Assembly (NCBI RefSeq): GCF_015767635.1 | Contig: NZ_CP065230.1 | Location: forward strand, 3,224,001-3,288,000 | DNA from: Halomonas sp. A40-4 | GTDB lineage: Bacteria > Pseudomonadota > Gammaproteobacteria > Pseudomonadales > Halomonadaceae | Direction of reading: 5' to 3' | Length of the DNA stretch: 64,000 nucleotides | In this document: piece after piece, positions 1 through 64,000 of the stretch | How positions within the stretch are numbered: position 1 is the first letter of the stretch | Layout of the letters: the number at the start of each line of letters is the position of its first letter | The notes under the pieces: model-generated | Seen by the model: only the letters and a program-made list of their open reading frames with translations | What the model was told of the DNA's origin: nothing | Database searches by the model: none | Program-made: the position numbers and the translations under genes

Positions 1-157
1 CGATTTTTCAAACCTGACGCTGCCGCCCGGAGGCTAACCCACAAGACACCATCACGATGCCAGCCAATAACAATGACCGCATCAAAAACACACGCCAGCC
101 GCAAGCATCCCCAGCACCGCTGAGGGTCAATAACAGCCATCTTGCGAGGTTCACACC

Positions 158-1528
158 ATGAGTGCATCACCATCGGGTCTGACGTCGGACGACCCAGCGA
201 CCGTTACACCCAGCGACGGCCAGAAAAGCATAGGCGACGAATCGCTCGCGCCACAAAGTACGCGAATAATGGGGCGCGCCTCTTATTTTCTTGCCTGGTT
301 TGGCGGCTGCGTGTCCATTGGCACCTTCGCCATGGGTTCGAGTGTGGTCGGCACGCTCAACCTGATTCAGGCGACGCTGGCGATCGCCATTGGCTGCTTT
401 GTGATTGGCATTGCCTTGGCGCTCAACGGCGCCGGTGGCTATAAATACGGCATTCCCTTCATGGTCCAGGCCCGCAGCGCCTTTGGCTTTGCGGGCACCC
501 GGCTGCCAGGGCTGGTTCGCGCGGTACCGGCGATCGTGTGGTACGGGTTTCAAAGCTGGATCGGCGCCGGTGCGCTGAACATGGTGTCAGCGACGCTGTT
601 TGGCTTTGATAATCTGGTGTTCTACTTCATTACCTTCCAGCTGCTGCAAATCGCTCTTTCGGTGACCGGTTTTCAGGGCATCAAGTGGCTGGAAAATCTG
701 GGTAGCGGGTTTATTCTCCTGTCACTGGTCTACATGTTTGTAGCTACCATTCAGCGCTACGGCGATGAACTGTCGGCAAACCTGCTGACCATGGAAGGCT
801 CCTGGGGCATGCCGTTCTGGGGCGCAACCATGCTGTTTCTGGGCATCTACAGCACCATGATGCTCAACGTCAGCGACTACTCCCGGGAGCATAAAACCGG
901 CTCGGGGCCGGGCCTGCTGACCACGCTGTATGCCATGTCGATTCTGCCCTGCACGCTGTTCATGGGCCTGATTGGTTTTATGGTCTCGGAAGCCACCGGC
1001 ACCGCCGACCCCATCCAGGTCTTCGCCAACGCCGTGGATAACACCCCGCTGCTGATGACCACGCTACTGTTCATCGCCTTTGCGCAGGTAACGACCAACG
1101 TCCTGAATAACGTCGTTCCGCCCACCTACGTCCTGATGGATATCTTTAAGCTCAAGTTCCCCGTGGCCACCGTGATCGTCGGCCTGCTGGCGTTCGCGAC
1201 CTTTCCCTGGAAGCTGGTGCAGCCGGGATCGGCAGAAGGGTTGCAGCTTTTCGTGCAAACCTACTCTGCCTTTCTCGGCCCGATCTTCGCCATTCTGGTG
1301 GTGGATTATTACGTGATTCGTCGTCGCACGCTGGATCTGGACAAGCTCTACGACGCCAGCGGCCCATACCGGGGTGTTAATGCGGCGGCCTTGATCGCCA
1401 CCGCCGTGGGCATTGTGGCGGCGCTGCTGTTCTCAGCCGTTTCCTGGTACGCCAGCCTGATTCCCGCCGGGCTGACCTACTTCCTGTTGATGAAGCACTG
1501 GCCCGCCTGCCAGCGTTTTAACTCGTAA
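158..1528 (+). CDS. NCS1-family purine/allantoin-type permease
   Basis: Predicted inner-membrane nucleobase:cation symporter of the NCS1 family (456 aa, about 12 hydrophobic segments). The family signature is visible near residue 97 (GYKYGIPFMVQARSAFG), followed by a WYGFQSW helix typical of cytosine, hydantoin and allantoin carriers. The ATG at 158 follows a GAGGT ribosome site at 146-150. The gene lies 29 bases before a second NCS1 permease on the same strand and close to the urate genes, so the substrate is inferred to be a purine or a purine breakdown product such as allantoin or urate. The exact substrate cannot be read from the sequence. Confidence 0.88.
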   Translation: MSASPSGLTSDDPATVTPSDGQKSIGDESLAPQSTRIMGRASYFLAWFGGCVSIGTFAMGSSVVGTLNLIQATLAIAIGCFVIGIALALNGAGGYKYGIPFMVQARSAFGFAGTRLPGLVRAVPAIVWYGFQSWIGAGALNMVSATLFGFDNLVFYFITFQLLQIALSVTGFQGIKWLENLGSGFILLSLVYMFVATIQRYGDELSANLLTMEGSWGMPFWGATMLFLGIYSTMMLNVSDYSREHKTGSGPGLLTTLYAMSILPCTLFMGLIGFMVSEATGTADPIQVFANAVDNTPLLMTTLLFIAFAQVTTNVLNNVVPPTYVLMDIFKLKFPVATVIVGLLAFATFPWKLVQPGSAEGLQLFVQTYSAFLGPIFAILVVDYYVIRRRTLDLDKLYDASGPYRGVNAAALIATAVGIVAALLFSAVSWYASLIPAGLTYFLLMKHWPACQRFNS

Positions 1529-1557
1529 ATCCACTCGCCACTACAAGAGCTAATGCC

Positions 1558-3039
1558 ATGAACAAGCGTAACGACGTCGGCGATCTGGATATCAAGCATA
1601 TCGATCCCACGCTGTATAACGAGGACCTCGCGCCACTGAAACCCCAGGACCGCAACTGGGGAGCGTTCGAGATATTCAACGTCTGGTCCAACGACATCCA
1701 GAGCCTTTTTGGCTATACCCTGGCCGCTTCGCTATTTTTGACTTACGGCCTCAATGGCTGGGCCGTCATGGCCGCCATCATCCTGGCGGGCGTGATCGTG
1801 ATGTTTCTGGTCAACCTGACCGGCAAGCCCAGCGTCAAGTACGGCATTCCCTTTCCGGTGATGGTACGCGCCAGCATGGGCGTGCGTGGGGCCAACCTGC
1901 CCGCGATGCTGCGGGCGATTGTGGGGATTTTCTGGTACGGCGTGCAGACCTACTTTGCCTCGACCGCCATGACGCTGCTGCTGGCAGCGCTGTTCGGTGG
2001 CGGTGACGGCGCCACTTTCCTGGGATTATCCAGCTTAGCGTGGATATCGTTCATCATCGTCTGGCTGTTCCAGATCGCGATCTTCTGGGCGGGCATCGAG
2101 CGTATCAAGCACTTCCTCAACTGGGCAGGGCCGCTGGTGTACCTGGTCATGATCGCGCTCATGGTCATCGTATGGGTCAAGGCTGGCAGCGAATTATTGC
2201 CTGCGATTGACACGATTTTCAGCGGCGGCGAAGCCGATACCACCACGCATCCAGTTAGTGCCTTCGTGGCCATTGTGGGCACCATGGTGGCCTACTTCGC
2301 GGCAGTGGTGATCAACTTCGGCGACTTTACCCGCTTTGTGAAAACCGAACGCCAGATGAAGCTGGGCAACCTGCTGGGCTTGCCGCTTAACGTCGCGTTC
2401 TTCTCGTTTATCGCGCTGATCATCACCGCGGGCACGCTAGTCTTGTTCGGCGACGCATTGACCAACCCGTCCGATATCGTCGAGCGTGTGGATAACCTGT
2501 CGCTGACGATCGTGGCCGCCCTGACCTTCTTCGCCGCCACCGTGGGGATCAACCTGGTGGCTAACTTTATTCCACCCGCCTACGACCTGGCCAATCTGTT
2601 TCCCAGCAAGGTGAGCTTTAAACTGGGCGGCCTGATCACGGCGATCATCGCGTTTTTTGTCGGCGCGTTGTGGGTCTCGGTCATCAGCCAGATTGGCGTA
2701 CCCGGCTTTGTGAATGCGGTCGGGGCCATCGTCGCGCCCTTCTACGGCATCATCGTGGTCGACTACTACCTGATCAAGCGCCAGCACCTGAATATGCAGG
2801 AACTGTTTTCCTCCGACCCAGGCGGTGCCTACTACTACACCAACGGCTGGAATACCCGGGCGCTGATCGCCTTTGGCGTGGCAGCACTGTTCTCGATTTC
2901 CACCGTGCTGGTACCGGCGCTGGCAAGCCTGAATGGCTACGGCTGGCTGATGGGCGCGGGCCTTGGCGGGCTGTTCTATTACGGTTTGATGCGGCAGTTT
3001 AAGGTAGACCCTACTCTTGCTGAGCAGAAGACAAGCTGA
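1558..3039 (+). CDS. Second NCS1-family permease, probable purine/allantoin carrier
   Basis: 493-aa membrane protein of the same NCS1 family as its upstream neighbour. It shares the KYGIPFPVMVRASMGVRGAN signature and the FWYGVQTYF helix, but differs enough to be a diverged paralogue rather than a recent copy. It has a longer hydrophilic N-terminus (about 40 residues) and the conserved VVDYYLI segment before the C-terminal helices. It is probably co-transcribed with the first permease, and a rho-independent terminator follows its stop. Two carriers side by side suggest two related substrates, for example a base and a ureide. This is inference from context. Confidence 0.88.
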   Translation: MNKRNDVGDLDIKHIDPTLYNEDLAPLKPQDRNWGAFEIFNVWSNDIQSLFGYTLAASLFLTYGLNGWAVMAAIILAGVIVMFLVNLTGKPSVKYGIPFPVMVRASMGVRGANLPAMLRAIVGIFWYGVQTYFASTAMTLLLAALFGGGDGATFLGLSSLAWISFIIVWLFQIAIFWAGIERIKHFLNWAGPLVYLVMIALMVIVWVKAGSELLPAIDTIFSGGEADTTTHPVSAFVAIVGTMVAYFAAVVINFGDFTRFVKTERQMKLGNLLGLPLNVAFFSFIALIITAGTLVLFGDALTNPSDIVERVDNLSLTIVAALTFFAATVGINLVANFIPPAYDLANLFPSKVSFKLGGLITAIIAFFVGALWVSVISQIGVPGFVNAVGAIVAPFYGIIVVDYYLIKRQHLNMQELFSSDPGGAYYYTNGWNTRALIAFGVAALFSISTVLVPALASLNGYGWLMGAGLGGLFYYGLMRQFKVDPTLAEQKTS

Positions 3040-3076
3040 AATGAATTAGCCGGTGCTAGCGGCTAATGATTCTAAA

Positions 3077-3110
3077 CGCCATCGGTTCAACGCCGATGGC
3101 GCTTTTTATA
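3077..3110 (+). terminator. Rho-independent terminator after the permease pair
   Basis: A 9-bp perfect stem (CGCCATCGG at 3077-3085 pairing with 3093-3101) with a 7-base loop is followed directly by CTTTTTAT. It ends the two-permease operon. Confidence 0.85.
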
Positions 3111-3265
3111 TGTCGGTCTAAACCGGTCATTATGAAGCCCGTTAGTAGCCTCACATGGCAATTCATTTCGCGGTATTGAAGCCCAGTGCAATGAGCTTTT
3201 TTCAATCTACAGCGCATATTTTTCTGTCGGGCTGGTATTGCAATACCAATTAAGAGCAAGCCCCC

Positions 3266-3979
3266 TTAACCCCCAAAAATCTGCTGCAAATCGGGCACGT
3301 TCTCTTCCTCTTCGACCATCGAGAGCGAGGCTTCAATAGCTTTCAGATGACGGCTCATAAACGCGCTTGCGCGCTCGCCATTGCCGGTTTCCAGATAGCC
3401 GACCAGGTCGTCGTGGTCGTGGGATTCACAACCTAAGTGGCCGGGATGGCCATAGACGGCCAAGATCAGCGATGAACGTGAACACAGGCTTTCCACGAAG
3501 GCTGCCAGTGTCGCATTGCCGGAAAGCTGCGCTATGCGAACGTGAAAATCCGCTGACAGGCGTATCGCCACGCTCTGCTCGCCGTTGCGCAACGCCTGTC
3601 GCTCGCGCTTGGCCATGTCGCGTAGTTCCGCTGCTTCTTTGTCGCCCATGCGCCGCGCCACGTCGGGCATTAACCCGCATTCGATCAACTGGCGCGCATC
3701 AAACACATCCTTGGCTTCGTCGGCGGTGGGCCGGGTAACGCTGGCCCCACGGCGCGGTGTCAGGGTCACCAGTTGCTCCAGCGCCAGGCGCTGCAATATC
3801 TTGCGAATCCCGGTGCGGCTGATGCCGAACACATCGGCCAAGGCATCTTCACGCAGCCGTGCGCCGGGCTTAAGCCGCTGTTCAACAATCGCGTCGCTCA
3901 CCGCGCGATAAATCGCCTCGTGGCGTTCATCGCCTTCCGCTTTCGACGCCGATCGCTTAACCGCCTGCGCATCACTCAT
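3266..3979 (-). CDS. GntR/FCD-family transcriptional regulator of the urate cluster
   Basis: 237-aa regulator with an N-terminal winged helix-turn-helix of the GntR type (about residues 18-85; ALADVFGISRTGIRKILQRL is the recognition region). A C-terminal all-helical FCD ligand domain follows, with metal/ligand-site histidines such as the one in SADFHVRIAQLSGN. The ATG is preceded by GAGGAGAG. It is the last gene of uraH-puuD-gntR, 16 bases after puuD, so it probably controls purine/urate breakdown and its own operon. TTGTATAC motifs near uraD are candidate binding sites. The effector is unknown. Confidence 0.87.
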   Translation of the reverse strand: MSDAQAVKRSASKAEGDERHEAIYRAVSDAIVEQRLKPGARLREDALADVFGISRTGIRKILQRLALEQLVTLTPRRGASVTRPTADEAKDVFDARQLIECGLMPDVARRMGDKEAAELRDMAKRERQALRNGEQSVAIRLSADFHVRIAQLSGNATLAAFVESLCSRSSLILAVYGHPGHLGCESHDHDDLVGYLETGNGERASAFMSRHLKAIEASLSMVEEEENVPDLQQIFGG

Positions 3980-3995
3980 CGACTCTCCTCATTGA

Positions 3996-5207
3996 TCATT
4001 CGTCCCAGGCGGCGATGGTATCGCGTTCTTCATCGCTCATCTCGGTCATGTTACCTAACGGCATGTAGCGACTCTCGACCACCTGCTGTATGACCGCTTT
4101 GTGGGCCAGGATGTCGTCCCAGTCGTCGAACGCATAGTCGGCCGGTGGCGCGGAGAAACCGGCATGTTCAGGATTGCTTGCGTGGCACTGTACGCAGTGC
4201 TCCTCGATCAGCCCCGCTATCTGATTGTCGCCGACATCGCTGACCTGGGTGTCGCGATCTGATGGGTCAGCGGTTTGCGAATCCGGTGACGCTACCCAAA
4301 ACGCCAGGATGACCAGCACCACGCCAGCCGCCGGGTAGCCCCACTGCCGCTTGCCCGCGTGCAGTAACACAAAAAACTGGCGGATAACGGCGCCTGCAAA
4401 GATCAGCAGCGACATCGCTACCCAGGCCAGCTCGTGGGAGTAAAGAAACGAGTAGTGGTTACTGACCATCAACAGTACCACGGGCAAGGTGAAGTAGGTG
4501 TTATGCACTGAGCGCTGCTTGCCGCGCTTGCCATCCAGAGGATTGGGCGCATCGCCTGCTTTCATGGCCTTCACCATGCGCCGCTGGCCGGGGATAATCC
4601 AGAAGAACACATTCGCCGACATGGCGGTGGCCATCACGGCCCCGGTGAGCAGGAAGGCCGCCCGCCCGCCAAACAGCTGAGTGCTTAAATAGGCCACTAC
4701 CACCATCATCACCGCCACGGCGATGCTCAACAGGCCGTCGCGCTGCATGGTGGGGCTGATGCGTTTGCACAGCTGGTTGTAAACCACCCAGCCGCCGAGC
4801 AGGAACAGTAACGCCAGCAGGTTGGCCTGCCAGCCTGACATGTTGGCCGCCCACTGCCACGGGCTATCCGGGTTTATCAGGTAGAAGCCAGGGTTGACCA
4901 TGTAGAGGATGACGAACAGGGCAAAGCCGGAAAGCCAGGTAGTGTAGGCTTTCCAGAACGACCAGTGCAGGTCGTTGGGCAGTTTGTCGGGGGCCGTGGT
5001 GTACTTCTGGTTATGATAGAAGCCGCCGCCATGGACGGCCCACATCTCGCCAAAAATCCCCTTCTGGCGGTCCGCTTCGGCCTTTGGCGTACGCAGGCTG
5101 TTATCCAGCATCACGAAATAGATGGACTCACCGATCCAGGCGATGGCCGCAATTACATGCAGCCACCGCAGCAGCAGGTTAACCGCGTCTATCAAATACG
5201 TTTGCAT
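3996..5207 (-). CDS. puuD: Urate hydroxylase PuuD with C-terminal cytochrome c domain
   Basis: Membrane-bound urate oxidase of the PuuD type, converting urate to 5-hydroxyisourate. It has about eight hydrophobic segments over residues 10-310. A soluble C-terminal domain carries the haem-c motif CVQCH and a later methionine (RYMPLGNMTEMSDEER) that can serve as the second axial ligand. ATG at 5207 is chosen over the GTG three bases upstream because GGAGG then sits 6 bases away. It follows uraH by 15 bases. The haem domain implies that electrons go to the respiratory chain rather than directly to oxygen as in soluble uricase; this follows from the family and is not proven here. Confidence 0.92.
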   Translation of the reverse strand: MQTYLIDAVNLLLRWLHVIAAIAWIGESIYFVMLDNSLRTPKAEADRQKGIFGEMWAVHGGGFYHNQKYTTAPDKLPNDLHWSFWKAYTTWLSGFALFVILYMVNPGFYLINPDSPWQWAANMSGWQANLLALLFLLGGWVVYNQLCKRISPTMQRDGLLSIAVAVMMVVVAYLSTQLFGGRAAFLLTGAVMATAMSANVFFWIIPGQRRMVKAMKAGDAPNPLDGKRGKQRSVHNTYFTLPVVLLMVSNHYSFLYSHELAWVAMSLLIFAGAVIRQFFVLLHAGKRQWGYPAAGVVLVILAFWVASPDSQTADPSDRDTQVSDVGDNQIAGLIEEHCVQCHASNPEHAGFSAPPADYAFDDWDDILAHKAVIQQVVESRYMPLGNMTEMSDEERDTIAAWDE

Positions 5208-5222
5208 CACTGGCCTCCGCCA

Positions 5223-5576
5223 TCAGCTGCCACGATAGGTCGAGTACCCATAGGGCGAGAGCAATAGCGGTACGTGATAGTGCTGCTCGGCATCCGCCAC
5301 GCCGAAGCGGATGGGAATGACATCCAGGAAGCGCGGTTCAGCGGCGTCGACGCTCTTGGCGCGTAGGTAGTCGCCGGCATGGAAGCACAGCTCGTACTCG
5401 CCGGGTGTAAAAGCATCGCCTTCGAGAAGCGGTGTATCACAACGGCCATCCTGGTTGGTGATCACGGTGTGCAGATGCTGCCGCTCGCTGCCGTTTAGCC
5501 GCAGTATATCGATGGCAATGCCCTGGCCGGGGCAGCCGAGTGCGGTATCCAGCACGTGAGTCGTCAGATATCCCAT
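5223..5576 (-). CDS. uraH: 5-Hydroxyisourate hydrolase (transthyretin-like)
   Basis: 117-aa protein that hydrolyses 5-hydroxyisourate to OHCU, the second step of urate breakdown. The family hallmarks are present: [15 protein letters not shown] at the N-terminus with the active-site histidine, the central arginine region, and the C-terminal YRGS tetrapeptide that defines HIU hydrolases. It is first in a minus-strand operon with puuD and the GntR regulator, and divergent from uraD. Confidence 0.96.
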
Positions 5577-5654
5577 GGTGGCTCCTTATTGCTTTTGTGT
5601 ATCGCGGGTTCAGCGTCGCGTATCGATGGCTTTAGAGTACCGTTAGCTTGTTTT

Positions 5655-5666
5655 ATTGTATACATT
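5655..5666. promoter_or_regulatory. Candidate GntR/FCD operator between uraH and uraD
   Basis: ATTGTATACATT is a near-perfect palindrome centred on GTATAC. It lies in the 126-base region between the divergent uraH and uraD starts. FCD-type GntR proteins often bind such short TnGTnnACnA sites, and the cluster encodes one. A second copy of the core lies at 6273-6282. Regulator and site are linked only by proximity. Confidence 0.5.
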
Positions 5667-5702
5667 GAGCCATCACACACTCAGCCTAGCCCGGAGCGCC
5701 CC

Positions 5703-6251
5703 ATGCCCTCACCCGCCGCCGACTTATGCCTTCAACCCTGCCCGAGTGAGCTATCCCTTGACGCCTTTATCGAGCATTACGGCGATATCTACGAGCACTC
5801 TCCCTGGGTCGCTCAGGCAGCCTGGGAAACCGGCTTGACCTCGACACATGACCACCCGGATGCCCTGGCTGACGCGATGGGCCTTCAACTCCAGCAGGCG
5901 AGCAGCGAAAAACAGATACGCGTTATTCAGGCGCACCCCGACCTCGCTGGCAAAGCCGCAATGGCAGGCAGATTGACCCAGGACTCTACCAGTGAACAGG
6001 CAGGGGCCGGGCTTGACCAATGCACGCCTGAAGAGTTTGCCCGCTTCGAGCAGCTTAACGCCGACTACAAGGAAAGATTCGGTTTTCCTTTTGTGATCGC
6101 CGTGAAAGGGCTGGACCGGTTCGCCATTTTGGAGGCATTTGCCAAGCGCCTCGAGAACGACGCAATGACAGAGCGCAAAACCGCCATCGAACAGATCATC
6201 CGCATCGCTAGGCTACGTCTCCGCGCACGGGCCGCGGAACAACAGCAATAG
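5703..6251 (+). CDS. uraD: OHCU decarboxylase
   Basis: 182-aa enzyme that decarboxylates 2-oxo-4-hydroxy-4-carboxy-5-ureidoimidazoline to S-allantoin, completing the PuuD-UraH-UraD sequence. It shows the conserved QAHPDLAGKAA segment and the downstream FGFPFVIAVKG motif, both typical of UraD. The open frame extends further upstream, but the ATG at 5703 matches family length (about 170 aa), with CGGAG just before it. It is divergent from uraH. No allantoinase gene is visible in the window, so allantoin is either exported or processed by genes elsewhere. Confidence 0.95.
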   Translation: MPSPAADLCLQPCPSELSLDAFIEHYGDIYEHSPWVAQAAWETGLTSTHDHPDALADAMGLQLQQASSEKQIRVIQAHPDLAGKAAMAGRLTQDSTSEQAGAGLDQCTPEEFARFEQLNADYKERFGFPFVIAVKGLDRFAILEAFAKRLENDAMTERKTAIEQIIRIARLRLRARAAEQQQ

Positions 6252-6272
6252 GTTTGGCGGCCTACCAACCGC

Positions 6273-6282
6273 TTGTATACAG
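6273..6282. promoter_or_regulatory. Second TTGTATACA-like motif, downstream of uraD
   Basis: TTGTATACAG repeats the core of the 5655-5666 palindrome, only 21 bases after the uraD stop and between two convergent genes. An operator in that position is unusual. It may be chance, or a secondary site for the same GntR protein. Confidence 0.3.
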
Positions 6283-6289
6283 CACCCAG

Positions 6290-6320
6290 CAAAAAAACTG
6301 CGCTCTAAAAAGAGCGCAGT
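6290..6320 (-). terminator. Rho-independent terminator of the phasin gene
   Basis: A 10-bp perfect stem (ACTGCGCTCT at 6297-6306 with 6311-6320) has a 4-base loop. Read on the minus strand it is followed by a run of seven T. It lies 36 bases beyond the phasin stop and fits that gene. Confidence 0.85.
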
Positions 6321-6355
6321 CATTAACCAAGGCGATTAAACGATAGTGACCAGGC

Positions 6356-6712
6356 TTACTGCTTGGCCGTCTCTACCGCTTTCTTGGTGGTATCTTCGGC
6401 CATTTTCTGGCTGTCTTTGATGAAGCTCTGGCTGATGGAAGTGACTTTTTCGCCATCCCCCTTCATGCGCTCCATCAGGTCGCTGGTAGCTTTCTGCTGG
6501 CTTTCCATTGCCTTCTTGAAGCTGTCGGCATCTTTCACGTCCAGCCAGGTGCGAGCCTGGGCAATGCTCAGATCCGAGTAGGCACGAACAGCGTCAAGCT
6601 GTGCGCTAACGATCTGATCATAGTAGTCCAGCGCTGTCAGCGTGTAAGAACGCATCGGCGATACAAAGATGGACTCGACTTGCTGGCTGGCTTTTTCGGC
6701 GGCTTTATTCAT
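6356..6712 (-). CDS. Phasin family protein (PHA granule-associated)
   Basis: 118-aa, wholly helical, lysine-rich protein matching the phasin_2 pattern: YYDQIVSAQLDAVRAYSDL, then TWLDVKDADSFKKAMESQQKA, then a C-terminal amphipathic tail. Phasins coat polyhydroxyalkanoate granules and affect their number and size. The start has AAGGAG 8 bases upstream and the gene has its own terminator, so it appears monocistronic. No PHA synthase gene is present in the window. Confidence 0.85.
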   Translation of the reverse strand: MNKAAEKASQQVESIFVSPMRSYTLTALDYYDQIVSAQLDAVRAYSDLSIAQARTWLDVKDADSFKKAMESQQKATSDLMERMKGDGEKVTSISQSFIKDSQKMAEDTTKKAVETAKQ

Positions 6713-6838
6713 CGCGCTAACTCCTTAAAGTGAGTAACGACATAGGCGCGCCTTGGAAAGGGAATATCAGTAAGGTCAGCGCCTCTGCTACACCACACGT
6801 TAGCAGTCGATTTTGTGCAGTGCAACATAAATTTTCGA

Positions 6839-7540
6839 CTAGGCGATATCCCGCACCGTGGCAGCCTTGCCGGCAATGCCATCGTGAACAGCCAGCATGC
6901 GCTTAAACCATTGATCCACAACGTCTTCTGCATCAACCAGCGACTCATTCGATACGGTATATGCCCACATCATGCTGCCAAATAACAGGTAATCAGCCCC
7001 CGCGGGCGAGTCGCCATCGATAAAGTCGGCGTCATTCAGTTGAGCGTAGACCGGCGCAAGCGCCTGCTTGAGTTGCGCCCGCCCCTTCTCGGGCTGGTGA
7101 AGCGATTCCAACGTGCAGCCAAAACGCGCCTCGCGGGTCTCACGGAAATAGTCGCGGTCGTCGGGGTGGATCACCGCCAGCAAGTCGAGCGCGACTATCT
7201 TGAACAGTGCGGGCGTCACGCTACGTTCAACATAATGCTTGAAGAACCGCGCCCGCTGATAGCTGGCCCCTTCGCCAAAAAGCGGCGCCTGGGGGTAGGT
7301 ATCGTCAAGGTAGCGCATGATATCAAAGCTGTCGGTCACCACTTGCTCACCATCCACCAGTACCGGCACCTTGTCGTGATTGGCAAACGCGATAGCGTCT
7401 TTTTCGAGAAACCGCCAGGGCTGGGTGGTAAATGAGAGACCTTTATGGGCCAGCGCCATGCGCACTCGCCAGCAGAAGGGCGAAAAACGTAGTCGCTCGT
7501 CGCGACCACAAAGATCATAGAGTTTGATTGCCACCGTCAT
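6839..7540 (-). CDS. Glutathione S-transferase-like protein
   Basis: 233-aa protein with an N-terminal thioredoxin-like GST domain (residues 1-80: KLYDLCGRDERLRFSPFCWRV, then KVPVLVDGEQVVTDSFDIMRYL, which holds the glutathione-contacting cis-proline and the D-S motif). A helical C-terminal domain follows. The pattern is closest to the beta-etherase-like GST subgroup; the substrate is unknown. ATG at 7540 is preceded by AAGGAGA only 2-3 bases away. A GTG six bases downstream (7534) has better spacing and is an equally credible start. It is a single gene. Confidence 0.85.
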   Translation of the reverse strand: MTVAIKLYDLCGRDERLRFSPFCWRVRMALAHKGLSFTTQPWRFLEKDAIAFANHDKVPVLVDGEQVVTDSFDIMRYLDDTYPQAPLFGEGASYQRARFFKHYVERSVTPALFKIVALDLLAVIHPDDRDYFRETREARFGCTLESLHQPEKGRAQLKQALAPVYAQLNDADFIDGDSPAGADYLLFGSMMWAYTVSNESLVDAEDVVDQWFKRMLAVHDGIAGKAATVRDIA

Positions 7541-7924
7541 CGTCTCCTTGTTGCTGTTGGTCATAATGGTAGGACACCTTAACCCACTAACCATGGCCGC
7601 AAGTCTTCCACGACGCAAGCGCCTGCGATTAGCGGTGCAGCACTGACCCTCGACAGGCTAACCCTACTGTCTATTAGTCTAATGAGTACCGCTCGATATC
7701 TGCTTAACAATTCTCCATAAAAAATAATATAAACAGTTACTTAACGAACAACAACAAGATTACGACATGACATCAGGACGGATCGTTATTGGTCATACCA
7801 ATTTTCCACCAGTAGTCATCGTATCGGTAGCGCCGTATCTTTCGTTCTGACATCTAATGCCTTAAATACGGCGCGTCATTATTGTGGAGCACAACGGTTA
7901 ATAACAAGGAGTCGAGTTCTTCCC
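7541..7924. other. 384-base intergenic region between GST and the permease
   Basis: No gene is seen. The region separates the divergent GST and permease genes. It holds an AT-rich stretch (7718-7750), a perfect palindrome at 7788-7802 and the permease ribosome site AAGGAGT near 7906-7912. Confidence 0.7.
7788..7802. promoter_or_regulatory. Candidate LldR/PdhR-type operator upstream of the permease
   Basis: ATTGGTCATACCAAT has perfect 6-bp arms around a 3-base centre. It matches the ATTGGT-N3-ACCAAT form recognised by FCD-GntR regulators of the PdhR/LldR kind. It lies about 120 bases before the permease start. No gene for such a regulator is in this window apart from the urate-cluster GntR. 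Confidence 0.65.
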
Positions 7925-9622
7925 ATGAATGAATCATTTCTTGCCCTTCTGGCATTCACACCGCTGTTGTTAGCGGGAATATTGCTCATTGGCTTTAAAA
8001 TACCCGCCAAGATCGCCATGCCCATCGTCTTCCTGGCGGCGGCCATTATCGGCTTGACCGCCTGGGACATGTCTTTGTCGCGGATAGTTGCTTCGACGAT
8101 CCAGGGGCTGATCCAAACGGCAGGGCTGTTGTGGATTATTTTCGGCGCGATCCTGCTTCTCAATACGCTCAAGCACTCGGGGGGTATCACTGCTATTCGT
8201 AACGGCTTTTCGGGTATCAGCCCCGACCGTCGCGTCCAGGCGCTGATCGTTGCCTGGCTGTTTGGCTGCTTTATTGAAGGGGCGTCTGGCTTTGGCACCC
8301 CCGCCGCTGTAGCCGCGCCGCTGATGGTCGCTTTGGGATTCCCGGCGCTGGCGGCAGTTGTGGTCGGCATGATGATCCAGTCCACGCCCGTCTCCTTTGG
8401 CGCCGTGGGCACCCCGATCGTCGTCGGCGTGGGCAGTGGTCTTGACCGTGCAGGCATCACCTCTGAACTGGAATCCGTGGGGTCAACCTGGGATATCTTC
8501 TTCCAGCAGGTAACCAGCGGTGTGGCGGTCACCCACGGTATTGTCGGCATCCTGATGCCGCTGATTCTGGTCACGATCATGGTGCGTTTCTTCGGTGCCA
8601 ACAGGTCGTGGAAAGAAGGCCTGTCGATTGTGCCCTTCGCCATCTTTACGGGTATTTCATTCGTCGTTCCGTATATGCTGGTGGGCGTGTTCCTGGGGCC
8701 AGAGTTTCCGTCCATGATCGGTGCGATGGTGGGTCTCGCAATCGTCGTACCGGCAGCACGCAAAGGCTTTCTGCTGCCCAAGGACACCTGGGACTTCCCC
8801 GAGTCGACCTCATGGCCCGACGAGTGGATCGGCAACCTGCAGATCAAGCTTGAAGACGTTGTCGGGCAGGCACCGATGTCGACCTTCAAGGGCTGGGTGC
8901 CTTATGTGCTGCTGGCTGTCTTCCTGGTGGCGTCGCGCACCATTGAGCCGCTGCAAGCGGCACTGACCTCGTTGAGCCTGAGCTGGTCGAATATCCTCGG
9001 CGAGGAAGGTATCAGCGGCAGTATTCAGCCGCTCTACCTGCCGGGCGGCATCATTCTGGCAGTGGTGGCCGTCACCTTCTTTATTCACCAGATGAATGCC
9101 CGCAAGATGAGCGCGGCACTATCTGAATCCACCAAAACCATTTTTGGCGCGGGCTTCGTACTGATTTTTACCGTGCCGATGGTACGAATCTTGATCAACT
9201 CAGGGGTTAACGGTGCTGATATCGCGTCCATGCCGGTGATGATGGCGCAGGCCGTTGCCAGCGGCGTGGGTGATATCTATCCGTTCTTCGCACCAGCTGT
9301 GGGTGCCATGGGCGCCTTTATTGCCGGTTCGAACACCGTGTCCAATCTGATGCTGGCCGAGTTTCAGTTCAGTGTCGCGGAAACCCTTGGCCTGTCCACC
9401 GCCATGATGGTGGCACTGCAAGCCGTTGGGGCAGCCGCCGGTAACATGATTGCGATTCACAACGTGGTCGCTGCGTCGGCAACGGTTGGGCTATTAGGCC
9501 GCGAAGGGGCTACCATTCGTAAGACGATCCTGCCGACGATCTATTACCTGGTCGCCACAGGCTTGATCGGCTTGATTGCCTTTTATGTACTGGGTGTTAC
9601 CGACCCGCTTGTCGGGTCGTAA
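7925..9622 (+). CDS. L-lactate/glycolate permease (LctP family)
   Basis: 565-aa inner-membrane carrier of the lactate permease family, with 12 or more hydrophobic segments. Typical motifs are [20 protein letters not shown] near residue 117 and the C-terminal [16 protein letters not shown]. LctP (LldP) and GlcA are close paralogues that carry L-lactate, D-lactate and glycolate with protons. The downstream glcDEF genes favour glycolate or D-lactate here, but the family does not settle it. The ATG at 7925 has AAGGAGT about 12 bases upstream. Confidence 0.93.
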
Positions 9623-9638
9623 TCCTCAACCCCATGAC

Positions 9639-9662
9639 GTCGCCGGGGGAAACCTCGGCGAC
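9639..9662 (+). other. GC-rich hairpin between permease and glcD
   Basis: GTCGCCG (9639-9645) pairs with CGGCGAC (9656-9662) and the stem can extend by two G-C pairs. No T run follows. It may be a weak terminator or an mRNA-stabilising or attenuating stem that lowers read-through from the permease into glcD. Confidence 0.35.
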
Positions 9663-9698
9663 ATTATGCAAAAGCTTTCCACCATCATCAGGATGGAT

Positions 9699-9719
9699 TT
9701 ATGGAAATCTTTTCCATAA
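9699..9719. promoter_or_regulatory. Perfect palindrome upstream of glcD
   Basis: TTATGGAAA (9699-9707) and TTTCCATAA (9711-9719) are perfect 9-bp arms with a TCT centre. The site ends 47 bases before glcD, a good place for an operator. It differs from the ATTGGT-type site in front of the permease, so a different regulator is likely. No family assignment is made. Confidence 0.5.
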
Positions 9720-9766
9720 CATAGAGCCACGGACTTCCCACGCTCTCCTCATCTTCAGGAGCTATC

Positions 9767-11266
9767 ATGAACATCCTCTTTGATGAGCGCCTCGATGGCG
9801 AACTGGTTCGCCGCGATAAAACCGAGGTGTTGACCGACCTGCAGCAGGCAGTGCCTTCGCTTACCTTACTCCACCGCGAAGAGGATCTTCGACCGTTTGA
9901 GTGCGATGGCCTGGCGGCTTACCGGATTTTGCCGATGCTGGTGGCGCTACCCGGGACCCTTGAAGAAGTAGAAGGGTTGCTCAAACGCTGCCACGCTCTC
10001 GGCGTGCCGGTGGTCACGCGCGGCGCGGGCACCGGGCTTTCCGGGGGCGCGCTGCCTCTGGAACGCGGCGTGCTGCTGGTCATGTCCCGCTTCAATCAGA
10101 TTCTCAAGGTCGACCCCGAAGCGCGCCTTGCAAGGGTGCAACCCGGCGTACGCAACCTGGCGATCTCCGAAGCCGCCGCCCCCTATGGGCTTTACTACGC
10201 CCCCGACCCGTCGTCACAGATCGCCTGCTCGATTGGCGGCAATGTGGCCGAGAACGCTGGCGGCGTGCATTGCCTGAAATACGGCCTGACTGTTCACAAC
10301 GTGATGCGCGTCGACATACTGACCATCGAAGGTGAACGCATGACACTGGGCGCCGAGGCGCTCGATGCGCCAGGCTTTGACCTGCTCGCGCTGATGAACG
10401 GTTCTGAAGGCATGCTCGGGGTCGTCACCGAAATCACCGTCAAGCTATTGCCCAAGCCGGAAACCGCCAAGGTCCTGATGGCCAGCTTCGACGACGTCGA
10501 GAAAGCAGGTCGCGCAGTAGGCGATATCATCGCCGCAGGCATTATTCCCGGCGGCCTGGAAATGATGGACAAGTTGGCCATCAAGGCTGCCGAGGATTTC
10601 GTCAAGGCGGGCTACCCGCTGGATGCCGAAGCCATTCTGCTGTGCGAACTCGACGGCGTGGAAGCCGATGTGGACGACGACTGCGACACCGTTCGCCGCG
10701 TGCTTATCGACGCCGGGGCCACCGACATTCAGCAGGCCCGCGATGAGGCCGAACGCGCCAAGTTCTGGGCGGGCCGCAAGAATGCCTTCCCGGCGGTTGG
10801 CCGGATGTCGCCGGATTACTACTGCATGGATGGCACTATTCCGCGACGAGAATTGCCAAGGGTGCTCAAGGGCATTGCCGCGCTGTCCGAAGAAAGCGGC
10901 CTGCTGGTGGCCAATGTGTTTCACGCCGGCGACGGCAATATGCACCCGCTGATTCTGTTCGATGCCAACAAGGAGGGCGAACTGGCGCTGGCGGAAGATG
11001 TCGGCGGCAAGATACTGGAATTGTGCGTGGCCGCTGGCGGGTCGATCACCGGCGAGCATGGCGTAGGCCGGGAAAAGATCAACCAGATGTGCAGCCAGTT
11101 CCAGCCCGACGAGCTGACCGTTTTTCATGCCTTGAAAGCGGCGTTTGACCCGCTGCGGTTGCTCAATCCGGGCAAAAATATTCCTACTCTGGCGCGCTGC
11201 GCCGAGTTCGGCGCGATGCACGTCCATAACAACGAATTACCGCATCCTGAACTGCCACGTTTCTAA
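9767..11266 (+). CDS. glcD: Glycolate oxidase FAD-binding subunit GlcD
   Basis: 499-aa flavoprotein subunit of membrane-associated glycolate (D-2-hydroxyacid) oxidase, giving glyoxylate from glycolate. It has an N-terminal PCMH-type FAD-binding domain (GAGTGLSGGALPLERGV near residue 87; DPSSQIACSIGGNVAENAGG near 147). The C-terminal FAD-linked oxidase cap has the HAGDGNMHP and SITGEHGVGREK motifs. It leads the operon glcD-glcE-glcF-glcG, with 33 bases to glcE. Related three-part enzymes oxidise D-lactate, so substrate choice is not certain. Confidence 0.95.
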   Translation: MNILFDERLDGELVRRDKTEVLTDLQQAVPSLTLLHREEDLRPFECDGLAAYRILPMLVALPGTLEEVEGLLKRCHALGVPVVTRGAGTGLSGGALPLERGVLLVMSRFNQILKVDPEARLARVQPGVRNLAISEAAAPYGLYYAPDPSSQIACSIGGNVAENAGGVHCLKYGLTVHNVMRVDILTIEGERMTLGAEALDAPGFDLLALMNGSEGMLGVVTEITVKLLPKPETAKVLMASFDDVEKAGRAVGDIIAAGIIPGGLEMMDKLAIKAAEDFVKAGYPLDAEAILLCELDGVEADVDDDCDTVRRVLIDAGATDIQQARDEAERAKFWAGRKNAFPAVGRMSPDYYCMDGTIPRRELPRVLKGIAALSEESGLLVANVFHAGDGNMHPLILFDANKEGELALAEDVGGKILELCVAAGGSITGEHGVGREKINQMCSQFQPDELTVFHALKAAFDPLRLLNPGKNIPTLARCAEFGAMHVHNNELPHPELPRF

Positions 11267-11299
11267 TGCGCCAGGTAAAGACCCTGACTAGGAAAGACC

Positions 11300-12400
11300 A
11301 TGACTAACACCGTGACTCACACTGCGGATGGCGACATCGCCGAGGCGCTGTGCGACCAGGTCCGCGAGGCCCACGCCTCACGCACACCGTTGCGCATTGT
11401 CGGCGGCGACACCCGGGCCTTCTATGGCCGCCCGGTGGAAGGCCAAGCGCTCAACCTTGCCGGTCACAGCGGCATTGTCGACTATGACCCGGTCGAGCTG
11501 GTGGTCACCGTTCGCGCCGGTACCCGGTTAAGCGCACTAGACGCCGAATTGGCCAAGAACCATCAAATGCTCGCCTTTGAGCCGCCTGCCTTTGGCGAGG
11601 CCAGCACCATTGGCGGCGCTGTGGCTACCGGGCTTTCCGGCCCACGCCGGCCCTGGGCAGGCGCCGCTCGCGATTTCGTTCTCGGCACACGGGTCATTAC
11701 CCAGGAAGGCAAACTGCTGCGCTTTGGCGGCGAGGTAATGAAGAACGTCGCCGGTTACGATTTCTCCCGCCTCATGGCAGGCGCACAAGGCACGCTGGGC
11801 GTGCTGGCCGATATCTCCTTCAAGGTACTGCCGTTGCCCAGCGCCAGCCACAGCTTGCGCTTGTCAATGGGTATCGACGATGCGCTGAAGAAGCTCGCCG
11901 AGCTTGGCCGTCAGCCGCTGCCGATCACGGCCGCTGCCTGGCATCAGGACGAGCTTTTTATCCGCCTGGAAGGTGGTCATAGCTCGGTGAAAGCCACGCG
12001 TGAACGCCTGGGCGGTGACGACCTTGATGCCAGCTTCTGGCAGCAGTTGCGCGACCATCAGCACGCGTTTTTCACCCCAAGTGAAGACCAGGTACTGTGG
12101 CGGCTGTCGCTGCCACCCAACACACCGCCTCTGGCGTTGGGTATCGACGACGCTGATATGTTCTACGATTGGGGCGGTAGCCAGCGCTGGGTGAAGACAT
12201 CGCTGGATGCCGATACGCTTCGCGATGCCTGCCATACCGCCGGTGGCCACGCCACCTGCTATACCCCCTATGCGCAAGGTGGCACGCAAAGCCCCTTTAC
12301 GCCGCTGCCCAGCGTGGTGGAAAAATACCACCGCAACTTGAAAGCGGAACTAGACGCCCACGGCATTTTTAACCCGGGACGTCTCTATGCGGCGTTTTAA
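11300..12400 (+). CDS. glcE: Glycolate oxidase FAD-binding subunit GlcE
   Basis: 366-aa second flavin-binding subunit of glycolate oxidase. It is a shorter PCMH-type domain with FGEASTIGGAVATGLSGPRRPW near residue 95 and GEVMKNVAGYDFSRLMAGAQGTLG near 143, both diagnostic of GlcE. The start follows AGGAAAG. The gene ends 14 bases before glcF. GlcE has no activity alone in E. coli and is needed with GlcD and GlcF for the complex. Confidence 0.95.
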   Translation: MTNTVTHTADGDIAEALCDQVREAHASRTPLRIVGGDTRAFYGRPVEGQALNLAGHSGIVDYDPVELVVTVRAGTRLSALDAELAKNHQMLAFEPPAFGEASTIGGAVATGLSGPRRPWAGAARDFVLGTRVITQEGKLLRFGGEVMKNVAGYDFSRLMAGAQGTLGVLADISFKVLPLPSASHSLRLSMGIDDALKKLAELGRQPLPITAAAWHQDELFIRLEGGHSSVKATRERLGGDDLDASFWQQLRDHQHAFFTPSEDQVLWRLSLPPNTPPLALGIDDADMFYDWGGSQRWVKTSLDADTLRDACHTAGGHATCYTPYAQGGTQSPFTPLPSVVEKYHRNLKAELDAHGIFNPGRLYAAF

Positions 12401-12414
12401 TCAGGAGAGCTGAC

Positions 12415-13644
12415 ATGCAAACGCAGTTTACCGATGCCGACCTTGAAAAGCCGCACATCCAGGAAGCCGACCGCGTGCTGCGCACCTGTGTGCACTGCGG
12501 CTTCTGTAACGCCACCTGCCCAACCTATCAGTTGCTGGGCGATGAGCGCGACGGTCCTCGTGGTCGCATCTACTTGATGAAGGAGCTACTTGAGAGTCGT
12601 GATGACGACGATCAGGTCACCGAAGAAACCCGCCTGCACCTGGACCGCTGCCTCACCTGCCTTAACTGCGAGACCACCTGCCCGTCAGGCGTGGAGTATC
12701 ACAAGCTGCTCAATATTGGCCGGGCCGAAATTGAGCGTCGCGTACCGCGACCGGCTGCCGAGCGGGCGCAGCGTTATGCACTACGCAAAATGCTGGTCGA
12801 GCCGCAGCGCTTCAAGGCACTGCTGGCGCTGGGCCAAACTTTCAAACCCCTGGTACCCGGCAAGCTACGCAGCAAAATGCCGGGCGCGCCAGTCGACGCG
12901 GGTCAGCGGCCGAGTACCCAGCACAGTCGTCAGGTATTGATGCTGGAAGGCTGCGTCCAGCCAGGTCTATCGCCCAACACCAATGCCGCCACCGCAAGGA
13001 TCCTCGACCGTTTGGGCATCAGCGTGACGCCGGTATCCGAGGTGGGCTGCTGCGGCGCGATCGACTTCCACCTCAATGCCCAGCAAGCTGGCCTCGCCCG
13101 TGTGCGGGCCAATATTGACGCCTGGTGGCCACACGTTGAGCAAGGTGCCGAAGCCATCGTGCAAACCGCCAGCGGCTGCGGCGCCTTCGTCAAAGAGTAT
13201 GGCGAAATGCTCAAAGACGACCCGGACTATGCCGACAAGGCCGAGAAAATCAGCGCCCTGGCAAAGGACATCGTCGAAGTGCTGCGTGACGAACCACTTG
13301 AGTCACTGGATGTGCAAGCCAGCCAGCGGCTGGCGTTTCACTGCCCCTGCACGCTGCAGCACGCTCAGAAGCTCAACGGCGCGGTTGAAAGTGTGCTGAC
13401 CAAGCTTGGCTTTGCACTGACCCCGGTGCAGGATGCTCACCTATGCTGCGGCTCGGCGGGCACTTATTCGATCACCCAGCCTGAACTGGCGACCCAGCTA
13501 CGCGACAATAAACTCAACGCTCTGGAAGCGGGCAATCCGGAAATGATTGTCACCGCCAACATTGGCTGCCAAACCCACCTGGCCGGTGCCAACCGCACGC
13601 CGGTACGCCATTGGGTGGAAATCGTCGACGCTGCGTTACACTGA
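12415..13644 (+). CDS. glcF: Glycolate oxidase iron-sulfur subunit GlcF
   Basis: 409-aa electron-transfer subunit. Two 4Fe-4S clusters are indicated by C25, C28, C31, C35 (CVHCGFCNATCP) and C80, C83, C86, C90 (CLTCLNCETTCP). Two CCG domains follow (GCCGAIDFH and CCGSAGTY), as in heterodisulfide-reductase-like subunits. It passes electrons from the GlcDE flavins to the membrane quinone pool. The start is preceded by AGGAGAG. A strong hairpin lies between it and the next gene. Confidence 0.96.
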   Translation: MQTQFTDADLEKPHIQEADRVLRTCVHCGFCNATCPTYQLLGDERDGPRGRIYLMKELLESRDDDDQVTEETRLHLDRCLTCLNCETTCPSGVEYHKLLNIGRAEIERRVPRPAAERAQRYALRKMLVEPQRFKALLALGQTFKPLVPGKLRSKMPGAPVDAGQRPSTQHSRQVLMLEGCVQPGLSPNTNAATARILDRLGISVTPVSEVGCCGAIDFHLNAQQAGLARVRANIDAWWPHVEQGAEAIVQTASGCGAFVKEYGEMLKDDPDYADKAEKISALAKDIVEVLRDEPLESLDVQASQRLAFHCPCTLQHAQKLNGAVESVLTKLGFALTPVQDAHLCCGSAGTYSITQPELATQLRDNKLNALEAGNPEMIVTANIGCQTHLAGANRTPVRHWVEIVDAALH

Positions 13645-13662
13645 TTCCACACATCACATTAC

Positions 13663-13686
13663 CCCGTGCCAAGCGAATGGCACGGG
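13663..13686 (+). other. Intercistronic hairpin between glcF and the GlcG-like gene
   Basis: CCCGTGCCA (13663-13671) pairs perfectly with TGGCACGGG (13678-13686) around a 6-base loop. There is no T run, so this is more likely an mRNA processing or stabilising stem than a terminator. Confidence 0.5.
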
Positions 13687-13721
13687 CATGTTTAACGGCA
13701 AACCAACCAAAGGACCACCTG

Positions 13722-14123
13722 ATGCAAACTAAAGCTGTCTTATCCCAAGCAGACGTTACCCACGTACTTGATGCCGCCCAAAAAGAAGCCGACAGCAATG
13801 GCTGGGCGGTGACCATCGCCGTCGCTGATGATGGTGGTCACCTGCTTGCCCTACGCCGCCTGGACGGCGCGGCGCCCTTCAGCGCCGATGTGGCCACCCA
13901 GAAAGCACGCAGCGCGGCGGTAGGTCGCAAAGAAACCCAGGTCTTTGAAGAGATGATCAACGGCGGCCGTACCGCCTTTGTATCCGCACCACTTCAAGGG
14001 CTGCTCTCCGGCGGCGTGCCGATTATCGTCGACGGCCAGGTGGTCGGCTCGGTAGGTATTTCCGGCGTCAAACCGGACCAGGACGTTCAGGTCGCCAAAG
14101 CGGGCGTGGGTGCGATTGCCTGA
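13722..14123 (+). CDS. GlcG/HbpS-like haem-degradation-type protein
   Basis: 133-aa protein of the GlcG/HbpS family (DUF336). Typical features are NGWAVTIAVADDGGHLLALRR in the middle and a Gly-rich C-terminus with GGVPIIVDGQVVGSVGISG. The open frame begins upstream inside glcF, but the ATG at 13722, with AAGGA before it, fits family length. GlcG is a common companion of glycolate oxidase operons; its function is not established. It is the last gene of the operon and is followed by a clear terminator. Confidence 0.88.
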   Translation: MQTKAVLSQADVTHVLDAAQKEADSNGWAVTIAVADDGGHLLALRRLDGAAPFSADVATQKARSAAVGRKETQVFEEMINGGRTAFVSAPLQGLLSGGVPIIVDGQVVGSVGISGVKPDQDVQVAKAGVGAIA

Positions 14124-14150
14124 GTTAGCGGCTGTATAAAGCACATACGA

Positions 14151-14182
14151 AAAACCCCGGATCGATGATCCGGGGTTTTTTT
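14151..14182 (+). terminator. Rho-independent terminator of the glc operon
   Basis: AAAACCCCGGATC pairs with GATCCGGGGTTTT around a 3-base loop, then further T. The A-rich left arm means it could also stop minus-strand tRNA transcription. Confidence 0.9.
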
Positions 14183-14238
14183 AAATTCGTTCGGTATAAA
14201 ACCGATAATTCTGGCTGCTGGAGATAAAAGCTGCGTAA

Positions 14239-14315
14239 TGGCGGACCGGACGAGACTCGAACTCGCGACCTCCGGCGTGACAGGCCGGCATTCTAACCAA
14301 CTGAACTACCGGTCC
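14239..14315 (-). tRNA. tRNA-Asp (GTC)
   Basis: 77 bases on the minus strand, with acceptor stem GGACCGG/CCGGTCC, discriminator G, encoded CCA, T-loop GTTCGAGTC and anticodon GTC in CCTGTCACG. It is the last gene of the five-tRNA cluster in transcription order. Confidence 0.97.
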
Positions 14316-14382
14316 GCTGTATCGCACTGATATCTAGCAGGGTATTGCATTATTACCATTTGAGTACGCCAAGCGATTCAAA

Positions 14383-14458
14383 TGGTGGGTGGTACTGGGT
14401 TCGAACCAGTGACCCCCAGCTTGTAAGGCTGGTGCTCTCCCAACTGAGCTAACCACCC
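14383..14458 (-). tRNA. tRNA-Val (TAC)
   Basis: 76 bases on the minus strand with acceptor stem GGGTGGT/ACCACCC, discriminator A, encoded CCA, and anticodon TAC in CCTTACAAG. It is identical in sequence to the tRNA-Val at 14774-14849. Confidence 0.97.
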
Positions 14459-14516
14459 AGCGCATTGGCATCATTAGCTGAACTATGCCAATTGAATTTT
14501 TACCGCTTGTTTATCG

Positions 14517-14593
14517 TGGCGGACCGGACGAGACTCGAACTCGCGACCTCCGGCGTGACAGGCCGGCATTCTAACCAACTGAACTACCGGTCC
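14517..14593 (-). tRNA. tRNA-Asp (GTC)
   Basis: 77 bases with CCA encoded, identical to the other two tRNA-Asp genes here. Its flanking sequence differs from those at 14239 and 14634. Confidence 0.97.
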
Positions 14594-14633
14594 ACATACG
14601 ACAAAACATGGAAAACAAACGAAAAAGCGACGA

Positions 14634-14710
14634 TGGCGGACCGGACGAGACTCGAACTCGCGACCTCCGGCGTGACAGGCCGGCATTCTAACCAACTGAA
14701 CTACCGGTCC
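14634..14710 (-). tRNA. tRNA-Asp (GTC)
   Basis: 77 bases with CCA encoded, the same sequence as the neighbouring tRNA-Asp genes. Its 5' flank (GCTGTATCGCACTG on the plus strand just above the gene) repeats the one next to the tRNA-Asp at 14239-14315, a trace of cassette duplication. Confidence 0.97.
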
Positions 14711-14773
14711 GCTGTATCGCACTGCTAACGCTAGGTGCTTTCCTTACTGCAACGTTTCCAGGCCATCAAAAGA

Positions 14774-14849
14774 TGGTGGGTGGTACTGGGTTCGAACCAG
14801 TGACCCCCAGCTTGTAAGGCTGGTGCTCTCCCAACTGAGCTAACCACCC
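14774..14849 (-). tRNA. tRNA-Val (TAC)
   Basis: 76 bases with anticodon TAC and CCA encoded. It is the first gene of the cluster in transcription order, 20 bases downstream of a sigma-70-type promoter. Confidence 0.97.
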
Positions 14850-14868
14850 GCTGGTCACGTGGCGCTGC

Positions 14869-14896
14869 ATTCTACAGTAGATGCGAAGGAAGTCAA
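14869..14896 (-). promoter_or_regulatory. Sigma-70 promoter of the Val/Asp tRNA cluster
   Basis: On the minus strand TTGACT (-35, 14891-14896) and TAGAAT (-10, 14869-14874) are separated by 16 bases. A GC-rich discriminator (GCAGCGCC) follows, as is usual for stable-RNA promoters under stringent control. The first tRNA begins 20 bases downstream of the -10 box. Confidence 0.75.
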
Positions 14897-14969
14897 CAGA
14901 CTATGTCGAAATACTGCGTCCAGATACGGTCCTTACAACGACAGTTTCCAACGCAATTTTCCAGACGCC

Positions 14970-15695
14970 TCACTGCGGCGATTGAGCGCGCACGAAGGAT
15001 GCCCCATGAGCCGCTGCCTCGTCAATCAAAATCGTCTGATCAAGCCCAGATGCCCGGCGGGGTTTGAAGTCGTGATCGCCATCGGTCAACCAGGTCACGC
15101 GGGCATTATCCGGTAGCGCATACCCCGCGACTTCATCACGATTCCCCAGCGGATCGCGCTCGCCCTGAAGTATGAGCGCCGGCACCGGCACCTTCGACCA
15201 GTGCGCCAGGCGCAGTCTGTCGGGCGCTTTGGGGGGATGAAAGGGATAACCGGCAATCACCAGCCCGGGGCAAGGCTGCTCGCTTGCCAGCATACTCGCC
15301 ACACGGCCCCCCATGGATTTACCCCCCAGCCATAGCGGCTTGATCGTTAGCGGCGACAGGCAGGCATACCAACGCGCCAGTTCAGCAACGCTCCGTTCGA
15401 TGGCGGGCGGTGGGCGGCGTTTGCCCGTCGCCTGCATTTGCTGCATGTAGCCCAGATCAAAGGTAATCACCTGCAGCCCCCTTCGCGCGAGTGCACTGGC
15501 AAACTGCTGCATGAAGGCCGAACGCTGCCCGGCACCCGCTCCATGAGCGAGCAGTAGGCAGCCGAGGTCTGCCTGGCCATAAAGCCTGAGCGGCCCCAGG
15601 CCCTCCCGCCAAAAACAGCCTTCGGCCTGCTCGGCGACCGCTTCAGCCAGCAACTGCTGGCTGACGACTTTTTCCTCTGGCCATTGCGCGTCCAA
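14970..15695 (-). CDS. Alpha/beta-hydrolase family protein (KANL3/Tex30-like)
   Basis: About 241 aa with an alpha/beta-hydrolase fold. LLLAHGAGAGQRS is the oxyanion region, GGKSMGGR the nucleophile elbow with the catalytic serine, and ALILQGERDPLGNRDEV and DGDHDFKP carry the acid and histidine. It resembles KANL3/Tex30-type dienelactone-hydrolase-like proteins of unknown substrate. A TTG start at 15695 is proposed because AGGAGG lies 6 bases upstream. The frame is open to an ATG at 15779, but that would run through the hemN promoter region. Confidence 0.78.
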   Translation of the reverse strand: MDAQWPEEKVVSQQLLAEAVAEQAEGCFWREGLGPLRLYGQADLGCLLLAHGAGAGQRSAFMQQFASALARRGLQVITFDLGYMQQMQATGKRRPPPAIERSVAELARWYACLSPLTIKPLWLGGKSMGGRVASMLASEQPCPGLVIAGYPFHPPKAPDRLRLAHWSKVPVPALILQGERDPLGNRDEVAGYALPDNARVTWLTDGDHDFKPRRASGLDQTILIDEAAAHGASFVRAQSPQ

Positions 15696-15737
15696 CTCAC
15701 CCCTCCTGTGTCGCTTGTGTCGGTAACGGGCTTTTCC

Positions 15738-15779
15738 TTGACGTGGCTCAACGTTGCCTCGTGCGGCACTCGCTACCAT
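15738..15779 (+). promoter_or_regulatory. Candidate FNR/Anr-dependent class II promoter of hemN
   Basis: TTGAC-GTGG-CTCAA (15738-15751) matches the FNR/Anr box TTGAT-N4-ATCAA at 8 of 10 positions. A -10 element TACCAT sits at 15774-15779. This puts the box at about -41.5 from a predicted start near 15786, the classic class II layout. hemN is oxygen-regulated by FNR/Anr in related bacteria, and an fnr gene lies just downstream. Confidence 0.55.
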
Positions 15780-15809
15780 GAATCAATACTCAGTCTGGAG
15801 CCCTGCCTC

Positions 15810-17234
15810 ATGCCTGCCCCCATTCACTCAGATCACTCAGCGCCGGGTAATCCACTCGCGGCGGCGGTGTGGGACGCTGACCGCCTCCATCGCTATGCGA
15901 GAAGCGGACCGCGCTATACATCCTACCCGACCGCGCTATCCTTTGACGCGGCGTTCACTGCCGACGAGTTTAGCGCGGCACTGCAACGCAGTAACGAAGC
16001 TCAACGACCACTATCACTGTATGTGCACGTCCCCTTCTGCCGCAAAGTCTGCTTTTACTGTGCGTGCAACAAGATCGCGACCAAAAACACCGCGCTCGCC
16101 GCGCCCTACCTCGCAAGGCTCGACACGGAAATGGCGCTGACAGCGCAGCATCTGGATACCCGACGCCCGGTTGAACAGCTCCACTGGGGCGGTGGCACAC
16201 CGACGTTTCTGACTCTCGATCAAATGAGCGAACTGGTGGATAAGCTGGATGCGCACTTCGGGCTTTCAGATGCCCCTGAGCGCGACTATGCCATCGAAAT
16301 CGACCCTCGCGAAGCCGATGTGCTGACGCTGCGTCATCTACAGTCACTGGGTTTCAATCGCTTGAGCCTGGGCGTACAAGACCTCGATCCACGGGTTCAA
16401 AAGGCGATCAATCGCCCCCAGCCGCGGGCGCTAACCGAAACGTTGATGGACGAAGCCCATCGACTGGGCTTCCGTTCGTTAAACCTCGACTTGATTTACG
16501 GCCTGCCCAGACAAACCCCAGACAGCTTTGCACAAACCCTTCGCCAGGTGATCGAGCTGAACCCCGCACGCCTGTCGGTCTTCAATTACGCCCATTTGCC
16601 CCAGCGCTTCCCTCCACAGCGACGGATCCTTGATGCCGAGCTACCCAGTCACAACGAAAAGCTGGCGATGCTGCGCATCACGATTGAATTGCTCACAACC
16701 GCCGGCTACGTGCATATCGGCATGGACCATTTTGCCCGCCCTGATGACAGCCTGGCCATCGCCCAGCGTCACGGTACGCTACAACGCAACTTTCAAGGTT
16801 ATTCCAGCCACGCCCAATGCGACCTTATCGGCCTTGGGGTCTCCGCCATTTCACGCCTGAATGACAGCTACGCACAAAACAAAAGCACGCTTGAGCACTA
16901 CGAGGCGGCGATTGACCAAGGGCAACTGGCCACACAACGCGGCATACGGCTATGTCGAGACGACCTGCTTCGCCGTGAAGCCATCGAGCGTTTAATGTGC
17001 GATATGCGGCTCGACTTGTCAGCGCTCAGTGAGCGCTGGCAGGTCGATGCGCAAGATTATTTTCAATCGGCCTTGAACGCCCTGGAGCAGGCGCAACACG
17101 ACGGCTTGATCGATATCCGCGGCAGTTTACTGGAGGTGACGCCTGTCGGACGCCTGTTAATACGCCACCTGGCCATGGCCTTTGATGCACGCTTGCTTTC
17201 TCAGACCGACAACCACTACTCGAATATTGTTTAG
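15810..17234 (+). CDS. hemN: Oxygen-independent coproporphyrinogen III oxidase
   Basis: 474-aa radical-SAM enzyme that decarboxylates coproporphyrinogen III to protoporphyrinogen IX without oxygen, in haem synthesis. C77, C81 and C84 form the CxxxCxxC motif (CRKVCFYC) for the 4Fe-4S cluster. HWGGGTPTFL and the C-terminal HemN domain are present, and the length is that of true HemN rather than the shorter HemW. The ATG at 15810 with TGGAG upstream is preferred over the longer open frame. It is followed 63 bases later by fnr. Confidence 0.95.
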   Translation: MPAPIHSDHSAPGNPLAAAVWDADRLHRYARSGPRYTSYPTALSFDAAFTADEFSAALQRSNEAQRPLSLYVHVPFCRKVCFYCACNKIATKNTALAAPYLARLDTEMALTAQHLDTRRPVEQLHWGGGTPTFLTLDQMSELVDKLDAHFGLSDAPERDYAIEIDPREADVLTLRHLQSLGFNRLSLGVQDLDPRVQKAINRPQPRALTETLMDEAHRLGFRSLNLDLIYGLPRQTPDSFAQTLRQVIELNPARLSVFNYAHLPQRFPPQRRILDAELPSHNEKLAMLRITIELLTTAGYVHIGMDHFARPDDSLAIAQRHGTLQRNFQGYSSHAQCDLIGLGVSAISRLNDSYAQNKSTLEHYEAAIDQGQLATQRGIRLCRDDLLRREAIERLMCDMRLDLSALSERWQVDAQDYFQSALNALEQAQHDGLIDIRGSLLEVTPVGRLLIRHLAMAFDARLLSQTDNHYSNIV

Positions 17235-17297
17235 CAGTTGTTATTCATGGGCACACGCTTCCATAATGAACATACGAATTCTCTTTTGGAGACTCTT

Positions 17298-18035
17298 ATG
17301 CTGGAAGCCCCGCAACGGCGGCGCGCCGTCCTGCACGAAGCACGCTGCCAGACCTGCAGCTTGAGTTCGCTGTGCCTGCCGCTGGCACTGGAGCTTGAGG
17401 ATATCGATCAATTTGACGCGATCATTCGGCGACGCGCCCCCCTCAAGAAAGGAGAGCATCTGTTTCATCAGGGGGATGCCTTCAACAGTGTCTATGCGGT
17501 GCGCTCTGGTAGCCTCAAGCAGGTCACCAGCGAAGGTGGCGGGCATGACCAACTGACCAACTTTTACCTGCCCAGTGAATTGGTGGGGCTTGATGCTATC
17601 GATGAGCCGCACTACCCCGGCAGCGTAATCGCCTTGGAAACCACCACTGTGTGTGAGATTCCCTTTGACCGCCTTGACCAACTGTCTGAGAAACTGCCCG
17701 AGTTACGCGGCCAGATATATCGCAGCATGAGCAAAGAACTGCGCAATGACCGGCGAATGATGCGTCTGCTATCGGGCAAGACCGCTGATCAGCGATTGGC
17801 AACCTTCCTGGTCACGCTTTCCGATCGCTTCCGTCGCCGGGGTTACTCGCCCTATAGCTTCCGTCTTTCCATGCCCAGGGCTGATATCGGCAACTACCTG
17901 GGCCTTGCCGTTGAGACCGTCAGCCGGATTGTCAGTCGCTTCCAGTCCCAGGACGTGGTCGCCATTTCCGGTCGTGAGGTAAACATTCTCGACATGGCGA
18001 AGCTTCAACGGCTCGCCGAAGAAGAGCCCGCTTAA
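17298..18035 (+). CDS. fnr: FNR/Anr oxygen-sensing transcription regulator
   Basis: 245-aa CRP/FNR-family regulator. C17, C20, C26 and C119 correspond to the four cysteines that hold the oxygen-sensitive 4Fe-4S cluster in E. coli FNR. A cyclic-nucleotide-like barrel follows, and a C-terminal helix-turn-helix whose recognition helix has E-xx-SR ([12 protein letters not shown]), the pattern that reads TTGAT half-sites. ATG at 17298 with TGGAG 6 bases upstream gives the normal FNR length; ATG 17247 and TTG 17238 are alternatives. The hemN box upstream is a likely target. In Pseudomonas this protein is called Anr. Confidence 0.94.
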
Positions 18036-18955
18036 CCGACGTTGAGCGCCTGAATACGCCCCGCCCTCAATTCCGCCTGCTTGGCCTCCAGCCCGGCAAA
18101 GTCGAACAGGTCGCGGTCGGCCAGCTGTGAAGGCGCGACGTTGGTGACGGCCTTGAACATGCTTTCCAGGCGGCCAGGGTGTTTCTTGTTCCATTCGGCC
18201 AACATTTCCTTGACCACCTGGCGCTGCATATTGGGCTGGGAGCCGCACAGGTTGCAGGGGATAATGGGAAACGCCATCAAACGCGCGTACTCGGCAATAT
18301 CCGCTTCTTTGCAGTAGGCCAGCGGCCGGATGACGATATTCTTGCCATCGTCGGAGAGCAGCTTGGGCGGCATTGATTTCAAACTGCCACCGAAAAACAT
18401 GTTCAAAAACAGCGTTTCCAGGATATCTTCCCGGTGATGCCCCAGGGCGATCTTGGTCGCACCGATTTCCTCGGCAAAGCCATACAGCGACCCGCGCCGC
18501 AAGCGCGAACACAGCGCGCAAGTGGTTTTTCCTTCGGGGGTTTTCTCCTTCACCACCGAATAGGTATCACGTTCCAGAATGTGGTAGTCCACACCGCGTT
18601 GCTCGAGATAGGTCGGCAGCACATGCTCGGGAAACCCCGGCTGTTTCTGGTCCATGTTGACGGCTATCAGCGAGAAGTTGACCGGTGCGTTGCGCTGCAG
18701 GCTGAGCAGCATTTCCAGCATGGTATAGCTATCCTTGCCACCGCTCAGGCACACCATGACGCGGTCACCTTCGTCGATCATGCGATAGTCGATAATCGCA
18801 TTGCCCGCTTCACGGCGGAGCCGCTTTTGCAGCTTATTGAACTCGCGTTTTTGTCTGACATCTTGGGACTCCGAAGTGTCAGCCGCTTCGGATAAGCTGG
18901 ATGTCGCGTCGGCAGTCGCCAACGCTGGGTCAAAATGAACAGGATCATGTTGCAT
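18032..18955 (-). CDS. ttcA: tRNA 2-thiocytidine synthetase TtcA
   Basis: 307-aa ATP-dependent enzyme that thiolates cytidine 32 in tRNA. A PP-loop ([13 protein letters not shown]) lies near residue 70 and two CxxC motifs ([18 protein letters not shown]) serve cluster binding. Its 3' end overlaps the fnr 3' end by 4 bases in convergent orientation. ttcA also lies close to fnr in E. coli, which supports both assignments. Confidence 0.96.
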
Positions 18956-19032
18956 GGTAATAGCACTGCCGATGGTAAGAGAAGCAGCCGTTATTCTAGC
19001 AACTCACAGCGCAATGACCCAATCGCAGGCCG

Positions 19033-19674
19033 CTATGAAACAGTATCTACCTCGTTACGCTGCAGACGAAGGTACAAGAGCGCGCTGGCTGTGGCGTCTT
19101 CCAGTGCCCGCTGAGGCGTCTTACTGGGCACTTGCCAGCAGTCAAGCGCACGCGCCAGCTCGGCCGCGTGTTCCGCCTGGGGATGTAGACGACGCAGATG
19201 GCGCTGATGCAGCTTGGTAACATCCACCCGGGCATTGGGCAGGCCAAACCCCAAATGATGGCGAAGCGCCTGCTCAAGCGGGGCGAGACGCTGGTCGAGT
19301 TGCCAGCCAATGATTGGCCGATTGCCGATAAACTCAACCAGCGAGCGCAGGCTTTCAATGTTCAACGGTTTGGTCGCCTCGACGCTATACAGCAGTTGAT
19401 GGCGCCGCTCGGCGGCATCACTTCCGCACGCGTCTTCAATGAGCGCTGCCACCCAGGCACGACTGGTCAGCACCTGATGCTGGCGCAGTGTGACCGCTGC
19501 TACGCTCATGACGCCATGGTGAGCAAAGCATGCCAATGCCACCAGCTCATTGCCCAGGTAGGGCTGGAAGAGCCATGCGTAGGGAGAAGCTGCATAACGG
19601 CGGCGCTCGCTTCCTCTGCGCAGCATGCCGCCAAGCCAAGCGAAAGGGGCGTCCAGATAGTGTCGGCTGATCAC
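19033..19674 (-). CDS. DnaQ-fold (exonuclease-like) protein lacking catalytic residues
   Basis: 213-aa protein. Its position after a cNMP/CBS/DUF294 gene and several fold landmarks match the 3'-5' exonuclease usually found there: RPIIGWQLDQRLAPLEQAL corresponds to the second exonuclease motif, and PQRALEDATASALLYLRL to the third. The first motif (usually D-x-E-T-T-G) reads ELVALACFAHHGV with both acids missing, and the histidine of the third motif is Q. It is probably not an active nuclease. It starts with GTG overlapping the upstream stop (GTGA), with TGGAG before it, so the pair is translationally coupled. Confidence 0.7.
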   Translation of the reverse strand: MISRHYLDAPFAWLGGMLRRGSERRRYAASPYAWLFQPYLGNELVALACFAHHGVMSVAAVTLRQHQVLTSRAWVAALIEDACGSDAAERRHQLLYSVEATKPLNIESLRSLVEFIGNRPIIGWQLDQRLAPLEQALRHHLGFGLPNARVDVTKLHQRHLRRLHPQAEHAAELARALDCWQVPSKTPQRALEDATASALLYLRLQRNEVDTVS

Positions 19675-21500
19675 GAATACTCCAAATGGTAACGATGCGA
19701 GAGACGCTGCTTGAAATCCTTGACGATATGCAGCGCTTCGCGCAGTAGATCGCGCTCCAACGACGATAATTCCTGCACCACGACGCGGTTGGATCGCTCC
19801 TGTTGGTCACCGGAGCCGTCGTTGGTAATGTCGTCCAGTTGCTGTTTGAGCCGCAACTCGCTAAACAGCGCCAGGGCTTCGCCAAGGTCATCGGCAAAAC
19901 GACGGTTGAGTCGCCCGTCCTCTGCCAGTGCATCCAGACGCTCAAATGTCGAGGTGGCATGAATACGCCGTTCAAGCGCCAGTGTGCGAACACCATGAAC
20001 AATGGGAAAAATGCCGCCTTTCTTGATATCGATACCGTGCTGGGGCTTCTTTAGCGAACCGAACAGCGTCAGCGGCGTGGAAAAGCGCAGCGCGGTGCGG
20101 GCGAAGTAAGACAGCAGCAACTCATCCCTCGAGCAGCGCTCGAACAGCTCTTCGCGCACGCTTTCCAGCAGGCTCGGATTGCCCGCCACGCCGTGGGAAT
20201 CAAGCATGATGGCAAGTTTCATCAGACTGTCGCCGTCCCGCGCGCTGGCCCAGCGTGCAATGCGCCCTTTCCATTCACTCACCGTGGCGACCCAGTCCGG
20301 GTTCGACACCATGATATTGCCCGGGCACGGCGGATACCCCAGCTCGATCAGGGTCGAGGTAAGCCGTTGCATGTCGTCGTGCACCGCGGTCCAGTCTGCA
20401 TCATCGGCCAGAATCAGCCCATTATCCTGATCGGTCTTGAGAATTTGCTCGCCGCGCCCCTCACTGCCCATGACCATCATGCAGCTGTCTTGGTGGTGCG
20501 CCGCATCAATCGTGAACTCCCAGGCCTTGCTCATGATGCGACCGTTCAGTGCCGCCAGCAGATCCATCGCAAAACGCAGCTTCACACCCTGGGCCATCAG
20601 CGCGCTGACCAATTCGGGCGTGCGGTGGCTGGCAGTTGCCAACTCGGTCAAGTCATGGGCCTGTTCAACCTGGAGACTGACCACATAACTGCGACTGGAG
20701 AAATAACTCAGCACATCGGTCAACTCGACGACGCCGACGACCTGTTTATCGTCCACCACCACGACACGCGTAACCTTGTGACGCGTCATGCTGACCAGCG
20801 CTTCAAACAAGTATTGATCGGACTTCACCGTCACCAGGGTATATTGGGCGATATCGGCAAGCGCCGTGGTCACCGGGCGCTGCGACAGCACAATGGCATT
20901 GAGCAGGTCGGTCTTGGTCACCATACCCGTCTGGCTGGAGGCATCGACCAGCAAACTGTCGGCATGGCTGTCGCTGAGCGTGCGCACGGCCTTGTCGATA
21001 TCCGCGTTGGCAGGCAGAAGAAGCGGTGCGCGCATGCATTCGCTGACGCGGGCCAGCATGAAGCCCGCCATTGTCACGCCGCCTTCGGCGCGCTTTTCGG
21101 TCAACAGGCGAGCTTTATGGGCCAGTGACTGGCGGAAGAACTGGCTAAACTCGGGGTACTTCTGACACAGCGTCTTGAATAACGCTTTGGGCATCAGGTA
21201 ACAAAGGCATTCCTGCTCCGCTTGAAAGCGGTAGCGGCTTTTACCGTTCAATATACTGATTGCGCCAAATAAGTCGCCTGCCGTGTAGTGCCCGATACGT
21301 GACATGGACGATGGCAAGGTAGGGTCCAGTTCAGCGACCTCCCCCCTGTGGATCAAATAGACGTACTCGCCAGTCTGGCCTGTCTCGACAATAATATCGT
21401 GGCGTTCAAAATAGGCGAGGTCCATGCCACGACGCACGTGATCCTTGCCCTCGTCATCCAGCAGTGAAAACGGGGGCTGGGAAAGGTCTACATCTACCAT
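19671..21500 (-). CDS. cNMP-binding/CBS/DUF294 nucleotidyltransferase-like signalling protein
   Basis: 609-aa cytoplasmic multidomain protein. A cyclic-nucleotide-binding barrel occupies about residues 10-125 (GEYVYLIHRGEVAEL, GDLFGAISILNGKSRYRF), a CBS pair about 150-275, and a DUF294 nucleotidyltransferase-like domain about 300-430 (MGSEGRGEQILKTDQDNGLIL, with the G-S and D-x-D pattern). A helical DUF294 C-terminal domain ends the protein. Such proteins are linked to nucleotide-sensing regulation, often paired with a DnaQ-like gene and near acetate transport/CrbS genes, as here. ATG at 21500 is chosen because GAGG is 8 bases upstream; ATG 21506 is possible. Confidence 0.88.
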   Translation of the reverse strand: MVDVDLSQPPFSLLDDEGKDHVRRGMDLAYFERHDIIVETGQTGEYVYLIHRGEVAELDPTLPSSMSRIGHYTAGDLFGAISILNGKSRYRFQAEQECLCYLMPKALFKTLCQKYPEFSQFFRQSLAHKARLLTEKRAEGGVTMAGFMLARVSECMRAPLLLPANADIDKAVRTLSDSHADSLLVDASSQTGMVTKTDLLNAIVLSQRPVTTALADIAQYTLVTVKSDQYLFEALVSMTRHKVTRVVVVDDKQVVGVVELTDVLSYFSSRSYVVSLQVEQAHDLTELATASHRTPELVSALMAQGVKLRFAMDLLAALNGRIMSKAWEFTIDAAHHQDSCMMVMGSEGRGEQILKTDQDNGLILADDADWTAVHDDMQRLTSTLIELGYPPCPGNIMVSNPDWVATVSEWKGRIARWASARDGDSLMKLAIMLDSHGVAGNPSLLESVREELFERCSRDELLLSYFARTALRFSTPLTLFGSLKKPQHGIDIKKGGIFPIVHGVRTLALERRIHATSTFERLDALAEDGRLNRRFADDLGEALALFSELRLKQQLDDITNDGSGDQQERSNRVVVQELSSLERDLLREALHIVKDFKQRLSHRYHLEYS

Positions 21501-22093
21501 GGGCATGACCTCATTAGAATAATGCGGAGTCAGATAACCTGACGGTCTCAACTACATCTCACAACCACTCTTCTCAACCAGTCTCTCAACTACTACTTTG
21601 GGTTATTGCGCTAATGTCTAATGCGCTTTATTTACGTTGTCGGCATGTCACTGACAAAACAAATCGTCCCTTTTAGACTTATTAAAAAAGAGGGCTTTCC
21701 ATCTTCTGAACATAGCAAACATCGCCCTATACTCCCCACCTAGACCATCGTCCCATGCAGCTAATAAAACTTTGCACGATAGCGTCAAAAACCCACAAAA
21801 AGGCTCATTTTCAACTGATTGGATACCTTTTGTTCACCACCAAAGTTTATTGATACCAAAGTCTGGGATTTAATTTTTGCATTTATTGCCCAGTATTGTC
21901 AGTGAGTCATGCAGGGTAATCGCACGTCGTTGCACCACTCAAAGTCCTTCTTAGCCAAGTGACGTGTTAACGAACAGCTGATTCATGACATCACAAAAAG
22001 CGAGTGGATCTAAAACGTGCGATTGACCTGGTGGGTCAACCGCTATTCCGAGTGAACTTTCCAACCTAAAAAACACTAGTGGAGAGCAACACA
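21501..22093. other. 593-base intergenic region, divergent regulatory region of the acetate symporter
   Basis: No gene is seen. The region separates the divergent CBS gene and symporter operon and is AT-richer than its surroundings. It contains a direct repeat ACCAAAGT at 21839-21846 and 21855-21862 (16 bases apart), an inverted repeat at 22023-22039, and the ribosome site GGAGAG near 22082-22087. Its size and the neighbouring CrbSR genes suggest complex control of acetate uptake. Confidence 0.6.
22023..22039. promoter_or_regulatory. Inverted repeat upstream of the symporter operon
   Basis: TTGACC-TGGTG-GGTCAA has perfect 6-bp arms and a 5-base centre. It ends 54 bases before the small-subunit start. 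It could be an operator. It could also be partly a -35 region (TTGACC), although no good -10 box was found at 17 bases. Confidence 0.35.
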
Positions 22094-22354
22094 ATGGCAG
22101 ACGACAAATCCAATGCTGCTGAATACTGGAAAGCCAACGTCCGTACCATTATTGGATGCTTGGCTGTCTGGGCATTCGTCTCATACGGCTGCGCTATTCT
22201 CTTTCGCCCGCTACTGGCCTCAATCCCTGTCGGTGGGACCGACCTGGGCTTCTGGTTTGCTCAGCAAGGGTCAATTCTCACCTTCATCGCCTTGATCTTT
22301 TTCTATGCCTGGAAAATGAACAAGCTCGACGAAAAATTTGGCCTAGGGGAGTAA
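22094..22354 (+). CDS. Sodium/solute symporter small subunit (DUF4212)
   Basis: 86-aa membrane protein with two hydrophobic helices and the DUF4212 pattern (YWKANVRTIIGCLAVWAFVS, then LGFWFAQQGSILTFIALIFF). This family is always encoded next to a large sodium/solute symporter subunit, as here, six bases before it. The small subunit is required for or stabilises the carrier in related systems (family knowledge). ATG at 22094 with GGAGAG 7 bases upstream is preferred to a GTG at 22079. Confidence 0.9.
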   Translation: MADDKSNAAEYWKANVRTIIGCLAVWAFVSYGCAILFRPLLASIPVGGTDLGFWFAQQGSILTFIALIFFYAWKMNKLDEKFGLGE

Positions 22355-22360
22355 GCCGGT

Positions 22361-24157
22361 ATGAGCCAATTTGCAATCAACCTGCTCTTCGTAGGTGCCT
22401 CCTTTGCCTTGTATATAGGCATTGCGATCTGGGCACGTGCGGGATCGACAAAAGACTTCTATGTCGCTGGCGGCGGCGTCCACCCGATCACCAACGGGAT
22501 GGCAACCGCCGCGGACTGGATGTCAGCGGCATCTTTCATTTCAATGGCGGGTCTTCTGGCCTCTGGTGGCTACGCCAACTCTACCTTCCTGATGGGCTGG
22601 ACTGGCGGCTACGTCATTCTCGCCATGCTGCTTGCGCCCTACCTGCGTAAGTTCGGCAAGTTTACCGTTCCCGACTTTATCGGTGACCGCTTCTACAGCA
22701 ACACGGCCCGTCTGGTAGCGGTTATCTGTTTGATCGTGGCTTCGGTGACTTACGTTATCGGTCAGATGACCGGTGCGGGTGTGGCGTTCTCTCGCTTCCT
22801 CGAAGTGCCCAACACCGCCGGCATCTGGATTGCGGCAGCGATCGTATTCCTGTACGCCGTTTTCGGTGGCATGAAGGGCATCACCTATACCCAGGTCGCG
22901 CAGTATGTCGTCCTGATCATTGCCTATACCATCCCGGCGGTATTCATTGCCATGCAGCTGACAGGCAACCCCATCCCGATGTTTGGCATGTTCAGCACGC
23001 ATACTGAATCGGGTCTTCCGCTGCTGGAGAAACTCGATGACGTAGTGAACGCGCTGGGTTTCCGGGACTACACGGCTGACGTCGACAACAAGCTCAACAT
23101 GGTGCTGTTTACCCTGTCGCTGATGGTCGGTACCGCGGGCCTGCCCCACGTCATCATTCGCTTCTTCACCGTACCGAAGGTCGCTGACGCACGCTGGTCA
23201 GCCGGCTGGGCGTTGGTGTTCATCGCGCTACTTTACCTCACCGCACCGGCGGTTGGTTCCATGGCGCGCTTAAACCTCGCCACGACGATCTACCCGGAAA
23301 TGGCAGGGCAAGTAGAAGACTATGACGCCGCTGCGGAACAGGCACTTGTCTACGAGGATCGCCCTGGCTGGATCCGCACCTGGGAAGAAACCGGCCTCAT
23401 CAACTTTGACGACAAGAACAATGATGGTCGCATTCAGGTCTACAACGACAGCAATGAAGAATATGCCGAAATTGCTGAGTCACGTGGCTGGGAAGGGAGC
23501 GAGCTGACCGTCAATAACGATATTCTTGTACTCGCTAACCCCGAAATTGCCAACCTACCCGGCTGGGTCATTGGCTTGATTGCAGCAGGCGGTATCGCCG
23601 CGGCGCTGTCGACGGCAGCCGGTCTTCTGCTTGCGATCTCGTCGGCCATCAGCCACGATTTGATCAAGACCATGATCAATCCCAAAATCACCGAGAAAGG
23701 TGAAATGTTGGCCGCCCGTATTTCCATGGCGGGTGCCATCCTGGTAGCAACGTACCTTGGCCTTAACCCACCCGGGTTTGCCGCGCAAACAGTGGCTCTG
23801 GCCTTCGGTATCGCGGGTGCCTCGCTGTTCCCCGCGTTGATGATGGGTATCTTCTCCAAGAAGATGAACAACTCAGGCGCCGTTGCCGGTATGCTGGCTG
23901 GTCTGGGCTGCACCCTGCTGTACATCTTCACCTACCTGGGCTGGCTGTTCATCCCCGACACCAACATGCTGGCCAACACCCAGGAAAACTGGCTGTTCGG
24001 CATTTCGCCGCTGTCCTTCGGTGCGGTCGGCGCAATGATCAACTTCGCCGTGGCCTTCCTGGTCTGCAAGGTGACCAACGAGCCTCCGCAGGAGATTCAG
24101 GACCTGGTCGAAAGCGTTCGCTACCCGAAAGGCGCTGGCGTTGCCGTTGACCATTAA
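22361..24157 (+). CDS. Sodium/solute symporter large subunit, probable acetate carrier
   Basis: 598-aa SSS-family carrier of the type paired with DUF4212 proteins. ATAADWMSAASFISMAGLL near residue 48 and the GGMKGITYTQVAQYVV helix are typical of ActP-like symporters. Residues about 310-385 form a hydrophilic insertion between helices that contains an EF-hand-like loop (DKNNDGRIQVYN, 23411-23446). The operon ends in a strong terminator. Acetate is the inferred substrate because crbS, crbR and acs lie downstream; other short carboxylates are possible. Confidence 0.88.
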   Translation: MSQFAINLLFVGASFALYIGIAIWARAGSTKDFYVAGGGVHPITNGMATAADWMSAASFISMAGLLASGGYANSTFLMGWTGGYVILAMLLAPYLRKFGKFTVPDFIGDRFYSNTARLVAVICLIVASVTYVIGQMTGAGVAFSRFLEVPNTAGIWIAAAIVFLYAVFGGMKGITYTQVAQYVVLIIAYTIPAVFIAMQLTGNPIPMFGMFSTHTESGLPLLEKLDDVVNALGFRDYTADVDNKLNMVLFTLSLMVGTAGLPHVIIRFFTVPKVADARWSAGWALVFIALLYLTAPAVGSMARLNLATTIYPEMAGQVEDYDAAAEQALVYEDRPGWIRTWEETGLINFDDKNNDGRIQVYNDSNEEYAEIAESRGWEGSELTVNNDILVLANPEIANLPGWVIGLIAAGGIAAALSTAAGLLLAISSAISHDLIKTMINPKITEKGEMLAARISMAGAILVATYLGLNPPGFAAQTVALAFGIAGASLFPALMMGIFSKKMNNSGAVAGMLAGLGCTLLYIFTYLGWLFIPDTNMLANTQENWLFGISPLSFGAVGAMINFAVAFLVCKVTNEPPQEIQDLVESVRYPKGAGVAVDH

Positions 24158-24212
24158 GTCATAATCATCCCTTACCTGCCGACCCAAGGGTCGCAGGCTG
24201 TGGAATCGACCC

Positions 24213-24250
24213 GCCATCGGGCTTCCTCCGGGAGGCCCGATGGCTTTTTA
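24213..24250 (+). terminator. Rho-independent terminator of the symporter operon
   Basis: GCCATCGGGC (24213-24222) pairs perfectly with GCCCGATGGC (24235-24244), the loop itself can pair (CCTCC/GGAGG), and TTTTTA follows. Confidence 0.9.
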
Positions 24251-24262
24251 GAAGGACGTATT

Positions 24263-24778
24263 ATGATTTGGCATCTGATTGCCGCCATATTTGCAGGCTT
24301 GGCAGCGGCAGGGGTTGGCTTATTACTGCGCACGCTCAGCGGTAAGCGATTACCCAAATGGATTGTGCCCGTTTGCGGGGGGCTGGGTATGATCAGCTAC
24401 CAGATCCATATGGAATATTCGTGGTTTGAGCATAAGCAGCAGCAGCTTCCCGACACCGCTGAGGTGATTTCCAGCGATACAAGTCAACAGGTCTGGCGGC
24501 CGTGGACGTTCATCTTTCCAGTGACGACCAAATTCAGCGTCGTCGACAGCGAGAACATTCAACTGGGTACCAGCGACGATGCGCGAGTGGCACAATTTAT
24601 TCTTTATCAGTTCGAACGCCACTACACCGATGTGATTACCCACCATCCGTATGTACTCAATTGCGATAGCCGTGAACTGATTCCTCTCGAACCGGAAACC
24701 CGGGAGCCGCAAATCGATCGGATGCGTACGCTGCGCGATACTTCCCCGCTACTGAACAATGTATGCGATAACGCATAG
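24263..24778 (+). CDS. Hypothetical membrane protein
   Basis: 171-aa protein not recognised as a named family. The ATG at 24263 is preceded by GAAGGA. Residues 1-25 and about 33-50 are hydrophobic, giving one or two membrane helices. The remaining 120 residues are soluble and predicted to lie on one side of the membrane. They include VWRPWTFIFPVTTKFSVVD and the VCDNA end. The gene sits alone between the symporter terminator and crbS, so it may be a separate unit or lead into crbS. No function is proposed. Confidence 0.7.
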   Translation: MIWHLIAAIFAGLAAAGVGLLLRTLSGKRLPKWIVPVCGGLGMISYQIHMEYSWFEHKQQQLPDTAEVISSDTSQQVWRPWTFIFPVTTKFSVVDSENIQLGTSDDARVAQFILYQFERHYTDVITHHPYVLNCDSRELIPLEPETREPQIDRMRTLRDTSPLLNNVCDNA

Positions 24779-24884
24779 TCACCCCTATCCCACGCCTGAC
24801 GACAAATCTTATTTCGCCTAGAATGGTTCGCCTGACGAGTAGGTTCCAATGGCTTGAACGATAGGCATAAGGCGGGAGACAGCT

Positions 24885-27800
24885 ATGTTTCATGGCGGAC
24901 TGTTAGTCGCGGTATCACTTGTGTATATCGCGGTGCTATTCGCTATTGCCTGGTACGGCGACCGCCGCGCTCGCATGGTCGGATCAAGCCGCCGTCGCCC
25001 CATTATCTACAGCCTGGCACTGGCGATTTACTGCACCTCCTGGACCTTCTATGGGGCCGTGGGCCAGGCAGCGACCGCCGGATGGTCGTTTGCCAGTATT
25101 TTCGTGGGGCCCGTACTGACCTTTTTACTGTTCTGGCCCGTGCTTGCGAAAATGATTCGCGTGGCCAAGCATCAGAACGTCACCTCCATCGCCGATTTTA
25201 TTGCCTCGCGCTACGGTAAAACGCAATCGCTGGCGGCGTTCGCCAGCCTTGTCGCCCTGGTCGGCACACTGCCCTACATAGCGCTGCAATTAAAGGCCGT
25301 CTCGACGACCTTCAGCGTGCTGACCGCCGAAGGCGACATGACCAACACGCCGCTGTTTGGCGATACCGCTTTTTATGTCGCCGTGGTGATGGCAATTTTT
25401 GCCATTCTGTTCGGGACGCGACATACCGACGCCACCGAGCACCACGAAGGCCTGATCCACGCTGTCGCCTTCGAGTCAATGGTTAAACTGCTCGCCTTCG
25501 TGGTACTTGGCGTGTTTGTCACCTGGGGCATGTTCGACGGATTGGGCGAGTTGATGGGCTACGCGGAGACCCAGCTGGAACTTCAACGCCAACTGGCCAA
25601 TCAGGATTTCGGTCAAAGCTTCTGGGCTCAGACACTGCTGGCGATGCTGGCAATACTCTGCCTACCCCGTCAGTTTCACGTTGCGGTGGTTGAAAACACC
25701 CATTCCGATGATGCGACAAAAGCACGCTGGCTGTTTCCGCTTTACCTAATCGTGATCGCGTTTTTTGTCGTACCGCTGGCGGCCGCTGGCTTGATGATGT
25801 TTTCCGGCTCATCGGTTGAGCCCGACACCTATGTGCTGGCGTTGTCCATGGCCTCCGGCCATGAGTGGCTCACCCTGCTGACGTTCATCGGTGGCTTTTC
25901 TGCCGCCACGGGTATGGTCATCGTTGCGGCCGTCGCCGTGTCGATCATGATCTCCAACGAGATCGTGATTCCGGCACTGTTCCGGTTGCGCTGGTTCGAC
26001 ACCAAGGCCCGCGATTATGGTCGGCTGGTGCTGCGTGCCCGGCGGCTGACCATCGTCGCCGTCTTGGCGATGGCTTACGGCTTCTACCAGATGATCGCCG
26101 AGTTCACATCGTTGGCGTCGATTGGCATGCTGTCCTTTGCGGCGGCAGCCCAGTTTGCCCCTGCGCTGATCGGCGGCCTGTACTGGAAGCGCGGTAACCG
26201 GCTGGGCGTCATCGTGGGCATGAATGCCGGCTTTGCCATTTGGGTCTACAGCCTGCTCATGCCCGCCATGATCAGTGCTGATGTGCTGCCGGCCGACTGG
26301 CTTGACGGTGGGCCCCTGGGGCTTGCATGGCTGTCGCCTACGGCGCTGTTTGGCCTGAACCTGGGCGACAGCTTCACCCATGGGGTGATGCTTTCCCTGG
26401 GGGTTAACCTGTTCAGCTATATCTTCATTTCCCAGGTCACGTCCCAGCGCGTGGTCGAGCGTATTCAGGCGTCGCTATTCGTCGATAGTGTTGAAACCCG
26501 CCAAACCTCGATTAACCGCCCCTGGACCGGGGCGACCACGGTGGGCGACTTGAAGGTGCTCTGTGAACGTTTCCTGGGTGCTGACCAAGTGGACCGCGCT
26601 TTTGAAGACTACGCGCGACGCACGGGGAAACCGCTGGATGACAGTACTCGAGCCTCTATCGATGTTATCCAGTTCACGGAGCGCTTCCTGGCCTCAGTGC
26701 TTGGGGCGTCTTCAGCGCGGATCGTGGTCAACTCCGCGCTGCAAGGCCGCGGCATCGGTATTTCCGACGTCATCTCGATTGTCGATGAAGCCTCCCAGGT
26801 GCTCGAATTCAACCGCGCGCTGTTGCAGGCCACCATCGAGAACATCAACCAGGGCATCAGCGTTGTCGACCAGAACCTGCGGCTGGTGGTATGGAATCAG
26901 CGCTACCTCGAGCTGTTTCGTTTCCCTGATCACCTCATCCGTGTAGGTGCGCCGATGGACCGCATCTTCCGCTATAACGCCCACAACGGCGAATACGGTC
27001 CCGGCGACCCTGAGGAACACGTCCAGCTGCTGCTCGACAACATCCGCGACGGTCAGCCCCACCGCTACGTCCGCTACCGCCAGGATGGCAGTGTGCTCGA
27101 AGTCCAGGGCAACCCGATGCCCGGCGGCGGTTTCGTCTATACCTATCAGGATATCACCCAGCAGAAACGCATCGAGGAAGCGCTGATCCGATCCGAGAAC
27201 AATATCCGGATTTACACCGATAACGTTCCTGCCCTGATCGCCTATTTCGATAAAGAAGGACGTTACCTGTTCACCAACCGTGCTTATGAACAGGCCTTTG
27301 GTATTGATCGTAATGCCGTGATCGGCAAACGCTACGAAGACGTGCTGCCCACACGCCAGGCCCAGGAAAGAGCCCCCTGGGTGGCCCTTACCCTGGGCGG
27401 TGAACGAGTCAGCTTTGAAGTCGCCATGCAGATGAGCGACTCCATGCGCCACATGCTGGTGACCTATACCCCGCACTTCGGTGACAGCCAGTCCATCCTG
27501 GGCTTTTTCGCCCTTTACCAGGACATTACCGAACGCCGTCAGGCGGAAATCGCGCTCAAGGAAACCAACGAAACCCTGGAAGAGCGTGTCCGCGAACGCA
27601 CCCAGGCGCTTTCCGAGGCCAATGCGGCGCTGCGACAGGAAAACCGCGTACGTGCCGAAGCCGAGCAGGCGCTACGCCAGGCAAAGCAGCTGGCCGAGGA
27701 TGCCAACGCCTCGAAGACACGCTTCCTGGCCGCGGCCAGTCACGATCTGCTCCAGCCGCTGAATGCCGCGCGCCTGTTCACCTCGGCGCTGATGCAAAAC

Positions 27801-28826
27801 GTCAGCGTGCCGGATACCCAGCGCACCATTGGCCATATCGATAATTCACTTCAAGCGGCGGAAGAACTCCTCAGCACACTCCTGGATATCTCCAAGCTTG
27901 ACGCCGGGGCTCTGACACCGCGCCGCAGTCACTTTGCGCTGGCCGACATTTTTCGACCGTTGCGCGCCGAGTTTGAAGTGATGGCCGATGAGCGAGGGCT
28001 GGACCTGGTCGTGGTACCTACCCAGCAATGGGTCGACTCGGATCCGCAGATGCTGCGACGTATTGTGCAAAACTTCCTGTCCAACGCGATTCGCTATACC
28101 CAGGAAGGCCGTGTCTTGCTCGGCTGTCGCCGTCAGGGCGAGCGACTGGTGATTGAAGTCTGGGACAGCGGTCCAGGCATTCCCGACTCGAAGCTGAGCG
28201 AGATTTTTCAGGAGTTTCGTCGCCTGGACCAGGTGTCACGGCACAAAGAAAGTGAAAAAGGCCTTGGGCTTGGGCTTTCCATCGCCGATCGCATGAGTCG
28301 TGTGCTCGATCATCCGATCAAGGTCCGCTCATGGGAAGACACCGGCACTGCCTTCTCGGTCAGCGTTCCGCGCGTTGAAGCCAGCGAAACCCGCGTTGTC
28401 GACCAGGATCAGGGACCGCGTCGCACGGGTAACAAACTGGCGGGTACCCGCATCGTATGTATCGACAACGAAACGCTGATTCTCGAGGGCATGACCGCCA
28501 TGCTCAGCGGCTGGGGGTGCGAGGTGTTCACCGCCACCAGTATCGGTGGCGCCAAATCGATCCTGCGCAACATGGACGGCGACCCGGATGCCATCCTGGC
28601 CGACTACCATCTGGACAACGAGGTCACCGGCCTGATGGCCCTGGAAGCCCTCAGCGAGCGCCTGACCAGCGCCGTCCCCGGCATCGTGATTACCGCTGAC
28701 CGCACCGAAGCCGTGGCCGAGGAAGTCAAGCGCGCCGGGTATCAGTTGCTGCTCAAGCCCGTTAAACCGGCAGCCCTGCGTGCACTACTGACCCGCACAC
28801 TTCAGGCCAGCCGGGCCAAACCGTGA
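24885..28826 (+). CDS. crbS: CrbS/MxtR-type hybrid sensor kinase with SSF transporter domain
   Basis: 1313-aa membrane sensor. Residues 1-about 500 are an SLC5-like SSF domain with about 13 helices. A STAC-like linker follows (about 505-620), then two PAS domains (about 625-770 and 775-885), a coiled coil (about 885-945), a HisKA domain with phospho-acceptor H953 (ASHDLLQPLNAARLF), an HATPase domain (NFLSNAIRYT, DSGPGIPD, KGLGLGLS) and a receiver domain with D1240. This is the CrbS architecture (MxtR in Pseudomonas), which with CrbR activates acs. Linkage to crbR and acs here supports the name. The ATG follows GGGAGA. Confidence 0.9.
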   Translation: MFHGGLLVAVSLVYIAVLFAIAWYGDRRARMVGSSRRRPIIYSLALAIYCTSWTFYGAVGQAATAGWSFASIFVGPVLTFLLFWPVLAKMIRVAKHQNVTSIADFIASRYGKTQSLAAFASLVALVGTLPYIALQLKAVSTTFSVLTAEGDMTNTPLFGDTAFYVAVVMAIFAILFGTRHTDATEHHEGLIHAVAFESMVKLLAFVVLGVFVTWGMFDGLGELMGYAETQLELQRQLANQDFGQSFWAQTLLAMLAILCLPRQFHVAVVENTHSDDATKARWLFPLYLIVIAFFVVPLAAAGLMMFSGSSVEPDTYVLALSMASGHEWLTLLTFIGGFSAATGMVIVAAVAVSIMISNEIVIPALFRLRWFDTKARDYGRLVLRARRLTIVAVLAMAYGFYQMIAEFTSLASIGMLSFAAAAQFAPALIGGLYWKRGNRLGVIVGMNAGFAIWVYSLLMPAMISADVLPADWLDGGPLGLAWLSPTALFGLNLGDSFTHGVMLSLGVNLFSYIFISQVTSQRVVERIQASLFVDSVETRQTSINRPWTGATTVGDLKVLCERFLGADQVDRAFEDYARRTGKPLDDSTRASIDVIQFTERFLASVLGASSARIVVNSALQGRGIGISDVISIVDEASQVLEFNRALLQATIENINQGISVVDQNLRLVVWNQRYLELFRFPDHLIRVGAPMDRIFRYNAHNGEYGPGDPEEHVQLLLDNIRDGQPHRYVRYRQDGSVLEVQGNPMPGGGFVYTYQDITQQKRIEEALIRSENNIRIYTDNVPALIAYFDKEGRYLFTNRAYEQAFGIDRNAVIGKRYEDVLPTRQAQERAPWVALTLGGERVSFEVAMQMSDSMRHMLVTYTPHFGDSQSILGFFALYQDITERRQAEIALKETNETLEERVRERTQALSEANAALRQENRVRAEAEQALRQAKQLAEDANASKTRFLAAASHDLLQPLNAARLFTSALMQNVSVPDTQRTIGHIDNSLQAAEELLSTLLDISKLDAGALTPRRSHFALADIFRPLRAEFEVMADERGLDLVVVPTQQWVDSDPQMLRRIVQNFLSNAIRYTQEGRVLLGCRRQGERLVIEVWDSGPGIPDSKLSEIFQEFRRLDQVSRHKESEKGLGLGLSIADRMSRVLDHPIKVRSWEDTGTAFSVSVPRVEASETRVVDQDQGPRRTGNKLAGTRIVCIDNETLILEGMTAMLSGWGCEVFTATSIGGAKSILRNMDGDPDAILADYHLDNEVTGLMALEALSERLTSAVPGIVITADRTEAVAEEVKRAGYQLLLKPVKPAALRALLTRTLQASRAKP

Positions 28827-28847
28827 TCGTTGCAAGAACTTAAACGA

Positions 28848-28883
28848 CGACGCCGCGCTCGTTATACAAACAGAGCGGCGTCG
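28848..28883. terminator. Hairpin between convergent crbS and crbR
   Basis: CGACGCCGC (28848-28856) pairs perfectly with GCGGCGTCG (28875-28883) around an 18-base loop. No T run follows on either strand, so termination is only a possibility. Confidence 0.35.
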
Positions 28884-28921
28884 AAGAAGGCGAACGGAGA
28901 AGGGTTACCCCAACAGTGTCG

Positions 28922-29584
28922 TTATGACTCGACCTTGGGCGGCTCGACTTCCAGCTTCTGCGCTGCAATCACGGCTTGCGTGCGCGAGTGTACGCCCAGC
29001 TTGCGCAGAATAGCTGTCACATGCGCCTTGATAGTCGCCTCTGACACATTGAGCTCGTAGGCGATCTGCTTGTTCAGCAACCCTTCGGTGAGCATGTTGA
29101 GTACCCGGAACTGCTGCGGGGTCAGCGAGGCAATCGCTTCGGCAAAGCGCGATTCTTCTTCGCTGGTTTCTTCCAGAACGCCAGCCAATGCCTCGGGTAG
29201 CCACACCTCGCCCTGCAAAATCTCGCTGACTGCTTCAGCGATCAACTGCAGCGACGAGGACTTGGGAATAAAGCCTGATGCGCCATAATCGATGGCACGG
29301 CGCACGACGTAGGGCTCGTCGCTGCCGGAGACCACGGCCACCGGGATATCAGGCATTTGCCCACGTAGTTGGATAAGCCCCGAAAAACCGTGGGCGCCCG
29401 GCATGTGCAAATCCAGCAGAATGAGGTCAGCATCCGGGTGTCGGTTGACCACCTCCGTTGTCGCCTCCATGGTATCGGCTTCCACGATTTCTGCCTGCGG
29501 GGCCAGTTGGCGCAACGCCTGGGTGAGTGCTGCACGAAACAGCGGATGGTCGTCTGCGACGATAAACTTGTGGGCTACTGCCAT
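28922..29584 (-). CDS. crbR: CrbR/ErdR-type LuxR-family response regulator
   Basis: 220-aa response regulator with an N-terminal receiver (acidic pair D11-D12, phospho-acceptor D58 in LILLDLHMPG, Lys in GFIPKSS) and a C-terminal LuxR-type helix-turn-helix (TPQQFRVLNMLTEGLLNKQI, then VSEATIKAHVTAILRKLGV). It matches CrbR of Vibrio and ErdR of Pseudomonas, which switch on acetyl-CoA synthetase when acetate is used. It is convergent with its kinase gene and lies 263 bases downstream of acs on the same strand. Start signal GGAGG is 7 bases upstream. Confidence 0.9.
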   Translation of the reverse strand: MAVAHKFIVADDHPLFRAALTQALRQLAPQAEIVEADTMEATTEVVNRHPDADLILLDLHMPGAHGFSGLIQLRGQMPDIPVAVVSGSDEPYVVRRAIDYGASGFIPKSSSLQLIAEAVSEILQGEVWLPEALAGVLEETSEEESRFAEAIASLTPQQFRVLNMLTEGLLNKQIAYELNVSEATIKAHVTAILRKLGVHSRTQAVIAAQKLEVEPPKVES

Positions 29585-29733
29585 GGATATTCCTCCGGTT
29601 CCTCAAGCAGCGGGGTTTGCTGCTGCCGCGACGCTAGGCTCATACGGTTAAAGCATGGTACCCCATGGGCTTCGCCATGCCCAAGCGTCATATGCACAAT
29701 TTGTAATGGATTCTTCATCGCGCTGAACAAAGC

Positions 29734-29757
29734 AGTGCCGGCACGATGGCCGGCACT
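29734..29757 (-). terminator. Candidate terminator after acs
   Basis: AGTGCCGGC (29734-29742) pairs with GCCGGCACT (29749-29757) around 6 bases. On the minus strand GCTTTGTT follows, a weak T tract. It probably reduces read-through from acs into crbR. Confidence 0.5.
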
Positions 29758-29847
29758 GATCGTCATGGCCCTTGGGAAGCAGGCCAACACTCAGCCTGTT
29801 CTTTATCACCTGCCCCATCGCGGCAACAACGGGGCCCAGTGAACGGG

Positions 29848-31797
29848 CTATTGATTTGCGCGATGTTCGATCAATTCATCCACTACCGAAGGATCGGCCA
29901 GCGTACTGGTATCCCCCAAACCGTCGCATTCATTGGCGGCAATCTTGCGCAGGATACGGCGCATGATCTTGCCCGAGCGGGTTTTGGGGAGGCCCGGCGC
30001 CCACTGGATGACGTCCGGTGAGGCAATGGGGCCGATATCCTTGCGCACCCACTGGGTCAGCTCTTTTTTAAGCTCCTCTGTCGGGTCAATCTCATCGTTC
30101 AGGGTCACGTAAATATAGATACCCTGACCCTTGATATCATGAGGGAAGCCGACCACCGCAGCTTCGGCAACGGCGGAATGAGCTACCAGCGACGATTCGA
30201 TCTCGGCAGTCCCCATGCGGTGGCCCGAAACGTTAAGGACGTCGTCAACCCGGCCGGTGATCCAGTAATAGCCGTCTTCATCACGACGACAGCCGTCACC
30301 GGTAAAGTACATGTTGTCGTAGGTGGAGAAATAGGTCTGCACGAAGCGATCATGGTCGCCCCAGATTGACCGCGCCTGACCGGGCCAGGCATCCAGGATG
30401 ACCAGATTGCCTTCGGTGGCGCCTTCGAGCAGGTTGCCCTCGTTATCCACCAGCGCGGGCTGTACGCCAAAGAACGGCTTGGTCGCCGACCCCGGCTTGA
30501 GCGGCGTCGCACCGGGAAGTGGCGAGATCATGATACCGCCGGTTTCGGTTTGCCACCAGGTGTCCACAATCGGGCATTTTTCGTTACCGATGACCCGGTA
30601 GAACCATTCCCAGGCTTCAGGATTGATGGGCTCACCCACCGAACCGAGCAGGCGCAGCGAATCGCGTTTGCTTGAGTCCATGACATTGTCGCCGTGGGCC
30701 ATCAAGGCACGCACCGCGGTCGGTGCGGTGTACAGAATATTGACGTTATGCTTGTCGACGATGTCGCCCATACGTCCATGGGTCGGGTAGCTGGGCACGC
30801 CTTCAAACATCAGCGTGGTGGCGCCGTTGGCCAGCGGGCCATAGACGATATAGCTGTGCCCGGTAACCCAGCCCACATCGGCGGTGCACCAATAGACTTC
30901 GCCGTCCTGATAGTCGAACACGTACTGGTGGGTCATCGCCGCAAAGGTCAGGTACCCGCCGGTGGTGTGCTTGAGCCCTTTGGGTGCGCCGGTGGAACCC
31001 GAGGTATAAAGAATGAACAGCGGGTCTTCCGCGCCCATCGCTTCGGGCTTGCATTCGGTTGACTGCTTGTCGACCAGGTCGCTAAACCACAGGTCGCGAC
31101 CTTCTTTCCATTCAATCTCGCCGCCGGTGCGCTTGACCACCAGCACGTTCTGGCAGACGTCGGTGCCTTCCCGGGTCAGGGCGGCGTCGACGTTGTCTTT
31201 CAGCGGTACCTGCTTGCCACCGCGCACCGACTCATCGGCGGTAATCACCAGCTTGGAATCAGCCCCGATAACCCGCTGGGCCACGGCGTCGGGCGAGAAG
31301 CCGCCAAAGACGACCGAATGCACCGCACCGATACGCGCACAGGCCAGCATTGCCATGGCGGCTTCGGGAATCATCGGCATATACAGGGTGACCGTGTCGC
31401 CTTTACCGACCCCCAATTCCTTCAGGCCGTTGGCCAGCTGATTGGTGCGTTCGTAAAGCTCACGATAGCTGATTTGCTTGGAATCATTGGGATCGTCGCC
31501 TTCCCAGATGATCGCGGTCTGATCACCACGTTTTTCTAGGTGTCTGTCCAGGCAGTTGGCGGCAACGTTGAGCTGGCCATCTTCAAACCAGCGAATATCG
31601 ACATTGTCACGCGCGAAGGAAGTGCTCTTGATCTTGGTCGGCGCCTTGATCCAGTCAAGCCGCTTGGCCTGCTCAGCCCAAAAGCCTTCCGGATCGTCTA
31701 CCGACTGCTGGTACATAGCCTGGTAGGTGGCTTCGTCAGCCCACGCGTTGGCGGCGATATCCTCGCGCACCGGATAGACGTTCTGCTGTTCGCTCAT
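29848..31797 (-). CDS. acs: Acetyl-CoA synthetase
   Basis: 649-aa AMP-forming enzyme that turns acetate, ATP and CoA into acetyl-CoA. The adenylation motifs are present: [15 protein letters not shown] near residue 265, [10 protein letters not shown] near 415, and the C-terminal [11 protein letters not shown] whose lysine is the regulatory acetylation site in known Acs proteins. The length equals that of E. coli Acs (652). Start has GAGGCAATTTC before ATG. Near crbS and crbR, it is the expected main target of that system. Confidence 0.97.
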
Positions 31798-31978
31798 GAA
31801 ATTGCCTCTGTCCGTGGAAATGCACTCTCTGAAGGAATGTAGCCGATATTATTTTTTACGTTACCGGCACCACATAATGTCACCCTAGCATAAACCTCTC
31901 GGCCCGGCCTTCCCTTTAGACATTGGTATTAACGTTTTTAGCATTAATTACAATAACTTATAGCAAACAATCAGGACG

Positions 31979-32539
31979 TCATCCAGCACAGTAGACCAAG
32001 GTCTCAGCACAATGACGACATCGATAGCGACGACCTTTTACGACCAAAGCATGACGCCGTGGCGTCAACTGGTAATCTCGGCAACCGCACCGGTAGCGAT
32101 AAGGGGCCGGTTGCGCACGCGCCACATTAAAGCGATGCGTTACCTTGGGCGGCAATCCAAACAGGTCTTGCATCACGGTTTTCCACTCGCGCCCATGGGG
32201 CTTCAAGCGGGTTCCATCGGCGAGGTGAAACACCAGCCAGTGGGCCATTTCATGAGGGATAACCTCGTCAAAAAACGCGCAGCGGTTTTCATCCAGCAGC
32301 ACCGGGTTGAACCTTAATCCGCCGCGGCCAAGGTGCGCCTGCCCGGCAGAAGCACCGCGCAGGTCAAACCATACCCCAGGACACGGGAGTTCTGGATAGA
32401 CCTCGCGGCAGCGCTGCCAAGCATGCTCGACGCGCTCGCGGGCAGCCTGGTGCAATGCGTCTGTCGTCAGGGCCGCAAGCGTTGCATCGGGCCAGGGGGG
32501 GAGTGGCGTGGTCGTCATTAGTGATAAACTAGCCGTCAT
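31979..32539 (-). CDS. sprT: SprT-family zinc protein
   Basis: 186-aa protein of the SprT family. The metalloprotease motif HExxH is at H96-E97-H100 (VIPHEMAHWLV) and a C-terminal zinc ribbon (CGC...CRHC) follows. Bacterial SprT has the same domain as the eukaryotic DNA-protein crosslink protease Spartan, but its bacterial role is not established. Neither possible start (32539, or 32518 giving MTTTPLPP) has a clear ribosome site. It is divergent from the ygfB-like gene 48 bases away. Confidence 0.88.
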   Translation of the reverse strand: MTASLSLMTTTPLPPWPDATLAALTTDALHQAARERVEHAWQRCREVYPELPCPGVWFDLRGASAGQAHLGRGGLRFNPVLLDENRCAFFDEVIPHEMAHWLVFHLADGTRLKPHGREWKTVMQDLFGLPPKVTHRFNVARAQPAPYRYRCGCRDYQLTPRRHALVVKGRRYRCRHCAETLVYCAG

Positions 32540-32587
32540 TGTGTCATTTTGACTGTTTGTTTCCGCTGCTCATTGATGAGGCTCCTT

Positions 32588-33250
32588 ATGCCAGCGCGTC
32601 CCCATTCGCCCGAAGAGGCGACTCCGCCACAGCCGCTGCTTGACGATGAACAACTCGATAGACTGGACGACTTTCTCGCGTCGGACCGGGTCGATGAAGA
32701 TGCTCTGGATTTGATTTCGGCGCATGGATTTCTCGTCGCGCTGGCCGTCGGCCCCAGCGAAGTGCCGCCTACCCAATGGATCGCCGAGCTGTTCCATGGC
32801 GAACCCCGCTACGTCGACGAGGCGCAGCGCGACGATATTATCCACCTGCTCACGCTGCTACGCGATAATGCCATGGCGGTTCTCGAGCAGGGCGGCTTGC
32901 CTGAACTGCCTTTCGAACTGACCCTTGCCGGTATGCCCGCCGAAGAGACGCCCATCGGTGATTGGTGCGCCGGGTTCATGGAAGGCGTGTTCTGCGATGA
33001 GAGTGCCTGGTTCCGGGATGACGAAGAAACCGCGGCCACCCTGCTGCTGCCTTTCATGCTGCTGTCGGGGCTGTTTGACGACGAGCCCGATATGGCCGAA
33101 ATGGCTGGCGACCTCGAGCGCCAGGAAGCCCTGGTGACCCAGTTACCGGAGCTGGTGCTCGACCTTTACCTACACTACCGCGTGCCACCAGAAACCACCA
33201 AGCCCAAGCCGCGCCGTAAAACGCCCGCCAAGGGCAAACAGCGGCGATAA
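32588..33250 (+). CDS. YgfB/YecA (UPF0149) family protein
   Basis: 220-aa acidic protein of the UPF0149 family. Landmarks are LDDFLASDRVDEDALDLISAHGFLVALAVGP near the N-terminus and IGDWCAGFMEGVF near residue 133, which is the conserved W-x-x-G-F pattern of YgfB/YecA proteins. A basic tail (KPKPRRKTPAKGKQRR) ends the protein. No SEC-C zinc motif is present, unlike longer YecA proteins. Molecular function unknown. ATG at 32588 with GAGG upstream fits better than the more upstream starts. Confidence 0.8.
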   Translation: MPARPHSPEEATPPQPLLDDEQLDRLDDFLASDRVDEDALDLISAHGFLVALAVGPSEVPPTQWIAELFHGEPRYVDEAQRDDIIHLLTLLRDNAMAVLEQGGLPELPFELTLAGMPAEETPIGDWCAGFMEGVFCDESAWFRDDEETAATLLLPFMLLSGLFDDEPDMAEMAGDLERQEALVTQLPELVLDLYLHYRVPPETTKPKPRRKTPAKGKQRR

Positions 33251-33251
33251 G

Positions 33252-34373
33252 TCACTTGAGCCGGGTCACCAGGGCATCCAGCAGTCCATAGACCCATTCC
33301 TTGGCGCGCTGCTTCCAGGGCCGCGCCGCCCAGGCGGCAGCGTCCACCTCCTCGCTGGCGGCGAAGTGGCCCTCGAAAAGCTCGCGCACTTGTTGAGCAA
33401 GGCCTGGATCCTCCACCTCCTGGTTCGCTTCGAGGTTCCAGTGCAGATTCCAATGGTCGAAATTGCACGACCCGATACTGACCCACTCGTCGGCCAACAC
33501 GAATTTAGCGTGGATAAACGTCGGCTGGAACTCATAGATACGCACCCCGGCCTTGAGCATCGCCTGATAAAAGCGCTGCCCGGCATAGCGCACGCCGGGG
33601 TGATCGTGCTGGGCCCCTGGCAATAGCAGTCGAACATCGACACCGCGCCTGGCGGCGCGCACCAGCCGTCGGCGCAAGGGAAACGTGGGCACGAAATAGG
33701 GCGTACACAGCCACAGTTGTTGCGTCGCCTGCCCTACCCGTTGATGCAGCGAATGACGAATAGCCTGGTAGCGATAGCCCCTCGCCGACATGACTCGCCC
33801 ACGCACGCCGTCGGCAAAATAAGGAGGTTTGCGCTGAACGGGCAGCGGCTGGCTGCGCGCCTGCGACTTATCGGGGCGCGTCAGCCGTGACCGCCACAAA
33901 CGTCTGAACAGGCCTTCCCAGTCCGCCACCACCCGACCTTCAACCCGCACCGCAATTTCGTACCAGGCATCGAGAAACTCATCGACCGCGCCAAAGCCGC
34001 CGGTGAACGCCAGTTCTCCATCGACCACCACGATCTTTCGATGGTCGCGACTCAAGTTACGTGCCAGGGAGTGAAAGCCGAGCGGGTTAAAAAAGCGCAG
34101 TTGGATGCCCGCGTTGACCAAGCGACGTCGGTCCTGGCTCGACAAGCCCATCGAGCCAAACCCATCCAGCAGCAGACACACCGTTACCCCACGATTGACC
34201 GCCTGGACGAGCGCCTCGCTAACCCGGTCTGCCAACCTGCCTGACTCCATCAGATAGAGCTCTACCAGCACATAATGCTGGGCATGATGAATAGCCTCGA
34301 GCATTGCAGGTAGAAACCGCGACGCTTCAGGAAGCAGGGTAAAGCGGTTGCCTTCGCACCAGATCGGCGACAT
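33252..34373 (-). CDS. Phospholipase D-family cardiolipin synthase (ClsB-like)
   Basis: 373-aa protein with two HKD catalytic motifs: HRKIVVVD (within SRDHRKIVVVDGELAFTGG) and HAKFVLAD (within FIHAKFVLADEWVSIGSCN). It has the size and pattern of ClsB/YbhO-type phospholipase-D-fold synthases, which join phosphatidyl groups at the inner membrane to form cardiolipin. ATG at 34373 is chosen for the strong AGGAGGGGGGA just before it. It is adjacent to rsmJ on the same strand and convergent with the ygfB-like gene. Exact phospholipid substrate is not certain. Confidence 0.86.
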   Translation of the reverse strand: MSPIWCEGNRFTLLPEASRFLPAMLEAIHHAQHYVLVELYLMESGRLADRVSEALVQAVNRGVTVCLLLDGFGSMGLSSQDRRRLVNAGIQLRFFNPLGFHSLARNLSRDHRKIVVVDGELAFTGGFGAVDEFLDAWYEIAVRVEGRVVADWEGLFRRLWRSRLTRPDKSQARSQPLPVQRKPPYFADGVRGRVMSARGYRYQAIRHSLHQRVGQATQQLWLCTPYFVPTFPLRRRLVRAARRGVDVRLLLPGAQHDHPGVRYAGQRFYQAMLKAGVRIYEFQPTFIHAKFVLADEWVSIGSCNFDHWNLHWNLEANQEVEDPGLAQQVRELFEGHFAASEEVDAAAWAARPWKQRAKEWVYGLLDALVTRLK

Positions 34374-34393
34374 TCCCCCCTCCTTGGTCCTCA

Positions 34394-35101
34394 TTAGCGC
34401 GTCAGGGCGCGATGGACATACATATCGTAGCGACTGGTTTTGCCTTCCAGCGTGTGCTGGGGTGAAGGTCCGTCAATCGGCGGCGCCTTGCGTGGTCGCT
34501 TGACCACCACACGGTGAGTGGCCACATCCAAAGCCGCTTCCAGCAGGCGAGGCGCATCATCATCATCGCCCGCCAGCTCGCGAAACAGGCGCATCTCTTT
34601 TTTGACCAATGCGGATTTTTCACGGTGGGGAAACATGGGGTCCAAATGGACAACCTCGGGATTAAAGTCAGCGTCAGCCACCAGCGCGGCCAATGCCCCA
34701 GCGGCATCCCCATGGCGCAACGTCATACGCGCGGCAATGGGCGCGGTATCGACCGAGTTGGCTGCACGGGCCAAACCATCGGCAAGCAGGGCGGCAATCG
34801 CCGGGACGCGCTCGATCATCAACACCGACGCCCCCAGGCTTGCCAGCACAAAGGCATCGCGGCCCAGACCGGCCGTGGCATCAACCACGTATGGGTCGCA
34901 ACCCTTGTTCAGACCACAGGCCTTGGCCACCAACTGACCACGTCCGCCGCCAAATTGACGCCGATGAGCAGCCCGGCCCGCCACAAAATCAACACTGAGA
35001 GGTTTGCCGAACTGCCGCTCATCGCCGGTCAATACCAGTTGCCCATCACGGTAGGCAAGCATTAACCCGGCGGGCAGTTCACCGACATCGGGCAGTGTCA
35101 T
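34394..35101 (-). CDS. rsmJ: 16S rRNA m2G1516 methyltransferase RsmJ
   Basis: 235-aa SAM-dependent methyltransferase that modifies G1516 of 16S r[22 protein letters not shown] is the SAM motif I region and [21 protein letters not shown] is the family-specific catalytic segment. The start ATGA overlaps the tsaB stop, indicating translational coupling. Order rsmJ-tsaB-adk is on one strand. Confidence 0.94.
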
Positions 35102-35796
35102 GCGGGCTTTTTCCACGCCACCTGGTTGCGCAGATAGACCGGCTGCACGGCGTGGGCTGGCTGCCCCAGACCAACCGCGAAGTCCCGGGCGGCCAGCCAG
35201 GCCATTTCCTCAGCACGCGGCTCCAGGTCGGTCAGGTGCTGCGTCATCGCCGCCTGCAAGGGTGCGCTGAACTGCTCCCAACGTGTAAAACCGGAACCGA
35301 TACCGACCCAATCGGGTTCTTCGTCAGGCAGAGTTACCGCATCAGGCGCCATGACCGCCTCGGCACTTTGAAGGCGCAAGCTGTCGTGCAAACAGTGCCA
35401 CGTCGCCACATAAACTTCTCCCATACGGGCATCCAGCGCGGTGACAACATGGCGCAAGTGATAGCGTCGGTGGGCCTGGAGTGCCAGCGCTTCGAGCGTG
35501 GAGATACCCAGCAACGGTCGATCCAGCCCAAATGCCAGGCCTTGCGCTGCCCCCGCTGCGATACGCAGCCCGGTAAACGAACCGGGGCCGTGACCGTAGG
35601 CAATCGCATCCAGCTGGCTTGAGGTAACCTGGGCGTCGCCCAACACCTCATCGACCATCGGCAACAGCCGCCGGGTATGCGCACGCGGTGTCATTTCAAA
35701 GCGCGCAACACACTCGCTGTGGTCGGCGTCCTGACGCAGCAAGGCAGCGGAGCAGGCACTTGAAGAGGCATCGAGGGCGAGAAGATATAGCGACAT
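35098..35796 (-). CDS. tsaB: tRNA threonylcarbamoyladenosine protein TsaB
   Basis: 232-aa protein of the ASKHA fold (YeaZ). [14 protein letters not shown] at the N-terminus, then [25 protein letters not shown] and [13 protein letters not shown], are diagnostic. TsaB is the scaffold partner of TsaD in making t6A37 in tRNAs that read ANN codons; it lacks catalytic activity itself. It overlaps rsmJ by 4 bases. Confidence 0.95.
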
Positions 35797-35910
35797 AGCG
35801 ATTCAGCACTCGTGAGAAGTAGAGAGGCATTATACCTTTGCCTTGCGCATACGACGATGACCCGCACTTGGCGGGCCATCACGTATTGGCTCGTGCTTGC
35901 CTGGGGCGCC

Positions 35911-36624
<714 letters not shown>

Positions 36625-36753
36625 CTAAGGCGACACAACTACCCAAAAGCCTGAAAGCATGGTTGTGAAGGCATTTTTTTAAATAAAATCAGCCAAGTGA
36701 CGCCCAACCTGTACTTTGGTCGCCCTTGTGTTCAAACAAAGGAGGCCCAAACA

Positions 36754-36781
36754 CGAGCGGCGCCCTGACGGACGCCGCTCG
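36754..36781 (-). terminator. Candidate terminator after aceF
   Basis: CGAGCGGCG (36754-36762) pairs with CGCCGCTCG (36773-36781). On the minus strand TGTTTGGG follows, a poor T tract. It lies 20 bases beyond the aceF stop. Confidence 0.5.
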
Positions 36782-36800
36782 CAAGACCCTCCATTGCCAC

Positions 36801-38831
36801 TTACAGCAGTAGACGGCGAATATCGGTCAGGACATCCGCAAGGAACGCGGTAAAGCGCGCTGCATCCGCACCGTTGATCGCACGGTGATCGTATGACAGC
36901 GATAGCGGCATCATAAGCCTCGGCTGGAAGGCACTGCCATCCCATACCGGCTTCATCTGGGACTTGGAAACACCCAGAATGGCCACTTCCGGTGCATTGA
37001 CGATAGGTGTGAACGCGGTACCGCCAATCGAGCCCAGGCTCGAAATGGTAAAGCACCCACCGGTCATCTCGTCACGCTTGAGCTTTTTGGACTGCGCTTT
37101 CTTGCCAAGCTCAGCCATCTCCTTGGCAATCTCAATCAGGGATTTCTGGTCGGCGTTACGCACCACCGGGACCATCAAGCCTTCTGGCGTGTCCACCGCC
37201 ACCCCGATATGCACATAGTTCTTCCATACCAGCGTTTCGCCGTCACCTTTCAGGCTGACGTTGAACTGCGGGAATTTGCGCAGTGCGAAGGCACAAGCCT
37301 TGACCATGAACGGCAGCGGCGTCAGCTTCGCGCCCTGGGCCTCGGCTTCGGCTTTCATGGACTTGCGGAAGTTCTCAAGCTCGGTGATATCCGCTTCGTC
37401 GAACTGGGTAACGTGGGGCACGTTGAGCCAGCTGCGATGCAAATTGGTCGCGCCCATCTTGAGCAGACGACCCATCGGCTTCTCTTCCACCTCGCCAAAC
37501 TGGCTGAAGTCAACTTCCGGGATCGGCGGTATACCTGCGCCACCGGTGGCAGCGGGCGCTGCACCCGCCTGCGCTTTGCCCTGATTGGCAATGGCCTGTT
37601 TCACATAGGCCTGAACATCTTCTTTCAACACACGGTCTTTCGGGCCACTGGGCTTGACCAGCCCCAGGTCAACACCCAGTTCGCGTGCCAGCATGCGCAC
37701 GGCGGGGCCAGCATGAACCAACTTGCCATCACGTGGCTTGTGCGATGCCATCTGCGCTTCGGGGCTGGGGGTGCCAGCAGGCGACTCGGCAGATTTGGCA
37801 CTGGATGGGCTGGCGCTCTGCGGCTGGGCTTTTTCAGGGGCGGCCTTTTTCGGGGCTGCCTGCTTGGCACCCGCGACTTCAATATAGCCGATCACATCGC
37901 CTTCGGAGACCGTGTCGCCCTCTTTGACGGTCAGCTCAAGGAGCTTGCCTTTGTAGGGGCTAGGGACATCCATTGACGCCTTGTCGGATTCCAGCGTGAT
38001 TAACGGGTCTTCTTCGTTGACCTCGTCTCCGGCCGCTACGCCAATTTCAATAATCGGTACGTCAGAGGAGCCGGACAGGTCCGGTACTCGAATCTCTTTG
38101 CGCGCCGGCTCACCGCTAGCAGCTTCTTCTGGCTCGTCATGCTGCTCAGCCGCCGCTTGTGGTTCGCTGCTGGCCTGGCTGGACGTCTGCTCGTCGGCCG
38201 TGTCTTCGGCGTCGTCGCCTTCACCGGCGATTTCCATTTGCCCAATGACATCGCCTTCAGAGACCGTATCACCTTCTTTCACGCTGAACGAAACGATCTT
38301 ACCGGTATGAGGACTCGGCACGTCCATGGAGGCTTTATCGGACTCCAGAGTGATCAAGGTATCTTCGGCGTCAACTTCATCGCCTTCACCCACCGCGACT
38401 TCAATGATTTCGACGTTATCCGAGCCACCCAGATCGGGCACTTTGATATCCACGGTCTGCTTGCCGCCGGACGCCTTCTTGGCGGCAGGCTTCGAGGGTT
38501 CCGGCGCAGGTGCTTTGGAGGGGGCTTCGTCCTGCTGGCTGCCGGATGACTCAGCGGGAGAGACGTCGCTTTCACCCCCGGCATCGCCACCACCTTCGAC
38601 TTCCAGCTCGACGATATCGTCACCTTCAGAGACGCTATCGCCCTCTTTGACCAGCACCTTTATGACCTTCCCCCCTTTCGGAGCCGGTACGTCCATGCTG
38701 GCTTTATCGGATTCGAGCGTGATCAGGGTGTCTTCTGCTTCAATGACATCGCCTTCCGACACCGCAATCTCGATGATTTCGACATCGGTATCACCACCGA
38801 TATCGGGAACTTTGATGATTTCGCTACTCAA
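36801..38831 (-). CDS. aceF: Pyruvate dehydrogenase E2 (dihydrolipoyl acetyltransferase), three lipoyl domains
   Basis: 676-aa core of pyruvate dehydrogenase, carrying acetyl groups on swinging lipoyl arms to CoA. Three lipoyl domains repeat LITLESDKASMDVP (first lipoyl lysine K43; the others near residues 170 and 290), joined by Ala/Pro-rich linkers. An E3/E1-binding domain (AGPAVRMLARELGVDL) and the catalytic domain ending in SYDHRAINGADAARF follow, with active-site H649. The residue four after it is Asn where E. coli has Asp; Asn also occurs in the Azotobacter enzyme. It starts with TTG, with AAGGAG 7-8 bases upstream. Confidence 0.96.
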   Translation of the reverse strand: MSSEIIKVPDIGGDTDVEIIEIAVSEGDVIEAEDTLITLESDKASMDVPAPKGGKVIKVLVKEGDSVSEGDDIVELEVEGGGDAGGESDVSPAESSGSQQDEAPSKAPAPEPSKPAAKKASGGKQTVDIKVPDLGGSDNVEIIEVAVGEGDEVDAEDTLITLESDKASMDVPSPHTGKIVSFSVKEGDTVSEGDVIGQMEIAGEGDDAEDTADEQTSSQASSEPQAAAEQHDEPEEAASGEPARKEIRVPDLSGSSDVPIIEIGVAAGDEVNEEDPLITLESDKASMDVPSPYKGKLLELTVKEGDTVSEGDVIGYIEVAGAKQAAPKKAAPEKAQPQSASPSSAKSAESPAGTPSPEAQMASHKPRDGKLVHAGPAVRMLARELGVDLGLVKPSGPKDRVLKEDVQAYVKQAIANQGKAQAGAAPAATGGAGIPPIPEVDFSQFGEVEEKPMGRLLKMGATNLHRSWLNVPHVTQFDEADITELENFRKSMKAEAEAQGAKLTPLPFMVKACAFALRKFPQFNVSLKGDGETLVWKNYVHIGVAVDTPEGLMVPVVRNADQKSLIEIAKEMAELGKKAQSKKLKRDEMTGGCFTISSLGSIGGTAFTPIVNAPEVAILGVSKSQMKPVWDGSAFQPRLMMPLSLSYDHRAINGADAARFTAFLADVLTDIRRLLL

Positions 38832-38860
38832 GGTCGCGCTCCTTTAAAATCGGATCGAGC

Positions 38861-38880
38861 CGGCGGGCATTTGCCCGCCG
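38861..38880 (-). other. Hairpin between aceE and aceF
   Basis: CGGCGGGCA (38861-38869) pairs with TGCCCGCCG (38872-38880), a very stable stem with a minimal loop and no T tract. It lies between the aceE stop and aceF start. It may tune E1:E2 expression by mRNA processing or protection. Confidence 0.5.
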
Positions 38881-38889
38881 GGCAGCGGA

Positions 38890-41562
38890 TCAGCTGGTCA
38901 GCGGGTTCGGCTTGTTGACATCGATGCCGTACTTCTTCAGGGCGTCACCGACAAGCTTGCGATCGATTTCGCCACGGTCTGCCAGTGCGCGCAGCGCCGC
39001 GACAGTCACGAAGTAACGATCCACCTCAAAGAAGTAACGCAGCTTCTCGCGGGTATCGGAACGACCAAAGCCATCGGTACCCAGTACAGTGTAATCGTTC
39101 GGCACCCAGGCACGCACCTGATCAGCGTATAGCTTCATGTAGTCGGTAGACGCAATCACCGGCCCTTCACGGCCTTCCAGACACTTGGTGACGTGAGGCT
39201 TGATGGCCTCGGCTTCAGGGCTCAGGAAGGCTTCCCGGTCCAGCAGCAGTGCTTCACGACGTAGTTCATTGAAGCTGGTCACGCTCCAGATATCAGCGCC
39301 AATCCCCCAGTCGTTTTCAAGCAGTGTGGCCGCTTCTTCGACTTCGCGCAGGATCGTACCCGAACCCATCAGCTGCACGCGGCCTTTTTTGCCCTTGGTT
39401 TCGCGTAGCAGGTACATGCCTTTGACGATGTCGTCGACAGGCACAGTTTCAAGCTCGGGGTGCTCGTAGTTCTCGTTCATGACCGTCAGGTAATAGAAGC
39501 AGTTCTCCTTGTCGGTGAACATGCGCTTCATGCCATCATGCAGAATCACCGCGACCTCATGGGCATAGGTCGGGTCGTAGCTGCGGCAGTTGGGAATGGT
39601 CGATGCCTGAATCAGGCTGTGGCCATCCTGGTGCTGCAAACCCTCACCGTTGAGCGTCGTGCGGCCTGCGGTACCGCCAACCATGAAGCCACGTGCCTGC
39701 AGGTCGCCTGCTGCCCAAGCCAGATCGCCGATACGCTGGAAGCCGAACATCGAGTAATAGACGTAGAACGGCAGCAGGGTGACGTTGTTGTTGCTGTAGG
39801 AGGTGGCCGCTGCAATCCACGCGGACATCGCGCCTGCTTCGGAAATACCCTCCTCGAGAATCTGGCCCTTCTGATCTTCACGGTAGAACATGATCTGGCC
39901 TTTATCGACCGGCTCATACTTCTGCCCTTCAGAGGTGTAGATCCCCAACTGACGGAACATGCCTTCCATGCCGAAGGTACGCGCCTCGTCAGGAATAATC
40001 GGCACCACTTTCTTGCCGATCTTCTTGTCCTTGACCAGCCCGTTCAGCACCCGCACAAACGCCATGGTGGTGGACACTTCACGGCCTTTGGAACCGCCCA
40101 TTTGCGAGGCAAAGGCTTTATCTTCAAGGGTGGGAATTTCCAGCGCCTCGAAGTCGCTGCGACGGCTGGGCAAATAGCCACCCAGGCGCTCGCGCTGCAG
40201 GTGCAAGTACTTGAGTTCGGGGGAATCCTGCTCTGGCATGTAGTACGGCACGTCTTTGAGCTGCTCGTCGGTCAGCGGAATGCCGAAGCGGTCACGGAAA
40301 GTCTTCAGCGCCTCGTATTCCATGCTCTTGACCTGATGGGCTTCGTTGGCGGCTTCGCCATCGCCACTACCCATGCCATAGCCCTTGACGGTATGCGCCA
40401 GGATGACCGTGGGCTTGCCGTTCGAGGTATTAACCGCCTCGTGGTAGGCCGCGTAGACCTTGAACGGGTCGTGACCACCGCGGTTGAGCTTCCAGATGTC
40501 CTCGTCGGAGAGGTCTTTGACCATCTCTTCGGTTTCCGGATACTTGCCGAAGAAGTGCTCGCGGGTATAGGCCCCGCCGTTGGCCTTGTAGTTCTGATAC
40601 TCGCCGTCGACTGCTTCGTCCATGCGGTTTTGCAGAATGCCTTTCTTGTCCTTCTCGAACAGTGGATCCCAGTGGCGACCCCAGACAACCTTGATAACGT
40701 TCCAGCCCGCACCGCGGAATACACCCTCGAATTCGTCCATGACGCGGGAATTACCGCGCACAGGGCCATCCAGACGCTGGAGGTTACAGTTGATGACGAA
40801 AATCAGGTTGTCGAGGTTTTCACGACCGGCCAGTGAAATGGCGCCCAGAGATTCCGGCTCGTCGCACTCGCCGTCACCCAGGAAGCACCAGATCTTGCGG
40901 TCGTACATGTCTTTCAGCTCACGGTGATGCAGGTACTTCATCACGTGCGCCTGGTAGATCGCCTGGATCGGACCAAGGCCCATGGAAACCGTCGGGAATT
41001 GCCAGTAATCCGGCATCAGCCACGGGTGCGGGTAGGATGACAGGCCATCACCATCGACTTCCTGGCGGAAACGGTCCATCTGTTCTTCGCTCAGGCGGCC
41101 TTCCAGGTAGGAGCGCGCGTAGATACCCGGTGCCACGTGGCCCTGAATGTAGATCAGGTCGCCTTCGAAGTCGCCCTGAGGAGCACGGAAAAAGTGGTTA
41201 AAGCCCACGTCATACAGCGTGGCTGATGACATGAAGCTGGCAATGTGGCCGCCCAGACCGGGCTTGGCGCGGTTGTTGCGAATCACCTGGGCAATGGCAT
41301 TATAGCGGATCAAGGAGCGGATACGCCGCTCCATGAACAGGTCGCCAGGCATCGGCGCTTCGCGGTGAACCGGAATCGTATTACGATGCGGGGTTGTCAC
41401 CGAGAAGGGCACCCTCATGCCGTCCCGACGCAGGCGGTCCGCCAGGCGGGTCATCAGGTAGCGGGCACGATCTTCGCCCTCACGATCCAATACCGACTCC
41501 AGGGAATCAATCCATTCCGTGGTTTCGATCGGATCGAGATCTTCTCTTGTCTCCAGACTCAT
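38890..41562 (-). CDS. aceE: Pyruvate dehydrogenase E1 component (homodimeric)
   Basis: 890-aa thiamine-diphosphate enzyme that decarboxylates pyruvate and acetylates the E2 lipoyl group. It is the single-chain E1 type of gammaproteobacteria (E. coli 887 aa). The ThDP motif GDGECDEPESLGAI ends in the NLIFVINCN segment, and the N-terminal E2-binding start (ETTEWIDSLESVLDREG) is conserved. GGAGAG precedes the start. It is first in aceE-aceF; no E3 (lpd) gene follows in this direction. Confidence 0.97.
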   Translation of the reverse strand: MSLETREDLDPIETTEWIDSLESVLDREGEDRARYLMTRLADRLRRDGMRVPFSVTTPHRNTIPVHREAPMPGDLFMERRIRSLIRYNAIAQVIRNNRAKPGLGGHIASFMSSATLYDVGFNHFFRAPQGDFEGDLIYIQGHVAPGIYARSYLEGRLSEEQMDRFRQEVDGDGLSSYPHPWLMPDYWQFPTVSMGLGPIQAIYQAHVMKYLHHRELKDMYDRKIWCFLGDGECDEPESLGAISLAGRENLDNLIFVINCNLQRLDGPVRGNSRVMDEFEGVFRGAGWNVIKVVWGRHWDPLFEKDKKGILQNRMDEAVDGEYQNYKANGGAYTREHFFGKYPETEEMVKDLSDEDIWKLNRGGHDPFKVYAAYHEAVNTSNGKPTVILAHTVKGYGMGSGDGEAANEAHQVKSMEYEALKTFRDRFGIPLTDEQLKDVPYYMPEQDSPELKYLHLQRERLGGYLPSRRSDFEALEIPTLEDKAFASQMGGSKGREVSTTMAFVRVLNGLVKDKKIGKKVVPIIPDEARTFGMEGMFRQLGIYTSEGQKYEPVDKGQIMFYREDQKGQILEEGISEAGAMSAWIAAATSYSNNNVTLLPFYVYYSMFGFQRIGDLAWAAGDLQARGFMVGGTAGRTTLNGEGLQHQDGHSLIQASTIPNCRSYDPTYAHEVAVILHDGMKRMFTDKENCFYYLTVMNENYEHPELETVPVDDIVKGMYLLRETKGKKGRVQLMGSGTILREVEEAATLLENDWGIGADIWSVTSFNELRREALLLDREAFLSPEAEAIKPHVTKCLEGREGPVIASTDYMKLYADQVRAWVPNDYTVLGTDGFGRSDTREKLRYFFEVDRYFVTVAALRALADRGEIDRKLVGDALKKYGIDVNKPNPLTS

Positions 41563-41910
41563 AGAGGTCTCTCCGAATGACGATAAATGACAATCAACCC
41601 CGCTGGCCCGTTGGGCCTGGGGCGGCTGTGGTGTGTCGCCACCACTGGCATGCTGACAGTCGACGCCTGAGCGTCGTCTGGTTTTTCTTCTACATTCAAC
41701 GAGCTACATACATGGAAATGTAGTAAAGCTACATAATTGTTGTAAAAGTTAGCCTTTTGTATAGGCGAAGATACCGCAAAGTCGCCACGCTGCCAATTAC
41801 AGTAACACCTAAAAGGCTATCGAAAACAAACTATTGCACCGCAACATAAGGCATTGTTAAGGCACTTGCCAAGACGACCCAGACCCCCCTCATGTAGTCA
41901 AACTACCGTT
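41563..41910. other. 348-base regulatory region upstream of aceE
   Basis: No gene is seen between aceE and ampD, both on the minus strand. The region holds an alternating repeat of CTACAT/ATGTAG at 41704-41734. No PdhR-type ATTGGT-N3-ACCAAT site was found, although aceEF operons in enteric bacteria have one. Confidence 0.6.
41704..41734. repeat. Alternating inverted repeats CTACAT/ATGTAG upstream of aceE
   Basis: CTACAT (41704-41709), ATGTAG (41718-41723) and CTACAT (41729-41734) alternate in orientation. Adjacent copies form perfect inverted repeats with 8- and 5-base centres. The outer copies extend to AGCTACATA. The site is about 140 bases before aceE and is a candidate multimeric operator. 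Confidence 0.5.
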
Positions 41911-42516
41911 TTAATTTCTTGACTCATCCCGACTTAAATCATCTTCCTGGGTCGCAACCAACTGACGCCAATAAGCCCAATCAAACGTTGGCCCGGGGTC
42001 GGTTTTACGCAACGGTGCCACCCGTGCATGACTGGTCACACGCTCCGGGGTAAGCGCAGGATAACGGCCCAACAACCACCGAGCAGCCTTGGCCAACGCC
42101 ACATACTGGGCCTTGGTAAAGGGCGTCGTTTCATCACCTTCCAGTTCAATACCCACCGAAAAATCATTGAGCGCTTGCCGCCAGCGCTGTTGGCGCGAAT
42201 CCCACCAACGGGAACGTCCTGCGTGCCAGGCCCGCTGATCGGTGTCGACAAACTGGACGCATTCGCCATCGCGGCGAATCAGCAGGTGGGCGGATACCCG
42301 TAAATGGGCAATGGCGGCAAAATAAGGATGTGCACCGGGGTCTAGCTGGTTGGTAAACAGTGCCTCAACGGCTGTTCCCTGAAACTGACCGGGAGGCAGG
42401 CTGATGGCATGAATCAGCAGTAGCGATACCTCGTCATCGGGGCGCTGGTCTGCATTTGGCGACGCCACCTGGCGTGCGACTTGCCATCGGCCAGGAGAAA
42501 ATTGTCGGTCAATCAC
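41911..42516 (-). CDS. ampD: 1,6-anhydro-N-acetylmuramyl-L-alanine amidase AmpD
   Basis: 201-aa cytoplasmic zinc amidase that cleaves the peptide from anhydro-muropeptides in cell-wall recycling, and so limits AmpC induction. Zinc ligands fit the first His of [13 protein letters not shown], the His of [16 protein letters not shown] and its Asp. [13 protein letters not shown] and [11 protein letters not shown] are family motifs. A GTG start at 42516 is used, with GAGGAG 8 bases upstream; the frame is open far beyond, but that part overlaps nadC and has no AmpD similarity. It is divergent from nadC. Confidence 0.93.
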
Positions 42517-42594
42517 GCGAAGGACTCCTCTACGTTGGCGCTCTCTTTCACTATAATGCCGGTCATCGACGTTAACGCCCAGAGAATTGATGCC

Positions 42595-43449
42595 ATGCAT
42601 TACCAAACTGCCCTTGCCGAAGAAATCCGCTCCAGTGCTGCTCGTCTGCTCTCCGAAGACGTAGGCCCGGGCGATATCACCGCCGAGTTGATTCCGGACC
42701 ACCAACTGGCGACGGCGGAGGTCATTACCCGCGTCCCGGCCGTGCTGTGCGGCGTTGCCTTTGTCGACGATATTTTCCGCCGCCTGGACAGCCGCGTTGC
42801 ACTTTACTGGCAAGCCGCCGACGGTGACCGACTGGAGGCCGGGCAATGTTTTCTCACCCTGGAGGGCCCCGCACGTAGCCTGTTGACTGGCGAACGTGCC
42901 GCCCTCAACGTGCTGCAAACGCTGTCAGCCACGGCGACAACGACCCGCCGCTATGTCGACCTGATCGCCGACACCGGCGTGCGCTTGCTGGATACCCGCA
43001 AGACGCTGCCCGGCATGCGGCTGGCACAGAAATACGCCGTGATGTGTGGCGGCGGCCACAATCATCGCATTGGCCTATGGGATGCGTTTCTGATCAAGGA
43101 AAATCATATCGCCGCCTGTGGCGGCATCCAGGCAGCGGTGGCCCAGGCGCGCAAACTGGCCGCCGAGCTTCCCGTTGAGGTTGAGGTCGAAAATTTCGCC
43201 GAGTTGGAACAGGCGCTGGCCGCGAAAGCAGATGTCATTATGCTGGATAATTTCAGCCTGGATGAACTGCGCACGGCCGTTGAACTGACGGCTGGCAGCG
43301 CCACGCTTGAAGCGTCAGGGAATGTTGATACCGAGACCCTGCGCGCGATTGCTGAGACCGGCGTCGACTGTATCTCCTGTGGCACCTTGACCAAGGACAT
43401 CCAGGCCATTGACCTGTCGATGCGGATCACCCGCCAAACTAACCGTTAA
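42595..43449 (+). CDS. nadC: Quinolinate phosphoribosyltransferase
   Basis: 284-aa enzyme of NAD synthesis that turns quinolinate and PRPP into nicotinate mononucleotide. [52 protein letters not shown] and [20 protein letters not shown] are typical. ATG at 42595 gives normal length, although its ribosome site is weak (AGAG). It is divergent from ampD, as in Pseudomonas and E. coli. Confidence 0.96.
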
Positions 43450-43459
43450 CCGGATGAAG

Positions 43460-43981
43460 TCAGGTCTCGACGGCGTTAAGCCGCTTCTGCAGACGAAAAC
43501 GCTGAAGCGGCTCACCGCCACGCTCAACCCACTGCTCGCCAAGGTTTTCCCAACCGCGCCGCAGCAGCCGTTCATAGAGCGTCAGGCTTGCCTCGATCTG
43601 AATACGGGAAACACCCTGCTCCAACAGCCACCGTTCAGCGTGAATCAACAGCGTAGTGCCGATGCCGCGTCCGTTGAGCGATGGCCACACATAGAGGGTC
43701 TCAACCCGTCCGGCTGGCACATCAAGTTCAATAAACCCGACGCAGCGACCATCACAGCTGGCAACAAGCGTCGTATATAGCGCCTGGCGCGCTGACCAGG
43801 CGCTGGCCTCGCGGGGTAAGGCGCTCGCCCATGCGCGCCGCTGCGCCAGGCTGTAACGCGTTGCAGCCCCTTGCATGACGGCATGGTAAAACACCTCCGC
43901 TTGATCAGCGGCATCTCTGGCACGTGCCACGCGGTAGGTGATGCGGGCCGTCGAGGGCTGTGCAGTCTGTTCATCTGTCAT
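43460..43981 (-). CDS. GNAT-family N-acetyltransferase
   Basis: 173-aa protein of the GNAT fold. The acetyl-CoA-binding motif A is present as ETLYVWPSLNGRGIGTTLLIHAERWLLEQG (R-x-x-G-x-G pattern), with IELDVPAGRVETLYV as the preceding strand. The substrate cannot be told. It is convergent with nadC (10-base gap). Confidence 0.88.
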   Translation of the reverse strand: MTDEQTAQPSTARITYRVARARDAADQAEVFYHAVMQGAATRYSLAQRRAWASALPREASAWSARQALYTTLVASCDGRCVGFIELDVPAGRVETLYVWPSLNGRGIGTTLLIHAERWLLEQGVSRIQIEASLTLYERLLRRGWENLGEQWVERGGEPLQRFRLQKRLNAVET

Positions 43982-44098
43982 GTTTCACCATGTGAGCGTT
44001 ATCGCTTTCTTTTTTCAAGGCATGCTCAGCACCACTGTACTGAGAACACGGCTGTTTTATACTCAGCCCTCTGGTTTTCCCTTTGATAAGGCAGTGTG

Positions 44099-44827
44099 AT
44101 GCATCATGCCCCTTCCAGCGAGTCCTTTACACTGACGCCTATCGGCTATGTGGTTAGCGACTACGCCGACAAGTTTGGCGTTCCCCGCCAGCCTGGCCTG
44201 GCGCCTGCAGCCAACGCCGAGTTGATACTTAGCCCGCCTTATGACGACCCGCTGGTCGTGCGCGGGCTCGACGCGTTCAGCCATGTGTGGATCAGCTTTG
44301 TGTTCCACCAGAGTCCTGAACGCTGGTCACCTCTCGTCAGACCGCCGCGGTTAGGTGGCAACCGAAAAGTGGGCGTGTTTGCCAGCCGCAGTACGCATCG
44401 CCCCAACAGGCTAGGTCTTTCGCTTGTCGAACTGGGGGGTATTGATACCCATCAGGGCGTGCGCCTGAAACTGTCAGGCTGCGACCTGGTCAACGGCACC
44501 CCCGTGGTGGATATTAAACCCTACCTCCCCTGGGCTGAATCCCCACCTAATGCGCAAGCAGGCTTTGCCCCCGCCCCACCCGAACAGTTGACGGTTCAGT
44601 TCAGCGCTACTGCCCTTGATCAGCTGGCACAGCGTGCTGATCGCGACTCATTAAGCGCGCTGATCGAGCAGGTCATTGGTCAGGATCCTCGACCGGCCTA
44701 CCGGCACGGCCAAGCTTCCGAGCGGGTTTACGGTGTCCGGCTTCGCGATGTGGACGTCAAATTTTGTCCGCGCCAGAACGGCGAAGCCACCACACTGGAG
44801 GTGGTGGCTATCGACATTAGCGGCTAG
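44099..44827 (+). CDS. trmO: tRNA (N6-threonylcarbamoyladenosine-N6)-methyltransferase TrmO
   Basis: 242-aa protein of the TrmO/TsaA (YaeB) family, which methylates t6A37 to m6t6A in tRNA-Thr using SAM. FTLTPIGYVVSDYADKFGVPRQPGL at the N-terminus and VGVFASRSTHRPNRLGLSLVEL are signature segments; VVDIKPYLPW follows. A C-terminal extension with RPAYRH is usual. ATG at 44099 is preferred to the GTG just before it. Confidence 0.94.
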   Translation: MHHAPSSESFTLTPIGYVVSDYADKFGVPRQPGLAPAANAELILSPPYDDPLVVRGLDAFSHVWISFVFHQSPERWSPLVRPPRLGGNRKVGVFASRSTHRPNRLGLSLVELGGIDTHQGVRLKLSGCDLVNGTPVVDIKPYLPWAESPPNAQAGFAPAPPEQLTVQFSATALDQLAQRADRDSLSALIEQVIGQDPRPAYRHGQASERVYGVRLRDVDVKFCPRQNGEATTLEVVAIDISG

Positions 44828-44830
44828 ACG

Positions 44831-45547
44831 TTAGCGGGGAAAGGTAACCCCGAGGCGGCGGCCAACTTCTTCGTAGGCTTCAATCACGCCGCCAAGGCCC
44901 TGGCGAAAACGATCCTTGTCGAGCTTCTCGCGGGTATTGGCGTCCCATAACCGGCATCCGTCAGGGGAGAACTCATCACCCAGCACCACTTGGCCGTTAA
45001 ATACGCCAAACTCAAGCTTGTAATCCACCAGGAGCATATCGCCCTCCGCAAACAGCTGCTTGAGCACATGATTGACCTTGAAGGTGAGCGTTTTCATCTT
45101 GGCGAGCTGCTCTGGGGTCGCCCAGCCAAATGTTTCCGCCAGCGACTCGTTGATCATCGGGTCGCCCTTTTCGTCGTTTTTCAGGAACAGTTCGAACGTC
45201 GGCGGGTTCAGCGCGATACCTTCCTCAACGCCGAGTCGCTTGACCAGACCGCCCGCGGCAATATTGCGCACCACACATTCCACCGGGATCATCTGCATCT
45301 TCTTGACCAGACTTTCTGTGTCAGAAAGCTGCTTCTCGAAATGCGTCGGAATGCCGGCATCTTCCAGCCGCTCCATGATGTAGGCATTGAAGAGGTTATT
45401 CACCATCCCCTTGCGCGCCAGCGACTCTTTCTTCTTGCCGTCAAAGGCGCTGGTGTCATCACGAAACTCAAGTACCAGCAGATCCGGATCATCGGTGGTG
45501 TAGACAGATTTTGCCTTACCGGCATAGAGTTCTTGGCGCTTTTCCAT
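44831..45547 (-). CDS. purC: SAICAR synthetase
   Basis: 238-aa purine-synthesis enzyme that joins CAIR and aspartate. [39 protein letters not shown] and [11 protein letters not shown] are conserved; length matches E. coli PurC (237). ATG at 45547 has GGAG upstream. Order dapA-bamC-purC on one strand is typical of gammaproteobacteria. Confidence 0.97.
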
Positions 45548-45578
45548 GGGAGCTCCGCAGAGAGACAAGGTCATTGAA

Positions 45579-46574
45579 TTAACGTAAATAGCTGGATACC
45601 CGCTCGAGCAGTTCGCGCTCGGCGTTTTCGCTCAACGGCTGCTCACCGGTTGCCTTGGCGCGAAGCACGCTTTGGTCGCCGCGAGGCTCAACGATCAGGC
45701 GCACTTCTTGGGCCTGATCGCTGGTATCGGTGAATAACACCACCTGCAACAAACTCCGGTCCCGCTGTTCACGGGCCAGATAGCTTACAAGGAAGGCATA
45801 GTTATCAGCGTCGGCGGCCAGCAACTCACGCTCGTCAGTTTGATCGAAGTCCTGCGCCAGATAATGATGGATCTCAGCCCATACACGATCTGCCGCGTAA
45901 GGTATTGATACTTCCCACCCATCACCACGCTGACGAAGCGAGAGGGGGTCATTGTTTTCCAAACGCTGCGCGCTCCAGGATGATGCAGTCGCCGAAGCGG
46001 ATTGAGAAGCGGAAGCGTTGGCGCTCAGATAGGTTTTTAGAGCCTCAAGGCAGCTTGTCATGCTTTGGCCGCCACGCTCGCAGCGGACTTCACTACTCCC
46101 CTCCCGGAGACCGCTTTGCAAACGAAACTCAGCCTGAGAGGTGACCAGAACACCATCGCTGGCACGGCTTTCCTGAACGTCCAGACCGCGCTGACGTGCG
46201 AAGCTTTCAAGCTGTGTCCAGACGCTCCCCGGATCAGCCGCAACGACTAACCAGCGCTGGTCTCCGATCTCACGGCCTTCAACATAATCTACTTCCGTAC
46301 TTCCCCCAACCGTAAGAGGTTGAGGAGGACGCACTTCGGCCACCCCATCACGAGCACGCTGGCTGGCTGCTTCCGGCACCGGCAGTGCCTGACGATAACG
46401 CTGAGTATTGCGGGTTTCCGGCAATACCAACGGCGACGCAGGTTCTACGTCAGCATAATCCAAATTGCGATCATCATAAAAACCTTCATCCCGGGCGCAA
46501 CCGGCAAGCGTCACGACACCTACCAGCGCCAGCGGAATCCATTTCAGCGCGTGTTTTCCAAGCACAGAGCTCAT
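45579..46574 (-). CDS. bamC: Outer-membrane assembly lipoprotein BamC
   Basis: 331-aa lipoprotein of the BAM complex that inserts beta-barrel proteins into the outer membrane. A signal peptide ends in the lipobox VTLAGC (about residues 22-27), then an unstructured stretch rich in D, Y and P leads to two helix-grip domains. It is more diverged than enteric BamC, but position between dapA and purC supports the name. ATG at 46574 follows AAGGTGG. Confidence 0.88.
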
Positions 46575-46654
46575 CAAGCCACCTTAACAGTCAACAGATC
46601 GTTTACCTGACGCCATGCAACCCAGGATCGCCAAGTAGCAAAATTCTTTGCGGT

Positions 46655-47539
46655 TTATTCCTCGACAACCCCAGCAAGCTGAAGGGCCTCACTGACCGTG
46701 GCGTGATACTTGTCTGACAGCCATGTCAGCGGCAGGCGAATACCCGCGTCTGCGTAACCCATTCGGTTTAACGCCCACTTTACCGGAATAGGATTAGACT
46801 CGATCCCCAGATTGGTATGCAGCGGCATCAAGCGTGTATTGATCTGGTGCGCCTTATCCGCATCCCCGGCGACCGCAGCGGCACAAAGCTCATGCATGGC
46901 CTTGGGCGCTACGTTCGCGGTCACCGAAATATCACCATGCCCACCCATCAGCATGAAATCACAGGCGGTGGCATCGTCACCCGAGTAAAGCATGAAGTCG
47001 CTGCCCTTGAGACGGGCGATAAGATCTTCCGCGCGCTCCAGGTTACCCGTGGCATCTTTCAAGCCGATGATGTTGTTAATGTCGGCCAACCTGACCACCG
47101 TTTCATTATAAAGGTCTGAGCAGGTGCGGCCCGGCACATTGTAGAGAATGACCGGCAATTTACTGCCTTCCGCTACCGCTTTGAAGTGCTGATACAAGCC
47201 TTCCTGAGTCGGCTTGTTATAGTAGGGGCATACGGACAGGCAATAGTCAGCACCGACTTCACTGGCATAACGCGCCAACTCGACGGCCTCAGAGGTCGCG
47301 TTCCCCCCTGTACCGGCAATGACCGGAATGCGTCCATCCACTTCCTCGACCACACTGCGTATCACGTCGAAGTGCTCGGCAAACGACATGGTCGTGGGCT
47401 CACCCGTAGTACCTGCGGCCACAATCCCGTCGGTGCCATTGTCGAGGTGGAAGTTCACCAGACGACGAAGCGCCTCCCAGTCGATGTCGCCATTGACTTT
47501 CATCGGCGTCGCCAGGGCGACGATGCTGCCTGTGATCAT
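46655..47539 (-). CDS. dapA: 4-hydroxy-tetrahydrodipicolinate synthase
   Basis: 294-aa TIM-barrel enzyme condensing pyruvate and aspartate semialdehyde in lysine/diaminopimelate synthesis. [14 protein letters not shown] near residue 44, [11 protein letters not shown] with the catalytic Tyr near 133, and [11 protein letters not shown] with the Schiff-base Lys near 161 are all present. GAGG precedes ATG. It is upstream of bamC. Confidence 0.97.
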
Positions 47540-47790
47540 CCTTTTTTCCTCACCTGCAAGTGGTTAAATCGAGCGTCTGAATATCACGAGATAAGGAGCC
47601 GAGCTAGTGCTTTACGCAGCGTGCCATCATCTCAACAGGAATCCACGAAGGACAAATGGTACTCAGGCCGCTCGACCCTGTACAGCGGAAAGCGCGGCGA
47701 GTTTTGCCCCTGCGATACTTTCTTCTTTGACATGCGGCGCAAGCTTGCGTGTAATCGCCCTTGAAAACCACGCTACCTGAGGAACCTTTT

Positions 47791-48264
47791 ATGCCACTCG
47801 ACATAGGCCAAACAGTCCCCGATTTTTCGGCACCGGCAACGGGCGATACCACCCTGACATTATCCGAGCTTCGCGGCCAACAGGTGGTGGTGTACTTCTA
47901 TCCAAAGGCCAGCACGCCGGGATGCACCACCGAAGGCGGCGACTTTCGCGACCGCAAAGCTGACTTTGACGCCGCAAACACGGTGATTGTGGGTGTTTCC
48001 CGGGACGGCATCCGTGCCCAGGAGAACTTCAAAGCCAAGCAGGACTTCAACTTTACGCTGGTGTCAGACAAGGACGAGACGGTCTGCAAACTGTTTGATG
48101 TCATCAAGCTTAAAAAGCTTTATGGCAAAGAGCACCTGGGCATCGAACGCAGCACCTTTCTAATCGACGCCGAGGGTAAGCTTGCCCAGGCCTGGCGTGG
48201 CGTCAAAGTACCCGGGCACGTTGACGAAGTGCTCGCGGCGGCCCAGGCGCTTGACGCGTCGTAA
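47791..48264 (+). CDS. bcp: Thiol peroxidase Bcp (PrxQ family)
   Basis: 157-aa peroxiredoxin that reduces peroxides. The peroxidatic cysteine is C45 (STPGCTTEGG), with the conserved T-P-x-C environment. Position 50, the resolving Cys of E. coli Bcp (C50), is Gly; C99 is present. It therefore resembles the PrxQ variants with one close cysteine, which use an intermolecular or distant partner. ATG at 47791 with GAGGAA upstream. It is divergent from dapA. Confidence 0.94.
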   Translation: MPLDIGQTVPDFSAPATGDTTLTLSELRGQQVVVYFYPKASTPGCTTEGGDFRDRKADFDAANTVIVGVSRDGIRAQENFKAKQDFNFTLVSDKDETVCKLFDVIKLKKLYGKEHLGIERSTFLIDAEGKLAQAWRGVKVPGHVDEVLAAAQALDAS

Positions 48265-48271
48265 GCCCCTT

Positions 48272-48298
48272 CCCCATCCAACAGACGGTTGGATGGGG
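48272..48298. terminator. Strong hairpin between convergent bcp and perM
   Basis: CCCCATCCAAC (48272-48282) pairs perfectly with GTTGGATGGGG (48288-48298), an 11-bp stem with a 5-base loop. It lies in the 63-base gap between two convergent genes. T runs are lacking, so it may act with Rho or by mRNA end protection. Confidence 0.55.
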
Positions 48299-48327
48299 AG
48301 GTTGCCAAACCCGCCATTCCATTTGAC

Positions 48328-49431
48328 TTACAGTGACTCTTCGCTGGCGAGCGCATGATGTTGCTCCTCGCGCCCTTTCATTCCCCTCGGCCATGCATGC
48401 ACCAACGCCTTCAACAGCGTGGCGAGCGGAATGGCAAAAAACACGCCCCAGAACCCCCATATACCACCGAAGAACAACACGGCCACAATCACCGACACTG
48501 GGTGGATATTGTTGGTTTCCGAGAACAGTACCGGGGCGAGTACGTTGCCATCCAGCGCCTGGATAACCCCGTAAGCCACCAGTACGTAGACAAACGACTC
48601 GCTTAACCCGAAGTGAAATCCGGCGACTGCAGCGACCGGCAAGGTGACCACGGCCGCGCCGATATACGGCACCAGCACCGAAAAACCGACCAATACCGCC
48701 AGCAGCGCCGTATACGGCAGCTGGAAGAACGAAAACGTGATAAAGGAGACGGTGCCGACAATAATGATCTCGATGAACTTGCCGCGAATGTAATTGGCAA
48801 TCTGGTCGTCCATTTCATGCCAGATACGCGCCATCAAGGCACGTTTTTGCGGCAGCAATGACAATGTGAAGCCAACCAGCGCCTCTCGGTCCTTGAGCAT
48901 GAAAAAGACCAAAATGGGCACCAGTACCAGATAGATAATCAGCGATAGAAGATTACCCAGAGAGGCCAGCGAAAGCGTCAGGGCACGCTGGCCCAACTGA
49001 CTTATTTCGCGGCTGGCGACGCCAATCCAATTTTGCATTTGATCCGGGGTAATCAAGTTGGGGTAGCGCGATTGCAGTTCATCCAGCCAGTTTTGCCCGC
49101 TTGCAAACATGCGCGGCGTTTCCTGAACAAGACCAATCAACTGATCCCATATCAGCGGTAGCAAAATAAACGCCAGGGCTAATAGCACGCTGACAAAGCC
49201 TAGGAACACCACGATTACCGAGAGTAGATGAGGGATACCTCTCCGCGTTAATGCGCCCACCACGCCCTGGAGCAGGAAGGCAATGACCAACGCGGTAAAA
49301 AAAGGCGCCAACATACGGCCAAACCAGATCACCGCGGCAAATCCGGCGATGAGCACTACCAGCAGAATCAAGGCTTCTTCGTCTGAAAAATACCGTTCGA
49401 CCCAGCTTTTCAAGATCGTACGCAGGCTCAT
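48328..49431 (-). CDS. AI-2E/PerM-family transporter
   Basis: 367-aa inner-membrane protein with about eight helices and the AI-2E (UPF0118) family pattern: VPILVFFMLKDREALVGFTLSLLP in the middle and FSVLVPYIGAAVVTLP plus ALDGNVLAPVLFS near the end. Members range from PerM, TqsA to Na+/H+ antiporter-like proteins; substrate not assignable. Start ATGA overlaps the tusA stop, so it is coupled to tusA. Confidence 0.9.
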   Translation of the reverse strand: MSLRTILKSWVERYFSDEEALILLVVLIAGFAAVIWFGRMLAPFFTALVIAFLLQGVVGALTRRGIPHLLSVIVVFLGFVSVLLALAFILLPLIWDQLIGLVQETPRMFASGQNWLDELQSRYPNLITPDQMQNWIGVASREISQLGQRALTLSLASLGNLLSLIIYLVLVPILVFFMLKDREALVGFTLSLLPQKRALMARIWHEMDDQIANYIRGKFIEIIIVGTVSFITFSFFQLPYTALLAVLVGFSVLVPYIGAAVVTLPVAAVAGFHFGLSESFVYVLVAYGVIQALDGNVLAPVLFSETNNIHPVSVIVAVLFFGGIWGFWGVFFAIPLATLLKALVHAWPRGMKGREEQHHALASEESL

Positions 49432-49691
49432 GAGCGCTCGCCTTCTGCCTTGCGAAGCCAGTAATGATAGATATCGCCACACTGCTCACGGGCTTCCAGA
49501 TGATGGGCGCTCTGCTCGGCAAAGGCTTCTATATCCCTCCACGAGCCTGCATCCGTGGCGCGCACTTCCAGTAACTGCCCAGGGGCAAGGCCTGCTAAGG
49601 CCTGCTTGGCCTTGAGCAGCGGCAGCGGGCAATGAAGCCCGCAGGCGTCGAGCACGCTATCAGGCTGTAAACGCGTTGTTCGCTCTACCAT
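49428..49691 (-). CDS. TusA-family sulfur carrier
   Basis: 87-aa protein with the CPxP motif (C21 in HCPLPLLKAKQAL), preceded by DACGL. TusA-type proteins take sulfur from IscS for tRNA thiolation and other routes. ATG at 49691 has GGGGAGA upstream. Pairing with a perM-like gene and bepA nearby is common in this lineage. It could be another TusA paralogue (SirA-like), so the role in tRNA thiolation is not certain. Confidence 0.88.
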   Translation of the reverse strand: MVERTTRLQPDSVLDACGLHCPLPLLKAKQALAGLAPGQLLEVRATDAGSWRDIEAFAEQSAHHLEAREQCGDIYHYWLRKAEGERS

Positions 49692-49840
49692 TTTTCTCCC
49701 CTCAAAAAAGACCCTGCACGTATCGATCATTGTTGCATAGACTGTGCAGTATTGACTGCGATTTGATTTAACGGCACTTCACAAGGTGAATCAATGTCGT
49801 AGGTAGTGACCTAGCGCTTTCCATCACCGATGAGGATGCC

Positions 49841-51301
49841 ATGCCGCGCCTTTTTAACGCCTCAGCAGCCTGGACGCGTGCCTTAGCGTTCGCCTGCAGT
49901 ACGACGTTGTTAATCCCCTCGCCTGCCGTCAGTGACGAGCAGACGCTACCCAGTCTGGGTAGCAGCTATTCGTCGGCTAGCGCCGAAGAACACCGGCTGG
50001 GCCGCGCTTGGCTGCGCCAGTTCCGCGCCCACGCCCCCCAATGGCAGGATCCCATTGCCCATGATTACTTGACCAGTCTGGTTGATCGCCTGGCCCCGCA
50101 TAGCCAACTGGGCGACCTGGACGTGACCACCGTCATGGTCGACCATCGAACCCTCAATGCCTTTGCTGTCCCCGGTGGCGTGGTTGGGATTCACGCTGGC
50201 TTGTTCGCCTTTGCCGAAGACGAAGGGGCGTTTGCCTCAGTCATCGCCCACGAACTTGGCCACTTATCCCAACGCCACTATGCCCGTAGCAGCGAGCGCG
50301 CTGAACAGACCCAGCTACCGGCCATGGCCGGGATGCTGGCCGGTTTGCTGATCGCAGCAGGCGGCGGCGGTAATGCCGGCATCGCTACCGCCATGGGGTC
50401 TCAGGCCGCCCTCATTCAAGACCAACTCACCTACTCGCGCCGCTACGAGCAGGAAGCAGATCGCGTGGGCCTTCAGGCCATGGCCGATGCCGGCTATGAG
50501 CCGGACGCCATGGCGCGCATGTTCCGTACTTTACAACGCATGTCCAGCCTTCAGGGTGGGACGCCACCGGAATTCCTGCTGACCCACCCGGTGTCGGAAT
50601 CTCGCTTGAGCGATGCGCAGTCACGGGCCGCTCAGATGGACGTTGCCTCAAGCTACTCAAACTATACGCTCTACGACATGATTCGCGGCCGTGCTTTACT
50701 GCAGATTGATTCACAGTCGCCTCGGCAAGCCGTCTCCCGACTAGCTCAGGAAAATGCCAGCGAAACGGCACAGCGCTATGTAACGGCCTTGGTCGATGCT
50801 CAGTCCGGCCAAGTGGATACAGCGCTAAAAGCGCTTGATCGACTACGTGACGAACAGCCTGATCTTGCCATGTTACCGGCATCGGCGGCAGAGGTTGCCC
50901 TACAGGCGCAGCGCTACGATGAAGCGATCCAACGCAGCCAGCGGTTACTGCGTTTTATGCCTGACTACTTGCCTGCCCAGCTTATCTTAGCCGAGGCGCA
51001 ACTTCAGCGGGATCCCAATGCCGCCTATGACATTCTGCGCGATGTCACCGCGCAACATCCTGAAAACCCGCAGGGCTTCAACCTGCTGGCAGAAGCTGCC
51101 GGGCGAAGCGGGCGCAACGGTTTGGGGCATCTGGCTCGGGCGGAATATCTTCAGCTTACCGGGCGCGTGGATAGCGGTATTCGCCAGTTGGATATAGCCA
51201 AAGACGCCGCTGAACGCGAAAACGATCAGCGGACATTGGCACGCATCGAACAGCGACGCGAGGATTTCATGGACTACCGCGAGGCCTTGGAAGAGTTTTA
51301 G
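49841..51301 (+). CDS. bepA: Periplasmic M48 metalloprotease/chaperone BepA
   Basis: 486-aa periplasmic zinc protease of outer-membrane quality control, which degrades misassembled LptD and helps its folding. Residues about 1-32 form a signal peptide. HExxH is H137-E138-H141 (VIAHELGHLSQRHY), with the downstream Glu ligand in RRYEQEADRVGLQAM. TPR-like repeats fill residues 280-470. Length equals E. coli BepA (487). GAGG precedes ATG. It is divergent from tusA. Confidence 0.93.
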   Translation: MPRLFNASAAWTRALAFACSTTLLIPSPAVSDEQTLPSLGSSYSSASAEEHRLGRAWLRQFRAHAPQWQDPIAHDYLTSLVDRLAPHSQLGDLDVTTVMVDHRTLNAFAVPGGVVGIHAGLFAFAEDEGAFASVIAHELGHLSQRHYARSSERAEQTQLPAMAGMLAGLLIAAGGGGNAGIATAMGSQAALIQDQLTYSRRYEQEADRVGLQAMADAGYEPDAMARMFRTLQRMSSLQGGTPPEFLLTHPVSESRLSDAQSRAAQMDVASSYSNYTLYDMIRGRALLQIDSQSPRQAVSRLAQENASETAQRYVTALVDAQSGQVDTALKALDRLRDEQPDLAMLPASAAEVALQAQRYDEAIQRSQRLLRFMPDYLPAQLILAEAQLQRDPNAAYDILRDVTAQHPENPQGFNLLAEAAGRSGRNGLGHLARAEYLQLTGRVDSGIRQLDIAKDAAERENDQRTLARIEQRREDFMDYREALEEF

Positions 51302-51335
51302 GCGCCACCGATTCAGGCAGATCACGGTCTCACGG

Positions 51336-51360
51336 ACGCACGGCCAGACTGGGCGTGCGT
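51336..51360. terminator. Hairpin between convergent bepA and nadA
   Basis: ACGCACG (51336-51342) pairs with CGTGCGT (51354-51360), extended by CC/GG after one mismatch, with a 5-base loop. No T run. It may be a weak bidirectional terminator. Confidence 0.35.
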
Positions 51361-51365
51361 GCTGG

Positions 51366-52394
51366 TTATGCGTTGAAGTTAAGCATCCGCTCCAGCGGCT
51401 TGAGCGCCAGCTGGCGCAACTCACTTCCGACCTGAATTTCGCCGCTACCTTCACGTAGCGCACCCGCCAGGTTGTCGAGGGCGTTCATGGCCATCCACGG
51501 GCAATGCGCGCAACTGCGGCAGGTCGCGCCGTTACCCGCTGTCGGGGCCTCGAATAACGTCTTATCAGGGACCGCTTGCTGCATCTTGAAGAAGATGCCG
51601 CGATCGGTTGCCACAATCAGCTGTTCGTTGGGCAGGGTTTTGGCCGCGTTGATAAGCTGCGATGTCGACCCAGCCACATCGGCCAACTGAACCACCGGCG
51701 CGGGCGACTCCGGGTGAACCAGCACGGCGGCATCCGGATATAGCCGCTTGAGATCTTCGACACCTTTCGCCTTGAATTCCTCGTGGACGATACAGGCACC
51801 GTCCCACATGAGCATATCGGCACCGGTTTTTTTCTGGATGTAGCCACCCAGGTGTTTATCGGGTGCCCAGAGGATTTTTTCGCCTTTGGCCTGAAGGTGC
51901 TCGATCACATCGACGGCGATCGATGAGGTGACCACCCAGTCGGCACGCGCCTTGACGGCAGCCGACGTATTGGCATAAACGACCACGGTGCGGTCAGGGT
52001 GGGCATCACAAAAAGCGCTGAATTCGTCGGCAGGGCAGCCTATATCCAGCGAACAGGTCGCCTCCAAGGTAGGCATCAGCACGCGTTTTTCAGGCGACAG
52101 AATCTTGGCGGTTTCGCCCATGAAGCGCACGCCGGCCACGACCAGGGTAGTGGCATCGTGGCGGGCACCGAAGCGCGCCATCTCCAGCGAATCGGCCACA
52201 CAACCACCGGTTTCTTCCGCCAGTTGCTGAATGGCGTCATCGGTATAGTAGTGCGCTACCAGCACGGCGTTATGCTGGTTCAGCAACTGCTTGATTTCTT
52301 CCACGCGCGCCTGGTCTTCGGCGGGTATGCGGGTCGGGCAGTACGGGCTTGGGAGCGGAGCATCAAGCTCAGCTTGAGTAGTCATAATAGTCAT
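51366..52394 (-). CDS. nadA: Quinolinate synthase A
   Basis: 342-aa 4Fe-4S enzyme that makes quinolinate from iminoaspartate and dihydroxyacetone phosphate. [30 protein letters not shown] near the start, [16 protein letters not shown] and the C-terminal [13 protein letters not shown] contain the cluster cysteines. Start is uncertain: ATG 52394 is used, ATG 52385 and GTG 52406 are also possible, and none has a strong ribosome site. NadC, the next enzyme, is at 42595. Confidence 0.94.
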
Positions 52395-52600
52395 CGTGTC
52401 TACCACTGTGACGAACAGGGAATCCCCCTGTTAAACACCAGTCACGGCGTATGCACTCCGCACGCGCCGCTCTCGTTGACAGAAACCGCTTGCGTCTTTC
52501 GCGTTGGGTTTCTGTCGGTCTCAACATCAATGTGACTATTTTGGCGGGAAATGGTTGCTGACAGCAAGTCCAATTGTCAGGCATCAGGTTGTGCACATAG

Positions 52601-52634
52601 CAAAACACCCCTGACAGCGAACTGTCAGGGGTGT
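52601..52634 (-). terminator. Rho-independent terminator of the tRNA-Lys pair
   Basis: On the minus strand ACACCCCTGACAG and CTGTCAGGGGTGT form a 13-bp perfect stem closed by a stable TTCG tetraloop, followed by TTTTG. It lies just 7 bases after the last tRNA-Lys. Confidence 0.92.
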
Positions 52635-52640
52635 CGAATC

Positions 52641-52716
52641 TGGTGGGTCGTGCAGGATTCGAACCTGCGACCAATTGATTAAAAGTCAACTGCTCTACCA
52701 ACTGAGCTAACGACCC
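52641..52716 (-). tRNA. tRNA-Lys (TTT)
   Basis: 76 bases on the minus strand, acceptor stem GGGTCGT/ACGACCC, discriminator A, encoded CCA, anticodon TTT in GACTTTTAAT. Second gene of the pair in transcription order; identical to its partner. Confidence 0.97.
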
Positions 52717-52756
52717 GCTACTCACACGGCGGCGGCAAATCTAAATAAAGTTCGGC

Positions 52757-52832
52757 TGGTGGGTCGTGCAGGATTCGAACCTGCGACCAATTGATTAAAA
52801 GTCAACTGCTCTACCAACTGAGCTAACGACCC
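52757..52832 (-). tRNA. tRNA-Lys (TTT)
   Basis: 76 bases, anticodon TTT, CCA encoded. First gene of the pair, 16 bases downstream of its -10 box. The 40-base spacer to the second copy contains nothing recognised. Confidence 0.97.
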
Positions 52833-52848
52833 GCCCGAACGGATGCAT

Positions 52849-52877
52849 ATCTTACGGATAGCCCACGCTATCCGCAA
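52849..52877 (-). promoter_or_regulatory. Promoter of the tRNA-Lys pair with palindromic spacer
   Basis: On the minus strand TTGCGG (-35, 52872-52877) and TAAGAT (-10, 52849-52854) are 17 bases apart. The spacer is almost entirely an 8-bp perfect inverted repeat (CGGATAGC at 52855-52862 with GCTATCCG at 52867-52874). An inverted repeat there could bind a regulator that blocks or bends the promoter. Confidence 0.6.
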
Positions 52878-52935
52878 GTCTTTTTTGAACTTTTGCCTTA
52901 ACGACCGCGCGATTTGCTCATATTACAAACGGCCT

Positions 52936-53799
52936 TTAGCGCCGCTTGGGCTTGCGCATTGCCTGCACCGGGCGACGCTTGTTTTTATCGCGGCTCCAAC
53001 GGTTCTTTTCATCCGGCGTCAGCTCGGGAACCTTGCGGGTTTCCAACTGGGCCAGTGCCGCCAGGTCATCCACTTCATCCTGAGAAAGCTCGACCCACTC
53101 TCCCGCCTTGGCGCGCTTATCGAGGAAGATATTGCCGTAACGAACCCGTTTCAAACGACTTACCGTCAACTCCTGAGACTCCCAGAGTCGACGAACCTCG
53201 CGGTTTCGGCCTTCCAGAATGACCACATGGAACCAGGTGTTGATCCCTTCGCCGCCGAACTCCTGAACATCGGTGAACCGGGCGGGACCATCTTCCAGCA
53301 TCACACCGTCTACCATGGCCATGATATGTTCACGCTTCACTTCACCCATCACGCGCACCGCATATTCACGCTCGACCTGCGTCGAGGGGTGCATCAAGCG
53401 GTTGGCCAGCTCGCCGTCAGTGGTGAAGAGCAAAAGCCCACTGGTGTTGATATCCAGGCGACCGATGGCAATCCAGCGCTCGCCTTTCAAGCGCGGCAGG
53501 CGATCGAACACGGTGCGACGGCCTTCGGGATCCTTGCGGGTACACAACTCGCCTTCCGGCTTGTTGTACATGATCACCCGGCGCGGTGTTTCGTCTTCCG
53601 CTCTCAGCGTCACCAACCGGTCGTCAAGGCTGACCTTGTCGCGCGCTTCAACACGGTCGCCCAGTTTGGCGACCTGATTGTTGACCTTGACGCGGCCGTC
53701 GGCAATCACGGTTTCCATTTCACGCCGCGAGCCAAGACCGGCACGGGCGAGAACTTTTTGCAGCTTTTCGCTGGTAGGGGGGGTATTACTCTGACTCAT
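52936..53799 (-). CDS. rluB: 23S rRNA pseudouridine synthase RluB
   Basis: 287-aa enzyme of the RsuA/RluB family. An N-terminal S4 RNA-binding domain ([26 protein letters not shown]) precedes the catalytic domain with [14 protein letters not shown] (catalytic Asp) and [11 protein letters not shown] basic C-terminal tail follows, as in RluB, which modifies U2605. ATG at 53799 with GAGG 10 bases before fits; upstream ATGs lie in the scpB frame region without similarity. It overlaps the scpB 3' end by 14 bases. Confidence 0.92.
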
Positions 53800-54613
53800 G
53801 GTCGTCTGACCTCTCATCATGGGTCTGCGTGCGCGCCTCCTGGTCATCGGATCGCTGCGCACGTGCTGCCAGGCGTGCCTCTAAATCGGCAAAGCTCAGC
53901 GGCTGGGTTAACGCCGTCTCGGCGTGCGTCTCGGCGCTATCGGCCGTTTCGGGTGGCGCATCCTGCACGGTTTCGGGCGCGTCGTCCAGTGCTTCCTGCG
54001 TGTCAGAAGACGGCGAATCCGGCAACAGCGTTTGCCCGTCGTTCGTATCAGGCACATCAGCGGCGTCCTGGCCATCGGCTTCCCCACTGACCAGCTCGTG
54101 CATCGGCGGCAGGGCATCCAGGGTTTTCAAGCCGAAATCATCCAGAAAACTGCGCGAAGTCGCGTAGACCGCCGGCCTTCCCGGCACGTCACGGTGCCCG
54201 ACCACGCGTATCCAGCCACGCTCCATCAGCGTACGCATGATCGAGCTGCTCACGCTGACCCCGCGGACATCTTCAATGTCACTGCGGGTCACCGGCTGTC
54301 GATAGGCAATCAATGCCAGGGTTTCGAGCAGTGCCCGTGAGTAACGCTGGGGGCGCTCATCCCAGAGCCGCGACACCCACTGCGAAAGCCGCGGGCGAAT
54401 CCGCAACTGATAACCCGATGCCGTTTCGATAAGCTCCAGGGCGCCGTGTTCATGACGCTCGCTCAACCGGACCAGTACTTCGCGAAGCTCGTATCGAGAC
54501 GGGCACTCGCCATCCAGAAACAACGTTTCCATGCGCTCCAGCGGGAGTGGTTCTCCCGCCGCCAGTAACGCGGCTTCGAGTATTTCCTCCAACGGCGAAT
54601 CAATCTCACTCAT
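53786..54613 (-). CDS. scpB: Segregation and condensation protein ScpB
   Basis: 275-aa kleisin-partner with two winged-helix domains in the first 180 residues ([60 protein letters not shown]). A long acidic tail of about 90 residues is rich in D, E, T and P. With ScpA and SMC it condenses chromosomes. Start overlaps the scpA stop (ATGA). Confidence 0.93.
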
Positions 54614-55572
54614 GGTGCTTCCCTGTCGGCAGGTGCTTCAAACGCGCTTTCTTCATCAGAATGTTCGCCAGCGTCATCGATTGCAAAGGCGTCTTCGGGG
54701 TCATGGCCGTCGCTAATGGCAGCGGGGCGCGCGCGCACATGGATTGGTGAGAGCGGGGCATTTTGCACGATATCGATCATGGCTTCCTTGGCGAGCTCCA
54801 GAATCGCCATGAACGTCACCACAACGCCTGCCCGCCCCTCTTCCAGGGTAAACAGCGCGGCAAAGGGCACGTAGTGCGGCTCGCCGCCCTCACCACCGAG
54901 CCGCTCCATGATGGCGAGCATCCGTTCACGGGTGGAGAGTACCTCACGGCTAATATGGTGCGCCTGGGCAAGCTCGGCGCGCTTGAGAATATCGGCCAGT
55001 GCGCCCAACAGTTCATCCAGCTCGACCGGCGGATGAATGACCCGCGCCTCCAGCGGCGGCAAACCTGCCTGCACGCTGAACCAGTCGCGGCCAACGCGTG
55101 GCAGCGTATCCAGCGACTCGGCGGCTTCCTTGAGGCGTTCATACTCTTGCAGGCGACGGATCAATTCTGCCCGCGGATCCTCTTCATCCTCGCCTTCCGC
55201 TTTGGGCGGCCGGGGCAGCAAGGTGCGCGACTTGATCTCGGCCAGCATCGCCGCCATCAGCAGATACTCGCCCGCCAGCTCGATCTCCATGGCCTTCATC
55301 AGTTCCACGTATTCAATGTACTGATGCGTAATGGTGGCCACGTTAATCGTCAGAATATCCAGATTCTGGCGGCGAATCAGGTAAAGCAGTAAGTCAAGCG
55401 GCCCTTCAAAGGCTTCCAAAAAGACGCGCAGCGCCTCCGGCGGGATATATAAATCCTCCGGCAATTGAGTGATCGGCTCGTTGAAGAGCCGCCCCAGCGC
55501 TTCGGCCACCGGCACTGTGTCCGAGGTGTCCGTGCTTGAGGGGGCCTGTTTAGCACTTGGCGTCTCGCTCAC
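54610..55572 (-). CDS. scpA: Segregation and condensation protein ScpA
   Basis: 320-aa kleisin subunit. FEGPLDLLLYLIRRQNLDILTINVATIT near residue 55 and LVMAAML-like AEIKSRTLLPRP are typical. The start is GTG at 55572, GAGGAA lying 11 bases upstream. It is first in scpA-scpB-rluB. Its SMC partner is not in the window; in gammaproteobacteria ScpAB without nearby smc is normal. Confidence 0.93.
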   Translation of the reverse strand: MSETPSAKQAPSSTDTSDTVPVAEALGRLFNEPITQLPEDLYIPPEALRVFLEAFEGPLDLLLYLIRRQNLDILTINVATITHQYIEYVELMKAMEIELAGEYLLMAAMLAEIKSRTLLPRPPKAEGEDEEDPRAELIRRLQEYERLKEAAESLDTLPRVGRDWFSVQAGLPPLEARVIHPPVELDELLGALADILKRAELAQAHHISREVLSTRERMLAIMERLGGEGGEPHYVPFAALFTLEEGRAGVVVTFMAILELAKEAMIDIVQNAPLSPIHVRARPAAISDGHDPEDAFAIDDAGEHSDEESAFEAPADREAP

Positions 55573-55677
55573 GCGGGTCGGTTCCTCAGTTAGATAGGCG
55601 ATTTTTAAGGCTGTATGTATCTGCTAATGAATCAATATTCCAATATCGGCATTACTTAATAAAGTGACCCCGCCACC

Positions 55678-57435
55678 TTAACCTGCATCGCTGGCTTTGC
55701 GGTAGCGGCCCTGATAATCAAACAGCTTATCGCGAAGCTGCCAGTGACGCCCTACCTTGCGCCCGACCACGAAGTCGGGATGGCGCAGGCGGCGCTGTTC
55801 GCTGACAACCTCCTGCGGCGTGGCAGGTTGCCAGGGCATACCCGGCGCGCGCAAATGATCACGCAAAAATGCAACGTAAAAAGCACGCCTTTGCGCCGAT
55901 GTTTCCAGAGCAAACCATTCAGCCAGGCTCGCGCCGTCTTCATCATGATAGGTGACCTTGAGTCGCGGCAGCCCGCGCCCGTTGGTGGCAGCTTCCAGTA
56001 ACATGCCACTGACCCTTAGCACCCTGGCGTCTTTCAGCCTCAGGGCATCCTTGAGCTTGCTATCCGCGTCGACCAGCAGCGTTTGGCAGCCGTGGCAACG
56101 GCGCGCGGCGATATCGTTCTCGGCGCCGCATTCATCGCAGACTTTAAAGCGAAAGCGAAACTCGCATTGGCGACGCGTGCCGTTTTCGTCCTCGACAAGC
56201 CCCTGGCAGCGGCGGCCAAAATGCTCGATCACCAGTTCACCGTCACGCTTGCCCCAGTACAGGTTGGCATGACCACATTCAGGACAAGTTACCTGCACCG
56301 GCTCGCTATCGCTATCCGGCCTGGGTTCACCCACTTCCGGCGCGTAGAGGTCCCACGGGTTGCCTGCATAGTCGAGCACCAGGCAGTCCTGTTTGCCAGG
56401 CGACAAGCGCAGCCCCCGGCCCACCATCTGCTGATACAGGCTGACCGACTCGGTGGGCCGCAGTATTGCAATCAAATCCACGTGGGGAGCATCAAACCCA
56501 GTGGTCAGCACGGCCACGTTGACAAGGTATTTAAGTCTTTGGGCTTTGAAGGCGTCGATAATCGCCGTGCGGTCCTGCGATACAGTGGCGCCGGTAATCA
56601 GCGCCGCCTCCCCCGTCGGCAGATAGCCCATGATCTCTTCCGCATGGGCCACGGTCGCGGCAAAGATCATCACACCCTGGCGCCCCTCCGCCAACTCGAC
56701 GACCTGGCGGATAATACCCGGCGTGGCACGATTGCCGGCCACCACCTGATTCAACGCCGCCTCCGTGTAAGCACCCGTCGCCGCCGGTGTCAGGCGGGAA
56801 AAATCATACCCTTCGACCGCCATATCACGCCGCTTGGGCTCGGCCAGATAGCCTTGCTTAACCATCAATCTGAGCGGCTGCTCGAACACGCAGTCGCGAA
56901 AGAAGCAGTCATCACTGCCTTTCACCATGCCGTGATAATGGTGGTGATAGATGAACCCCTGCCCCAGGCGATAAGGCGTTGCCGTAAGGCCTAGTATTTT
57001 AAGCTGTGGGTTTTGCTGCTGCAGGTGATCGATTACCTGACGATAGGTGGCGTCTTCATTGAGCGAAATACGGTGGCATTCATCAACCACCAGCAAGGTG
57101 AAGCGACCGTCGGCAAAACGATCCAGGTTTCGCACCACCGACTGCACCGAACCAAAGACCACCTGTCGCTCGGCCTCTTTACGCTTCAACCCGGCACTGA
57201 AAATATCGGCTTCCAGGCCGTAGGCCTGATACTTGGCGTGGTTCTGCTCGACCAGCTCGCGCACGTGTGCCAGCACCAGCACTCGCCCTCGCGCCAGACG
57301 GGCAAGCTCGGCAATCACCAACGATTTACCGCTTCCCGTGGGCAATACCACCACCGCCGGGGCGTGGGAAGCACGGAAATGTTCAACCACACGGCCAACC
57401 GCCTGGCTCTGATAGGGGCGCAGTTCAGGGGTCAT
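55678..57435 (-). CDS. radD: DNA-repair helicase RadD (SF2, DEAD/DEAH-type)
   Basis: 585-aa superfamily 2 helicase-like ATPase. Walker [17 protein letters not shown] lies near residue 30, motif [11 protein letters not shown], motif [16 protein letters not shown] and motif [18 protein letters not shown]-terminal zinc-binding cysteines follow ([30 protein letters not shown]). Length and start ([13 protein letters not shown], compare MIFTLRPYQQEAV) match E. coli RadD (586 aa), involved in recovery from DNA damage and SSB interaction. ATG at 57435 is chosen over 57486 because a terminator-like hairpin separates them. Confidence 0.87.
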
Positions 57436-57448
57436 CACGTCAGTCGCG

Positions 57449-57473
57449 AAAGGCGGCCCTGAGGCCGCCTTTT
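57449..57473 (-). terminator. Terminator-like hairpin after purL
   Basis: AAAGGCGGCC (57449-57458) and GGCCGCCTTT (57463-57472) pair around CTGA. On the minus strand only three T follow, but on the plus strand four. It lies between the purL stop and the proposed radD start. Confidence 0.65.
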
Positions 57474-57507
57474 CAGGGTGTGTCATCCATCACCTGGCAT
57501 TTGTGCG

Positions 57508-60500
57508 TCAGGCCTCGCCTAACCACGCTCGGGCATTGCGGAACAAGCGCAGCCATGCACCATCCTCGGTCCATTCGCTGGGGTGCCAGGAATTAGTCAC
57601 CGCCCGCGCCACGCGTTCAGGGTGCGGCATCATGATCGTGACGCGCCCGTCAGGCGTGGTCAGCCCGGTAATTCCCGATGGTGACCCGTTAGGGTTCGCC
57701 GGGTAACGGGTCGTTGCCTGACCATAGTTATCGATGTAGCGCAGGGCGACCTGACTGCTCGACTGCATCCGGCGCAGGTGCGCACTGTCGCGGAACGCCG
57801 CCTGACCTTCACCGTGAGCAACAGCGATGGGCAACTGCGAGCCTTCCATGCCAGCCAACAGGATGGAGGGGCTCTTTTCCACCCGGACCATGGAAAGGCG
57901 CGCCTCGAACTGCTCGGATTCGTTGCGCACAAAAGCGGGCCAGTCTTCCGCGCCGGGGATCAATGACCGAAGCTGCGATAGCATCTGGCAGCCGTTGCAT
58001 ACCCCCAGCGAGAAACTGTCGTCACGCTTGAAGAATGTCGCAAACTGTTCCCGGACACGCTCGTTGAACAGCACTGACTTCGCCCAGCCACCGCCAGCGC
58101 CTAATACGTCGCCGTAGGAGAAACCACCGCAGGCGACCAGGCCTTTGAAATCATCGAGCGACACCCGCCCTTCAAGGATATCGCTCATATGGACGTCGAC
58201 AGCGTCAAACCCGGCCTTGTCGAATGCCCAGGCCATTTCCACCTGGCCATTGACCCCCTGTTCACGCAGCACGGCCATGGCCGGTTTCGTAGTATTGATA
58301 AACGGGGCGCTGATATCATCATTGATATCGAAACTTGGTGAAGCGCTGAGACCAGGGTCGCGAACGTCGAGCAACTGATCGAATTCATTCTTGGCACATT
58401 CGGGGTTATCACGCAGCGCCTGCATGCGATAACTGGTTTCAGACCAGGTGCGCTGGGTGAGTTGGCGAGTGGTTTCGAGTAACGGCTCTTCGAACAGCGT
58501 CACGCGCACCTGATCGTCGTAGCGCGGGCGGGCAATCACGCCGCAGGTCTCAATACCGGCCACGGCGAACTGGGTCAGCACCTCTTCGGTATCCTGACGG
58601 TTGACCTGGATCACCGCCCCCAATTCTTCGGAAAACAGCGCGCCAAACGCTTCCACCGGCTCGTCGATCAGCCAGTCGAGCTTGATTTCAAGCCCGGAAT
58701 GGGCGGCAAAGGCCATCTCCAGCAGCGTCACCAGCAAACCGCCGTCGCTGCGGTCATGGTAGGCAAGCAGCTTGCCATCGCGGTTGAGCCCCTGAATGAC
58801 TTCGAAGAACGCCTTGATGTCTTCGGCGTCATCCACATCCGGGCACTCATTGCCAACCTGACCGTATACCTGCGCAAGCGCCGAGCCGCCTATCCGATTC
58901 TGACCGTTGCCCAGATCGATCAATATCAGGTCGGATTCATCCTGCTCCAGATTGATCTGCGGCGTTAAGGTCGCCAGGGCATCGGTCACGGGTGCGAAGC
59001 CGGTAATCACCAGCGACAGCGGCGAGGTAATGGACTTCTCTTCCACCTCCCCCTTGGGATTTTCGGCCTGCCAGGCGGTACGCATCGACATGGAGTCCTT
59101 GCCTACCGGTATGGCAATGCCCAGCGCCGGGCAGAGTTCCATGCCGACCGCGTGCACGGCATCGTAAAGTGCCTGGTTCTCGCCAGGGTAGTCGGCAGCG
59201 CTCATCCAGTTGGCCGACAGCTTGACGTCGCCCAGCTTTGCTATTGGCGCCGCTGCCAGATTGGTAATCGCCTCGGCCACCGCCAGACGGGCGCTGGCGG
59301 CGGGGTCAATCAGGGCCACCGGCGGGCGTTCGCCCATGGCCATCGCCTCGCCCGCATGGGTGTCAAAACTCGCCGTCGTCACGGCGACATCCGCGACAGG
59401 TACCTGCCAGGGGCCGACCATCTGATCCCGGGCCACTTGCCCTGTAATGGAGCGATCACCGATGGTAATCAGGAAGCTTTTCGAGGCCACCGTGGGCAGA
59501 CGCAGGACGCGGTCCAGCGCCTCGCGCAGGTCCAGATTGTCGAGCATCACGCCCGACAGCGTTGGTGACTGGCGATTGAACTCACGCAGCATTTTGGGCG
59601 GTTTGCCGAACAGGACACTCATCGGCAGGTCAACCGGCCGGGTCTCGAAATGACCGTCGTGCACTTCAAGGTGGTGCTGCTCAAGCGCTTCACCGACCAC
59701 CGCATAGGGGCAACGCTCGCGGGCACACAGCGCCTCAAACGTCGCCAGGTCATCAGCCGCTACCGCCAGCACATAGCGCTCCTGGGCTTCATTGCACCAG
59801 ATTTCCAGCGGGCTCATGCCCGGCTCGGCATTGGGCACCGCGCGCAAGTCAAACAGACCGCCCCGGCCACCGTCCTTGACCAGCTCTGGCAGGGCATTGG
59901 AAAGTCCGCCGGCACCGACATCGTGAACAAAACGGATGGGGTTATGATCGCCCATCGCCCAGCAGCGATCGAGAACCTCTTGTGCTCGGCGCTCGATTTC
60001 CGGATTTTCCCGCTGCACGGAGGCAAAATCCAGGTCGGCACTCGACACGCCGGAGGCCATACTGGAGGCAGCCCCGCCACCCAGGCCGATCAGCATCGCC
60101 GGGCCGCCCATGACGATGAGCTTGCCGCCGACAGGAATATCACCTTTCTGGACGTGCTGGGCACGAATATTGCCGTAGCCGCCGGCGATCATGATCGGCT
60201 TATGGAAACCGCGCCGTTCGATGCCGTCTTCGCTGAGCACGTCCTGCTCGTAGGTGCGGAAATAGCCGGTCAGGTTGGGTCGGCCAAATTCGTTGTTGAA
60301 GGCCGCACCGCCGATCGGGCCATCCAGCATGATCGAAAGCGCCGACTGCATGCGCTCGGGTTTGCCATAGTCGAAGGCTTCCCAGGGCTGAACAAACTCG
60401 GGAATACGCAGGTTGGAAACGGTAAAGCCGGATAGCCCCGCTTTGGGCTTACCGCCAATACCGGTCGCCCCTTCGTCGCGAATTTCACCGCCCGAGCCGG

Positions 60501-61449
60501 TCGCCGCACCGGGAAAAGGCGCAATGGCTGTCGGGTGGTTATGGGTTTCCACTTTCATCAGGATGTGGATAGGTTCCTGATGGGTGGCGTACAGGGCGCG
60601 CTCGTCGTCGTCCCCGGTCAAGGGAGTGGCAAAAAAGCGCCCGGCCTGGCTCCCTTTGATGACCGCCGCGTTATCGCTGTAGGCAGACAGGACGTTGTCC
60701 GGCGATGTGGCAAAGGTATTCTTGATCATCTTGAACAGCGAATGACTTTGCGGCTCGCCGTCAATCAGCCAGTCGGCATTAAAGATTTTATGGCGGCAGT
60801 GCTCGGAGTTCGCCTGGGCGAACATCATCAACTCGACATCGCTTGGATTGCGATCCAATTCATTGAAGGCATCGACAAGATAGTCAATCTCGTCATCGGC
60901 AAGTGCCAGCCCCAGCTCATGGTTGGCGGTGGCCAGGGCTTCACGGCCGCCGGTGATGATATCCACACTGCCCAGCGGGGCCGGGTCGTGGTGGGCAAAC
61001 AGCTTGGCGGCATCCGTGGCATCGGTGAGTACGCTTTCGGTCATACGGTCATGCAGAAGGGCAGTCAGCGCGTTGAGTCCCTCCTCATCCGGCATGACGG
61101 TAACACTTATCCGATAATCGACACCGCGCTCTATGCGGCTGACCTGGTGCAAACCACAGTTATGCGCGATATCAGTGGCCTTGGACGACCAGGGAGACTG
61201 GGTCCCTATGCGCGGCACCACCAAAAAACGCTGTGCGCCCTTGGGTGGTTCAACCGCTGCTTCATGGCCGTAATCCAACAGCTGTACCAGCCGCTGGTAA
61301 GCGTCTGCCTCCAACGGCGCGTGATGGTCGATAAAGTGAACGTAGTCGGCGGATAGCGCCTCGACCTCGGGAACACGTTCACGCAGCACCGCTAATAGCC
61401 GAGCATGACGGAAGGCAGAAAGGGCGGGTGCGCCTCGCAGTTCGAGCAT
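57508..61449 (-). CDS. purL: Phosphoribosylformylglycinamidine synthase
   Basis: 1313-aa large-type PurL of purine synthesis: FGAR + ATP + glutamine to FGAM. It includes an N-terminal PurS-like part, a synthetase centre ([44 protein letters not shown]) and a C-terminal class-I glutaminase (GVCNGCQML with C1151; HGEGQ). Length agrees with E. coli PurL (1295). GAGG lies upstream of ATG. It is divergent from mltF, an arrangement also seen in E. coli. Confidence 0.98.
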
Positions 61450-61633
61450 ATCCAGAAGCCTCTAGAGCAGGGGGAATTCGAGCAGGGAAATCACCGGGCC
61501 GCCGAGCGGCCTTCTTTTATGACACTGATTACCCCCTATGATACTGGAAAGCGTCGGCCACACGAAATCAACAAGGTGACAGTCTGCTGATGGCTGGGTA
61601 TCGTGGCAGCTTATCCTGCGCCGACAAGACACC

Positions 61634-63097
61634 ATGCTGACGCTGATTTGCCGACATTTTATCGCTCGCTCAAGCTATTACTATGCACTAACAGCCATTG
61701 CGCTGCTGGTGATGATGCCGACCTTTTCATTTGTGCCGGACGGCGAACACCTGAACCAGATACGCCAGCGCGACTTCATCACCCTGCACACTCGAAATAC
61801 GCCGACCACCTATTATGAAGGCCGTCATGGGCCAACTGGCTTCGAGTATGAACTCATGCGCCGTTTTGCCGATCGCCTGGGGGTTAGCCTGAATATCGAT
61901 GCCAGCCACCACCCGGAGAGCGTGCTCACAGCGGTGCGTGAAAAAGGCGACCTGGGAGCGGCAGCGCTTCCCTTGCTCACCGACACGCCAGGCATTCACT
62001 ACACCCGTCCGATCATCAACATGCAGCCACTCGTGGTCTACCGTCGCGGACTCAACGGCATCGATGAACCCGGCGACCTCGTCGGGCTCTCGCTGGGCAC
62101 ACTGAGCGGAGCGGGCACAAGCAAAGCATTACGCGAGTTGCAGGAAGATTATCCCGAATTAAGCTGGCGCGAGTCCCACGAGCTGGAAGTTGCCGAACTA
62201 TTGGCCCAAATCGAAGATGGCCGTTTCGATGCGGCGGTGATTTTCGAACATCAGTTCCGCATTAACCGGCTGTTTTTTAAAGATGTCGAAGATGGCTTCC
62301 CGCTGGGTGACCCGGTCTCGATGGCATGGGCGGTTCCCAGCGGGCGGGGACTGGGGTTGCTTGAATCGGCTAACCGCTTTCTTGAAGACCTTCAACAGAC
62401 AGGGACTCTCGACCAACTTGTTGCACGCTATTTCGGCCATGACGACTACCTAGAGTATGTCGGTACACGCACCTTTCTCTCCCATCTGGATGCCCGTCTT
62501 CCCCGCTTCACCGAGGATTTCAAGCAGGCCGCCGAGAATACCGGCTTCGACTGGAAACTGCTTGCCGCCATCGGTTACCAGGAGTCCCACTGGGACCCCG
62601 ATGCCGTCTCCCCCACCGGCGTCCGCGGTCTGATGATGCTTACCCGCCCTACCGCCAAGGAAATGGATATTGAGAATCGCCGCGACCCAGCGCAAAGCAT
62701 CGACGGCGGCTCGCGTTACCTGCGCAGCCTCATGGATCGCCTTCCTGACGACATCACAGGAGACGACCGCCTGTTTATGGCAATGGCGGCCTATAACGTC
62801 GGTCTGGGGCATCTTTACGATGCGCGCAAAATCGCGGAAATGCGCGACGGCGACCCGGACAGCTGGGCGGATGTGCGCAAGGCGCTCCCATTGCTGCAAC
62901 AGCGCGAATGGCATAGCAAAACGCGCCACGGTTACGCACGCGGGGGAGAGCCCGTCATTTATGTGCGTAACATTCGCCGCTACTACGAAATGCTTGAGTA
63001 CGTTGAACGCAGTCGCCAGCAGTTCTTTCAGCTAGAGCAAACGCCTGTCAACGCAGACCCACTGTTAATGTTCGAGTTGATACCGCCGCTTGATTAA
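61634..63097 (+). CDS. mltF: Membrane-bound lytic transglycosylase F
   Basis: 487-aa peptidoglycan-cleaving enzyme. An N-terminal membrane/signal segment (residues about 13-35), then a periplasmic solute-binding-like domain ([26 protein letters not shown]) and a C-terminal SLT domain with catalytic E317 ([26 protein letters not shown]) and AAYNVGLGH. Divergent purL adjacency is conserved in E. coli. Ribosome site is poor. A sensor gene begins only 12 bases after its stop. Confidence 0.95.
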
Positions 63098-63109
63098 GTC
63101 GAGACCGTA

Positions 63110-64000
63110 ATGCCTCAAACGCTTCGCAGCCGCTTTGCGCTGACACTTGCTATCGTCGTAATGCTGGGGGCGACAACGCTGCTGTGGGTAACACCAGGGA
63201 TGACGACCCTGGCACTGTGGTTGCTGGCACTTGCCAATCTAGCTGCCATGCGCGGAATCTGGCCATTGGCATGCCTGCTTGCTTTTGGCGTACTAGGGAT
63301 GCTCGCACCGGGCATGCTCAGCTACCTGCTGCCCGAAGCCTGGCTACCCACCGCCAGTTGGCAACGACTGGCCGAGCACTTTTTACCGGATGCGACGACT
63401 GAAACACTCAGGGCGCCGCTACTCACGACGGTCGCCCTGCAACTGACTGCGCTCAGTCTAATTCTGCAGTTACGCGCGCGACTGGGCGCACCGTTATTAA
63501 GCGCTTCGGCCGCGCTTTTACTCGGCCTGCAAGGCATTGAACCCGCCCTGTATCCTGGCTTCTCCCCCCTGCTCGACTACGCAACGTCCTGGCCCGTGCT
63601 AATCCTCCACGCGGCCCTTTTGACCGCACAGGTGGTTCATGCCCTTCCCTATTGGCGAGGCAAGCGACGCTATTTGGCTGTAACGTTATGGTCAACGCTT
63701 GCCGTGGTCGGCTTTTCGTTGCTGCTTTGGCACCAGCTTCACCTGCACGCCGAACGCGCGCTCTACCAGCGCGCCGAGACCCGCGTACAAACCCTGGCAA
63801 CACAGCTCAGCCGCGAAATTACCGCCCATCTCGACGCCATGCGCCGCTTTGCGCGCACCTGGGAGCTTCAGTCGACGCCCCCCAGTTATGCCCAATGGGT
63901 CCAGCAGGCAGAAGGCTATCAGAAAGACTTTGACTACCTGATCAACATGGCCTTCATCACACCTGACAGCGGTATTCGACAGGTATACCCCGCTACACCG
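63110..64000 (+). CDS. Membrane sensor protein, 5' part (runs off the window)
   Basis: Open reading frame of 297 codons without stop to the window end. It begins MPQTLRSRFALTLAIVVMLG. Residues about 7-200 are mostly hydrophobic (six or more helices). Then a helical linker (HAERALYQRAETRVQTLATQ) leads to a soluble CHASE-like start (DAMRRFARTWELQSTPPSYA, with FDYLINMAFITPDSGI). Such sequences end in histidine kinase, GGDEF or both, but that part is outside the window. Start 12 bases after mltF suggests co-transcription. The ribosome site is weak. Confidence 0.7.
   Translation, partial: MPQTLRSRFALTLAIVVMLGATTLLWVTPGMTTLALWLLALANLAAMRGIWPLACLLAFGVLGMLAPGMLSYLLPEAWLPTASWQRLAEHFLPDATTETLRAPLLTTVALQLTALSLILQLRARLGAPLLSASAALLLGLQGIEPALYPGFSPLLDYATSWPVLILHAALLTAQVVHALPYWRGKRRYLAVTLWSTLAVVGFSLLLWHQLHLHAERALYQRAETRVQTLATQLSREITAHLDAMRRFARTWELQSTPPSYAQWVQQAEGYQKDFDYLINMAFITPDSGIRQVYPATP

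Follow-up and report, generated by a model that had tools for sequence, protein, structure and literature searches.

A DnaQ-fold protein that has repeatedly lost its exonuclease site in Halomonadaceae is probably kept as a subunit of a GlnE-like nucleotidyltransferase

What holds an exonuclease-like protein in a genome once the residues that should do the cutting are gone? The question is raised by a gene in the window analysed here, a stretch of 64,000 nucleotides from Halomonas sp. A40-4, whose 213-aa product had been read from the sequence alone as a DnaQ-like protein without catalytic acids, coupled to an upstream cNMP/CBS/DUF294 protein (hereafter, DUF294; Table 1). The GTG start of the gene (19674-19672) shares four bases with the TGA stop of the DUF294 reading frame, confirming the overlap noted in that first reading.

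The alignment with relatives placed the DEDDh positions of the 213-aa protein at A48, F50, R129, Q188 and D193, with four of the five catalytic residues gone. Motif I reads V-A-L-A48-C-F50 where the relatives have L-D-C-E, and motif II reads GWQLDQR129 instead of GWCIDFD. Both changes named by the sequence-only reading, the lost D-x-E of motif I (VALAC) and the replacement of the motif III His by Gln, are seen in the alignment, which revealed the loss of the motif II Asp as well and left D193, in RALEDA, as the only acidic residue at the four acid positions. A Pfam search returned no family match for the protein, even at E = 1. The NCBIfam model NF006601 (PRK09145, 3'-5' exonuclease) matched nearly its full length (E 9e-31), with a score of 106.9 bits that lies below the curated cut-off of 189 bits; the cut-off of PF00929 was likewise not reached. 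An AlphaFold2 model, with 104 relatives included in the input, had a mean pLDDT of 88.9 and a pTM of 0.84 and showed the RNase H-like DnaQ/RNase T fold over the full length, as the remaining fold landmarks had suggested; via structure comparison it resembled E. coli Pol III epsilon (2gui; Z 16.9, rmsd 3.3, 155 residues). Structure matches that were weak or absent were left out of the evidence. The protein thus has the fold of a DEDDh exonuclease and, with one of five residues kept, lacks the four acidic ligands and the motif III His that such an enzyme has.

Table 1 Features of the locus and their positions in the window.
Feature	Position	Strand	Details and basis
DnaQ-fold pseudo-exonuclease	19033..19674	-	213 aa, GTG start; ORF list, NF006601 match, alignment, model
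D193 codon, sole catalytic residue kept	19096..19098	-	alignment
Q188 codon, place of motif III His	19111..19113	-	alignment
R129 codon, place of motif II catalytic Asp	19288..19290	-	alignment
F50 codon, place of catalytic Glu, motif I	19525..19527	-	alignment
A48 codon, place of first catalytic Asp, motif I	19531..19533	-	alignment
cNMP-binding/CBS/DUF294/DUF294_C protein	19671..21506	-	611 aa from ATG 21506 (likely real start), 626 aa from TTG 21551
F613 codon of DUF294 (F598 from ATG)	19713..19715	-	alignment, tree
Nucleotidyltransferase motif G362-S363...D374-Q-D376 (GSEGRGEQILKTDQD)	20424..20468	-	catalytic residues invariant, 228/228 relatives
ACTU-like CrbR site core (CTAGACCATCGTCCCAT), divergent promoter region	21744..21752	+	motif instances from the available text of PMC5715377
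Second ACTU-like core (TGATACCAAAGTCTGGG)	21855..21863	+	motif instances from the available text of PMC5715377
DUF4212 protein, small symporter partner	22079..22354	+	family match
VC_2705-family sodium/solute symporter	22361..24157	+	NCBIfam match
CrbS-like hybrid kinase: PAS, HisKA, HATPase, receiver	24885..28826	+	Pfam
CrbR-like LuxR-type response regulator	28922..29584	-	by eye
Acetyl-CoA synthetase (acs)	29848..31797	-	by eye; ACTU-like core upstream at 31919

The partner of this protein has kept its own active site. The C-terminal half of the DUF294 structure model (pLDDT 84.7) resembled GlnE adenylyltransferase, with Z scores of 24.8 (3k7d, 303 residues) and 23.1 (1v4a), and the DUF294/DUF294_C half shares with E. 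coli GlnE both the fold and the GS...D-x-D motif of a nucleotidyltransferase. GlnE itself has two transferase domains and is not known to have cNMP/CBS domains or a DnaQ partner, whereas DUF294, a putative protein adenylyltransferase, carries cNMP/CBS domains and has a DnaQ partner. The Gly, the Ser and both Asp of the motif were unchanged in 228 of 228 relatives, whether the partner was living, dead or absent (11 genomes without the DnaQ-like gene are included). The coupling of the two genes first read from the window extends across the family, as the DnaQ-like gene adjoins DUF294 in every Halomonadaceae locus with enough flanking sequence. To see whether the two proteins are ever fused, which would have proved contact, the listed DUF294_C matches of 398 genomes in the phylum (at least 145 with a match) were inspected; the sole frame longer than 800 aa among them (1101 aa) was an overlapping-frame artefact with no DnaQ domain seen, and was rejected. 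The third-last DUF294 codon (window 19672-19685) was GAG in 67 of the 68 aligned sequences of the genus that have a codon at this place while other sites vary, and may be part of the ribosome-binding site of the overlapping gene.

The genes for the DUF4212 protein and the symporter run divergently from DUF294, with the kinase, the LuxR-type regulator and acs beyond them, a layout that we take, with names given by neighbourhood, to be the CrbS/CrbR acetate system. The kinase is presumably CrbS, again by its neighbourhood, and, judged by eye, its N-terminal half looks like a symporter. The ACTU site was described for CrbR in P. fluorescens, in the text available of PMC5715377, and ACTU-like cores were found in 123 of the 132 divergent regions of relatives, compared with 43 expected from base shuffles; the core is short, with 21 occurrences in the whole window, and single sites are weak. 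The acetate/CrbS neighbourhood proposed from the sequence was therefore recovered, with kinase, regulator, acs and ACTU-like sites nearby, and the core counts support, short of proof, a place for the DnaQ-like/DUF294 pair in the CrbS/CrbR regulon. No family model matched the 192-aa protein between the symporter and the kinase (24200-24778) above its curated cut-off. A DUF294 gene from a different lineage in the phylum (genome G694, locus L370) lies near a gene reading like a symporter-type kinase, so the link of DUF294 with CrbS-like kinases may be wider.

In the window's genus, Vreelandella, the DnaQ-like gene was present in 72 of 82 genomes, and none of the 72 orthologs had all five catalytic residues. 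As the loss is shared by the genus, it is neither chance nor a sequencing slip in the window. One genome (G160) kept the first and last Asp, and the five positions showed 33 different combinations among the 72 genomes. A second large genus (g20) was mixed: 25 of 68 copies were intact and 43 were changed in many ways, including replacement of H by N (14 genomes), of D by I, G, N, K or H, and of E by V; a further two g20 genomes had more diverged dead copies (25/70 intact with these included). In the remaining Halomonadaceae genera 74 of 79 were intact, three were changed and two were cut off, so that the loss is not general to the family, being total in Vreelandella, mixed in g20 and rare elsewhere. 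Outside the family, 67 DEDHD and one DEEHD were found, with acidic ligands and His in 68 of 68 proteins read out of 92 listed matches; the other 24 were all weak and paralog-like by score.

The losses were counted on a tree of the partner DUF294, built with FastTree (228 tips, without L098, L100 and L112), in which the trait itself was not used. Because H to N changes may leave activity, losses of a metal ligand, defined as a change to a non-acidic residue, were counted separately. A total of 14 independent metal-ligand losses were placed on the tree, 12 with nodes below 80 collapsed and 8 with nodes below 95 collapsed; any change at the five positions gave 21, 19 and 11 events, respectively.

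The genome of the window encodes a second DUF294-DnaQ pair (own copy L006, 3073023-3074208 region of G000:C1). Its DnaQ-like gene was present in 82 of 82 Vreelandella genomes, and all 30 copies examined read D, E, E, H, D. Given that the second pair keeps its acidic site, the loss is specific to the acetate-linked pair.

Could the gene simply be decaying, having become useless in Halomonadaceae, with its catalytic sites the first to drift and the gene itself on its way out? The graded losses in g20 would fit this, as would the 11 genomes that have DUF294 and no DnaQ-like gene. Among disjoint close pairs of g20, the median dN/dS was 0.186 for copies without a metal ligand (12 pairs) and 0.109 for intact copies (9 pairs), and the somewhat faster evolution of the dead copies fits partial relaxation. 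The dead copies of Vreelandella, however, had a median of 0.103 (23 disjoint close pairs) compared with 0.108 for intact copies (30 pairs), and no disjoint pair in any group reached 0.5. The window gene itself showed a dN/dS of 0.06-0.10 with its seven nearest relatives and 0.24 with the eighth, at 59% identity. Our conclusions on dN/dS rest on the disjoint close pairs; all-pair values (intact median 0.317) were set aside as misleadingly high, which we put down to saturation in GC-rich genomes. These estimates and the column counts were made without the broken or cut loci L098, L100, L112 and L113 and the cut L229 and L230, and the comparison of column conservation without only L100, L112, L113, L229 and L230. 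Frames were open and full-length across Vreelandella; the one copy with a broken frame comes from a 74%-complete genome, and its neighbouring genes are broken as well. Conservation had shifted rather than faded in this genus: the active-site columns were lost, and the N-terminal block, GNRP, LPN and the C-terminal helix were kept or became tighter. E43, R119, P120 and N147, none of them catalytic, were invariant in 104 living and dead sequences. Judged by these comparisons of codons and columns, the DnaQ-like gene of the window's genus is under selection, with no decay there, and we regard slow decay as rather unlikely. A kept fold, lost catalytic residues and purifying selection together describe a pseudoenzyme.

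The partner offers a second line of evidence on what is being selected. The 11 Halomonadaceae genomes that keep DUF294 without the DnaQ-like gene represent four events on the full tree (three with weak nodes collapsed), and ttcA follows shortly after DUF294 in all ten with enough flank; in the remaining one (L239) the contig ends. As the gene is gone while DUF294 is kept, the subunit is dispensable in some species. All 215 genomes with the DnaQ-like gene had Phe at position 613 of DUF294, in its last helix, and 9 of the 11 without the gene had Leu there; the partner-less genomes G241 and G243 retain Phe. Phe was also found in those orthologs read outside Halomonadaceae that reach this position, while paralogous DUF294 proteins have Ala, Ser or Leu. 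F613 changed three times on the tree, each time on a branch without a DnaQ-like partner. Two of the three F613L lineages lie close together, parted by three genomes with the gene and Phe, and could possibly reflect one change and one reversal; the third is in another genus. When four partner-keeping clades were drawn at random, none of 2000 draws had a column shared by three and 12 had one shared by two, a comparison that is imperfectly matched since the stems of the partner-less lineages are longer (11 of 228 tips account for 7.4% of tree length). Changes of partner-less DUF294 proteins fell in the C-terminal domain in 21 of 38 cases, with no clear difference from controls (15 of 31). A cause at the nucleotide level, such as coupling or a ribosome-binding element, was ruled out, as both TTC and TTT are used and adjacent synonymous sites vary freely, so that the constraint acts on the protein. 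Against a link with the subunit, three genomes from a different family keep F613 in a DUF294 copy that has no DnaQ gene next to it, although a DnaQ gene is present elsewhere in the genome. The simplest reading of these patterns would be a contact between F613 and the DnaQ-like subunit, whether that subunit is living or dead.

We consider it probable, from the computed fold, site loss, recurrence, purifying selection, unbroken adjacency, intact partner site and F613 covariation, that the pseudo-exonuclease is kept as a non-catalytic subunit of the GlnE-like nucleotidyltransferase DUF294, with its binding and function deduced indirectly. A DEDDh fold of the PRK09145/NF006601 type would have lost metal binding, should no longer cut nucleic acid, and would be retained by selection as a subunit of DUF294 in the CrbS/CrbR acetate regulon, where DUF294, equipped with cNMP and CBS sensor domains, would act as a GlnE-like nucleotidyltransferase. 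Contact would be made between the last helix of DUF294_C and surfaces of the DnaQ fold that are invariant in living and dead copies, for which E43, R119-P120, N147 and the N-terminal DRRR..F-x-P block are candidates, and the bound subunit may stabilise, target or regulate the nucleotidyltransferase. The ancestral subunit would then have both cut and bound, cutting having become repeatedly dispensable in Halomonadaceae. In the sequence-only reading the protein was a binding partner rather than a nuclease: the loss of catalysis holds, while purifying selection, strict adjacency and F613 speak for binding indirectly. Its further suggestion that the protein senses nucleotides found no support, as the cNMP and CBS domains are in the partner and the replacement residues differ between species.

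The main points against a strictly joint function are the gene deletions with DUF294 kept and a phenotype in P. putida. Members of PRK09145/NF006601 outside Halomonadaceae share with the window gene the family model, the place downstream of a cNMP/CBS/DUF294 gene and the acetate regulon, and differ from it in keeping the DEDDh site (68 of 68 read, compared with one of five residues in the window protein). The studied homolog is PP_0353 of P. putida, matched by description alone. The available text of PMC9927547 describes PP_0354/PP_0353 as an operon under MxtR/ErdR (CrbS/CrbR) in which growth on pyruvate is delayed by deleting pp_0353 but not by deleting pp_0354, a difference that speaks against a strictly joint function in P. 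putida. For PP_0353 its authors suggest mRNA degradation, as a speculation that leaves other mechanisms possible (PMC9927547, same text).

An alternative to the subunit reading is that the pseudonuclease, like Ssd1, still binds nucleic acid, RNA or DNA, and regulates acetate genes in that way. Its fold is common to nucleic-acid-bound RNase T and TREX structures, and repeated inactivation has a precedent in the fungal Ssd1/Dis3L2 pseudonucleases, in which the active site was lost at least four times with the protein kept, according to the available text of PMC8097288. The likeness to the window protein has limits, since Ssd1/Dis3L2 are eukaryotic RNA-binding proteins of the RNase II fold, whereas the window protein has a bacterial DEDDh fold, is tied to a nucleotidyltransferase and belongs to a series of about 8-14 losses. 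The residues of the active-site groove lost their conservation in Vreelandella while other regions kept theirs, and no nucleic-acid-binding motif was seen in the DnaQ-like protein; we judge this alternative unlikely. A toxin-antitoxin-like pair, with the nucleotidyltransferase silencing the nuclease by modification, as MntA reportedly does with HepT, is very unlikely. The genes do overlap, and a nucleotidyltransferase adjoins a nuclease fold in the two-gene arrangement of MntA-HepT; however, the protein has a DnaQ fold and no Pfam match at E = 1 that would indicate the HEPN RNase of a type VII (HEPN/MNT) system, none of the 72 Vreelandella copies has an intact site, and 11 genomes lack the gene. 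The transferase motif is nevertheless invariant (228/228), and a transferase whose sole job was silencing should have decayed. That the active site switched to another chemistry, as is said to have been proposed for Maelstrom, is hardly credible given the 33 combinations in Vreelandella and the lack of a new invariant polar set in the column conservation.

If a cutting site has been discarded repeatedly from a protein that is mostly kept, the main conserved job of that protein is probably not cutting. The DUF294/DnaQ pair would then serve as a natural experiment in which cutting and binding can be told apart, with close relatives that carry the subunit in living or dead form or lack it altogether, and with a single residue as a target for mutation; it would also be a bacterial counterpart of the repeated pseudonuclease evolution known from fungi. 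No earlier report of a recurrent pseudo-exonuclease beside DUF294 was found in open-access literature listings. A wider and more doubtful conjecture, which we offer tentatively, is that acetate/pyruvate metabolism might be tuned by a widespread GlnE-like protein adenylyltransferase, with DnaQ-fold proteins as its regulatory subunits. Nuclease-type chemistry would be a separable second activity, possibly removing the nucleotide added by the partner (both are phosphodiester bonds), discarded about ten times in Halomonadaceae with binding mostly kept and the contact marked by F613.

Unusual arrangements of the two genes were also observed elsewhere. Genomes G301, G336 and G257 (L371-L373 and L375-L377), from another family, have two DUF294 copies: the transferase motif is intact in the copy that has no DnaQ gene beside it, and the copy adjoining an intact DnaQ gene reads GPLDY in place of TDQDN, so that its transferase looks dead. 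In genome G446, the DUF294 gene (L374) is broken by a TAG codon, and the family DnaQ gene (L278) lies elsewhere in the genome.
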